Positions 1-37,759 of a DNA stretch of 37,759 nt are shown one piece after another. The translations under genes and the position numbers were made by a program. Where the stretch lies: the NCBI GenBank assembly GCA_002790095.1, contig PFUL01000005.1:1-37759 (forward strand). The letters are read 5' to 3'. This DNA comes from Elusimicrobia bacterium CG_4_9_14_3_um_filter_62_55. GTDB lineage: Bacteria > Elusimicrobiota > Elusimicrobia > UBA1565. Position 1 is the stretch's first letter, and every line of letters starts with the position of its first letter. Below the pieces are notes generated by a model. It saw only the letters and a list, made by a program, of their open reading frames with translations, did no database searches and was not told the origin of the DNA.

Positions 1-135
1 CGTCAATATGGGGATGAAACGCGCGATTTGTTGTTTGAACAGCCAGCGGTCGGCGGCCTTCACCTTTGCGGAGTTTTCTTTGTATTGCGTCTCAAGACCC
101 TTGACAACAAAACCCTCCCGAAATATTATCCTCAT
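1..135 (-). CDS. possible 5' part of a gene running off the left edge
   Basis: An open frame on the minus strand begins at an ATG (135-133) and has no stop up to the window edge, 45 codons. From about residue 11 the translation looks protein-like, with a charged helix followed by a basic and aromatic stretch, but I recognise no family. The ATG lies back to back with the ATG at 136 (CATATG), and the frame crosses the good plus-strand promoter at 101-129, so an internal start such as the GTG near 79 is possible. Forty-five stop-free codons can arise by chance, so this is only a candidate. Confidence 0.25.
   Translation of the reverse strand, partial: MRIIFREGFVVKGLETQYKENSAKVKAADRWLFKQQIARFIPILT
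101..129 (+). promoter_or_regulatory. sigma70-type promoter of the PDZ gene, leaderless geometry
   Basis: TTGACA at 101-106, a 17-bp spacer, then TATTAT at 124-129. The -10 ends six bases before the ATG at 136, so transcription should start at about the A of the start codon. No Shine-Dalgarno sequence could be present in such an mRNA. Confidence 0.7.
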
Positions 136-1008
136 ATGAAGCATTTCGCCTCCCTCATCTCTCTAGCCCTGTTGCTCTCCTTTCTTTCGGCCGTCTCGGC
201 CTCGGCTGGATGCCCTCCTACGCCGATTTGCAGTTGCGCTTGTCCTTCCGGCTGTTCGGAAGCATACTGCGAGGGTCACCGAAGCTTCTGGGGCATCGCT
301 AACGGATATTGTGTATATAGTCCCTGCCAAAGTTGCAAATGTCGGGCCTATGGAAAATCTCCCCGCCCGCATGGCGCGGGCCGACTTGCACTTCTTGGTA
401 GAGTTCTCCATGTCCTAATGCCGGTCTGCACGGCAAATGCCGCCGAGCCGCTTCCGACGACCGATCCGAAAATAGCGAACGAGGAGAAACCGGCGAAGTC
501 GAATGAGCCCAGAACGATCAATACCCCGCTCGGAGAATTTTTGATAGTTTCTCCCGACGCCTTTCCCCATGACGAGGAATCGGGGACGATCGGCGTCCAA
601 GTCGGCACGCAGAAATCCCATCTCATCATAAGGGGAGTTGCGAAAGAGAGCCCGGCGGAAAAAGCGGGCCTCAAGAAAGACCAACAAATCCTTTCGATCG
701 ACGGACGCTCCTGCCGGGGAATGAAGCTGAGGGACGCGGTCAAGGCTCTACGCGGAAAGCCCGGAACGCTCGTCGTGCTCCGGATCAAGGAACAGGGAGC
801 GTTGTTCGGGAAGAAAGTTCCCTTGATCCGGAGTTCGGCGAGTTACGCGGAGGAGTTCAAAGGAAAAGACGGCACTCCACGCCTTCGCACCGAAACGCTG
901 GATGACCTCGGCGCCAAGTCATGTCCTGCGACTTACTCCGGTTGCCATCTGCTGATGACAAGCGACGATAAGAAGAGTTGCTCGTTCGCTTGTCCGGTCC
1001 CCGAATAA
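136..1008 (+). CDS. exported Cys-rich protein with a PDZ domain
   Basis: A 290-aa protein of unknown role. The ATG at 136 is chosen over an upstream TTG because a typical signal peptide starts there (basic MKH, hydrophobic core 5-20, SASA cleavage region at 21-24) and a strong promoter ends six bases upstream. Residues 26-69 carry ten cysteines. A second hydrophobic stretch at about 84-102 ends in an Ala-rich cleavage-like site (NAAE), as if a second signal peptide were embedded. Residues 150-220 form a PDZ domain: a G-V-Q-V strand, the E-S-P-A-E-K-A-G-L motif, an I-L-S-I-D-G strand and the final A-V-K-A-L-R-G helix. The C-terminus adds four more cysteines (263-286). PDZ domains bind peptide C-termini, but no protease domain is attached. 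Base composition is lower in GC than the rest of the window, which fits an accessory gene. Confidence 0.75.
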   Translation: MKHFASLISLALLLSFLSAVSASAGCPPTPICSCACPSGCSEAYCEGHRSFWGIANGYCVYSPCQSCKCRAYGKSPRPHGAGRLALLGRVLHVLMPVCTANAAEPLPTTDPKIANEEKPAKSNEPRTINTPLGEFLIVSPDAFPHDEESGTIGVQVGTQKSHLIIRGVAKESPAEKAGLKKDQQILSIDGRSCRGMKLRDAVKALRGKPGTLVVLRIKEQGALFGKKVPLIRSSASYAEEFKGKDGTPRLRTETLDDLGAKSCPATYSGCHLLMTSDDKKSCSFACPVPE

Positions 1009-1068
1009 AAAGCCCGGCACCAGGTTGCGAATTTCGCCGTGATCGGGATGGAGGTTTTGGGATGAGTT

Positions 1069-1214
1069 CTAAACCCCCATCAGGGGTTTTTCCTCGCGTA
1101 GCCTTCCGGTCAGCACCGGGATCGTCATTTTCAAAAACACCGTGAAGAGCAGCATCCCAAACGCCCAAATCCTCGCGCAGACCAGCCACTCGTTGAGAGA
1201 ATGGCGTTTCTCAT
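1069..1214 (-). pseudogene. frameshifted or remnant small membrane protein
   Basis: The frame 1221-1069 on the minus strand encodes a membrane-protein-like stretch (E-W-L-V-C-A-R-I-W, a hydrophobic core, then a basic tail G-R-L-R-E-E-K) ending in TAG at 1071-1069. Its only in-frame ATG is internal (1155), leaving 28 residues. An ATG at 1214-1212 overlaps the stop of the lipoprotein gene (ATGA), as expected for a coupled gene, but sits in another frame. Loss of two bases or gain of one after it would give a 47-aa protein with one membrane helix. This suggests a decayed partner of the lipoprotein, or a short real peptide from 1155. Confidence 0.3.
1071..1091 (+). terminator. weak intrinsic terminator after the PDZ gene
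   Basis: AAACCCC at 1071-1077 pairs with GGGGTTT at 1083-1089 around a 5-base loop, and a run of five T follows (1087-1091, partly inside the stem). It lies 62 bases after the PDZ gene stop. It also overlaps the end of the minus-strand remnant and could act in both directions. Confidence 0.4.
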
Positions 1215-1405
1215 GCTGTTTTTACCCACTCGCCGGGACGAAGACCCATTTTCTCTTCTCTAGATAAAGCCTCCGGAGCAGGCTTCGTCATGTCGACATG
1301 GGGGACTTTGGGACTTTGTTTCGGGGTTTCCCTTTTGCAGCCCGACAGGGTCGCGCAAACGCTTATAAGAACCGCAAACAGGAATGAATTTCGTCCAGTG
1401 GACAT
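1211..1405 (-). CDS. small lipoprotein
   Basis: A 64-aa protein with a lipoprotein signal: a basic N-terminus (M-S-T-G-R), a hydrophobic core at about 8-20, and the lipobox L-S-G-C with the acylated Cys at residue 23. The mature part is about 42 residues, Pro- and charge-rich, ending G-E-W-V-K-T-A. I recognise no family. It should be exported, acylated and possibly moved by the Lol system (lolC/lolD-like genes at 6756-8679). The start ATG lies five bases after a TAGAAT box. The stop overlaps an ATG of the broken small ORF downstream. The small size lowers certainty, but the lipobox is clear. Confidence 0.6.
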   Translation of the reverse strand: MSTGRNSFLFAVLISVCATLSGCKRETPKQSPKVPHVDMTKPAPEALSREEKMGLRPGEWVKTA

Positions 1406-1410
1406 ATCTA

Positions 1411-1416
1411 ATTCTA
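1411..1416 (-). promoter_or_regulatory. -10 box of the small lipoprotein gene
   Basis: On the minus strand TAGAAT spans 1416-1411 and is followed by five bases and the ATG at 1405. No convincing -35 is visible. The geometry matches the other leaderless-type starts in this window. Confidence 0.45.
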
Positions 1417-1561
1417 GCAGGTGCCGGGGTTTAGCCTCTAAGCCTTATGGGCCGACGCAAAATAGCTTAAGGCCCGAAAAAAATAGGTCTTTCAGGAGGC
1501 GTAAGCAGCGGGCTCTCGCATAGTGATTCGAGCGCACCGGATCGTTTGAGGTTTTCCGATG

Positions 1562-1601
1562 CCTTAAAAGTTTATCTATTTGTATAGATAAACTTTTAAG
1601 G
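1562..1601. repeat. perfect 18-bp inverted repeat with 4-base loop
   Basis: CCTTAAAAGTTTATCTAT at 1562-1579 is followed by TTGT and then its exact reverse complement at 1584-1601. The arms are mostly A/T in a GC-rich genome. There is no T-run beyond the stem, and it lies between two divergent genes, so an ordinary terminator role does not fit well. It may be an operator, a relic of a mobile element or a structured RNA. Confidence 0.85.
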
Positions 1602-1669
1602 GCTGCGATTGTCCGGAGTATCGGCTAAGACATCCTCCTGTTTCCCCGCATCCAATTTCCCCGCCCCCC

Positions 1670-1698
1670 TTGCGCGGCGCCGGGATCGGGCTTATTCT
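1670..1698 (+). promoter_or_regulatory. promoter of the TPR gene
   Basis: TTGCGC at 1670-1675, a 17-bp spacer and TATTCT at 1693-1698. The ATG at 1709 is ten bases further on, so the predicted 5' leader is only about 3-4 nt. Confidence 0.5.
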
Positions 1699-1708
1699 TC
1701 CTTTTGGT

Positions 1709-2890
1709 ATGAGGGCCGCGATTTCGATCCTTGCAGCGGCGCTGGCGTGCCTGCCGAACGCCGCGTTCGCGAAATCCTACGTGACTCCCGCGATGCACGC
1801 GCGCGTGGCCGCCGGCCTGGATGATCTCCTTAAGATGAAATTCGACGCGGCGGAATCCGAATTCGCCGCGCTCGAGAAGCTCAATCCGGAGCATCCGTAC
1901 GCCGGCTTCGGCCGTACCTCGGTCGCGTGGATGCGCTACATCTACGAGAACGAGCAAAGCGACCAATCTTTGCTGAAGCCGTTCGAGGAGCGGGTGCGCG
2001 CGACCATCACAACGGCCGAGCGCTGGATCGCGAAACGCCCCGACGACGCGGAGGCGTGGATGGCGCACGGAGCGGCGAGCGGAATCTATGGACGGCTGCT
2101 GGTAACGCGCCGTCGTTATGTGAAGGGTTATTTTACGGCTCGGCGCGCGATGAAGTCGATTCACAAGGCGCTCGAGATCGATCCTGATTTGGAAGACGCG
2201 AAGCTCGGGATCGGCATGTACGACTACTACACCGACGTCTATCCCCATTTTATCGGGGCCCTCGCGAAGCTTGTTCTGGGGGGAAACCGCGCCCGGGGGA
2301 TCGCGACGCTTCGCGAAGTCGCCGCAAAGGGACGGTATTCGAAATGGTCGGCGAAGATGCTCTTGGTGGAAATCTACAATCACGATCCTTTCGGCGCCGC
2401 CGATCCGAAGCAGGCGGTGGCGATCATGAAGGAGGTTCGCGCCGCCTACCCCGAGAGTTCCATTTTGCATTCCGCCGAGCTCGTTTCTCTTTATAATGCG
2501 GGGCGTTTCGATGAGGCCGCCGCGGGCGCGCGCGAATTCGTGCGCCGGGTCGAGACGGGACGCTATTTGCCCATCGAAAAAGCCAAAGGGTACGGTATCC
2601 TCGGACATGCCCTTTGGGCGCAGGGGAAGGCGGCCGAGGCGGTTGACGCGTTTACGACCGGGGCAGCGGTGGAGTTGAAGGGAGCGCTGTCGCGCTGGGC
2701 GGTCTGGGGGCTGATCCGCGCCGGAAACGCGCTGGAAACCATGGGAAAGCGCGGCGCCGCGATGGATTTTTATGCTCGGGCGAAAAACCAGCCCGATCAT
2801 TGGGGCTACCGGAAGCTCGCCGTACGCTGGCTGTCCAAGCCGTTTTTCGAAAATGGCCCCCCCTACTCGATGGTTCCTTCCCACAAATAA
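1709..2890 (+). CDS. exported TPR-repeat protein
   Basis: A 393-aa protein. The start at 1709 is preferred over one 13 codons upstream because it opens a clean signal peptide (M-R-A-A-I-S-I-L, cleavage near N-A-A-F-A-K, residues 17-22) and lies just after the promoter at 1670-1698. The mature protein is helical with tetratricopeptide-like pairs: L-L-K-M-K-F-D-A-A-E-S-E-F near 38-50, A-L-E-I-D-P near 165-170, an A-G-R-F-D-E-A-A repeat near 270-280 and a G-H-A-L-W-A-Q-G-K-A-A-E-A-V repeat near 310-323. TPRs are protein-binding scaffolds, so a periplasmic or outer-membrane-associated assembly role is plausible. The substrate or partner is unknown. It reads in the same direction as the small membrane protein and the TPR/HEAT protein that follow. 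Confidence 0.85.
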   Translation: MRAAISILAAALACLPNAAFAKSYVTPAMHARVAAGLDDLLKMKFDAAESEFAALEKLNPEHPYAGFGRTSVAWMRYIYENEQSDQSLLKPFEERVRATITTAERWIAKRPDDAEAWMAHGAASGIYGRLLVTRRRYVKGYFTARRAMKSIHKALEIDPDLEDAKLGIGMYDYYTDVYPHFIGALAKLVLGGNRARGIATLREVAAKGRYSKWSAKMLLVEIYNHDPFGAADPKQAVAIMKEVRAAYPESSILHSAELVSLYNAGRFDEAAAGAREFVRRVETGRYLPIEKAKGYGILGHALWAQGKAAEAVDAFTTGAAVELKGALSRWAVWGLIRAGNALETMGKRGAAMDFYARAKNQPDHWGYRKLAVRWLSKPFFENGPPYSMVPSHK

Positions 2891-2930
2891 AAAGGGGTAC
2901 GAAGCCCGGGAGGGCGTGTCCCGGATCGGG

Positions 2931-2936
2931 TATAAT
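2931..2936 (+). promoter_or_regulatory. consensus -10 of the small membrane protein gene
   Basis: A perfect TATAAT at 2931-2936 ends six bases before the ATG at 2943. No good -35 is visible at 16-18 bp. It is preceded by GGATCGGG, a string also found shortly before the -10 at 1693. Confidence 0.55.
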
Positions 2937-2942
2937 GAGGGC

Positions 2943-3200
2943 ATGATCGGAAGGAACGACGACCGCGGGCGGATTATCTTCGGCGTGATCTTGGCGTTCG
3001 CGCTGCTCGGAAAGTTTTTGCCGAAGTTCACCGGTTTGAGCCGGGCGGACGCCCAATCGGGACTGGCGATCGCCTTGGTGCCCGCGGTCTTTTGGGTTTT
3101 CTGGTCGCTTCGCCATCCTCGCCCGTCGATCCCGGAAACCGGCGATCCCGCCGCTGCGGACGCACCGTCTTCGGAAATCGAAGAAACCGATATAAATTAA
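2943..3200 (+). CDS. small membrane protein of unknown function
   Basis: An 85-aa protein. Two hydrophobic segments are visible: residues about 11-24 (I-I-F-G-V-I-L-A-F-A-L-L-G) and 38-55 (G-L-A-I-A-L-V-P-A-V-F-W-V-F-W). An acidic, Pro-rich tail of about 25 residues follows and ends in D-I-N. The longer upstream open frame is rejected because it overlaps the end of the TPR gene, while this ATG follows a perfect TATAAT by six bases. No family is recognised. Confidence 0.6.
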   Translation: MIGRNDDRGRIIFGVILAFALLGKFLPKFTGLSRADAQSGLAIALVPAVFWVFWSLRHPRPSIPETGDPAAADAPSSEIEETDIN

Positions 3201-3214
3201 GCTCACTTTATTTT

Positions 3215-3255
3215 CCCGGCCCTGGCGTATCCGGAGCGGGCCGGGTATCCTACCC
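3215..3255 (+). promoter_or_regulatory. -10 of the TPR/HEAT gene embedded in inverted repeats
   Basis: CCCGGCCC at 3215-3222 is repeated inverted as GGGCCGGG at 3238-3245. Next comes TATCCT at 3246-3251, which itself sits in the short dyad GGGTA-TCC-TACCC (3243-3255). The GTG at 3258 is six bases beyond the -10. The inverted repeats could be operator half-sites or a hairpin ending the upstream transcript, though no T-run follows. Confidence 0.35.
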
Positions 3256-3257
3256 GC

Positions 3258-4325
3258 GTGAGGGGACTTGTCTTGAGCCTGCTCCTGCTGTCAGGAATCG
3301 GCGGCGGCAGGACTGTTTTCGCGCAGGAGGAGGATTCGTTTTCCGCGCACGACTTTCTGCAGCGCGGGATGCGCCGCCGTATGCGCGGCGAGTACCCCGA
3401 CGCGATCTACGATCTGACCGAGGCGCTTCGCCTGGACGATTCCATCCCGGGGCTTTACATGGCGCGAGGCATGGCCTATCTGGATCGGGCGATGAAAGAA
3501 GGCCGTTGGGAGACGCTCATGCGCGCCGAAGAGGACTTCGATCGCGCGATTTACGCGGACGTCAACAACGGGCGCGCCTACGCGTTGCGGGGATTCGTTC
3601 GAGCGCTTCGCGGCAACCAGCGCGGTCTTCCCGATATCCGGCAGGCGCAGCAGATCGACTCCTCTTTGCCTCCGGAGGGATTCGCCGCGTTGGGCCTCTA
3701 CGCGATGGACGCCGGGGCGTGGGACCAAGCCAAACTCTTTCTCGAGAAAGGAATTTCTTTGGTGGCGCCGGGTTTTCCGATCCGGGCGTACATGATTAAG
3801 AAGGCGAAGGATTTGAAGGAGCTGTCCAAGCAGAACATCCGGACCAGTACGTCGCGCCGGTCCGACGGGAGGATCGTCGAAGAAGGGGAATCCATTCAGG
3901 CGCTTCTACTGCAGCTTCAGGACGGAACCCCCGAGCAGCGGGAGGATGCCGCGAAGCAGTTGGCGATTCCCGGAAACGAGCGCGCACTGCAAGCGTTGAT
4001 TGATGCGCTGCGCGACCCCGTTCTGCGTGTGCGCGCCCAGGCGGCCGATTCGCTGGGAAAGATCGGGATGCCCAGAGCCTCGAAGGCGCTGTTGGCCTAT
4101 CTAGACGCGCAAGACCGCCGCTTTCGGGGTGTCGTGATCCGCGCGCTCGGGGAGATCGGTTCGGAGCGGGCGAAAAAGCCGCTCGAAAAGAGACTGTCCT
4201 CCGAAACGGAGAAAGCCCTTCGCGAGGAAATCCGCGTCGCGCTCAAAAAAATCGACGAGGCGGCGTTCACGATGAAGATGGACCTCGAGTACATGCTCGA
4301 GGAGTTTCAGGTCACGCCTCAGTAG
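3258..4325 (+). CDS. exported protein with TPR and HEAT repeats
   Basis: A 355-aa protein starting with GTG. A signal peptide covers residues 1-22 (hydrophobic L-V-L-S-L-L-L-L-S, cleavage around V-F-A-Q). Residues about 28-150 hold TPR motifs (R-G-M-R-R-R-M-R-G-E-Y-P-D-A-I-Y, then R-A-E-E-D-F-D-R-A-I). A polar linker rich in Ser/Arg spans about 190-210. Residues about 220-335 hold HEAT/PBS-lyase-type repeats (A-L-I-D-A-L-R-D-P, V-R-A-Q-A-A-D-S-L-G-K-I-G, then V-V-I-R-A-L-G-E-I-G). Both repeat types are scaffolds, so a binding role at the envelope is inferred. The 3' end overlaps the convergent mcsB gene by 14 bp. Confidence 0.85.
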   Translation: MRGLVLSLLLLSGIGGGRTVFAQEEDSFSAHDFLQRGMRRRMRGEYPDAIYDLTEALRLDDSIPGLYMARGMAYLDRAMKEGRWETLMRAEEDFDRAIYADVNNGRAYALRGFVRALRGNQRGLPDIRQAQQIDSSLPPEGFAALGLYAMDAGAWDQAKLFLEKGISLVAPGFPIRAYMIKKAKDLKELSKQNIRTSTSRRSDGRIVEEGESIQALLLQLQDGTPEQREDAAKQLAIPGNERALQALIDALRDPVLRVRAQAADSLGKIGMPRASKALLAYLDAQDRRFRGVVIRALGEIGSERAKKPLEKRLSSETEKALREEIRVALKKIDEAAFTMKMDLEYMLEEFQVTPQ

Positions 4326-5373
4326 CGCCGCTCAGCTTGCGGCGGAGCAAGGTGGAGCGCAGGAAATCGCGGTCCCTCTCCTCGAGGGGCTTTCCGGCGA
4401 GCATCTGAATGTGTGCGGGCTGCGAGAGCACGAGCAGTTCGTTGACCGTCGTGAGATCGGCGGGAAGCTTCCACTCCAGCGCGAGCCCCATTCTTAGATA
4501 GGAGAGGTGGCGCATCGTCTCCTCGTAGGTGAGCAGGCGCGCGTGAGAGAGCAGTCCGAGCGAGCGGTAAACGAGATCCTCGAGCCGGGTTTTACGGTCG
4601 CCGCCGGACAGTTCCTCGCGGGCCTCGCGCTCCTTCGCGATCAGGCCCCGCACCACGCCGGTCACGGAATCGACGATTTCCTCCTCGGAGCGTCCCAGGG
4701 CCGTGCGGTTGGAGACCTGATAGAAGTCGCCGATCACCTTCGTTCCTTCCCCGTACAGGCCTCGCACGAGAACCCCGAGCCGGTCGAGACTGCGCAGCAC
4801 CGATTCGATGCGTCCGGTCGCGGTCAGCCCCGGGAGATGGACGAGGCAGGAAGCGCGCATGCCGGTGCCGGCGTTGGTCGGACAGCAGGTGAGGTATCCC
4901 CATTCGGGGCGGAACGCGAAATCGAGGAGCTCGGCAAAGTCGTCGTCGATCGCGGAGGCTTCGCGCCAGAGCCGGTCGAGGCAAAGCCCCGAATCGATGT
5001 TCTGCAGGCGCAAATGGTCTTCTTCGTTGATCATCACGCTCGCCGCGTCACGCTCTCCGACGAGAACGCCCCGGTGGGCGGGCTCGGAAGCGTGTCCCCA
5101 GCTGATCAGTTTGCGTTCAACGAGGAAGCCCCGCTCCAGAGGGGTGATGTCCGCAAGGGAAATCCGAGCGGCGTCGCGCAGCCGCGTTTTCGAGGCGGCG
5201 TCGAAGACGGATTTAAGAACAGCACGGAGTTCGGCGTCCGCGGCGCGCGGCGGGAACGGCCTATCGTCGAAATTTCGCGCAAGGCGCACGCGGGAAGAGA
5301 GCACGACCGCGTGTTCGGGCCCGTCCGGACGCGCCCAACCCATTTTGTAGCGGAGCATGTTCGAGAGCTGCAC
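4312..5373 (-). CDS. mcsB: protein arginine kinase McsB
   Basis: A 353-aa ATP:guanido phosphotransferase-family kinase that phosphorylates arginine side chains of proteins; in Firmicutes this marks proteins for ClpCP. Seen here: the nucleotide-binding S-S-R-V-R at 26-30, I-N-E-E-D-H-L-R at 115-122 with the catalytic acid, the Cys-loop C-P-T-N-A-G-T-G-M-R-A-S at 164-175, and T-A-L-G-R-S-E-E-E at 224-232. R-D-F-L-R-S at 335-340 resembles the RDxxRA phospho-arginine pocket of McsB, with Ser for Ala. The length is normal for the family. It begins with GTG two bases after the mcsA stop, so the pair is translated together. No ctsR or clpC gene is adjacent, unlike the Firmicutes operon. Confidence 0.95.
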   Translation of the reverse strand: MQLSNMLRYKMGWARPDGPEHAVVLSSRVRLARNFDDRPFPPRAADAELRAVLKSVFDAASKTRLRDAARISLADITPLERGFLVERKLISWGHASEPAHRGVLVGERDAASVMINEEDHLRLQNIDSGLCLDRLWREASAIDDDFAELLDFAFRPEWGYLTCCPTNAGTGMRASCLVHLPGLTATGRIESVLRSLDRLGVLVRGLYGEGTKVIGDFYQVSNRTALGRSEEEIVDSVTGVVRGLIAKEREAREELSGGDRKTRLEDLVYRSLGLLSHARLLTYEETMRHLSYLRMGLALEWKLPADLTTVNELLVLSQPAHIQMLAGKPLEERDRDFLRSTLLRRKLSGATEA

Positions 5374-5375
5374 GC

Positions 5376-5828
5376 TCAGTCCCCCTCGATGCGCTTGAGG
5401 CGGTCGCGCAGGCGGGCGGCCTCTTCGAAGCTCTCGGCGGCGACGGCCTTCTCGATCGCGCGCGCGAGTTCCTTCGGGTCACGGGGGGGCAGGCATTTCC
5501 CGGAGTGCCGCGAACAGGCGTGCACCTGTGCGAGGACCTCGTCCATTTCGCCGGCGAACGCGTCGTAGCAGCGCGCGCAGCCGAGTCGTCCGCATTTGCG
5601 GAATTCGGAGAACGAAAGCCCGCAGGCCTCGCAGCGCACGCGCCGCTTTCCCTGCGCGGGGGCTCCGAGGTAGGCGAACAGCGAGGCGAGAGGGGAGTCT
5701 CCGATATAGACGCCGGGGCTTTCCTCTGCGTGACAGGAGGCGCAAAGCCCCGATTCGAGGACGCGGCCTTCGACCAGTTTTTGGTAAAGAAAAGACGCCT
5801 CGTTTTTCCGGCAGCGCGCGCAGAGCAA
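5376..5828 (-). CDS. mcsA: McsA, zinc-finger activator of McsB
   Basis: A 150-aa protein. Four Cys pairs suited to zinc binding are seen (C3/C6, C29/C32, C66/C69, C84/C87), then a C-terminal UVR helix pair at about 118-148 (E-L-A-R-A-I-E-K-A-V and F-E-E-A-A-R-L-R-D-R-L-K). This is the McsA layout. McsA binds and stimulates the McsB kinase directly downstream. The start is a TTG at 5828, supported by GGGAGG eight bases upstream (5842-5837) and by the first Cys pair beginning at residue 3; no in-frame ATG exists before it. It follows ilvE by 18 bases. Confidence 0.92.
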   Translation of the reverse strand: MLCARCRKNEASFLYQKLVEGRVLESGLCASCHAEESPGVYIGDSPLASLFAYLGAPAQGKRRVRCEACGLSFSEFRKCGRLGCARCYDAFAGEMDEVLAQVHACSRHSGKCLPPRDPKELARAIEKAVAAESFEEAARLRDRLKRIEGD

Positions 5829-5846
5829 CGAGGCGTCCTCCCTTGC

Positions 5847-6740
5847 TTAGACCGACGCGGTCTGGTAGACCGGCGTGCCCGCTTCCGGAGAGCACGCGAA
5901 TCGGCGGAATTCCTTGATCAACTGCATCGTGAGCGGCCCGGGCTTGCCGTCCGCGATGATGCGGCCGTTGACCTCGACGACGCCGATGATCTCCGCTCCG
6001 GTGCCGGTCACGAACACTTCGTCCGCCCGGTACATCTGCGGGACGGTGAAGACCGTTTCGGCCACCTGGAGGCCCAGTTTCTGGGCGGCGAGATCCATGA
6101 CCGTGTTGCGCGTGATGCCCTCGAGGATTCCCACGTAGACCGGGGGCGTGTGAACCTTCCCGTTGCGGATCGCGAAGATGTTGTCTCCGGAGCACTCGGC
6201 CACGTAGCCGTCGCGGTTGAGGAGAATGGCCTCTTCGCAGTTCGCCCGACTTGCTTCGGCGCGGGCCAGGATGTTGTTGAGGTAGTTCAGCGACTTGATC
6301 GCCGGGCTCAGGGTGTCCGGCGGGACCCGCCTCAGATGAGAGACGATCAACTTGAGCCCCCGGTTATAGACTTCCTCGGGGAAGAGCTGAATCTTATCCG
6401 CGATGATGATGATGCCCGGTTTCGGGCATTTGCGCATGTCGAGTCCGAGGTCGCCGGCGCCCCGGGTCACGATCACGCGGATGTACGCGTCCTTCAATCC
6501 GTTTTCGCGAACCGAAGCCACGATCGCGTCGGACATTTCCTTTTTGGACAGCGGGATATTGAGGAGAATCGCCTTCGAGGAGGCGTACAGGCGGTCGATG
6601 TGTTCATCGAGCTTGAACACGACCCCGGCATAGGACCGAATCCCTTCAAAAACGCCGTCTCCGTACAGCAACCCGTGATCGAAGACCGAGACCTTCGCCT
6701 CGCTTTTCTCGTAAAACTGACCGTCGATCCAAACCTTCAT
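5847..6740 (-). CDS. ilvE: branched-chain amino acid aminotransferase
   Basis: A 297-aa class IV PLP enzyme that interconverts Leu, Ile and Val with their 2-oxo acids, using glutamate/2-oxoglutarate. Seen: the N-terminal D-H-G-L-L-Y-G-D-G-V-F-E-G-I-R signature (21-35), the PLP lysine K149 in A-I-K-S-L-N-Y-L-N-N, E182 in V-A-E-C-S-G-D-N-I-F, and the phosphate-binding T-G-T-G-A-E near 245-250. D-amino-acid transaminase is the close alternative, but the S-L-N-Y-L-N-N stretch favours IlvE. The ATG at 6740 is chosen over a GTG three codons upstream because an AGGAGGT site lies eight bases before it. It sits 15 bases after the lolD-like gene in the same transcript. Confidence 0.93.
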   Translation of the reverse strand: MKVWIDGQFYEKSEAKVSVFDHGLLYGDGVFEGIRSYAGVVFKLDEHIDRLYASSKAILLNIPLSKKEMSDAIVASVRENGLKDAYIRVIVTRGAGDLGLDMRKCPKPGIIIIADKIQLFPEEVYNRGLKLIVSHLRRVPPDTLSPAIKSLNYLNNILARAEASRANCEEAILLNRDGYVAECSGDNIFAIRNGKVHTPPVYVGILEGITRNTVMDLAAQKLGLQVAETVFTVPQMYRADEVFVTGTGAEIIGVVEVNGRIIADGKPGPLTMQLIKEFRRFACSPEAGTPVYQTASV

Positions 6741-6747
6741 CGTTGAC

Positions 6748-6754
6748 ACCTCCT
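6748..6754 (-). promoter_or_regulatory. strong Shine-Dalgarno site of ilvE
   Basis: AGGAGGT on the minus strand (6754-6748) fixes the start at the ATG at 6740. It is one of the few full Shine-Dalgarno sites in the window, and it belongs to an operon-internal gene. Confidence 0.8.
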
Positions 6755-6755
6755 T

Positions 6756-7448
6756 CTAATTCGTCGAGTTGGCGATGCGGCCGTCCCTCAGATAAATTGG
6801 GCGCGAGGCGAAATCGGCCGCATGTTCGTTGTGGGTGACCATGACGACGGCCACCGGCAGCGAGTCCGTCAACTCCTTCATTTTACCAAAAACCAGTTCG
6901 GCGTTGGGGCGGTCTAAATTCCCCGTCGGCTCATCGGCGAGAACGACGGCGGGCTCGTTGATAAGGGCCCGGGCGATCGCGGCGCGCTGCTTCTCGCCCC
7001 CGGAGAGTCGGGTCGGGAGCCGGTTCGCGAGTTCCGATATTCCCAATATGCTCAATAATTCCATAGCCTTCTTCTTAGTTTCGCTTCCGTTTCGGCCGCC
7101 GATGCGCGCCGGCATCAATACGTTCTCCAGCACCGAAAATTCCGCGAGCAAAGAATCGAACTGAAGGACGAAGCCGACGCTCCGATTTCGGGCGTGGGCG
7201 CGTTCGATTTCCGAGAGTCCCGCGGCGTCGCGTCCCCGGATCGCGAGCGTTCCTCCCGTAGGTCGATCCAAAAGGCCGAGAATATTGAGCAAGGACGACT
7301 TTCCGGTGCCGCTGGGGCCCAGGATGGCGACGAAATCCCCGGGACTCACATCCAGATCGACGCCGCGAAGAACCTCGAGAGCTCCTCCCGCCTGCTCGTA
7401 GGACTTCATCAGTCCGCGAGCCGAGAGGACCGGGACCGGGTTATCCAT
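6756..7448 (-). CDS. lolD: ABC transporter ATPase, LolD-like
   Basis: A 230-aa ATPase of the MacB/LolD class. In the Lol system it powers release of lipoproteins from the inner membrane. Seen: Walker A G-P-S-G-T-G-K-S-S, the LolD-type Q-loop region (L-Q-F-D-S-L-L-A-E-F-S-V-L-E-N-V), the signature L-S-G-G-E-K-Q-R-A-A-I-A-R-A-L, Walker B V-V-L-A-D-E-P-T-G-N-L-D and the H-loop T-H-N. The start at 7448 is chosen because M-D-N-P precedes the first ABC strand by a normal distance and overlaps the permease stop by 8 bp. A longer frame into the permease gene is a shadow. Other MacB-type exporters are the alternative, but the pairing with a LolC-like permease supports Lol. Confidence 0.9.
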   Translation of the reverse strand: MDNPVPVLSARGLMKSYEQAGGALEVLRGVDLDVSPGDFVAILGPSGTGKSSLLNILGLLDRPTGGTLAIRGRDAAGLSEIERAHARNRSVGFVLQFDSLLAEFSVLENVLMPARIGGRNGSETKKKAMELLSILGISELANRLPTRLSGGEKQRAAIARALINEPAVVLADEPTGNLDRPNAELVFGKMKELTDSLPVAVVMVTHNEHAADFASRPIYLRDGRIANSTN

Positions 7449-8679
7449 AATGGATCGCCTCGATCGGGTCCACCTTTGCCGTTTTATAGGCGGGATAGAG
7501 GGTTGCGAGTACGGCCAGTGCGAGTCCGCAGACCACGACCCAGAACACATCGTGAGCCTCGATCGAGACCGGCACCCGGGACAGATAGTAGATGTCGGCC
7601 GGAAGTTCCACGATGGGGTAGCGTTCAATGATCCAACATAAAACGAGTCCCAGCAGGACCCCTAGGAACACGCCGAAGCCGCCGATCAAGGATCCGACCC
7701 AGAGGAAAATGCGCCGGATTTGGCCCGGGGTCGCGCCCATCGCCTTCAGAAGCCCGATGTCGCGGAGTTTTTCGTTGCCCATCAGGACCAGATTGGAAGC
7801 GATGTTAAAGGAAGCCACCAGAATGATCAGCGCTAATATGATGAACATGACCGCCTTTTCCAGTTTAAGCGCGGCGAAGAGCGTGCGGTTGAGCTCGGTA
7901 AAGGAGCGCACGCGGTAATCCCAGCCGAGGCGGTCCTGAAGAGAGGCGGCGACCGCGTCCGAGCGTTCCAAATCGGAAAGGCGGGCCTGAAGGCCGGAGA
8001 GCCCTCCCGGGGTATCGAGGAACGCCGCGGTCGGTTCGAGTTCCGCGTACGCCGCGGCGCTGTCGTATTCGTAGTAGCCGGTATGCAAAGTCCCCGCGAC
8101 GCGAAATTTTTTCATCGCCGGAATCATCCCCATCGGGGTCGACAGGCTTTGCGGGGAGATCAGCACCACCGTGTCGCCGATCCAGGCGCCGAGATTTTTC
8201 GCCAACTCCTCGCCCAGCACGATACCGGGGACCGGCTTTCCGCCGCCTTCGGGGATCTCCGGGCGCAGGGCAGCCCAATCGCCGGCCGTCAGCGATTTCG
8301 AAAGATCGTTGACCGTGAATTCCTGGCGGGGGTCCATGCCTTTGAGGACGATGCCGGTCGAACGCTCCCCGAAAGTGACGATGGCTTGTCCCAGCGCGAA
8401 CGGGGAGGTCGCGACGATCTCCGCTTCAGCGCCGATCGCCTCGCGAAGTTTCTTTTCTCGCGCGGGGTTCATGTGCGCGTAGACCGTGACATGGGCTTGG
8501 GCCCCGACGATTTTCTTCTGAATGTCGGCTTGGAAGCCGTTCATGACCGAAAGCGTCGTGAGCAGCGCGGCGACGCCGATCGAGACGCCGGTCACGCCGA
8601 TCACCGTGGTGATCATCGTGAACAGCCCCTTGCGCTTCGTCCGGAGGTAGCGGAGCGCGATGAACAGGGGGAAGGGCAT
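7441..8679 (-). CDS. lolC: lipoprotein-releasing permease, LolC/LolE-like
   Basis: A 412-aa FtsX-family permease. There are four membrane helices: one near the N-terminus (about 20-50) and three at the C-terminus (about 275-300, 320-350 and 370-395). A large periplasmic MacB-type domain lies between the first and second. The ending A-Y-K-T-A-K-V-D-P-I-E-A-I-H-Y-G is typical of LolC/E. With the overlapping ATPase gene it should form a homodimeric-permease complex, since no second permease gene is present here. It is the first gene of the minus-strand run lolC-lolD-ilvE-mcsA-mcsB. A GATAAT box lies 11 bases before the ATG. Confidence 0.9.
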   Translation of the reverse strand: MPFPLFIALRYLRTKRKGLFTMITTVIGVTGVSIGVAALLTTLSVMNGFQADIQKKIVGAQAHVTVYAHMNPAREKKLREAIGAEAEIVATSPFALGQAIVTFGERSTGIVLKGMDPRQEFTVNDLSKSLTAGDWAALRPEIPEGGGKPVPGIVLGEELAKNLGAWIGDTVVLISPQSLSTPMGMIPAMKKFRVAGTLHTGYYEYDSAAAYAELEPTAAFLDTPGGLSGLQARLSDLERSDAVAASLQDRLGWDYRVRSFTELNRTLFAALKLEKAVMFIILALIILVASFNIASNLVLMGNEKLRDIGLLKAMGATPGQIRRIFLWVGSLIGGFGVFLGVLLGLVLCWIIERYPIVELPADIYYLSRVPVSIEAHDVFWVVVCGLALAVLATLYPAYKTAKVDPIEAIHYG

Positions 8680-8690
8680 ATCAGACGGAG

Positions 8691-8696
8691 ATTATC
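8691..8696 (-). promoter_or_regulatory. candidate -10 of the lolC-mcsB run
   Basis: GATAAT at 8696-8691 on the minus strand, 11 bases before the ATG at 8679. The -35 region is poor (TGTCCC at 8720-8715 with 18 bp spacing). Confidence 0.35.
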
Positions 8697-8787
8697 ATTT
8701 GTCCCGGCGATTTTGGGACAGGCCCGCAGCTTCAATGACGAAGGTCATGGGGTGCGGTGTCTAGAGTTTCATATAAGGAAAAGGAAC

Positions 8788-10416
8788 ATGACCCCCGATC
8801 TTGGTCCGACGATGCGGGCGTACGGTTGGCTTTTCTTCCTTTGCGGGATAATTTTTGTGGCGGCGCCGGCGCATGTCATGGAACTTATTGGGCTCGGGGC
8901 GGCGTTTATTCCAGGCGCGCGCGTTCTGTTCGCGGGAGAAGGCTCCTATTGGCTCGCCTTGTCGGGGTCGATGATGGCGATGATCTCCTATCTCTCCTTC
9001 GCCGCGGCCCGACTTCCGGATTCTAGGGTGATTTGGAACACCCTTCTCCTCTCGAAGGGAACCTCGACGGCGCTGTTTATCGCGTTCGCCGTGCTCGATC
9101 GCAACAGCCTCTACCTCATCGGAGCCGCCGTCGACGGCGCCATCTTTCTCCATTTCCTTCTGCTTCGAGCCGGCCGAAACTTCGGCTACTCGGTCTGGTT
9201 CCTGAAATTCAACGACCCGAAGACGCGGGACGCCCTGTGGCTGCGCTATTCGACCCTCGACGCTGCGGGGACCGTATGGTTCGTCTATTTCGACGCGGCG
9301 GCGGGGCGAACCCGATCGGGGAGTTGGGGGGTCGCCATCGGGGAGATCCCGCGGGACCTGCCCGCAGAGGGCCGCGCGCGCGCGAAAGGCGTCGAGGCGC
9401 AATGGGATGTCACGTGGGTTCCCGGCCCGTCGCCCCGTTTTTGCTTCGTGCCGCGGATACTTTCCGCGCTCGGACTCGCCGGCACCGTCTACGAAACCCC
9501 GATCAGTTCCGCGCGGTTTACAGGGAGTTTCGTCCTCGGAGGCGAACAGCGCGAATTTCGAGACGCTCCCGGCTGCATCGGCCGTTTGAGCGGTCGCCGG
9601 ATGGGAGACAATTGGCGCTGGGCGCACGCCGTATTCCCCGGCGCTTCGCCGAAAGAAGACACCGTGTTTGAGATCCTCTCCGCCCAGGCGCGCTGGGGAC
9701 CGCTGCGCAGTCCGCGGTTGACGATCGCGCATTTGTGGCGCGGCGGGCGGCATTTCGTTTCGGGCGGGTTGAGCGCGGGGCTGCGCAACCGAACCGAAGC
9801 GTCGCCCGGGGGATGGCGATTCCATGCAGGATTCGACGGGTTCGCCGCGGAAGGCGAATGCGTCTGCGCAAAGAAGATGACCGCGGTGCTCGACTACACC
9901 GATACCGACGGCAGACGGCTGCGCTGCGAGAATTCGAAGACGGCCGCGATGCGTTTGAGGCTTACGGACGCTTCCGGCGCCGCTGCAGCGTCTTTCGAAA
10001 CGAGCGACTCCGCTGCGGTAGAGACGGTCGCCGGCGCCGGAGGGGGGAGGCTTCGGGTGTTTCCATTCGCTCGGGCGTACGCGAAGCTCGCGGGAGTCGT
10101 CGTCTCCGACGCGGATCTTTCCGCGGGTCTCGCACGGCGTCTGGCGATGATCCCAGGGCCTGCGCGCGCCGCGGCCGAGCTTGGAGCCGTCTTCGTGCGA
10201 AAAATCGCCCCGGCGATTTATCTCGGGCGCCCCGTTTTCTTCGAATCTCTACTGCCGGAGCAGGCGGATCGTCTGCTGGAGCGTCTGCAGCGCAGCCGCA
10301 GTCTCATCGTCAAATGCCTCTTCTTCCCGCTGCGGGCGGTGGTTCTGCCCGAAATCTACGGCCGACCCGAGCGCGTGGAACGCTTGCACCGGGTCGGACG
10401 GGAGCGGGACGCGTGA
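8788..10416 (+). CDS. membrane protein with lipocalin/CrtC-like domain
   Basis: A 542-aa protein. The N-terminal ~130 residues hold about four hydrophobic helices (for example Y-G-W-L-F-F-L-C-G-I-I-F-V and A-L-F-I-A-F-A-V-L). From about 135 a beta-rich region starts with V-W-F-L-K-F-N-D-P and A-L-W-L-R-Y, followed by W-F-V-Y-F-D-A. This resembles AttH/CrtC/Svf1-like double-lipocalin proteins, which bind or act on hydrophobic lipids. The C-terminal ~70 residues are helical (L-L-P-E-Q-A-D-R-L-L-E-R-L). The ATG at 8788 follows an AAGGAAAAGGA site; the open frame extends far upstream but that part is antisense to lolC. It overlaps the GMC gene by four bases (GTGA). I infer that it presents a lipid substrate to the oxidoreductases that follow. 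Confidence 0.7.
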   Translation: MTPDLGPTMRAYGWLFFLCGIIFVAAPAHVMELIGLGAAFIPGARVLFAGEGSYWLALSGSMMAMISYLSFAAARLPDSRVIWNTLLLSKGTSTALFIAFAVLDRNSLYLIGAAVDGAIFLHFLLLRAGRNFGYSVWFLKFNDPKTRDALWLRYSTLDAAGTVWFVYFDAAAGRTRSGSWGVAIGEIPRDLPAEGRARAKGVEAQWDVTWVPGPSPRFCFVPRILSALGLAGTVYETPISSARFTGSFVLGGEQREFRDAPGCIGRLSGRRMGDNWRWAHAVFPGASPKEDTVFEILSAQARWGPLRSPRLTIAHLWRGGRHFVSGGLSAGLRNRTEASPGGWRFHAGFDGFAAEGECVCAKKMTAVLDYTDTDGRRLRCENSKTAAMRLRLTDASGAAAASFETSDSAAVETVAGAGGGRLRVFPFARAYAKLAGVVVSDADLSAGLARRLAMIPGPARAAAELGAVFVRKIAPAIYLGRPVFFESLLPEQADRLLERLQRSRSLIVKCLFFPLRAVVLPEIYGRPERVERLHRVGRERDA

Positions 10417-11849
10417 GCGTTCTTCGCTGCGATGCGGCGGTGATCGGCAGCGGAGCCGGAGGCGCCTGCGTCGCGGCGCGCCTGGCGGACGCGGGCGCCG
10501 AAGTCCTTCTCATCGAACAGGGGCGCCGGGCGTTTCCCCGGACCGACGCGATGGAGGTCGTTTCCGATTGCTACGCCGACGCCGGCTTCACCACGGCCGC
10601 TGGAAACTCTCTCATGCCGATTCCGACGGGGCGGACGCTCGGCGGAACGACCACGATCAATTCGGGGACATGCTTAAGCACGCCGCCGGGGATTCTAAAA
10701 AAATGGGAACGCGCGAGCCGAGGCGGCTTTTCGGCGGCGGGTTTTTCGATCTACCTCGATGAAGTTCGCCGGCTTCTGCGCGTGAAGCCCGCGCCGGAAC
10801 GCACGCGCAGCGAGAGTTCCCGATTGATTCTCAAGGGGGCCGCCCGGCTCGGGTTGGACTCGGCGGGAGCTCTCGATCGCTGCGAGGACGGATGCCGCGG
10901 CGAGGGGCGCTGCTGCTTCGTGTGCCCGAGCGGGGGCAAGATGACCTCGGAGAAGGCGTTTCTTGAGACGCGCGCCGACAATCCGCGTCTTCGGATCCTA
11001 ACCGGGGCTGCGCTTCTTTCCGTGTCCGAACGCCGCCGCGCGGGCGTACCGGTTCGGGCTGTGCTGCGTTCGCAGGGCAAGACCTTCGCGCTGGAGTGCG
11101 GGATTATGGTGCTGTCGGCGGGGACGCTGGCGAGTCCGTACTTCGTCCGGCGCTGGAGCGCCGAAGCGGGCCGCGGCCTCAGCGTCCATCCCGCGGCGAA
11201 ACTCTTCGCGGAGTTCGAGGCTTCGGTCCGGGGCTGGGAAGGGGTCCCTCAAGGGGTCGGATTCGAGGATTCCGCCGATCCGGACATTCGCTTCGAAGGC
11301 GTATACACTCCCCCGGAATTGGCGGCGTTGACGATGCCGTTGGAGGGGCTGCGCCTTCGGGAATGGATGGAGCGCTACGACCGCGTCGCGACTTTCGGAT
11401 TCATGATCCGGGATGAAGCGCGCGGGCGTGTTCGCTATCCGATGGGTCCGTCGCGTCCTTGGATTCGCTACGACATGACGCCGCGCGACTTGCGATTGAT
11501 GGGATCCGGCATGCGGCGCGTCGCCGAAGTGTTCTTCGCCGCCGGGGCCAAGCGGGTCGTCCTTCCGCTAAACCGCGCCGGGAATGTTTTAGAATCGGAG
11601 GCGGCTCTCAAAGCGTTCGATCCGGACTCGGTGCATCCGAGAGACCTGCAGACGATGGCCTTTCATCCGTTGGGGACCTGCGCCATCGGAAGGGTCGTCG
11701 ACTACGAATTGCGCGCCGCGCCCGGAGTCTTCGTTTGCGACGGATCGGTGGTTCCGGAAAGTTTGGGCGTCAATCCGCAGATGACGATTTATGCGTTTGC
11801 GCTGCGGCTCGCGGACTATCTGATAAAAGGAGGAGTGCGTGATTCCTAG
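10413..11849 (+). CDS. GMC-family FAD-dependent oxidoreductase
   Basis: A 478-aa flavoprotein of the glucose-methanol-choline family, which oxidises alcohols. Seen: the FAD-binding Rossmann motif G-S-G-A-G-G (12-17) ending at the acidic V-L-L-I-E-Q-G, the G-G-T-T-T-I-N-S-G motif near 79-87, and a GMC C-terminal domain with A-F-H-P-L-G-T-C and V-C-D-G-S-V-V-P-E-S-L-G-V-N-P. A Cys-rich insert (C-E-D-G-C-R-G-E-G-R-C-C-F-V-C) near 152-166 resembles that of long-chain alcohol oxidase-like and sterol oxidase-like members. The GTG start overlaps the previous stop. The substrate is probably a lipid alcohol, inferred from the neighbours. Confidence 0.88.
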   Translation: MSVLRCDAAVIGSGAGGACVAARLADAGAEVLLIEQGRRAFPRTDAMEVVSDCYADAGFTTAAGNSLMPIPTGRTLGGTTTINSGTCLSTPPGILKKWERASRGGFSAAGFSIYLDEVRRLLRVKPAPERTRSESSRLILKGAARLGLDSAGALDRCEDGCRGEGRCCFVCPSGGKMTSEKAFLETRADNPRLRILTGAALLSVSERRRAGVPVRAVLRSQGKTFALECGIMVLSAGTLASPYFVRRWSAEAGRGLSVHPAAKLFAEFEASVRGWEGVPQGVGFEDSADPDIRFEGVYTPPELAALTMPLEGLRLREWMERYDRVATFGFMIRDEARGRVRYPMGPSRPWIRYDMTPRDLRLMGSGMRRVAEVFFAAGAKRVVLPLNRAGNVLESEAALKAFDPDSVHPRDLQTMAFHPLGTCAIGRVVDYELRAAPGVFVCDGSVVPESLGVNPQMTIYAFALRLADYLIKGGVRDS

Positions 11850-12501
11850 AGGCAGACGCGGGTTCGTTCAGGCGTTGGAGCGAAGCGGCCCGATCGCGGC
11901 GCTGGCGGCGGCGTTTTTCTTCAATTTTCTCGCGGGGGTTTACGTGAACCATGTCGGCCGCTCCTTGCCCTCCTTGGACGCGGATCTGTTGTTGGGCGCG
12001 CTGCCGCGCGTCGACTTGACGGGGTTCTTCGTCTGGGGGTTCGCGGCGTTCGCCGTTTTCGTCATCGCCGCAGGGTTGACGACGGAGCGCATGAGAATTC
12101 CCTACATCGCGTGGATGTACGCGCTCTTAATTTCTACGCGCGCGTTGTTCATCGTTCTGACGCCGATGGGAGCCCCAAAAGGGGCGTTCGCGGTGGAGGG
12201 ATATTCGCTTTTTGAGATCTTCGGGCGTTTTCTGACTTTCAAGAACGATCTTTTCTTTTCCGCGCATACTTCGATGCCGTTTCTCGGCTTCCTGATTTTC
12301 AGGCGGGCATGGGTCCGGATCGTGTTCTTCGCGTTCTCCCTCTCTCTAGCGGCGACCGTCCTGCTGAGCCGGCTGCATTATTCGATAGACGTGGCGGCCG
12401 CGTTCTTTATCACGTGCGGCGTCGTATGGATTCATCGAGAACTCGTCGAGCCGCCGTATCGCCGCTGGCGCGCGCGCTGGCTTGAAGGAAAATCCGCGTG
12501 A
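11839..12501 (+). CDS. PAP2/sphingomyelin-synthase-like membrane protein
   Basis: A 220-aa protein with about six hydrophobic segments. The two active-site motifs of the PAP2_C (sphingomyelin synthase-like) group are visible: S-A-H-T-S at 141-145 and H-Y-S-I-D at 180-184, where the two histidines and the Asp form the catalytic triad. Members transfer or hydrolyse phospho-head groups of lipids at the membrane. The GTG start lies inside the end of the GMC gene, with an AGGAG site (GGAGGAG) about five bases before it. The position between two oxidoreductases suggests a joint role in lipid modification. Confidence 0.8.
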   Translation: MIPRGRRGFVQALERSGPIAALAAAFFFNFLAGVYVNHVGRSLPSLDADLLLGALPRVDLTGFFVWGFAAFAVFVIAAGLTTERMRIPYIAWMYALLISTRALFIVLTPMGAPKGAFAVEGYSLFEIFGRFLTFKNDLFFSAHTSMPFLGFLIFRRAWVRIVFFAFSLSLAATVLLSRLHYSIDVAAAFFITCGVVWIHRELVEPPYRRWRARWLEGKSA

Positions 12502-13301
12502 AGCGCTTCCAGGGGAAAACGGCGGTTATTACCGGGGGGGCGGGAGGACTTGGGAGAGCCGTGGCCGCCCGTCTGCTCGGGCTCGGCGCTCGGGTCGCGT
12601 TGTGGGACGTCAGCAAAGAGCGTCTGAAACAAGCGGTCGCCGCGTTGGACGCCGGGGACGCCGTCAGGGGCTATGCGGTGGACGCGACCGACCCCGTTTC
12701 GGTGCGTGAGGCGGCGAAGAAGGTCGAGGCCGATTTCGGGCCGGTCTCTCTGCTCGACAACAACGCCGGAATCGTCACGGCGGGAGGGCTTCTCGATGCA
12801 TCCGACGCGGACTTGAACCGGACGATCGATGTGAATCTCAAGTCCTATTTGTGGTGCACGAGGGCATTTTTGCCGGGGATGATCGCGCGGGGAGAGGGGC
12901 ATCTGGTGATGACCGCTTCGGCCGCTGGTTTGCTCGGCGTACCCGGAATGGCGGCGTATTCCGCCAGCAAGCACGGGGTGGTCGGTCTTTCTGAATCGCT
13001 GCGGCTCGAATTGCGAAAAAAGGCCGCGCGGGGCATCGGGATGACGATCGTGTGCCCGTCTTTCATCTCGACCGGGATGTTCGCAGGAGTAAAGCCGCCG
13101 CGCTTCACCCCGTGGTTGACTCCCGATCGCATCGCCGACCGGATCATCGCCGCGGTCGAGCGCGACCGGCTGTACGTTCGCGAACCGTTCGCGGTCAAGC
13201 TTGTTCCTGCGATGAAAGCCGTGCCGTGGGTAGGTCTTATCGATCGGCTCGCGGGGATGCTGGGAATGCACGACTCGATGGACGGTTTCGGAGGGACGTA
13301 G
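12498..13301 (+). CDS. short-chain dehydrogenase/reductase
   Basis: A 267-aa classical SDR. Seen: the cofactor motif T-G-G-A-G-G-L-G at 12-19, N-N-A-G at 88-91, the catalytic Ser in S-A-A-G near 141, and Y-S-A-S-K at 154-158. The Asp after beta-2 (A-L-W-D) suggests NAD(H) preference. About 35 extra C-terminal residues contain a hydrophobic and aromatic stretch (V-P-A-M-K-A-V-P-W-V-G-L), seen in membrane-associated lipid SDRs. GTGA overlap with the PAP2-like gene indicates co-translation. It ends 15 bases from the convergent lysS stop, and no terminator is visible between them. Confidence 0.88.
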   Translation: MKRFQGKTAVITGGAGGLGRAVAARLLGLGARVALWDVSKERLKQAVAALDAGDAVRGYAVDATDPVSVREAAKKVEADFGPVSLLDNNAGIVTAGGLLDASDADLNRTIDVNLKSYLWCTRAFLPGMIARGEGHLVMTASAAGLLGVPGMAAYSASKHGVVGLSESLRLELRKKAARGIGMTIVCPSFISTGMFAGVKPPRFTPWLTPDRIADRIIAAVERDRLYVREPFAVKLVPAMKAVPWVGLIDRLAGMLGMHDSMDGFGGT

Positions 13302-13316
13302 ACGGCCCGATCCCGG

Positions 13317-14825
13317 TTATTCCGGCTTCAACGTCGGAAAGAGGATGACTTCCCGGATCGAGGGGTTGCCCGTTAAGAGCATTACGAGGCGATCAATGCC
13401 GAAGCCGATGCCGCCGGTGGGGGGCATCCCGTGCTCCATCGCCTCGACGAACTCCTCGTCGACGAGTTCGGCTTCGTCGTGCCCGCCGGCCTTCTGCTTG
13501 GCCTGTTCGGCGAAGCGTTCGCGCTGATCGATCGGATCGTTGAGCTCGGTGTAGGCGTTGGCCACTTCCATGCCGGCGATGAACAGTTCGAAGCGTTCGA
13601 CGAGGGATTCGTCGACCGTTCCATCCGCGTTTTCCTTGCACTTGGCCAGAGGGGTAATCGCCGTCGGGTGGTCGAGCACGAAGGTCGGCTGTTCCAGGAA
13701 AGGTTCAATCCGCTCCTCGAAGATGCGGTCGAAGATTTTCGCGTCCGGGATGTCCTTGACGCCTTGAATGTCGAGTTTGGCGGCCAGCGCCAAAAGCCCG
13801 TCGCGGTCGAATCCCTTCCCTTTGAGGATGTTGTGAATGTCCTCGCCGCAATGCTCCTTCCAAAGTTCGGGCATGTACGAGCGCTTGTAGGGCGGCTTCA
13901 GCGAGATCGTCTTCCCCTTGTACTCGATCGACTCGATGCCCAGCGCGTTCGTCGCGTCGGTCATCACCTTCTCGAAAAACGCGGCCATCCCGTGATAGTC
14001 GGTGTAGGCCTGATAGGCTTCGATCGTCGTGAATTCCGGATTGTGGCTGGTGTCGATCCCTTCGTTGCGGAACAGCCGCCCGATCTCGTACACCGCCGGA
14101 TAGCCGCCGATGATCAGTTTCTTAAGCGGCAGTTCGGTGGCGATGCGCATCACCAGATCGGCGCCGAGCGCGTTGTGGCGCGTCGTGAACGGACGCGCGG
14201 TCGCGCCGCCCGCTTGGTGCAGCAGGATCGGGGTTTCGACTTCGAGGAAACCGAGCCCGTCGCAGGTGCGGCGGATCGAGGAAATCAGTTTCGAGCGGGC
14301 CTGGAACACGCGGCGGACCTCGGGGTTCGCGATCAGATCGAGGTGGCGTTTGCGGTAGCGCGTGTCGGTATCCTTGAGCCCGTGCCACTTTTCCGGCAAT
14401 TCGAGCAGCGCCTTCGCGAGCAGGGTCAGTGTCTCGACTTCAACGGTGATCTCGCCGGTCTTGGTCTTGAAAATAGTTCCGACGACGCCTAGGAAGTCTC
14501 CGGTATGGAGGCGCTTCTTGAAGAGATTGTATGTTCCCTCTCCCATCTTTGCGTCGATGACGTCCCGCTTCAAGTAGAGCTGCAGCTTTTCCCCGTCATC
14601 GAGAATGTGAAAGAACGCCGCCTTCCCCATGATGCGGGTCTGCATGACGCGTCCGGCGACCTGAACCCGCTTGTCGGAGCGCTCCTCTTCCTTCAGAGGC
14701 TCTCCGTAGGAGTTCGCGACCGCCGCCGACACGCGGTTCTCCCAGCCTTCCCATCGGTGGGGGTAGAGAGGAACGTTGAGTTCGCGGGCTTTTTCGATGC
14801 GGGTTTTTTCGAGCGTCTCGGTCAT
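13317..14825 (-). CDS. lysS: lysyl-tRNA synthetase, class II
   Basis: A 502-aa enzyme that charges tRNA-Lys. There is an N-terminal OB-fold anticodon-binding domain (about 55-165, with [16 protein letters not shown]). A class II catalytic domain follows with motif 2 [15 protein letters not shown] and motif 3 [15 protein letters not shown] near the C-terminus. Length and order match bacterial LysS. The ATG overlaps the stop of the receiver gene upstream (14825/14822), so lysS is the last gene of a three-gene unit with two response regulators. Confidence 0.97.
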
Positions 14826-15220
14826 GTCTGCGGGTCTCCGGCGAGAATGCTCGCGATCAGTTCCCGCAGCATCTTGGGATCGAACGGCTTTTGCACATAG
14901 GCCGCGACGTTCGGGGCCATCTCGAAGAGATCGCGCATCTTCTGCCCCTTCGCCGTCAGGACGAGGATCGGAATCGTCATCGTCTTCTCTTCTTTTTGAA
15001 GACGGTTGTTGAGGGCGTAGCCGTCCATCACCGGCATCATGATGTCGAGCACGATCAAATCGGGGCGCTCCTTATCGTTGGCCGGAGGGTCGACTCCGAG
15101 CTGTTCGAGCGCGATCACGCCGTTGCCGGCTTCCGTGATCGTGTGTCCCTCCTTCTCCAGAATGAAGCGGAGCAAGGTGACGATTTCGGGTTCGTCGTCG
15201 ACGATCAGGATGCGGGGCAT
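14822..15220 (-). CDS. single-domain response regulator (second of tandem pair)
   Basis: A 132-aa protein made of a receiver domain only. Acidic pocket D8/D9, phospho-acceptor D59 in [11 protein letters not shown], switch T89 in L-T-A-K-G, and K111 in Q-K-P-F-D-P. No output domain is present, so it works through protein contacts. It is closely similar to the regulator encoded directly upstream, sharing for example E-K-E-G-H-T-I-type and M-R-D-L-F-E-M stretches, which indicates a tandem duplication. Its start overlaps the upstream stop by one base (TGATG) and its end overlaps lysS by four. Confidence 0.92.
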
Positions 15221-15603
15221 CAGGGTTTCAAAACGCCGGCGACCATCTCGCGCAGTTTGCGCGGATCGAAGGGCTTTTCCAAATACGCGGCGACGTTCGA
15301 GGCCATTTCGAAGAGATCACGCATCTGACCCTTCGCGGTCAGCACGATCAACGGCACCGTTCGCGCTCGGGCGTCCTCGTTGATGCGGCGGCAGGCGGTG
15401 TGTCCGTCCATCACCGGCATCATCACATCGAGGATGACCAGGTCGGGCAGCGGCGCCTCGGGGTTGTTCGGCTCGACGCCGAGTTTCTCGAGGGCTTGAA
15501 GCCCGTTGTAGGCTTCATCGATCGTGTGTCCTTCCTTTTGAAGGATGAACTTGACGAGGGTCACGACATCCCGCTCGTCGTCGACGATGAGTATCTTGGC
15601 CAT
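15220..15603 (-). CDS. single-domain response regulator (first of tandem pair)
   Basis: A 127-aa receiver-only protein: D8/D9, phospho-acceptor D59 (I-L-D-V-M-M-P-V-M-D-G), T89 (L-T-A-K-G), K110 (E-K-P-F-D-P). The start M-A-K-I-L-I-V-D-D-E at 15603 is preferred to an ATG three codons upstream. A TTGACT/TAGAAT promoter ends seven bases before 15603, and the upstream ATG would overlap the -10 itself. It heads the unit with the second regulator and lysS. The cognate kinase is not in the window. Confidence 0.92.
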   Translation of the reverse strand: MAKILIVDDERDVVTLVKFILQKEGHTIDEAYNGLQALEKLGVEPNNPEAPLPDLVILDVMMPVMDGHTACRRINEDARARTVPLIVLTAKGQMRDLFEMASNVAAYLEKPFDPRKLREMVAGVLKP

Positions 15604-15610
15604 GCCCGGC

Positions 15611-15640
15611 ATTCTACTTGTTTGATCGTGAAAGAGTCAA
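15611..15640 (-). promoter_or_regulatory. promoter of the receiver-receiver-lysS unit
   Basis: On the minus strand TTGACT (15640-15635), an 18-bp spacer and TAGAAT (15616-15611). The ATG at 15603 starts seven bases after the -10, so the transcript should be leaderless. Confidence 0.65.
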
Positions 15641-15696
15641 TTTGTTACGATAAATCACAATAAATCCTGTATTTCAGAATTGGAGCGTCTCCCTTT

Positions 15697-16149
15697 ATGG
15701 CCCTAGAACAGACCTTGATCCTCGTGAAACCCGACGGCGCCAAGCGCCGGTTGACCGGCATGGTCTTCGACCGCCTGGAAGCGGCGGGGCTCGATTTGTG
15801 CGCCGCCAAGGTCGTTTCCGTCACCGAAGAGCTTGCCCGCGAGCATTACAAAGCCTTGTCCGACAAGCCCTTTTTCCCGAATCTGATCCGCTACATCCGC
15901 GGTGAATTTCACGATATCCGAAAGAATAAGATCCTCGCCGCCGTATTCCAAGGGGAGGACGCCATCAAGCTGGTACGCAAGGTCGCGGGCGCGACGAACC
16001 CCGAGCAGGCCGATCCCGGCACGATTCGCGGGTCGTTCGGCCGCATCACGACCGAAGGCCAGTTTGAAAACGTGATTCACGCTTCCGGAGATCCGGCGGA
16101 CGCAGAGCGCGAGATAAAACTGTGGTTCAAACCCGAGGAGATCGTCTAG
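15697..16149 (+). CDS. ndk: nucleoside diphosphate kinase
   Basis: A 150-aa enzyme that passes phosphate from ATP to nucleoside diphosphates via a phospho-histidine. K11 is in V-K-P-D-G, G-A-T-N-P lies at 98-102, P-G-T-I-R-G at 107-112, N125 and the catalytic H128 in E-N-V-I-H-A-S. The residue after that Ser is Gly where the classical signature has Asp, and I-R-G-S-F replaces the usual I-R-G-D-F; both are mild departures near the active site. GGAG lies 11 bases before the ATG. The 3' end overlaps the hydrolase gene by 28 bp. Confidence 0.95.
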   Translation: MALEQTLILVKPDGAKRRLTGMVFDRLEAAGLDLCAAKVVSVTEELAREHYKALSDKPFFPNLIRYIRGEFHDIRKNKILAAVFQGEDAIKLVRKVAGATNPEQADPGTIRGSFGRITTEGQFENVIHASGDPADAEREIKLWFKPEEIV

Positions 16150-17039
16150 GCGCGCTCGCCGCGCCGCTGCTCCTGGCGTTCGCCTTCGCGGCGAACGCCG
16201 AAGCCGCGACGGCAAAACCCTCCCGGGAGCTTAAGGGCGACCCGGTCGAACTTCACACGAAGGACGGCTGGACCCTTTCGGCGCAATATTTGCCTTCCCG
16301 CGAAGAGGACAAACTCACCTTCATCCTGCTCCACGAATCGGGCGGCCGGAGGCAAAACTGGTATTGGCTCGCGCGGCAGTTCGCGCGGCGCGGGATCGGG
16401 TATCTCGCCGTCGATCTGCGCGGGCACGGGGCGTCGACTCAGGCTCCCGAGGGCGAGGAATCGTCCTACCGCAAGTTTCGAATTGAGCGCGGGGACAACC
16501 CCTGGGACCGGATGCGGGGGGACATCGAAGCGGCGGCGGCGTGGCTGATCAAACAGGGGATCCCGGTCGAGGCGATCGCCCTCGGCGGCGCCGAGGTGGG
16601 CGGATCGATCGCGCTCAAATACGCCGCGCTGAACCCGGATGTGCCGATGGTCTTTCTCCTCTCTCCGGGGATGAGCTACAAGGAAGTCTTGACCGTCAAC
16701 GCGATGCGCGCCTACCGTGACCGACCGATTCTGCTCGCGGTGGCCGAGGACGATCGACGCTCCGCCACCGAGACCCCGATCCTCTACGAATTCGCGAAAC
16801 GCGCCGCGGGCGAGTTGAACACGACTTTGCTCAACGCCGAGCGGGGGCACGGAACCCGCATGCTGTACTACAGTCGCGGCATCATCCCGCAGATTCTCGA
16901 ATGGGTCGACGATCCGGTGAAGGCGCCGGACATCGGCGTTTCCTCGGACACGCTTTCCGGCGAGATGCCTCCGGTTCCTTCTGAAAACGGCCTGCCCGAC
17001 GACGAGGATCTCTCTGAAATCCTCGGCGGCTCGCGCTGA
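16122..17039 (+). CDS. exported alpha/beta-hydrolase-fold protein lacking the Ser nucleophile
   Basis: A 305-aa protein. An N-terminal hydrophobic stretch with an Ala-rich cleavage region (about 10-29) suggests export. The fold is clear: L-L-H-E-S-G-G (oxyanion region, 69-75), D-L-R-G-H-G-A-S (98-105), L-L-S-P-G near 180, A-E-D-D near 207 and G-H-G-T near 244 for the His. At the nucleophile elbow, where G-x-S-x-G is expected, the sequence is G-A-E-V-G (156-160), with Glu at 158 encoded by GAG. This predicts loss of normal esterase activity or a changed mechanism. The GTG at 16122 lies inside ndk; no better start exists before the signal peptide. It is followed after 4 bases by murQ. Confidence 0.8.
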   Translation: MVQTRGDRLGALAAPLLLAFAFAANAEAATAKPSRELKGDPVELHTKDGWTLSAQYLPSREEDKLTFILLHESGGRRQNWYWLARQFARRGIGYLAVDLRGHGASTQAPEGEESSYRKFRIERGDNPWDRMRGDIEAAAAWLIKQGIPVEAIALGGAEVGGSIALKYAALNPDVPMVFLLSPGMSYKEVLTVNAMRAYRDRPILLAVAEDDRRSATETPILYEFAKRAAGELNTTLLNAERGHGTRMLYYSRGIIPQILEWVDDPVKAPDIGVSSDTLSGEMPPVPSENGLPDDEDLSEILGGSR

Positions 17040-17043
17040 ACCC

Positions 17044-17946
17044 ATGCCCGTGCGGGTGCGCTGCCGGGCGCTGCCGACCGAACAGCCCAATCCCGCTTCG
17101 CGGCGGGTCGATCTCAAATCCCCGTCCGAAATCGTCGCGTTGATCAACCGCGAGGACGCCCGCGTCCCCGCCGCGGTCGGCCGAGAACGCGCCCGCATCA
17201 CGCAGGCGGTCGCGTTGATCGTCGCGAGCCTCCGGGCCGGCGGCCGCCTGCTGTTTATCGGGGCGGGCACGAGCGGGCGCCTTGGGGTGATCGAGGCCGC
17301 GGAATGTCCGCCGACGTTCGGAACGCCGCCCTCCTTGGTGCGGGGCGTGATGGCGGGCGGGAAGCGTTCGATGTTCCGCGCGAAGGAAGGGGCGGAGGAC
17401 GACGCCGCGGACGGAGCGGCTCAGGTATCCGGCCGCGTGTGTCGCGGCGACGCGGTCGTCGGCATCGCGGCGAGCGGCGTGACGCCTTTCGTGCGCGGGG
17501 GGCTGAAGGCGGCCAAGCGCAAGGGCTGCGTGACCGTGCTGATCACCTCGAATCCCACCCCGGTCCGGGAGGCGGACGTGCTCATCGCGCCGCGGGTCGG
17601 CCCCGAGTTCATCGCCGGTTCGACGCGCCTGAAGTCCGCGACGGCCGCGAAACTGGTGCTCAACACGCTGACGACCGCCAGCTTCATTCGCTTGGGAAAG
17701 GTGTACGACCAGTGGATGGTCGACGTGAAGCCGTCGAACCGCAAACTGGTGCGCCGGGCGATCCGGATGGTCGCGCGCCTGGGCGGCGTCCCCCAAGCGC
17801 GCGCGGTGCGTCTGTTTGAAGACTCCGGTCGTCATGTGAAGACGGCGGTCGTGATGGCGCGCTTGAAGACGGGGCGTCTCGACGCGCGGCGCAGGCTGGC
17901 CCGCGCGAACGGCGCCCTTAGGACGGTCTTGGAGGGGGAGCCATGA
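17044..17946 (+). CDS. murQ: N-acetylmuramic acid 6-phosphate etherase
   Basis: A 300-aa SIS-domain enzyme that removes the lactyl ether from MurNAc-6-phosphate to give GlcNAc-6-phosphate, a cytoplasmic step of peptidoglycan recycling. Seen: T-E-Q-P-N-P near 12-17, the sugar-phosphate loop G-A-G-T-S-G-R-L-G-V at 73-82, the catalytic Glu E87 in A-A-E-C-P-P-T-F-G, the second acid in G-A-E-D-D (118), and S-T-R-L-K-S-A-T-A near 200. Length is typical. Its stop overlaps the esterase start (ATGA). With anmK two genes later, the anhydroMurNAc route is complete from kinase to etherase. Confidence 0.96.
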   Translation: MPVRVRCRALPTEQPNPASRRVDLKSPSEIVALINREDARVPAAVGRERARITQAVALIVASLRAGGRLLFIGAGTSGRLGVIEAAECPPTFGTPPSLVRGVMAGGKRSMFRAKEGAEDDAADGAAQVSGRVCRGDAVVGIAASGVTPFVRGGLKAAKRKGCVTVLITSNPTPVREADVLIAPRVGPEFIAGSTRLKSATAAKLVLNTLTTASFIRLGKVYDQWMVDVKPSNRKLVRRAIRMVARLGGVPQARAVRLFEDSGRHVKTAVVMARLKTGRLDARRRLARANGALRTVLEGEP

Positions 17947-18959
17947 ACGGGAAGTTGGTGATGGAAACGGTCGGGAGTCTCGCCCTTAAGGGCAATCCGC
18001 TCGGCGATCCGCGTCTGCGCGAGATCCCGGTCTACCTTCCGCCCTCATACCTCGAGAATCCCGACGCGGCCCGACGCTGGCCCGTGATCTTTTACCTCGT
18101 CGGATTCACCGGAACCTCCCGCAAGGCGGTTTTCGAGGACCCGTGGCGAGAGAACATCCTCGAGCGCTTCGACCGCCTGGTCAGCGCGAAGAAGGTGCGC
18201 GAGGCGATCCTTGTAATTCCGGACTGCTTCACGCGGCTCGGGGGAAGCCAGTACCTCAATTCGGCCGGAACGGGACTTTACGAGGATCACATCGTCACGG
18301 AGTTGGTCGGCTACATCGACTCGAAATACCGGACCACCCGTTCCGCAGCGGGACGCGCGGTGATGGGGAAATCCTCCGGAGGCTACGGGGCGGTGATGCT
18401 GGCGATGCGCCACCCCGAGGTATTTTCCCACGCGGTCAGCCACAGCGGCGACATGTTCTTTGAGCTGTGCTACGCGAACGATTTCCCGCGCTGCGCCACG
18501 GCGCTCGGCAAATACGACGGGAGCTTCCTTAAGTTTCTAACCCGCTTTGCCGCCGCGCGCGACAAGTCCCGCTTCCCGCACGAATTGGTCAACATGGCGG
18601 GAATGGCGGCGTGCTACTCCGCGAACCGAAAATCGGAACTTGGGTTCGATCTTCCGTTCGACGAGCGAACCGGAGAAACTAAGGAGAAGGTTTTCAAGCG
18701 CTGGCTGCAGCACGACCCGGTCCGGCTCGCTCCCAAACGCGTCGCGGCGTTGAAGAAGCTCACGACGCTCTTCTTCGACTGCGGCGTGCGCGACGAGTTT
18801 CATCTTCATTTGGGAGCCCGGAAATTTTCCGATACGCTCAAGGCGTTGAAGGTGAAGCACACCCACGAAGAGCACGCGTTCGGGCACTTCGATATGGCCG
18901 ACCGCTACGACGTCGGGTTCGCGAAGCTCTCCGAGGGTTTCGCCAAGGCGAAGGCGTGA
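17943..18959 (+). CDS. esterase D/enterochelin-esterase-like alpha/beta hydrolase
   Basis: A 338-aa protein without a signal peptide. Seen: the nucleophile elbow G-K-S-S-G-G (142-147, Ser 144 as the likely nucleophile) after a strand R-A-V-M, an acidic residue in F-F-D-C-G-V-R-D-E-F near 275-284, and a late His in H-A-F-G-H-F-D near 313-319. These fit a Ser-Asp-His esterase of the putative-esterase (EstD/Fes) family. Its position between murQ and anmK suggests a cell-wall-related ester, for example an O-acetyl or peptide-linked group, but that is inference. It overlaps both neighbours by four bases. Confidence 0.85.
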   Translation: MNGKLVMETVGSLALKGNPLGDPRLREIPVYLPPSYLENPDAARRWPVIFYLVGFTGTSRKAVFEDPWRENILERFDRLVSAKKVREAILVIPDCFTRLGGSQYLNSAGTGLYEDHIVTELVGYIDSKYRTTRSAAGRAVMGKSSGGYGAVMLAMRHPEVFSHAVSHSGDMFFELCYANDFPRCATALGKYDGSFLKFLTRFAAARDKSRFPHELVNMAGMAACYSANRKSELGFDLPFDERTGETKEKVFKRWLQHDPVRLAPKRVAALKKLTTLFFDCGVRDEFHLHLGARKFSDTLKALKVKHTHEEHAFGHFDMADRYDVGFAKLSEGFAKAKA

Positions 18960-20053
18960 GGTCTCGGCTCGCGCTCGGACTGATGTCCGGAACTTCGGCC
19001 GATGGATTGAGTCTCGCGTTGATCGCGGTGAAAGGCGCTTCCGTGACGGTCCGCGCGGAAACGACCCGGGCGTACTCAAAAGCCCTGCGGGCGCGTATTC
19101 TCGCGGCCCCGTCGCTGCGCGCTGCTGAACTGTCCTCCTTGCATTTCGAACTCGGCCGCTTCTACGCCCGCGAGGCGGCGCGATTTCTAAAAGGGCTGAG
19201 GATTTCCCCGCGGCGTCTCGAGGCCGTGGGCAGCCACGGCCAGACCGTCGCCCACGAAAGCGGCGTTCATTCTCTCCAGATCGGGGAACCCTCTTTCTTG
19301 GCCGAAGCGCTCGGTGTTCCGGTGGTTTCAGACTTCCGTCCCCGCGATGTCGCGGCCGGAGGGCTGGGCGCGCCCATCGTGCCGTTTTTCGATGAGGAAG
19401 TTTTCGGGCGCCGCTCGCCCCGCGTGATGCTCAATATCGGGGGGATCGCGAACCTCGCTCTGGTGGGCAAAGGCCTGCGCACGCTGGGCTTCGACATCGG
19501 TCCCGGCAACTGCATGATCGATCTCGCGGTGACCCGGATGAGCGGCGGGGCCCTCGGGTACGACCGCGGCGGCCGCATCGCGCTGCGGGGGCGCGCCGAC
19601 GAGGCGCTCGTGCGCCGGCTGTCGGCGAGGGAGCCTTACTTTCGCGCCCGTGCGCCGAAGAGTTTGGATCGTTCGACTTTTTCGGAACGCTATCTCTCCA
19701 AGAATTTTAAGCGGGGGCAGCAGCCCGACGTCGACACCGTCGCGACGGTCACGCTTTTTACCGCAGCCGCGATCGCCGACGCGGTGCGGCGCTTCGTTCT
19801 CCCGCGCGCGACGCCGAAAGAAGTCGTCGTCTCAGGCGGGGGAGCGCTTAACGCGGCGTTGATGGGGGCGCTGCGCCGGCTCCTGTCTCCGACACCGGTG
19901 CTTTCCATCGCCGAATTCGGGATTCCGGCCCTGGCGAAGGAGCCCGCCGCGATCGCGCTGATGGCGCTTTGCGCCTTCAAGGGGAAGCCCAACCACTGCC
20001 CCGCCGCGACCGGCGCGCGAGGCCCGCGCATCCTCGGCAAACTCACGTTCTAA
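18956..20053 (+). CDS. anmK: anhydro-N-acetylmuramic acid kinase
   Basis: A 365-aa ASKHA-fold kinase that opens and phosphorylates 1,6-anhydroMurNAc to MurNAc-6-phosphate, the substrate of MurQ. Seen: G-L-M-S-G-T-S-A-D-G near 8-17, G-S-H-G-Q-T-V near 92-98, D-F-R-P-R-D-V-A-A-G-G near 126-136, F-D-I-G-P-G-N with the catalytic Asp, and V-V-S-G-G-G-A-L-N near 289-297. The usual V-D-A after the first motif reads L-S-L here. A GTG start overlaps the esterase stop. A short CGGACC/GGTCCG dyad (20055-20067) lies between this stop and the convergent gene but has no T-run. Confidence 0.95.
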   Translation: MRSRLALGLMSGTSADGLSLALIAVKGASVTVRAETTRAYSKALRARILAAPSLRAAELSSLHFELGRFYAREAARFLKGLRISPRRLEAVGSHGQTVAHESGVHSLQIGEPSFLAEALGVPVVSDFRPRDVAAGGLGAPIVPFFDEEVFGRRSPRVMLNIGGIANLALVGKGLRTLGFDIGPGNCMIDLAVTRMSGGALGYDRGGRIALRGRADEALVRRLSAREPYFRARAPKSLDRSTFSERYLSKNFKRGQQPDVDTVATVTLFTAAAIADAVRRFVLPRATPKEVVVSGGGALNAALMGALRRLLSPTPVLSIAEFGIPALAKEPAAIALMALCAFKGKPNHCPAATGARGPRILGKLTF

Positions 20054-20071
20054 GCGGACCTGGTCCGTACG

Positions 20072-20632
20072 CTAGCGAGAGCGGAAGGACTTCATGAAGC
20101 GGCGGAATTCGGCGCGGTAGTCGAGGAATGTTTTTTCGGTGGTCGAGAGTTTGATCATGTAGTATTCGTCCCGCCCGGAAGGGATGAACATGTAGAAGTG
20201 GTGCAGCGAGACGATCTCCGACGGGAGACGGCTCGACGGGAGCATCCGTTTCTCCCGGACTTGGAACATCTTCGCGGCCTGCTGATCGACGCGCCAGACG
20301 GTGATCTGATCGACGTCGCGATCGGTGTCTTTGTCGCGCTCGCGAAACGCCTTCATCGCTTCGCGCGGGGCGACGTAGCCGGGTTTTCCCTTCTGAAAAT
20401 AATGCACGTGGTAGGAAGCCCGCCAGGCGCCGTCGGCTTCCGAAGGGCCGATGATATGGGTCGCGACGCCGCGCGGGGTTTCCGCTTCGAAGGGGACCCA
20501 GCCTTCCGGAATCTCGACGGTGAAGCTTCCGCTGGGCGGCGTGTACAGCGTGTACGCGTGCTTCTGCGCGGACCAGGCGCCGCAGGGGGAGAGCAGGAGC
20601 ACGAGCGCGGCGGCGCGGATCGTGTTTCTCAT
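20072..20632 (-). CDS. exported protein of unknown function
   Basis: A 186-aa protein with a signal peptide (M-R-N-T-I-R, hydrophobic 7-17, cleavage around A-W-S-A-Q). The mature part opens with a pattern common in small PsbP/DUF-type proteins: a strand S-G-S-F-T-V-E-I-P followed by E-G-W. It ends in a helix K-T-F-L-D-Y-R-A-E-F-R-R-F-M-K-S-F. That layout (beta fold plus a final F-x-x-M-x-x-S-F helix) often marks lipid- or membrane-associated exported proteins, but I cannot name the family. The ATG overlaps the stop of the large Pro-rich gene by four bases, so the two are coupled. Confidence 0.75.
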   Translation of the reverse strand: MRNTIRAAALVLLLSPCGAWSAQKHAYTLYTPPSGSFTVEIPEGWVPFEAETPRGVATHIIGPSEADGAWRASYHVHYFQKGKPGYVAPREAMKAFRERDKDTDRDVDQITVWRVDQQAAKMFQVREKRMLPSSRLPSEIVSLHHFYMFIPSGRDEYYMIKLSTTEKTFLDYRAEFRRFMKSFRSR

Positions 20633-22659
20633 CGGTCGCCTCGCGCGAGTTCGTCGGAATTCAGCCAGGCCCGTTTGGCGGGGGAGTCCGAGGGAGGCAG
20701 ACGGATTTCCGGAGTCTCCGTCTCGGCCCCGGCCCCTTCCACGCCGGCCTCCTTGAGCATCGCGATCTCTTCGGTCCGTGAGCGGCGGAAAAACGAATCG
20801 AGCTGCATGTCGAGGTAGTCTTCGGGACGGTGGAACCAATCCCGGTAGCGCGAGGCGAGTTCCCGGTCGAGTTCGGGTTCTTCGTCGCTGTCCGCCTGGA
20901 TCGAACGGTAGAAACGGAACTCGACGGCCTCGGCCCGCAGGCGGGAATGGAAGTCATCGGCCCAGCCGCGAAGATCCCCGTCGACCCGCATGAGCGCGTT
21001 CAGCAAGGCCCCGGCGAGGGCGGCTTCGCTCCGTTTGAGACGGCTGGAGCCGTCCGCGTAGAGGCGGGTGCGCCCCCATCCCCCGCCGATCTCGCGCACG
21101 GAGGCGCTCTCGCGCGAGTACGCTTCCTCGGCCGGGAGCGCCATCCCGCGCGCCGCGTAGTAGGCCGAATCATCCGGCATCAGAAAAATGCGTTTTCCCG
21201 AAAACAGCGATCGGCGCGAGACGATCACGGGGCCGTCGTGCAGCGCGATTTGGGTGCGCGCGAAGGAGGCGCCGCGTTCGATGCGGCCGATCGAGGCGCG
21301 GGCCTCTTCCCCGGCCTTGCGGGAATCGACCACGATGTGCGGCATCGATGTCGTCAAAATCCCGATCGCGGCTCGCCGTTCGGGTTCGCGCACGTGTTTG
21401 GCGATCAACTTCAAGAGGGGTTTGACGCGCTCGGTATAGGGGGCGGATTCGATGAATTTAGCGAACGCCGCATCATCGATTTCGGGATAGGCGACCACGA
21501 CTTCCCTCACCGGTTCCGGCCTCGGGGGTCTGGGCGGAAGGATCGGGGGGGGAACGACGGGCGTCATGCCCTTGGCGACGGCGACCGGGGGCGGAGGCGC
21601 GGCGTCGACGCGGAAGCCGGAGGTCTGCTGGGGGGCGGTCTGCAGGTCCCGCATCGTTTGGCGCATCGCGCGTTCGGCCGGAGTCAAAGAGTCGTCTTCG
21701 GGGAGCGGATCCTGTTCCGGGAGTTCTCCGGCGGCCGACGACGCGGCCGCCGCGGCGGGCGGAGAGGTCGCGGACGGCGTTTCGTCGTTCCAAGGGGCGG
21801 GCAGCGCCCGGATCGGAGGCACCGGATCGGCAGGCCTGGGCTTTTCCTTCGTGGGTTTGAATCGTTTCCAGGGAGCGGGCAGCGGCTTCACCGACAACCC
21901 GGGATCAGGGCTCCACGGAGGGGGCAGCGGCTTGATCGTTCCCGCGCTCGTCGCATTCCATCCGGGGGGCGGGGCGGGGTAGACGGCGGCGAGCGGTTTC
22001 GGGGCAACCGGTTTGCGCGGCTTGTGTTTGGGCGGAGCTTTCAACGCCGGGGGCGGCACAGTCGCCGCCGGCGCGACGGCGGCGGCCAAGGTTTCCATGG
22101 CGCGCTGCGCCGGAACCGAATCGGGAATGTCTTCGACCTCGATCGGCGGGGCGGGCGCGGCGATCGGCGAGGTCGCCGGGGATTGCTTCAGTTCGAAGAG
22201 TTCCTTTCCCGAGAACAAGACGCCGAGATCCTCGCGGGTCCGGTGTGTGAGCAGATGCCAGTTTTCACGGGCGATCGTGCGCATCTCCTCCCGGTCGGCG
22301 GCCGGAAGTTCCTTGCGGTAGCCGTTGCGGCTTTGAATGAGCTGGATGCGCAAAAGGGCTTGGAGGCGCTGTCGCGAGCGGACTTCTTCGATCACGTAAA
22401 AAAAATCGTTCATCGAGACCGCCTCGCCGGAACCCGGGGCGAACAGGCCGCCTTGCTCCGTGAAGCGGTATCCCCGGGCCTTCAGGAGCTGCAGATCGTG
22501 CTCCGACACGGGCGTGGCGTTGCGATTAAAGGGAAGTTCCGAACCGGTATCAACGACCGGGGCTCCCGCGGAGTCGGGCAGCAAGTCGGACGCGAATACG
22601 GGAGCGGGCATCGCGAAGACGGCCGCGAGAAATGAGATCAATCCGAGTGTGGCGATCAC
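20629..22659 (-). CDS. large exported proline-rich protein
   Basis: A 676-aa protein starting with GTG. There is a signal peptide at 1-24 (L-G-L-I-S-F-L-A-A-V-F-A, cleavage around V-F-A-S). Residues about 50-155 form a helical domain. Residues about 160-385 are low-complexity Pro/Ala with a repeated motif [IV]-[KR]-x-L-P-x-P-W at 242-249, 257-264 and 283-290. Residues about 387-676 form a globular C-terminal domain with no family I can name. The Pro-rich middle could span the periplasm or wall. A TTGCCG/TATAAT promoter lies just upstream. The exported 186-aa protein is translationally coupled downstream. Confidence 0.8.
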   Translation of the reverse strand: MIATLGLISFLAAVFAMPAPVFASDLLPDSAGAPVVDTGSELPFNRNATPVSEHDLQLLKARGYRFTEQGGLFAPGSGEAVSMNDFFYVIEEVRSRQRLQALLRIQLIQSRNGYRKELPAADREEMRTIARENWHLLTHRTREDLGVLFSGKELFELKQSPATSPIAAPAPPIEVEDIPDSVPAQRAMETLAAAVAPAATVPPPALKAPPKHKPRKPVAPKPLAAVYPAPPPGWNATSAGTIKPLPPPWSPDPGLSVKPLPAPWKRFKPTKEKPRPADPVPPIRALPAPWNDETPSATSPPAAAAASSAAGELPEQDPLPEDDSLTPAERAMRQTMRDLQTAPQQTSGFRVDAAPPPPVAVAKGMTPVVPPPILPPRPPRPEPVREVVVAYPEIDDAAFAKFIESAPYTERVKPLLKLIAKHVREPERRAAIGILTTSMPHIVVDSRKAGEEARASIGRIERGASFARTQIALHDGPVIVSRRSLFSGKRIFLMPDDSAYYAARGMALPAEEAYSRESASVREIGGGWGRTRLYADGSSRLKRSEAALAGALLNALMRVDGDLRGWADDFHSRLRAEAVEFRFYRSIQADSDEEPELDRELASRYRDWFHRPEDYLDMQLDSFFRRSRTEEIAMLKEAGVEGAGAETETPEIRLPPSDSPAKRAWLNSDELARGDR

Positions 22660-22670
22660 GGGGTCCTTCC

Positions 22671-22699
22671 ATTATAGTAGTGAGCGGTAGTTGCGGCAA
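22671..22699 (-). promoter_or_regulatory. promoter of the Pro-rich gene, overlapping a plus-strand -10
   Basis: On the minus strand TTGCCG (22699-22694), a 17-bp spacer and a perfect TATAAT (22676-22671), 11 bases before the GTG at 22659. On the plus strand the same bases give TATAGT (22673-22678), a candidate -10 for the symporter gene, so the two divergent promoters share their core. Confidence 0.65.
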
Positions 22700-24132
22700 T
22701 GTTGCCGCGGGACCGCCCGTACTCCATGTCGACCCCGCTGATCTTCGCTCTCCTTCTCCTCTGCGCCGCAGGCGTCGCGGCGGGGCGGCGCGTCGTCAGC
22801 CCGGAGGGTTGGATGGGGGGCGGGCAGGGGACCCCTTCCTGGATATTGGCGGTCTCGTGGATTTCCGCCGAATTCAGCGCGATGACGATGATCGGGGTCC
22901 CCGCCGCGGCCTATCACGGCGATTGGTCGCTGATGCAGTTTTTCCTAGGCTCGGCTTTTGCGAGGATTGTCGTGGCCTTCGTTTTCGTCGGTCGCCTTTA
23001 CGGCGAGGGTCCCGACATTTACGCGTATCTCGAACGGCGTTTCGGAACCCGCACCCGGATCGCCGGTTCCGCGCTGTTTGTCGTCTCGCGGACGCTGTTC
23101 GCGTCGGTGCGTCTTATGGCGATCGCGGCGGTCGCGGCGTCGTTTTTCTCAACGCCCGAGCAGCGATGGGTTTTTCTCTTCGCGGCGGCCGCCGCGCTCA
23201 GCGTCTCATGGGGGGGGCTGCGCGCCGCCGTTTGGACCGGTTTGCTTCAGGCCGGCGCGATCGTTTTTGCGGGCGGCGCGGTACTCTCGTTTCTCGTCGC
23301 TGGATTTGAGGGAGGGCTTGGGGAGGGTTTGCGGGTGGCTGAGAACGCCGGGCGATTCGCCGTGTGGTCTTGGAGCGCGCCGGCGGCGGTGATCACGGGA
23401 TTCGTCGGATCGCTCGCCGCGTTCGGGACCGATCAGGAGACGCTGCAGCGTCTGTTCTGCGCGCGATCCCGGATCTCCGCCCAGCAGGCGGTGATTTTCG
23501 CCGCGGCCGGCGCCGGTCTGGTCCTCGTTCTTTTTCTCGCGTTGGGGACGGGTCTTTTCGTTTTTTACGAACAGAGAACGGCCCTTGCGCTTCCGGCCTC
23601 GCCTGATACGGCTCTGGCGCACTTCGCGGCGCAGGCGCTCTCTGCAGAGAAGCGCGGACTCTTGCTCGCCGGGTTCGTGTTGGCATCGATCGACCTTCCG
23701 TTGGTCGGACTCGCGACGGTTTTCCCGGGACCTGGCTCCGGTCGCGCGGGATTGAAGCGACTTCGGATCGGCGCCGCCGTTTGGGCCTTCGCGCTCGCCG
23801 GCGGGGCCGTCGCTTTCCTCGAAAGTTCGCGGTGGTTGTGGATAGGTTTTAAAATCGGAGGGATCGTCTACGGTCCGCTGCTCGGAGTGTTTCTATACGG
23901 ATTTTTCGGACCGAGGCGGTCGGACGGCGCGGGCGCTGCTTCCTTGGCCGCTTCCGCCTTCGTTTGCGCCTGCGTGCTGGGCGCGATCGAATCGAGCGCG
24001 TTTTCCGCCGGCTGGCATTGGCTTCCTTTGTTCGGGGCGGTCCTGGCGGCCGGGCTGGTGCACGTCCTCAGTCGTCCCGGCGGGAGCCGAGGCGGTCGAT
24101 CACAAGAACGAAAACGATCCCCAAAATCGTAA
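22699..24132 (+). CDS. sodium:solute symporter family protein
   Basis: A 477-aa membrane protein with about 12-13 hydrophobic segments, of the SSF (SLC5-like) family. These move small solutes such as sugars, amino acids or acetate with Na+. Seen: the early segment W-I-S-A-E-F-S-A-M-T-M-I-G-V-P-A (TM1/2 of the Na+ site region), R-L-Y-G-E-G-P-D-I-Y-A-Y-L-E-R-R-F-G, and F-G-T-D-Q-E-T-L-Q-R-L-F-C-A-R, a typical SSF loop. The solute cannot be told. The start is uncertain: an ATG nine codons later (22726) would also give a normal first helix. The 3' end overlaps the convergent DUF368 gene by 65 bp. Confidence 0.88.
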   Translation: MLPRDRPYSMSTPLIFALLLLCAAGVAAGRRVVSPEGWMGGGQGTPSWILAVSWISAEFSAMTMIGVPAAAYHGDWSLMQFFLGSAFARIVVAFVFVGRLYGEGPDIYAYLERRFGTRTRIAGSALFVVSRTLFASVRLMAIAAVAASFFSTPEQRWVFLFAAAAALSVSWGGLRAAVWTGLLQAGAIVFAGGAVLSFLVAGFEGGLGEGLRVAENAGRFAVWSWSAPAAVITGFVGSLAAFGTDQETLQRLFCARSRISAQQAVIFAAAGAGLVLVLFLALGTGLFVFYEQRTALALPASPDTALAHFAAQALSAEKRGLLLAGFVLASIDLPLVGLATVFPGPGSGRAGLKRLRIGAAVWAFALAGGAVAFLESSRWLWIGFKIGGIVYGPLLGVFLYGFFGPRRSDGAGAASLAASAFVCACVLGAIESSAFSAGWHWLPLFGAVLAAGLVHVLSRPGGSRGGRSQERKRSPKS

Positions 24133-24979
24133 GGGCGATCGCCCACGCGACGGAGGCGTCGAACGCGTCGGGCAGGACGTTGGTCTGAATCCGGTGCTTT
24201 GCTTTGAGCAATTCCTGTCCCGCGGCCTCGATCTTAAACGGCCAAATCTTGCGCAGCGACCCCGCCATCAGCCCGCAGAGAAACGCCATCGTCTGAGTCT
24301 TCCAGTCCCGCAGCAGGACTTTGAGCAGTTTCGTGAAGGCGATCAGCCCCGTCGCGCAGCCCGCGGCGAACGCCGCCAGGGAGAGGATTCTTCGTTCGTG
24401 AATCGAATCGAGGATGAAGAGGTACTGTCCCAACAGAACCAGCACGAACGATCCGCTGATGCCGGGAAGAATCGTCGCGCAAATCGCGACCACGCCCGAG
24501 AGGTACAGCGCGAGCGGTCCGTGTGCGGCCTCGGACGGCAGCAGTCCGGAAAGCCAGAACGCGAACGCCGCCCCGGCGAGCGCCGCGGCCGCCTCCTGGG
24601 CGCGCCAGCGGTCGATCTGCCGATACACGAGAAGCGCCGAGGCGAGGATCAATCCGAAGAAGAAGCTCCAGGTCGGCACCGGGCGGTTGAGGATCAGCCA
24701 GGTGATCAACTTCGAGAGGCTGAGAATCGCGACGGCGATTCCGGTTCCGAGCGCGGCGAGAAAGCGGAAGTCGACGTGCCGCAGAGCGTCCCGGACGCGA
24801 CCGGCGAGCAGAAGCGCGATCCAGACGGCGTCGAACGACGCGATCGCCGAGACCAGCCGTTCGTAGATTCCGACGATGAGCGCGACGGTGCCGCCCGAAA
24901 CGCCGGGAACCACGTCCGCCGAACCCATCAGGAGGCCGCGCGCCGCGATCGACAGATCTTCTTTAAGGGAGCCTCTCAC
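24068..24979 (-). CDS. DUF368 membrane protein, PopT-type undecaprenyl-phosphate translocase
   Basis: A 303-aa polytopic membrane protein. The diagnostic DUF368 N-terminus is clear at about 15-40: G-L-L-M-G-S-A-D-V-V-P-G-V-S-G-G-T-V-A, then I-V-G-I-Y-E-R-L. A second copy of the motif occurs in the middle (I-L-P-G-I-S-G-S-F-V), typical of the inverted repeat in this family. DUF368 proteins (PopT) have been implicated in returning undecaprenyl phosphate to the cytoplasmic face for wall and glycan synthesis. The start is GTG, eight bases after an AATAAT box. The gene overlaps the convergent symporter. Confidence 0.9.
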   Translation of the reverse strand: MRGSLKEDLSIAARGLLMGSADVVPGVSGGTVALIVGIYERLVSAIASFDAVWIALLLAGRVRDALRHVDFRFLAALGTGIAVAILSLSKLITWLILNRPVPTWSFFFGLILASALLVYRQIDRWRAQEAAAALAGAAFAFWLSGLLPSEAAHGPLALYLSGVVAICATILPGISGSFVLVLLGQYLFILDSIHERRILSLAAFAAGCATGLIAFTKLLKVLLRDWKTQTMAFLCGLMAGSLRKIWPFKIEAAGQELLKAKHRIQTNVLPDAFDASVAWAIALTILGIVFVLVIDRLGSRRDD

Positions 24980-24987
24980 CGGCTCGC

Positions 24988-24993
24988 ATTATT
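24988..24993 (-). promoter_or_regulatory. candidate -10 of the DUF368 gene
   Basis: AATAAT at 24993-24988 on the minus strand, eight bases before the GTG at 24979. There is no clear -35. The gene may also be read from the promoter of the preceding minus-strand gene, which ends 38 bp upstream. Confidence 0.3.
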
Positions 24994-25017
24994 CCATATT
25001 GGGGAAGCTTCCCGACC

Positions 25018-25866
25018 TCAATGACCGGGGCGGATGGCGCTGTCGGTCGTCTTCTTGTCCGGTCCGAGGTTGGCGAGACCGAGATGGGCGGCCATGGCCT
25101 GGGCATCGTCGTCGGAAATGGCGAGGGAACCGTCGGGCTGCACGTGCTGCTCCATGTTGTAGCCGCCGGCCTGGAGTTGATAGAGCTGGGGGAGGTCTAG
25201 CCCGAATTTCTGCATCGACGCGGGCGCCCCGCCGCGTTCGATCGCCTGCTTTAGCCGCTGGAACGCGGCGGCGGCTTCCGGATTGTCGTAGCCGCCGATG
25301 GCCGGACCGGCGGCTTGACGCGCCTCTTCGCGCGCCTTGCGCTCGGCGATTTCCTTGTCTTGAAAAGAGGTCACGTCCTGAAAGGACGCGCCGCCTCCGG
25401 AGGGGCCGCCCTTTGTCGTCGCGCCGAACTCCGCGCCCTTCATTTTCGCCTTGGCCGCGGCCTCGACTCCCTTCATCAGCCCCGTGAAGTCCGAAGCGGC
25501 GGGCTGGGGAGCTTCTTCGATTTCGGGCTCCGGTTCCTCCTCCGGTTCTTCTGCGGGCGGGGGCGCTTCCTTCGGCTTCTCGAGACCTTGCACCTCTCCC
25601 CAGATCGGGCGGACTTCGAGCGACGACCGCTGGGCGGGGAGGGGGTCGGCTCCGCGCCGAGGAGCACCTTGGCTGCGCGTCGGCGCCATGTCGAGTACGA
25701 CGCCTTGCTCCGCCTGGACGCGCAGCGGCGCGGCGGGCTTCTGCATTTTCGCCGATACCAAAATGCAGAGAACGACGACCGCGCCGGTGATGATCGTGCC
25801 CAGATTCTCTCGAATCGGGCTCATCGCGCCGCGCTTGCGGAAAGGACTTCTGTTTAACTCGACCAT
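25018..25866 (-). CDS. single-pass anchored protein with Pro/Glu-rich linker
   Basis: A 282-aa protein of unknown function. The start at 25866 is chosen because AAGGAA lies upstream within a short leader of the promoter at 25889-25917; a longer frame would start in that promoter. Order: a basic N-terminus (R-S-P-F-R-K-R-G), one membrane helix at about 24-42, a linker rich in Pro and Glu at about 88-120 (P-A-E-E-P-E-E-E-P-E-P-E), Gly/Ala- and charge-rich helices, then a C-terminal ~90-residue region that may be helical. The N-in, single-helix, Pro-linker layout resembles TonB- or GspC-like anchored proteins, but no such domain is recognised. Confidence 0.65.
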   Translation of the reverse strand: MVELNRSPFRKRGAMSPIRENLGTIITGAVVVLCILVSAKMQKPAAPLRVQAEQGVVLDMAPTRSQGAPRRGADPLPAQRSSLEVRPIWGEVQGLEKPKEAPPPAEEPEEEPEPEIEEAPQPAASDFTGLMKGVEAAAKAKMKGAEFGATTKGGPSGGGASFQDVTSFQDKEIAERKAREEARQAAGPAIGGYDNPEAAAAFQRLKQAIERGGAPASMQKFGLDLPQLYQLQAGGYNMEQHVQPDGSLAISDDDAQAMAAHLGLANLGPDKKTTDSAIRPGH

Positions 25867-25888
25867 CGAAATTTCCTTGCCAATACAC

Positions 25889-25917
25889 AAGATAATCCCC
25901 CGATCACCGCGAGTCAA
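25889..25917 (-). promoter_or_regulatory. promoter of the anchored Pro/Glu-rich gene, with leader
   Basis: TTGACT (25917-25912), a 17-bp spacer and TATCTT (25894-25889) on the minus strand. The ATG at 25866 is 22 bases after the -10. The short leader contains AAGGAA, so this gene has a normal Shine-Dalgarno start, in contrast with the leaderless-type genes. Confidence 0.6.
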
Positions 25918-25958
25918 GAGCAGGAACCCGCCTCGATTTCCCGCAGGCCTAAGCGGGG

Positions 25959-25981
25959 ATAGGTCCTATACCAGGCCCTGG
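25959..25981. promoter_or_regulatory. two adjacent short dyads upstream of the amylase cluster
   Basis: ATAGG-T-CCTAT at 25959-25969 and CCAGG-C-CCTGG at 25971-25981, two perfect 5-bp dyads one base apart, in the 192-bp gap between divergent genes. They could be operator half-sites for the glucan cluster. No convincing -35/-10 pair for the ATG at 26059 is visible; TATAGC at 26025-26030 is the best -10 candidate. Confidence 0.3.
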
Positions 25982-26058
25982 CTTCCTTGTTGGCCCATGT
26001 ACGGATTTGGAGCGGCGACTACCATATAGCAACGCCGGAATAAGCGGATTTCGAAGTC

Positions 26059-29000
26059 ATGAAAAACAGACATCACCGCTGGATCAGGGAGGTTCTCCGA
26101 CGAACCCTATCGACGGCCTTGGTGTTTTCCCTGCTGGTGACCCAGCAGGGTTTTCTCGTTTTAGAGGCATTCGCCGCGAACGTGGTCGGCCAGACCGTGG
26201 TTCGAACCTCCGGGGGGAGCGTCGTCGGAAATTTCCCCGGGGCGCCGGGACAAAATCTAGCGCCCCTTTCCCTCCTGACGGGAGGGTCCCCGTCCTTGCA
26301 AGGAGCCCTGCCCGAAACGGCGGGGCTCTTCTCTTTGCCCCCGGCCGCCGGAACGTCGGCCGCCGCTCAGGCAGCGGCTTCCGCCGCCGGACCCGTCCGC
26401 GTCCCCGTTTTGACTCCGGCCGTTGAGCCGAAAACCCCCGCGGCGTTCGCAGCCCAGGCGGCCGCCCCTTCGGCGCTGCGCACGGCGCCCGCCGTCGCTT
26501 CGCCGGTCGCCGCGCCGAGCGTCGCGCACGCCGCGAACGAACAGGATCCGGGGGGCGTCGCCGGCTTGAACCGTCTAGCGCGCGCGTCGGCTGTCCCCGG
26601 CATCGGCGCCTTGAACCGCTTTTTCGATTCCTCCCGGTCGCGCCGGGAAAGCGCCTCCATCCCAACGAACGCCGGCGATCGTTCGACGGCGCGCCGCCCG
26701 GCGTTGGAACGTCCGGCCGCCGGTAACGGCCTCCGCTTCTTCCTCGTCCGCGAAGGCGAGGCGCCGCTCGTCGCCGACGGACGCAGCTTGCGGGAGATGC
26801 TGGCGGCCGATCCCGCTTTGCTTGAGGAACTCAACGGTTCGGGACGCGTCCGGATCGTCACCGACAACAACCCCTCCGGAAACGGTCTCGCGAAGGAGAA
26901 CGTCGCCGCGGTCGAGGCGCTTCTGCGTTCGGTCGGCGTGAACGCCCGCAGCGAGAGCGAGTCGGTTTCGATCGATTGGAAAGGCGGGCGCGAGAAGGCC
27001 GACGGTCCCGCCCATTCGAAGGAAGGCGTCGGTTCCACGAAGGAGGCGGGGGACCTGACCCGGAAGTGGATCATCGGCCCTATCGCCGGAATTTTCCGGG
27101 AGATCAAGTTTCTCGGCCGCACGCTGGCGGCGTCGTACGCCCCGCCGTTGTGGAGCGAGGTCCTCGGCGGCTTTGTGTCGAAGTCGGCGCCGCTGGCGTT
27201 CTCGGCGGCGACATACTGGGCGGTGATCGGACCGTCGCACCCGTGGCTGCTCGGGGGGGCGATCGGGATCAGCCTGTTCCTCGAGGTGTTCCATGGAATT
27301 TTCCTGAACACTTGGAACGAGTTCCAGAATAATTTGAAGAAACTGCGCGGGATGGGCTACCAGATCGGCTTCACCTGGGCCTATATGCAGAGTTTCGGCG
27401 CCGCGCTGCGCACGCTGTCGTGGGCCGCCGCGCCGGGCAAGACGGTTCCCGTCTGGTCGCCGGTGTACTGGAAGGACTTGATCGTGATGAGCGTTCTCGG
27501 CACGTTCTTCGGCACGCTCGGCATTAACGGGCTCAACGCGCTTTACGAAAAGGGCCGCATCCGGCGCTGGCAGCGCTCCGCGATCCAGCAGGTGCGCGAT
27601 CTGCTGATGCTCGCGGCCGGGCCGTTGTTCGCGACCGGTTCGATGACTTTGTTCTGGGCGGTGTTCGGGACGTCGCAGGCCATCGATTTCACGATCTATA
27701 TGCTCGGCACGCGCGCCAAGCGGCGCACGGTGCTCTACGCGGCTTCGGCGGAGGCGTCGCAAACCGCCGAGTTCTCCAGCAAGTTTCCGGTCGAAGATCA
27801 GCGCGGCAAGCCCGGCCCGCTTAAGCAGGCCTGGCAGGGGATCGTCGAGGGCCCGTTCGGCCGCGCCGGCCGCTGGATCGGGCGTCTGTTCCGCCGCGGT
27901 CCTCCCGCCGCCCGCCCTCCGGTCAACGGCGCGGACGCGCCTCGGGCCCCTCCCGCGCGCGCTGCGAAGCGAGCCCCCGATTCCCTCTCCGAAGTAGATC
28001 TCCGACTCGACCCCGAACGAAAATACCACCCCTCCCCCGAAGACTGGCGCGATGAACTCTTTTACCTTATCATGGTGGATCGCTTCGCGAAAGGCGAGAC
28101 GGGCCGGCCCATCGGCGACCCGGCCGAGGGCGGAACGCGCCACGGCGGTGATCTCAATGGAATTATCGAGAAGCTCGACTACCTGCAGAAGGCGGGCGTG
28201 ACCACCTTGGTGATGACCCCCGTGACGCATTCCTTGCCCGAAGCGTATCACGGCTACGCGACGATGCATTTCCTCGACATCGACCCGCATTTGGGCACCG
28301 TTGAGGATTTTAAGCGGCTGATCGCCCAGGCGCACAAGCGCGGCATTCGCGTCCTGATGGATTTGGTCGTCAATCATACCGGACCGGTGTTCGACTACAA
28401 AGACGGCGACGCGGACGGCACGCCGTGGATGGGGAGGCAGAAGGAGACGGTTTGGAAAGAAGCGCTTCGTCCGAGCGAACTCGCCAAAGACGAGCACTTC
28501 ACGCGGATGGGGAAAATCCGGGATTGGAACGACTCCGGTCAGTCGCGCCGCGGGGATTTTCCGCCGAATTACCGGCACGTTGCGACCGACCGCCCCGAGA
28601 CTCGGCGGCTGATGATCGATATCGCGAAGTACTGGATGAAGGAAGCCGACATCGACGGCTTCCGGCTCGACGCGATTCGGCACGTGGCAGCCGATTTCTG
28701 GCCGCACTTCATGCGCGAGGTCCGCGGGTACGCGAAAGAAATGGGCAAGGAGAACTTCCTGCTGCTCGGCGAGAACTCCACCGGCGTCGACGCGGAGATC
28801 CGGGCGGACATTGACGCGCAATTCGACACGCTCTACAACTACCCCGCGTATCGCCGGGAAAACTACGCGCTGCACGGCGCGGCGCCGACGCGGATGCTCG
28901 AAGACAGCCTCCACCGCACGCGCCAGGCGTTGGGCGACGCGGCCGGCCGCCTGCTGCGATTTATCGATCTGCACGACACCTATCGTTTTCTGCGCACTAA

Positions 29001-29583
29001 GGAGCCGGTCGGGGCGCTGCACGCGGCTCTCGCGTACCTGATGTTCTCTACCGGAATCCCGTTGGTGTACTACGGGACCGAACAGGCGTTCCGTCAGGAC
29101 GTGCAGTCGCTCGACCCGGAAGGCCCGCATCTGCCGGCCGATCCCCGCAACCGCGAGGACATGTTCGCGGACGGACAATTTAAGTCGGACAGTTCGGCCG
29201 GGGATAAGTTCGACGAAACCTCCCCGACCTTCCGGCATCTGCGCCGGTACGCGGTGCTGCGCAAAGCCTACGCCCCGCTGCGCCGCGGCGGGCAGTTTGT
29301 CCGCTGGTCCGATCCGTCGGGGGCCGGGATCTACGCATTCAGCCGGATCTACGAAGGCGAGGAAGTCTTGGTCGTGATGAACACCGCCCGTCAGGCCCGG
29401 GAGGCGACGATGTGGGTGGATTCCGGCCTGACGCCCGCGGGGACGACGCTGACCGACGCGCTCGATCCGCATGAGACGGTCGAGACCTTCGCTCCGGAGG
29501 GCGGCGGCTCGAAGGCGACGGTCGGCGTGCCCGGACTCGGGGTGCGGGTGTTCGTCCGCAAACTCGCGGGGACCGATGGATAA
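26059..29583 (+). CDS. protein A: membrane domain fused to GH13 alpha-amylase-type domain
   Basis: A 1174-aa protein. Order: leader at 1-41 (basic, then T-A-L-V-F-S-L-L-V-T-Q-Q, ending E-A-F-A-A); an Ala/Pro/Gly-rich segment at about 45-220; a small alpha/beta region at about 224-306; about 5-6 membrane segments at about 373-550; a basic Pro-rich linker at about 600-645; and a full GH13 domain at about 655-1174. GH13 residues present: D768 and N772-H773 (D-L-V-V-N-H), R869 and nucleophile D871 (G-F-R-L-D-A), acid/base E905 (L-L-G-E-N), H972-D973 (L-H-D). It should cleave or transfer alpha-1,4-glucans; the exact product is unknown. With an exported N-terminus and an even number of later helices the GH13 domain would be periplasmic. 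It overlaps gene B by 8 bp. The membrane part resembles that of protein C. Confidence 0.88.
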   Translation: MKNRHHRWIREVLRRTLSTALVFSLLVTQQGFLVLEAFAANVVGQTVVRTSGGSVVGNFPGAPGQNLAPLSLLTGGSPSLQGALPETAGLFSLPPAAGTSAAAQAAASAAGPVRVPVLTPAVEPKTPAAFAAQAAAPSALRTAPAVASPVAAPSVAHAANEQDPGGVAGLNRLARASAVPGIGALNRFFDSSRSRRESASIPTNAGDRSTARRPALERPAAGNGLRFFLVREGEAPLVADGRSLREMLAADPALLEELNGSGRVRIVTDNNPSGNGLAKENVAAVEALLRSVGVNARSESESVSIDWKGGREKADGPAHSKEGVGSTKEAGDLTRKWIIGPIAGIFREIKFLGRTLAASYAPPLWSEVLGGFVSKSAPLAFSAATYWAVIGPSHPWLLGGAIGISLFLEVFHGIFLNTWNEFQNNLKKLRGMGYQIGFTWAYMQSFGAALRTLSWAAAPGKTVPVWSPVYWKDLIVMSVLGTFFGTLGINGLNALYEKGRIRRWQRSAIQQVRDLLMLAAGPLFATGSMTLFWAVFGTSQAIDFTIYMLGTRAKRRTVLYAASAEASQTAEFSSKFPVEDQRGKPGPLKQAWQGIVEGPFGRAGRWIGRLFRRGPPAARPPVNGADAPRAPPARAAKRAPDSLSEVDLRLDPERKYHPSPEDWRDELFYLIMVDRFAKGETGRPIGDPAEGGTRHGGDLNGIIEKLDYLQKAGVTTLVMTPVTHSLPEAYHGYATMHFLDIDPHLGTVEDFKRLIAQAHKRGIRVLMDLVVNHTGPVFDYKDGDADGTPWMGRQKETVWKEALRPSELAKDEHFTRMGKIRDWNDSGQSRRGDFPPNYRHVATDRPETRRLMIDIAKYWMKEADIDGFRLDAIRHVAADFWPHFMREVRGYAKEMGKENFLLLGENSTGVDAEIRADIDAQFDTLYNYPAYRRENYALHGAAPTRMLEDSLHRTRQALGDAAGRLLRFIDLHDTYRFLRTKEPVGALHAALAYLMFSTGIPLVYYGTEQAFRQDVQSLDPEGPHLPADPRNREDMFADGQFKSDSSAGDKFDETSPTFRHLRRYAVLRKAYAPLRRGGQFVRWSDPSGAGIYAFSRIYEGEEVLVVMNTARQAREATMWVDSGLTPAGTTLTDALDPHETVETFAPEGGGSKATVGVPGLGVRVFVRKLAGTDG

Positions 29584-32011
29584 GCCGCTCGAATCCTGGC
29601 GGGACAAGGTGATGTACCTGGCGATGATCGATCGTTTCCATAACGGCGACGAGAGCAACGACGATTTCGGAAGGGGGGAATTCAATCCGAAGGACGACGA
29701 CTGCTTCCAGGGCGGCGACCTGAAGGGCATCGAGAAGAAGCTTCCGCATTTGGAGAAACTCGGCATCGACGCGCTGTGGATCACTCCCCCCGTTCATAAC
29801 CAGTGGATCAACCCCTACATTCCGGTACGCGGCTACCACGGCTACTGGGCGTACGATTTTACCGCGGTGGATCCGCATTTCGGCGACGAAGAGGACTACC
29901 GCCGCCTCGTTGAGAAGGCGCATGAGCGCGGGATGAAGGTGATCCAGGACATCGTCGTCAACCACACCGGAAACTTTTTCACGGTCGACGAAGGGAAGTT
30001 TGACTCGAAACGGCCGGAGCGCGGCTGGAAAGAAGCGAAGGGTTCCTACCCGGCGCGGGCGCCGAAGGATCCCGTCTTCGGGATGAACAATCCCAACCGC
30101 AAGGCGGATCGCGAGGCCGCGGTCTATAATTTCACGCCGAACATCGCGGACTTCAAGAGCCGCGAACAGACGCTCCAGTGGGCGCTCGGCGATCTCGACG
30201 ACATCAATCTCGAGAGTCCCGCCGCGCTCGAGCGGATGAAGGCGATTTACCGCTCTTGGATCGACCGCGTCGGCATCGACGGCTACCGCGTGGATACCGT
30301 CTACTATACGCCCGAACGCTTTTACGAAAATTTCCTGCACGACCGCCGTTCCAGCGGCCCGGGGGTCAAACAGCATGCTGCGGCGCGCGGCAAGGACGAC
30401 TTTCTAGTGTTCGGCGAGGTCTGGAGCTACGATTACGACGCCATCGGCCGCTACCTCGAGGGCCCCGCCGGCCCGCGGCTGGACTCGGCGATCGATCTCC
30501 CGCTGCAGGAATTGCTGGGAGACGTATTCTTCAAGGGCGCCCCGACGCGCGTGCTGGAGGGTGCGCTGCGCGCGCGGCGGAAAAACCGGGGCCTGTGGGT
30601 CAATTTCCTCGACAACCACGATACGGAGCGCATCGCCGCGCGCGCGTCGCGCGAGGCCGTCCGCCAGTCCTTGGTCGCGCTCTTTACGCTGCCCGGCATT
30701 CCCTGCGTTTACTACGGGACCGAGGCGGGCCTGCGCGGCGCACGCCAGAACATGTTCGCGCGGGCTTGCTGGAACGAGCGTTCGCCCGAATTCCAATTTT
30801 TGAAATCGCTGATCCGGCTGCGCAAGGCGACTCCTGCTCTCCGGCGCGGGACGTTGACGGTCGACCGTACCGCCTATGCCGCCGGCGTGCTCGCCTACTC
30901 GATGGCATACGAGGACGACACGGTGAAAATCGTCTTCAACACCTCGCCCGACGCGATGGCGTACGATCCGGGGCCCGGCGATCCGCACCGCGAAATCCTG
31001 CTTTCCTCCGCCGGCAAGCATCGCGTTCGCCGTCCGATGATATTGCCGCCCCGATCGTACTTGATCTATCGCCAGACGGCGGGGGCGGCGAAATCCTCCG
31101 GAGAGGAGCGCCCGGTCGTGAGACTTTCGGCTCCGGCCAAGAAGACGGTGCGCGGGCCCGCGCCGATCCGCTTCAGCGTGGATCCGAAGGCCGACGTGCG
31201 CAGGATTTACCTCCTTTCGGACGGCAACGTGGACGCCGGCGTCGAAGTCCCCGAGCCGCGTTCCGGCCGCTTCACCGTCGAAACCGCGGCGTTGGGCAAC
31301 GGGCCGCACGAACTGCGCCTGCTGGCGAAGACGTGCGCGGGCCGTTTGTCTCTGTCGGAACCCGCCGTGATCACGGTGCGCAACCCGTTCGAAAAGATCG
31401 CGGCCGCGGTCGTGCTCGAGAAGGGCAGCGCGGGGATCGGCTGCGAACTGCATGCCCCGGGCGACCCGAGCTACGGGGAGCAGATGTCGATGCGCGGGGT
31501 CGAGGCCGCGAGCAACGGCCGGGATTTGAAGCTGACGCTGAAGATGGGCTGCGTCACCAGCGACTGGAATCCGCCGCACGGCTACGATCACGCCTATTTC
31601 ACCGTTTTGTTCGACCTGCCCGGCGTGAAGGGCAAGCGCTTCTGCCCGAAACTGCGCTACCGCGTTCCCAATTTTGAGTTCAACGCGGGATTCCTGCTGT
31701 TCGGCTGGGGGGCTCGTTCGTTCTCCGCTTCAGACTCGACGCCGGAAACCTACGGTTCGCCGCTTTCCGGCGAAGCCGAGCAGAGGGCCGACCCGCGCCG
31801 CTCGACGGTGTCGTTCACCTTCCCGGGACGGGCCTTCAAGGGCCTGCGCTCCTTCGAGGGAGTCAAGATTTTTATTTCGACGTGGGACGGCTACCTCGGG
31901 GAGTTCCGCGGGATTTCAAACAAGAAGGAGGATTGGGAGTTCTACACGCTGGACCGGAAGGCTCCGGAGGAACTCCCCCGAATTTTCGACCATGCGCTCA
32001 TCTCCCTGTGA
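29576..32011 (+). CDS. protein B: GH13 amylase with Ig-like and C-terminal beta domains, no signal peptide
   Basis: An 811-aa protein. The catalytic domain spans about 8-410: Y-L-A-M-I-D-R-F at 14-21, D125 and N129-H130 (D-I-V-V-N-H), R238 and nucleophile D240 (G-Y-R-V-D), E281 (F-G-E-V-W), N347-H348-D349. A beta domain C follows to about 500, an Ig-like segment at about 513-603, and a C-terminal beta-rich domain at about 605-800. The last resembles DOMON/glucodextranase-C-type domains (D-H-A-Y-F-T-V-L-F-D, I-F-I-S-T-W-D). The start at 29576 overlaps the end of gene A (ATGGATAA). No signal peptide or membrane helix is seen, so it is predicted cytoplasmic, unlike A and D. Four bases separate it from gene C. 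Confidence 0.93.
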   Translation: MDKPLESWRDKVMYLAMIDRFHNGDESNDDFGRGEFNPKDDDCFQGGDLKGIEKKLPHLEKLGIDALWITPPVHNQWINPYIPVRGYHGYWAYDFTAVDPHFGDEEDYRRLVEKAHERGMKVIQDIVVNHTGNFFTVDEGKFDSKRPERGWKEAKGSYPARAPKDPVFGMNNPNRKADREAAVYNFTPNIADFKSREQTLQWALGDLDDINLESPAALERMKAIYRSWIDRVGIDGYRVDTVYYTPERFYENFLHDRRSSGPGVKQHAAARGKDDFLVFGEVWSYDYDAIGRYLEGPAGPRLDSAIDLPLQELLGDVFFKGAPTRVLEGALRARRKNRGLWVNFLDNHDTERIAARASREAVRQSLVALFTLPGIPCVYYGTEAGLRGARQNMFARACWNERSPEFQFLKSLIRLRKATPALRRGTLTVDRTAYAAGVLAYSMAYEDDTVKIVFNTSPDAMAYDPGPGDPHREILLSSAGKHRVRRPMILPPRSYLIYRQTAGAAKSSGEERPVVRLSAPAKKTVRGPAPIRFSVDPKADVRRIYLLSDGNVDAGVEVPEPRSGRFTVETAALGNGPHELRLLAKTCAGRLSLSEPAVITVRNPFEKIAAAVVLEKGSAGIGCELHAPGDPSYGEQMSMRGVEAASNGRDLKLTLKMGCVTSDWNPPHGYDHAYFTVLFDLPGVKGKRFCPKLRYRVPNFEFNAGFLLFGWGARSFSASDSTPETYGSPLSGEAEQRADPRRSTVSFTFPGRAFKGLRSFEGVKIFISTWDGYLGEFRGISNKKEDWEFYTLDRKAPEELPRIFDHALISL

Positions 32012-32015
32012 ACCT

Positions 32016-33278
32016 ATGCCCAACAACGAAACCGACGCTTCCGTGAAACCCGCCTTCGACGCCGACACCGTGGTCGTCCTCGCGCTCGACGTGAAATCTG
32101 AGACCGCTGAGAGCGGTTTCGAGCGCCGCTATTACGCCTGCCGCGGAACGCGTCTGCCCGACGGGGCTCCTGTTGAGCCGTCGCTCGGCGCCTCGAACGC
32201 GCGCGAACTGGCCCAGAAGGGAGCGTTCACCGAGTTCAAGGGGCGGATCGTATTCGCCGTCTATCCGACGCGTACCTACTCCGAAGGCTTCGGAGGAGGG
32301 ATGTTCACCGAGATCGCGCCCGAGGACCGCAGCGTCATCCGCGGTCTTAAGCGCCGTTTCCCGGGGCGCGTCGATTGCGTGAAGATCCCGCTGTCGGCGA
32401 CCTCCCTGTTCGAGTCGATCGAGGATTATTTCAGCGGCGTCGAGGAAAAAGCACGCTACTCGGAGGAACGCGCCGCTTCCGCGGGAAAAGCGGAGAAGAG
32501 GCGGATCGCCGAGGCCTCGCCCGCTCCTGTCGCGTTCGATGCGGGCTACATCCGCAACATGGGCGATATTTTCAAGAGCTGCATCACCAAGCCCAACCGC
32601 CAGGACTACATGTGGCTGGTCACGAAAACCTTTACGCTCAATCTCGCGATCCGGCTGTTCTTCGTCGTGCGAAGCGTCAACGCCGGTGAACTCGCGGTGT
32701 CGCGCGCCGTGATTTCGACGAGTTGGTACCAGCTGCAGGACGCGGTGTTCACCGTGTTCGGCCAGACCTACATGAAATTCCTTGGGAAGATGACGCCGAT
32801 GGTGAAGCTGCGCAACGCGGCCGTCGGGGATTTCGTGTTCGTCTACATTCAGCTTTGCTCCATGGAATTCATCAACCGCTTGGTGCTCGGTCCGTTGGGA
32901 ATGAACCCGCTGGTGTACACCCTTCATGGGATGGGCCTGATTTTCGCGAACATCCTTCAGGGTATGATCTCGGGCGGTCCGATCATTCCGGCCGTGAACA
33001 AGATGCGCAAGGTCGGCGTGATCAGCCACTCGACGATGATGCACTTCTACCAGCTCGCGAGCCTGACGATGCATTTCGGGCTGTTCGCCACCTTCGGCTT
33101 CCAACAGTTCTACGCGATCCTGACCGGAGCGGTGCTCGTACTCGCTTGGGGCTCGTACCTGATCTTCTCGACAATGTTTGAGGATCCGGCGTTCGACTTG
33201 ATGCAGGACGAACAGGCTCTCTTGCTGGTCGATGCCTTCGCCGGACGCTGCTTTGCGGTGGGAGGCGGCCACGCCTAA
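32016..33278 (+). CDS. protein C: polytopic membrane protein related to the membrane domain of A
   Basis: A 420-aa protein of unknown family. Residues 1-170 look soluble (strand V-V-V-L-A-L-D-V, then F-K-G-R-I-V-F-A-V-Y-P-T-R-T-Y) and end in a charged coil. Residues about 200-390 hold about 5-6 membrane segments. Landmarks are shared with protein A at similar spacing: V-Y-I-Q (276-279) against A-Y-M-Q (441-444) in A, N-P-L-V-Y against S-P-V-Y, a K/R-x-G-x-I step, and L-F-A-T (356-359) against L-F-A-T (523-526). About 80 residues separate the first and last landmark in both. I infer a diverged common domain, possibly a transport or scaffold unit. The start follows the B stop by four bases with no clear Shine-Dalgarno site. 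The 3' end overlaps gene D by 47 bp. Confidence 0.85.
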   Translation: MPNNETDASVKPAFDADTVVVLALDVKSETAESGFERRYYACRGTRLPDGAPVEPSLGASNARELAQKGAFTEFKGRIVFAVYPTRTYSEGFGGGMFTEIAPEDRSVIRGLKRRFPGRVDCVKIPLSATSLFESIEDYFSGVEEKARYSEERAASAGKAEKRRIAEASPAPVAFDAGYIRNMGDIFKSCITKPNRQDYMWLVTKTFTLNLAIRLFFVVRSVNAGELAVSRAVISTSWYQLQDAVFTVFGQTYMKFLGKMTPMVKLRNAAVGDFVFVYIQLCSMEFINRLVLGPLGMNPLVYTLHGMGLIFANILQGMISGGPIIPAVNKMRKVGVISHSTMMHFYQLASLTMHFGLFATFGFQQFYAILTGAVLVLAWGSYLIFSTMFEDPAFDLMQDEQALLLVDAFAGRCFAVGGGHA

Positions 33279-36200
33279 AACCGCGGTCTTTCTCGCCGCC
33301 TGTCTGATCCACTCGCAGGCCGCTCTCACGCTGCAAGGCGTCGCACACGCCGCGCCGGTGCGCGCGTTCGCGTCCGCCCCGGCGAGCGTGTCCGTGCAGG
33401 TCGCCGCGCCCCATGCGTTGTTCTCCCCGACCGCGGCTCCCTCGCTCGGCGCCGCCGTCGTCCCGTCGCTGGCCCCGGGTCTGCCGTCGCTCGCGATTCC
33501 CGCGCTCGGGGCGGTCCCGGGTGTTTCCGTCGAGGCCTCTCCCGCCGCGGCGTCGCGCGCCGCTCCGCCTTCCGCCGCCGCCGCCGCCGCGCCTTCGGCT
33601 GCCGCCGCGGCCGCTTTCGTGAAATCCGCTTCGCCGCTCCGGGGCGGAGCCTCGGCGCGGGAAGCCGAATCAAGGCCGGCGCCGGACGCGAAAACCACGC
33701 TCGGGGCGTTGAACGAGCGGATTAAAAAGAGCTCCCCGCCCCGAGCGTTGTCTTTGTTCTTTGACGGGGGGTCGCGCCGCGACGACGGTCTTGTTTCGGC
33801 GAACGCGGCCGACGCCGCCGGTCTCTCGGCCGCCGGTCTCTCGGCCCGCCCGGCAGCGGAACTGTCGCGCCTTCGCGAACTCAAGCAGGTGCTCGGAGAC
33901 GGGACGCACACGCCCGAGGGCTGGATTTCCCATTTCGGCTTCCGAAATCCCGACGGATCCACGCGGATGTCCTACACGGCGGGTCTGGAAGGATTCCTTT
34001 TCACGAAGCTCGAACAGGAACGCGCGCACGGCGAAGCCCACGCGTTGGGTCAACTCGCAGATTATTTCTCCTACCTCGACGCGCTTTTGGCCCCGATGGA
34101 GTGGACCCGCGCCGCGCGCCGGGACCTGCGCTCGCTGCGCCACCTCGCGATCGATCCCGCCGCGAAGAACGCCCGCCTCAACGAAATGCTCCGTGCGCTC
34201 GCGCAGGGTTGGCGCGCGGAACTTCTGAAGATCGCTCCGGCTTCCTGGGGCCGCGACGCCGCGATGTACATGATCCTCGCGCGGGCCTACAATCGGATGA
34301 AGCCCGGGAAGAATTTCTTCGATTCGATCGACGACGCCGAACTCGAGCGCATCGCCTCCGAGACCGGCGCGAATACGTTGTGGATTCTGGATATGTTCGA
34401 GATCGGGGAGATTCGGCGCTGGGGAACCGGCGGCGGCTCGCCTTATGCGATCAAGGGCTATCACGTAAAAGAGGAACTCGGCGGCGACGCCGCGCTTAAG
34501 CGCCTGGTGGACCGCGCGCACAAGAAGGGCCTGCGCGTCGTAACCGACTACATTCCGAACCATACCTCGCTCGACAGCGCGATGATCAACGAACGCCCGG
34601 AGGGCTTCGTCCACTTGCTCCCTCCGCAGCCGGCGCCGGGAGAGACCTTCGAGGTTTATCGTGACCGGATCATGGCCGACGCCCCGCGCGCGCCGTGGGG
34701 CGAGTCGATGTACTACCTCGTCAAGACTCCGGCCTATCCGGAGAACGGCAAGCGCGTCGAGAAGTACATCCTCGTCCATCATCCCTATCAGGGAGGCGGC
34801 TATCCGATTCTTTGGGTGGACATGGCGCAGATCGACTACAGCCGGGTCGAGGCCCGCGAGTACCGTTTAAACGAGGCGAAGGAATTGTTCCGGCGCACGG
34901 GCATAGACGGCGTCCGCCGCGACATGGCCTATTTCGTCCTCAACGAACGCTTTTTCCGCCATTGGCTGGGTACGCTAAAATGGGAGCGCGATTTGGCCCG
35001 GGGCTGGGTGCGCGAACAACTTGCGAAAACAGTCTCCGAGATGGAGGGTCGGCGCGAAAAAGCCGGGAAGCGGGAATACCTCGACGAACTGATGGAGGCC
35101 GTGCGTTCGGTGAACCCGGCCGCGTTTCATTTCGACGAAGCCTACGAGGAATTCGACGCGTTAAGCCGGACCGGCTCCTACGCCCGCTACAACAAGACCG
35201 GGCTGTTCGACGCCCTCGGCGAGCGCAACGCGGCCTGGGTGCGCGGCGCGCTCAAGGAGGTCGCCTTCCGCAAGTGGCAGACCGCCGCCTCCGGGCTGGT
35301 CAACTTCCCGATCTCCCACGACGCAGACGACACGCACGGCGGACGAGGCTACGCGGTGGATCGCTACGGCCCCGTTCTCGAAGCGGTGCTGACGCTGACG
35401 CTCGGTCTTCGGCCGAGCCTGATCTATAACGGGATCGAGCAGGGCATGTCTCAGCGCGAATTGCTGATCTCCGATCAGTTCGGCCGCTCGAAGGATCTCA
35501 ATAAGCCGATCCCCTTCGACATCCCGGTCAAGATCGATTGGAGCAAGCAGAACCCCGCGCGTAAGGCGTTCTTTAAAACGCTGGCGGCGTTCACGAATAA
35601 GTGGAAGACCCTTTTGACCGACGGGGTGATGGACGTTCTCGACGCCTACGGCGAGACGCCTTTGGCCGCCTACACGGCGGCGAAGGGAGACGGTCCGGCC
35701 GTGCTGGTCGCCGCCAATCTCGCCGAGCACGAGGCGTGGGGGCATTTCCGCATGGACGGCGCGGCCGCGAAGCTTCTCGGGGCGTTCGAACCGAAAGAAG
35801 GCAAGAGCTATCGGTTCACCGACCGGGCCGCCGGCGGCAAGTCCTACGCGTACTCCGGCGCGCGCCTGATCGCCGAGGGCATCTACTTCAAACTGGGCGC
35901 CGGCAAGGTGCATCTGTTTGAGATCGAGGAATTCGACACGCCGCCCGGGGAATCGGCGGCCGCGAGCGCGCGAACCTTTCGACAGCCCTCCGCCGCGAAC
36001 GAAGCCGACGCCGCGATCAATGCCGCGGACGCGCTGGCCGTGCGCCTTTCCATCGAGGCTGCCGAGGCCCAAAGACCGCAGCCGCGCAGGGAGACCTTCT
36101 GGCGCGCGAGTTGGGACACGTGGACGAAGCGGTTGACGAACTCGGCGTTTCTCGCGTTTCTGCCGCTGCAGGTTCCGCAGATCGTCGCGAACTTCGGCTT

Positions 36201-37014
36201 CATCTTCGCCGGGACGCTGAACCCGATCTCGATTCTGCCCTGGATGGGCTATTCGACGGGAATATTGGCGAACATGATTCTGCTTTCCTACTTCGTCTCG
36301 AAAAAGGAGAAGGGCGCGGCGCTGGTGCAGGCGGTGGGCGTCCTCAGCAGCGCGCTCGTCGTCGGACAGATTTTCTACGCGGGGTTTATGCCGGCGGCCG
36401 CGTTCTGGGCGGTCGCCGCCGCGATCCTGGCAGGGCTGGGACTCAACGCGCTGCATTATCGCGGAGTCGTCAATGCGAAGCTCTGGGAAGGCTGGAAAGA
36501 ATTCGTCGGGATGGCCGGACTCGCGACGCTGCCGCTCGTTTTCAGCGCGACCTTCCTCGCGAAGGTGGCCTACTGGCCGGCCGCCTTGGCGTTTGGACTT
36601 GGGGGGCTTTACCTCGCGCTGCGCAAGGCGGGCCGCCTTCCGAAGAAATTCGAGGGATTGTGGATGAAGGCCTCGGCCTGGACGGCGACCCTCTTGTTCA
36701 TGTTCGGCCCGCTCGCGCAGATTTCCGCGAATCTGGCCGACCCCGCGAACATGGCGGGACTCTCGCTGTTGACCCTATTGCTCGCCACGCTCGGCAACGG
36801 AATGATGATCCCCCGGGCGGTGCACACGAAGGACTGGATTTGGTTCAGCGGATCGGCCTGGGCCGTTTCCCTCGGCGGGATCGGGGTGATGGCCACGATG
36901 TTCGCCTACGGCTTCCTGTCCCCGTTGTTCTTCTTCACGTCCGCCGCCGTCATCGCCGCCGTCCTCGGCGGCTCCTTCCTCGCCTCCCACCGCGCCGGAA
37001 AGGCCGAAAAGTAA
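33232..37014 (+). CDS. protein D: GH13 domain fused to a PQ-loop/SWEET-like membrane domain
   Basis: A 1260-aa protein. Order: leader (about 16-41, T-A-V-F-L-A-A-C-L-I to A-H-A-A); an Ala/Pro-rich linker at 42-150; a helical region at about 205-335; GH13 at about 340-900; a linker; then about 9-10 membrane helices at about 970-1250. GH13 residues: D439, N443-H444, R562 and nucleophile D564 (V-R-R-D-M), E636 (F-D-E-A-Y), H696-D697. Motifs II-IV are unusual in their flanking residues, so the specificity may differ from ordinary amylase. The membrane part has P-Q-I-V-A-N at 982-987 and a second copy L-A-Q-I-S-A-N at 1161-1167 followed by A-G-L-S and L-G-N-G-M-M-I-P-R. These are PQ-loop repeat features, as in SWEET/SemiSWEET sugar carriers. 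A leader places GH13 outside. The ATG lies within gene C; no better start is seen. Confidence 0.9.
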   Translation: MPSPDAALRWEAATPKTAVFLAACLIHSQAALTLQGVAHAAPVRAFASAPASVSVQVAAPHALFSPTAAPSLGAAVVPSLAPGLPSLAIPALGAVPGVSVEASPAAASRAAPPSAAAAAAPSAAAAAAFVKSASPLRGGASAREAESRPAPDAKTTLGALNERIKKSSPPRALSLFFDGGSRRDDGLVSANAADAAGLSAAGLSARPAAELSRLRELKQVLGDGTHTPEGWISHFGFRNPDGSTRMSYTAGLEGFLFTKLEQERAHGEAHALGQLADYFSYLDALLAPMEWTRAARRDLRSLRHLAIDPAAKNARLNEMLRALAQGWRAELLKIAPASWGRDAAMYMILARAYNRMKPGKNFFDSIDDAELERIASETGANTLWILDMFEIGEIRRWGTGGGSPYAIKGYHVKEELGGDAALKRLVDRAHKKGLRVVTDYIPNHTSLDSAMINERPEGFVHLLPPQPAPGETFEVYRDRIMADAPRAPWGESMYYLVKTPAYPENGKRVEKYILVHHPYQGGGYPILWVDMAQIDYSRVEAREYRLNEAKELFRRTGIDGVRRDMAYFVLNERFFRHWLGTLKWERDLARGWVREQLAKTVSEMEGRREKAGKREYLDELMEAVRSVNPAAFHFDEAYEEFDALSRTGSYARYNKTGLFDALGERNAAWVRGALKEVAFRKWQTAASGLVNFPISHDADDTHGGRGYAVDRYGPVLEAVLTLTLGLRPSLIYNGIEQGMSQRELLISDQFGRSKDLNKPIPFDIPVKIDWSKQNPARKAFFKTLAAFTNKWKTLLTDGVMDVLDAYGETPLAAYTAAKGDGPAVLVAANLAEHEAWGHFRMDGAAAKLLGAFEPKEGKSYRFTDRAAGGKSYAYSGARLIAEGIYFKLGAGKVHLFEIEEFDTPPGESAAASARTFRQPSAANEADAAINAADALAVRLSIEAAEAQRPQPRRETFWRASWDTWTKRLTNSAFLAFLPLQVPQIVANFGFIFAGTLNPISILPWMGYSTGILANMILLSYFVSKKEKGAALVQAVGVLSSALVVGQIFYAGFMPAAAFWAVAAAILAGLGLNALHYRGVVNAKLWEGWKEFVGMAGLATLPLVFSATFLAKVAYWPAALAFGLGGLYLALRKAGRLPKKFEGLWMKASAWTATLLFMFGPLAQISANLADPANMAGLSLLTLLLATLGNGMMIPRAVHTKDWIWFSGSAWAVSLGGIGVMATMFAYGFLSPLFFFTSAAVIAAVLGGSFLASHRAGKAEK

Positions 37015-37027
37015 TCTAAAGAAGTTC

Positions 37028-37759
37028 GGGTCTTCTGCATTTCGAGTGGGTAGATTTTCATGATTTCAGATGGGCGGGAGCATGCACGGGAGGACCTTGA
37101 GCCTCAGGTACTCCTCGTCCCGCAGACCATAGGTGCGCCGTTGGATGACACGGATCTTGTTGTTCAAGCCCTCGACGAACCCCAAGGCGACCTTGTTCTC
37201 CGGCATGCAGTAGGCCGCGATCCCATCCCAGTGCCTGTCGATCATTCGGGCGAACTTTTCGTAGGGCTTCAGGCGCTGCCACTTCAGCGAGTCGCGCCAG
37301 TTCTCGAAGAAGCGCCGGGCCCAGCCTTCTCGCGTGTAGTCCCAGAGCTTGCCGAACTCCTCCTTGAGGACGTAGGCGGTGTTCAGGCGTTTGTTGGCTT
37401 TGAGCAAGAGCTTCAAGCTCCGGCGACCGTCCGGCTTCAGGTTCTGACGGTGCGAAAGCAGGGTGTATTTCTGGCCCTTGATGAAGCGTCGGTCCTTGCC
37501 CGTGAGCCTGTAGTACTCGGTCTTGCGGACCTTGTCGAGCGCCTCGCCAAGATGACGCATCACGTGGAACTTGTCGAAGAGAATGGCGGCCTGCGGCGCG
37601 TTCTCCTTGGTCGACTTTCGGAAAGGCTTCCACATATCCATGACGGCCAGCCGTATCTTCTTGCTCTTCGTCGGGCCGAGCCACTTGTAGAACTCGTCCA
37701 TGCTCTCTTGCGAACGGTCCGTACCGCCGAACCAGATCGGCCGATGCCTTTCCAGATCG
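37028..37759 (-). mobile_element. ISL3-family insertion sequence, one end
   Basis: The element enters from the right edge. Its near end should lie just beyond the transposase stop. GGGTCTTCTGCATTTCGAG begins at 37028 and has the G-rich plus TCTTC character of ISL3-type terminal repeats. The partner repeat and the target duplication would be outside the window, so the exact boundary is unproven. It begins only 14 bases after the stop of protein D. Confidence 0.6.
37066..37759 (-). CDS. ISL3-family transposase, C-terminal part
   Basis: The frame stays open to the window edge; 230 residues of the C-terminal part are visible. The start lies outside: an internal ATG at 37701 is preceded in frame by R-P-I-W-F-G-G-T-D-R-S, part of the same domain. 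Seen: the DDE-type catalytic strand A-V-M-D-M-W-K-P-F, then D-K-F-H-V-M-R-H-L, the K-Y-T-L-L-S region, and near the end G-F-V-E-G-L-N-N-K-I-R-V-I-Q-R-R-T-Y-G, all typical of the ISL3 (DDE_Tnp_ISL3) family. It cuts and pastes its own element. The visible part looks intact. Confidence 0.93.
   Translation of the reverse strand, partial: DLERHRPIWFGGTDRSQESMDEFYKWLGPTKSKKIRLAVMDMWKPFRKSTKENAPQAAILFDKFHVMRHLGEALDKVRKTEYYRLTGKDRRFIKGQKYTLLSHRQNLKPDGRRSLKLLLKANKRLNTAYVLKEEFGKLWDYTREGWARRFFENWRDSLKWQRLKPYEKFARMIDRHWDGIAAYCMPENKVALGFVEGLNNKIRVIQRRTYGLRDEEYLRLKVLPCMLPPI

Follow-up and report, generated by a model that had tools for sequence, protein, structure and literature searches.

PQ-loop and SWEET proteins have been studied mainly as stand-alone carriers, and SWEETs are built of seven helices (3+1+3) that form two parallel triple-helix bundles, with the N-terminus outside and the C-terminus inside. 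A locus of Elusimicrobia bacterium CG_4_9_14_3_um_filter_62_55 raises the question of what a domain of this kind might do when it shares a polypeptide with a glycoside hydrolase. The window analysed here is a stretch of 37,759 nucleotides representing an entire contig (C165) of a 4.3 Mb genome in 202 contigs, and it encodes a protein, here called D, for which the original prediction proposed that a single chain both cuts glucan and offers a sugar pore. On balance, and with reservations, we favour the reading that D is a GH13 alpha-glucan enzyme permanently tied to the cytoplasmic membrane through a divergent double PQ-loop domain, and that it works within a maltodextrin-use system.

The predicted union of GH13 with a polytopic domain at the C-terminus, in a single frame, is borne out, the frame being free of stops throughout its length (Table 1). 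Its ATG lies 47 nt inside the end of gene C and a TTG at 33253 provides an alternative start; the signal-like segment is followed by an Ala/Pro-rich linker up to about residue 200, and the mostly helical domain beyond this linker is the best-modelled part of a weak model. A chimera or assembly artefact was rejected as the source of the fusion, since the same fusion recurs in separate genomes.

Table 1. Protein D, its parts and the genes that precede it (window positions)
Feature	Position	Strand	Remarks
Neighbour A	26059..29583	+	Starts like a signal peptide; linker and hydrophobic stretch (about residues 340-580) precede GH13
Neighbour B	29576..32011	+	GH13 with DUF3459 and Glucodextran_C; lacks a signal peptide with M36 taken as start
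Neighbour C	32013..33278	+	Hydrophobic C-terminal half; no family assignment
Protein D, GH13 - double PQ-loop-like fusion	33232..37014	+	1260 aa, no internal stop
Signal-peptide-like hydrophobic segment, residues 17-41	33280..33354	+	Hydropathy; homologues carry clear signal peptides
N-terminal domain of the D GH13 family, mostly helical, residues 201-335	33832..34236	+	Kept in relatives
GH13 catalytic barrel and C-terminal beta domain, residues 336-905	34237..35946	+	PF00128, PDB sequence hits, motif alignment
C-terminal membrane domain, residues 961-1255	36112..36996	+	10 predicted helices
PQ-loop-like repeat 1, helices 1-3, residues 968-1053	36133..36390	+	PQIVAN 982-987; hhalign
Linker helices 4-6, residues 1054-1131	36391..36624	+	Helices 5-6 absent in compact relative L085
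PQ-loop-like repeat 2, helices 7-9, residues 1147-1226	36670..36909	+	LAQISAN 1161-1167; hhalign
Helix 10, residues 1229-1250	36916..36981	+	Predicted

GH13 is the sole Pfam family recognised in D (PF00128, residues 405-780, E = 1.4e-9, score 38.1 bits with the cut-off at 22). The residues originally put forward as catalytic, D564, E636 and D697, are correctly placed in the motifs R-R-D-M-A-Y, D-E-A-Y and H-D, and a motif alignment indicates that they are kept in intact relatives; by sequence, D is therefore a GH13 protein with a conserved catalytic triad. With the GH13 alpha-amylase family (PF00128), including the PDB entries 3dhu and 4gkl that its GH13 part matches by sequence, D shares the barrel motifs and the triad, although overall similarity is low and D adds the N-terminal domain, the Ala/Pro linker and the C-terminal membrane domain. 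The AlphaFold model of the GH13 part, made from four alignment rows, reached a pLDDT of 55.7, and Foldseek matched this low-confidence model to GH13 folds (trehalose synthase, GlgE and amylases) with TM-scores near 0.2, in weak agreement with the assignment. D would be an alpha-amylase-type enzyme that is putatively active on alpha-glucan.

The membrane domain received no call in Pfam and NCBIfam searches, and PF04193 had no match above its curated cut-off in D or anywhere in its genome; in two relatives, L084 (0.0081) and L086 (0.059), its matches were sub-threshold. The D-type membrane profile found no match among solved chains, nor did the domain find one among plasmid records, and a single-sequence AlphaFold model (pLDDT 54.8, pTM 0.29) gave no meaningful PDB match in Foldseek. 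The PQ-like motifs nevertheless sit exactly where the original prediction placed them, and the PQ-loop-like character that it ascribed to the domain was upheld when an alignment drawn from 12 Elusimicrobia genomes was compared by hhalign with a reference set made up of genuine PQ-loop repeats of this phylum and SemiSWEETs. These E-values are pairwise and come from shallow alignments, with controls as the main safeguard: residues 960-1080 matched residues 1142-1258 at 1.2e-5 (reversed controls at least 0.5), repeats 1 and 2 matched the PQ-loop repeats at 1.9e-7 and 9.7e-5 (reversed controls 0.04 or worse), intermediates matched repeats 1 and 2 at 7e-10 and 4.4e-9, and the PQ-loop set matched the intermediates at 2e-9, the families thus being bridged in both directions. 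That the resemblance is a chance product of hydrophobic composition, and the domain a member of some unrelated polytopic family, might be argued from the absence of a Pfam gathering match and from the comparison of the repeat profile with SemiSWEETs alone, which was not significant (hhalign E = 0.12). Such an origin is very improbable given the consistent repeat register, reversed controls at 0.04 or above, a best E-value of 0.016 for ten unrelated membrane families of the same genomes, and the intermediates that link the families from either side. Homology to the PQ-loop superfamily is accordingly well supported at the sequence level, because the E-values hold while the reversed and unrelated controls fail.

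In its make-up, the C-terminal part of D is, as judged from these profiles, a divergent double PQ-loop domain, for which family-averaged hydropathy predicts 10 helices against the seven of SWEET. It shares with the PQ-loop/MtN3-like clan (PF04193 and PF03083, comprising SWEET, SemiSWEET and cystinosin-type proteins) two three-helix repeats, a PQ...N or PxxQ...N pattern in the helix that opens each repeat, and an odd number of linking helices, on account of which the helix bundles should be parallel. It differs from that clan in its fusion to GH13, its 10 predicted helices, its position below the Pfam cut-off, its predicted inverted orientation, and the P-L-A-Q that stands in place of P-Q in repeat 2. 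Within the family alignment, P, Q, N and G are invariant, the PQ dipeptide being invariant in repeat 1 and replaced by PxxQ in repeat 2. The two repeats first envisaged stand, and the domain of D has about 10 predicted helices, read as 3+3+3+1, rather than a bare 3+1+3. Formal membership of the PQ-loop or SWEET families is not well supported, since the Pfam cut-off is missed and the helix count is unlike that of SWEET. A compact version, reading 3+1+3+1, is encoded as a stand-alone D-type membrane domain without helices 5-6 at L085:5322-6485.

The same architecture was found fused in other proteins, across genera and families. With gene calls in relatives taken as open reading frames rather than annotated genes, a GH13-membrane fusion in one frame occurs in eight other Elusimicrobia genomes (G111, G157, G093, G230, G231, G232, G207 and G337), at loci L036, L037, L039, L084, L087, L088, L089 and L108, the last of which (in G337) ends at a contig end; G233 carries a further copy in which GH13 is split by a frameshift. 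The two halves are separate genes with a 4 nt overlap in G125 and adjacent genes in G198 (split-gene loci L038 and L041), the membrane domain stands alone in G202, and several relatives possess a D-type GH13 without it. Manufacture of the halves as separate proteins, which had been named as evidence against the fusion, thus applies to G125 and G198 only, against one frame in the eight other genomes. Among the 235 genomes of the class, the membrane-domain profile had matches in 17 at E <= 0.001, some of them weak. In a tree of the GH13 parts, D groups with subtilase-fused GH13 domains that have no membrane domain (L033, L034; support 100/99), and because the tree joins it to such relatives, the link between GH13 and membrane domain was presumably made or broken more than once. 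A single ancient fusion inherited unchanged is not favoured, the GH13 of D lying apart from the other fused GH13 domains. The subtilase proteins are very large (2200-2600 aa; L033:2283-10103, L041:3487-10764, L040:5196-11873) and combine subtilase S8 and HEAT repeats with a D-family GH13 at the C-terminus.

Further enzymes are joined to PQ-loop-type domains in the phylum. These include another GH13 clade (L098, L099); a GH14 beta-amylase (E = 3e-135) with a C-terminal PQ-loop-type membrane domain (L079:6515-9274, minus strand); and very long proteins in which a single PQ-loop-type repeat is joined to a remote GH13 (L106, L107). At L080:4416-7274, L081:3385-6243 (minus strand), L090:110-2800 (minus strand) and L092:5221-8058, PQ-loop repeats are followed in one frame by a uridine-kinase/PRK-like domain, and three of these four also contain an adenylate-kinase-like domain; the PQ-loops of L080, L081 and L090 are recognised by Pfam, and those of L092 fall just under the cut-off. 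The part N-terminal to the PQ-loop-type domain resembles a HAD-type phosphatase by eye, with no Pfam call, in L083 and L091. From these sequences, the phylum appears to join enzymes to PQ-loop domains habitually. Among the papers available, a literature search returned none that brings Elusimicrobia together with PQ-loop proteins, or SemiSWEET together with both a fusion and a glycoside hydrolase, and in the accessible portions of two surveys (PMC5972207 and one other) fusions are mentioned only among SWEET or PQ-loop units.

On the contig, D comes after two other GH13 genes and gene C; the order B-C is kept in L040, and A-B-C in G097, where it lies downstream of a subtilase-GH13 gene. The membrane regions of A and C showed no significant similarity to PQ-loop domains or to each other, and that of A was unrelated to the D membrane domain in the comparison made. 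In relatives, the fusion is associated with starch-use genes: MalEFGK-type ABC importer genes directly follow it in L037 and L084, in L036 it adjoins MalE-MalF and a permease, the split halves in L038 lie near a MalK-type ATPase and a permease, GH15 neighbours the fusion of L039, and GH77 adjoins L098. These neighbouring genes point to alpha-glucan use. The context (solute-binding protein, two permeases and ATPase) is shared with MalEFGK maltodextrin systems that operate with surface amylases, from which D differs in that the amylase bears its own polytopic domain and in that the malEFG orthologues of its genome are on a separate contig. At L036:1153-3396, a solute-binding protein and an ABC permease of MalE-MalF type occupy one 747-aa frame. 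The contig ends just after D with an ISL3-type transposase fragment (37066-37758, minus strand), and a stretch of 25 nt (37028-37052) is found again close to the start of contig C42, so that the downstream context of D was probably lost at the insertion element.

Because ABC importer genes adjoin the fusion in several relatives, uptake need not proceed via the PQ-loop domain. On the favoured reading of a membrane-held enzyme in a maltodextrin-use system, the bulk importer partnering D would be MalEFGK-like, as in relatives, the GH13 half would most likely act on alpha-glucan, and the PQ-loop domain would most likely anchor D and bind or pass small products. A tentative alternative, to be taken seriously though we doubt it, is that the domain moves nothing and serves only as an anchor or scaffold placing GH13 beside the importer. 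The complete or partial importer genes beside the fused or split genes of L036, L037, L038 and L084 are in keeping with this, as are the very different soluble domains joined to PQ-loop-type domains, which suggest a general membrane module, and the relatives whose GH13 lacks a membrane domain. Against it, both repeats are kept, and the linking helices are odd in number even in the compact form, which would keep the bundles parallel, as in a transporter. Moreover, the membrane domain and the enzyme are conserved to a similar degree (identity of GH13 versus membrane domain 44 vs 47% for L036, 46 vs 51% for L037 and 41 vs 37% for L039), which together with the invariant P, Q, N and G of the membrane domain argues that this domain is more than a passive tether.

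The opposite possibility, that small sugars freed outside by the enzyme are then carried in by the PQ-loop domain attached to it, draws on the PQ-loop fold homology and on the three sorts of alpha-glucan enzyme that have PQ-loop-type domains joined to them; in other organisms, according to one survey, SemiSWEETs cluster with alpha-glucosidases (PMC5972207). This vectorial arrangement is rather unlikely, with importer genes adjoining the fusion and an orientation predicted to be inverted relative to SWEETs. The cut-plus-pore proposal accordingly survives in part: PQ-loop homology and a conserved fusion are in its favour, and the same importer genes and inverted charge orientation speak against a simple exported enzyme with a pore.

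The orientation rests on the distribution of charge, K/R counts averaging 18.3 on one side of the membrane domain and 1.1 on the other, which places the N-flank and the C-tail both inside. All three PQ-loop groups have the N-flank inside by this positive-inside pattern; the other two possess an extra front helix and reach the same N-in prediction in canonical orientation. Should the charge rule hold, D would have its PQ helices opposite to those of canonical SWEETs. The clear signal peptides of fused homologues predict instead that the N-flank is outside, and between GH13 and the first membrane helix no further helix was apparent. The charge-based placement thus conflicts with the signal peptide and allows two readings of where the enzyme works: the enzyme half may sit in the cytoplasm, or D may be an exception to the charge rule. 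Were the enzyme half to face the cytoplasm, the signal-like start would not lead to export and D would act on imported or stored glucan. Kinase-like domains need a cytoplasmic location, and they follow the PQ-loop domain in the related fusions; neighbour B, too, seems to be without a signal peptide, and the charge pattern agrees. We consider this placement unlikely, given the signal peptides of the fused homologues and the occurrence of the same GH13 family within large, signal-bearing subtilase proteins. The confidences in the favoured reading and its rivals overlap, anchor, carrier and cytoplasmic-face placement being sub-cases or neighbours of one picture.

A bolder, speculative reading, which we regard as improbable, makes D an inverted SWEET-superfamily carrier combined with an alpha-glucan hydrolase into a one-chain hydrolyse-and-transport machine, of a type made repeatedly in Elusimicrobia with GH13 clades, GH14, HAD-like domains and kinases. 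If the charge-based topology is true, D may exemplify a PQ-loop bundle in inverted orientation. The D-type fusions offer a natural test of the coupling of hydrolysis and transport within one chain, and the repeated joining of PQ-loop domains to enzymes in one phylum may provide functional clues for orphan PQ-loop proteins.
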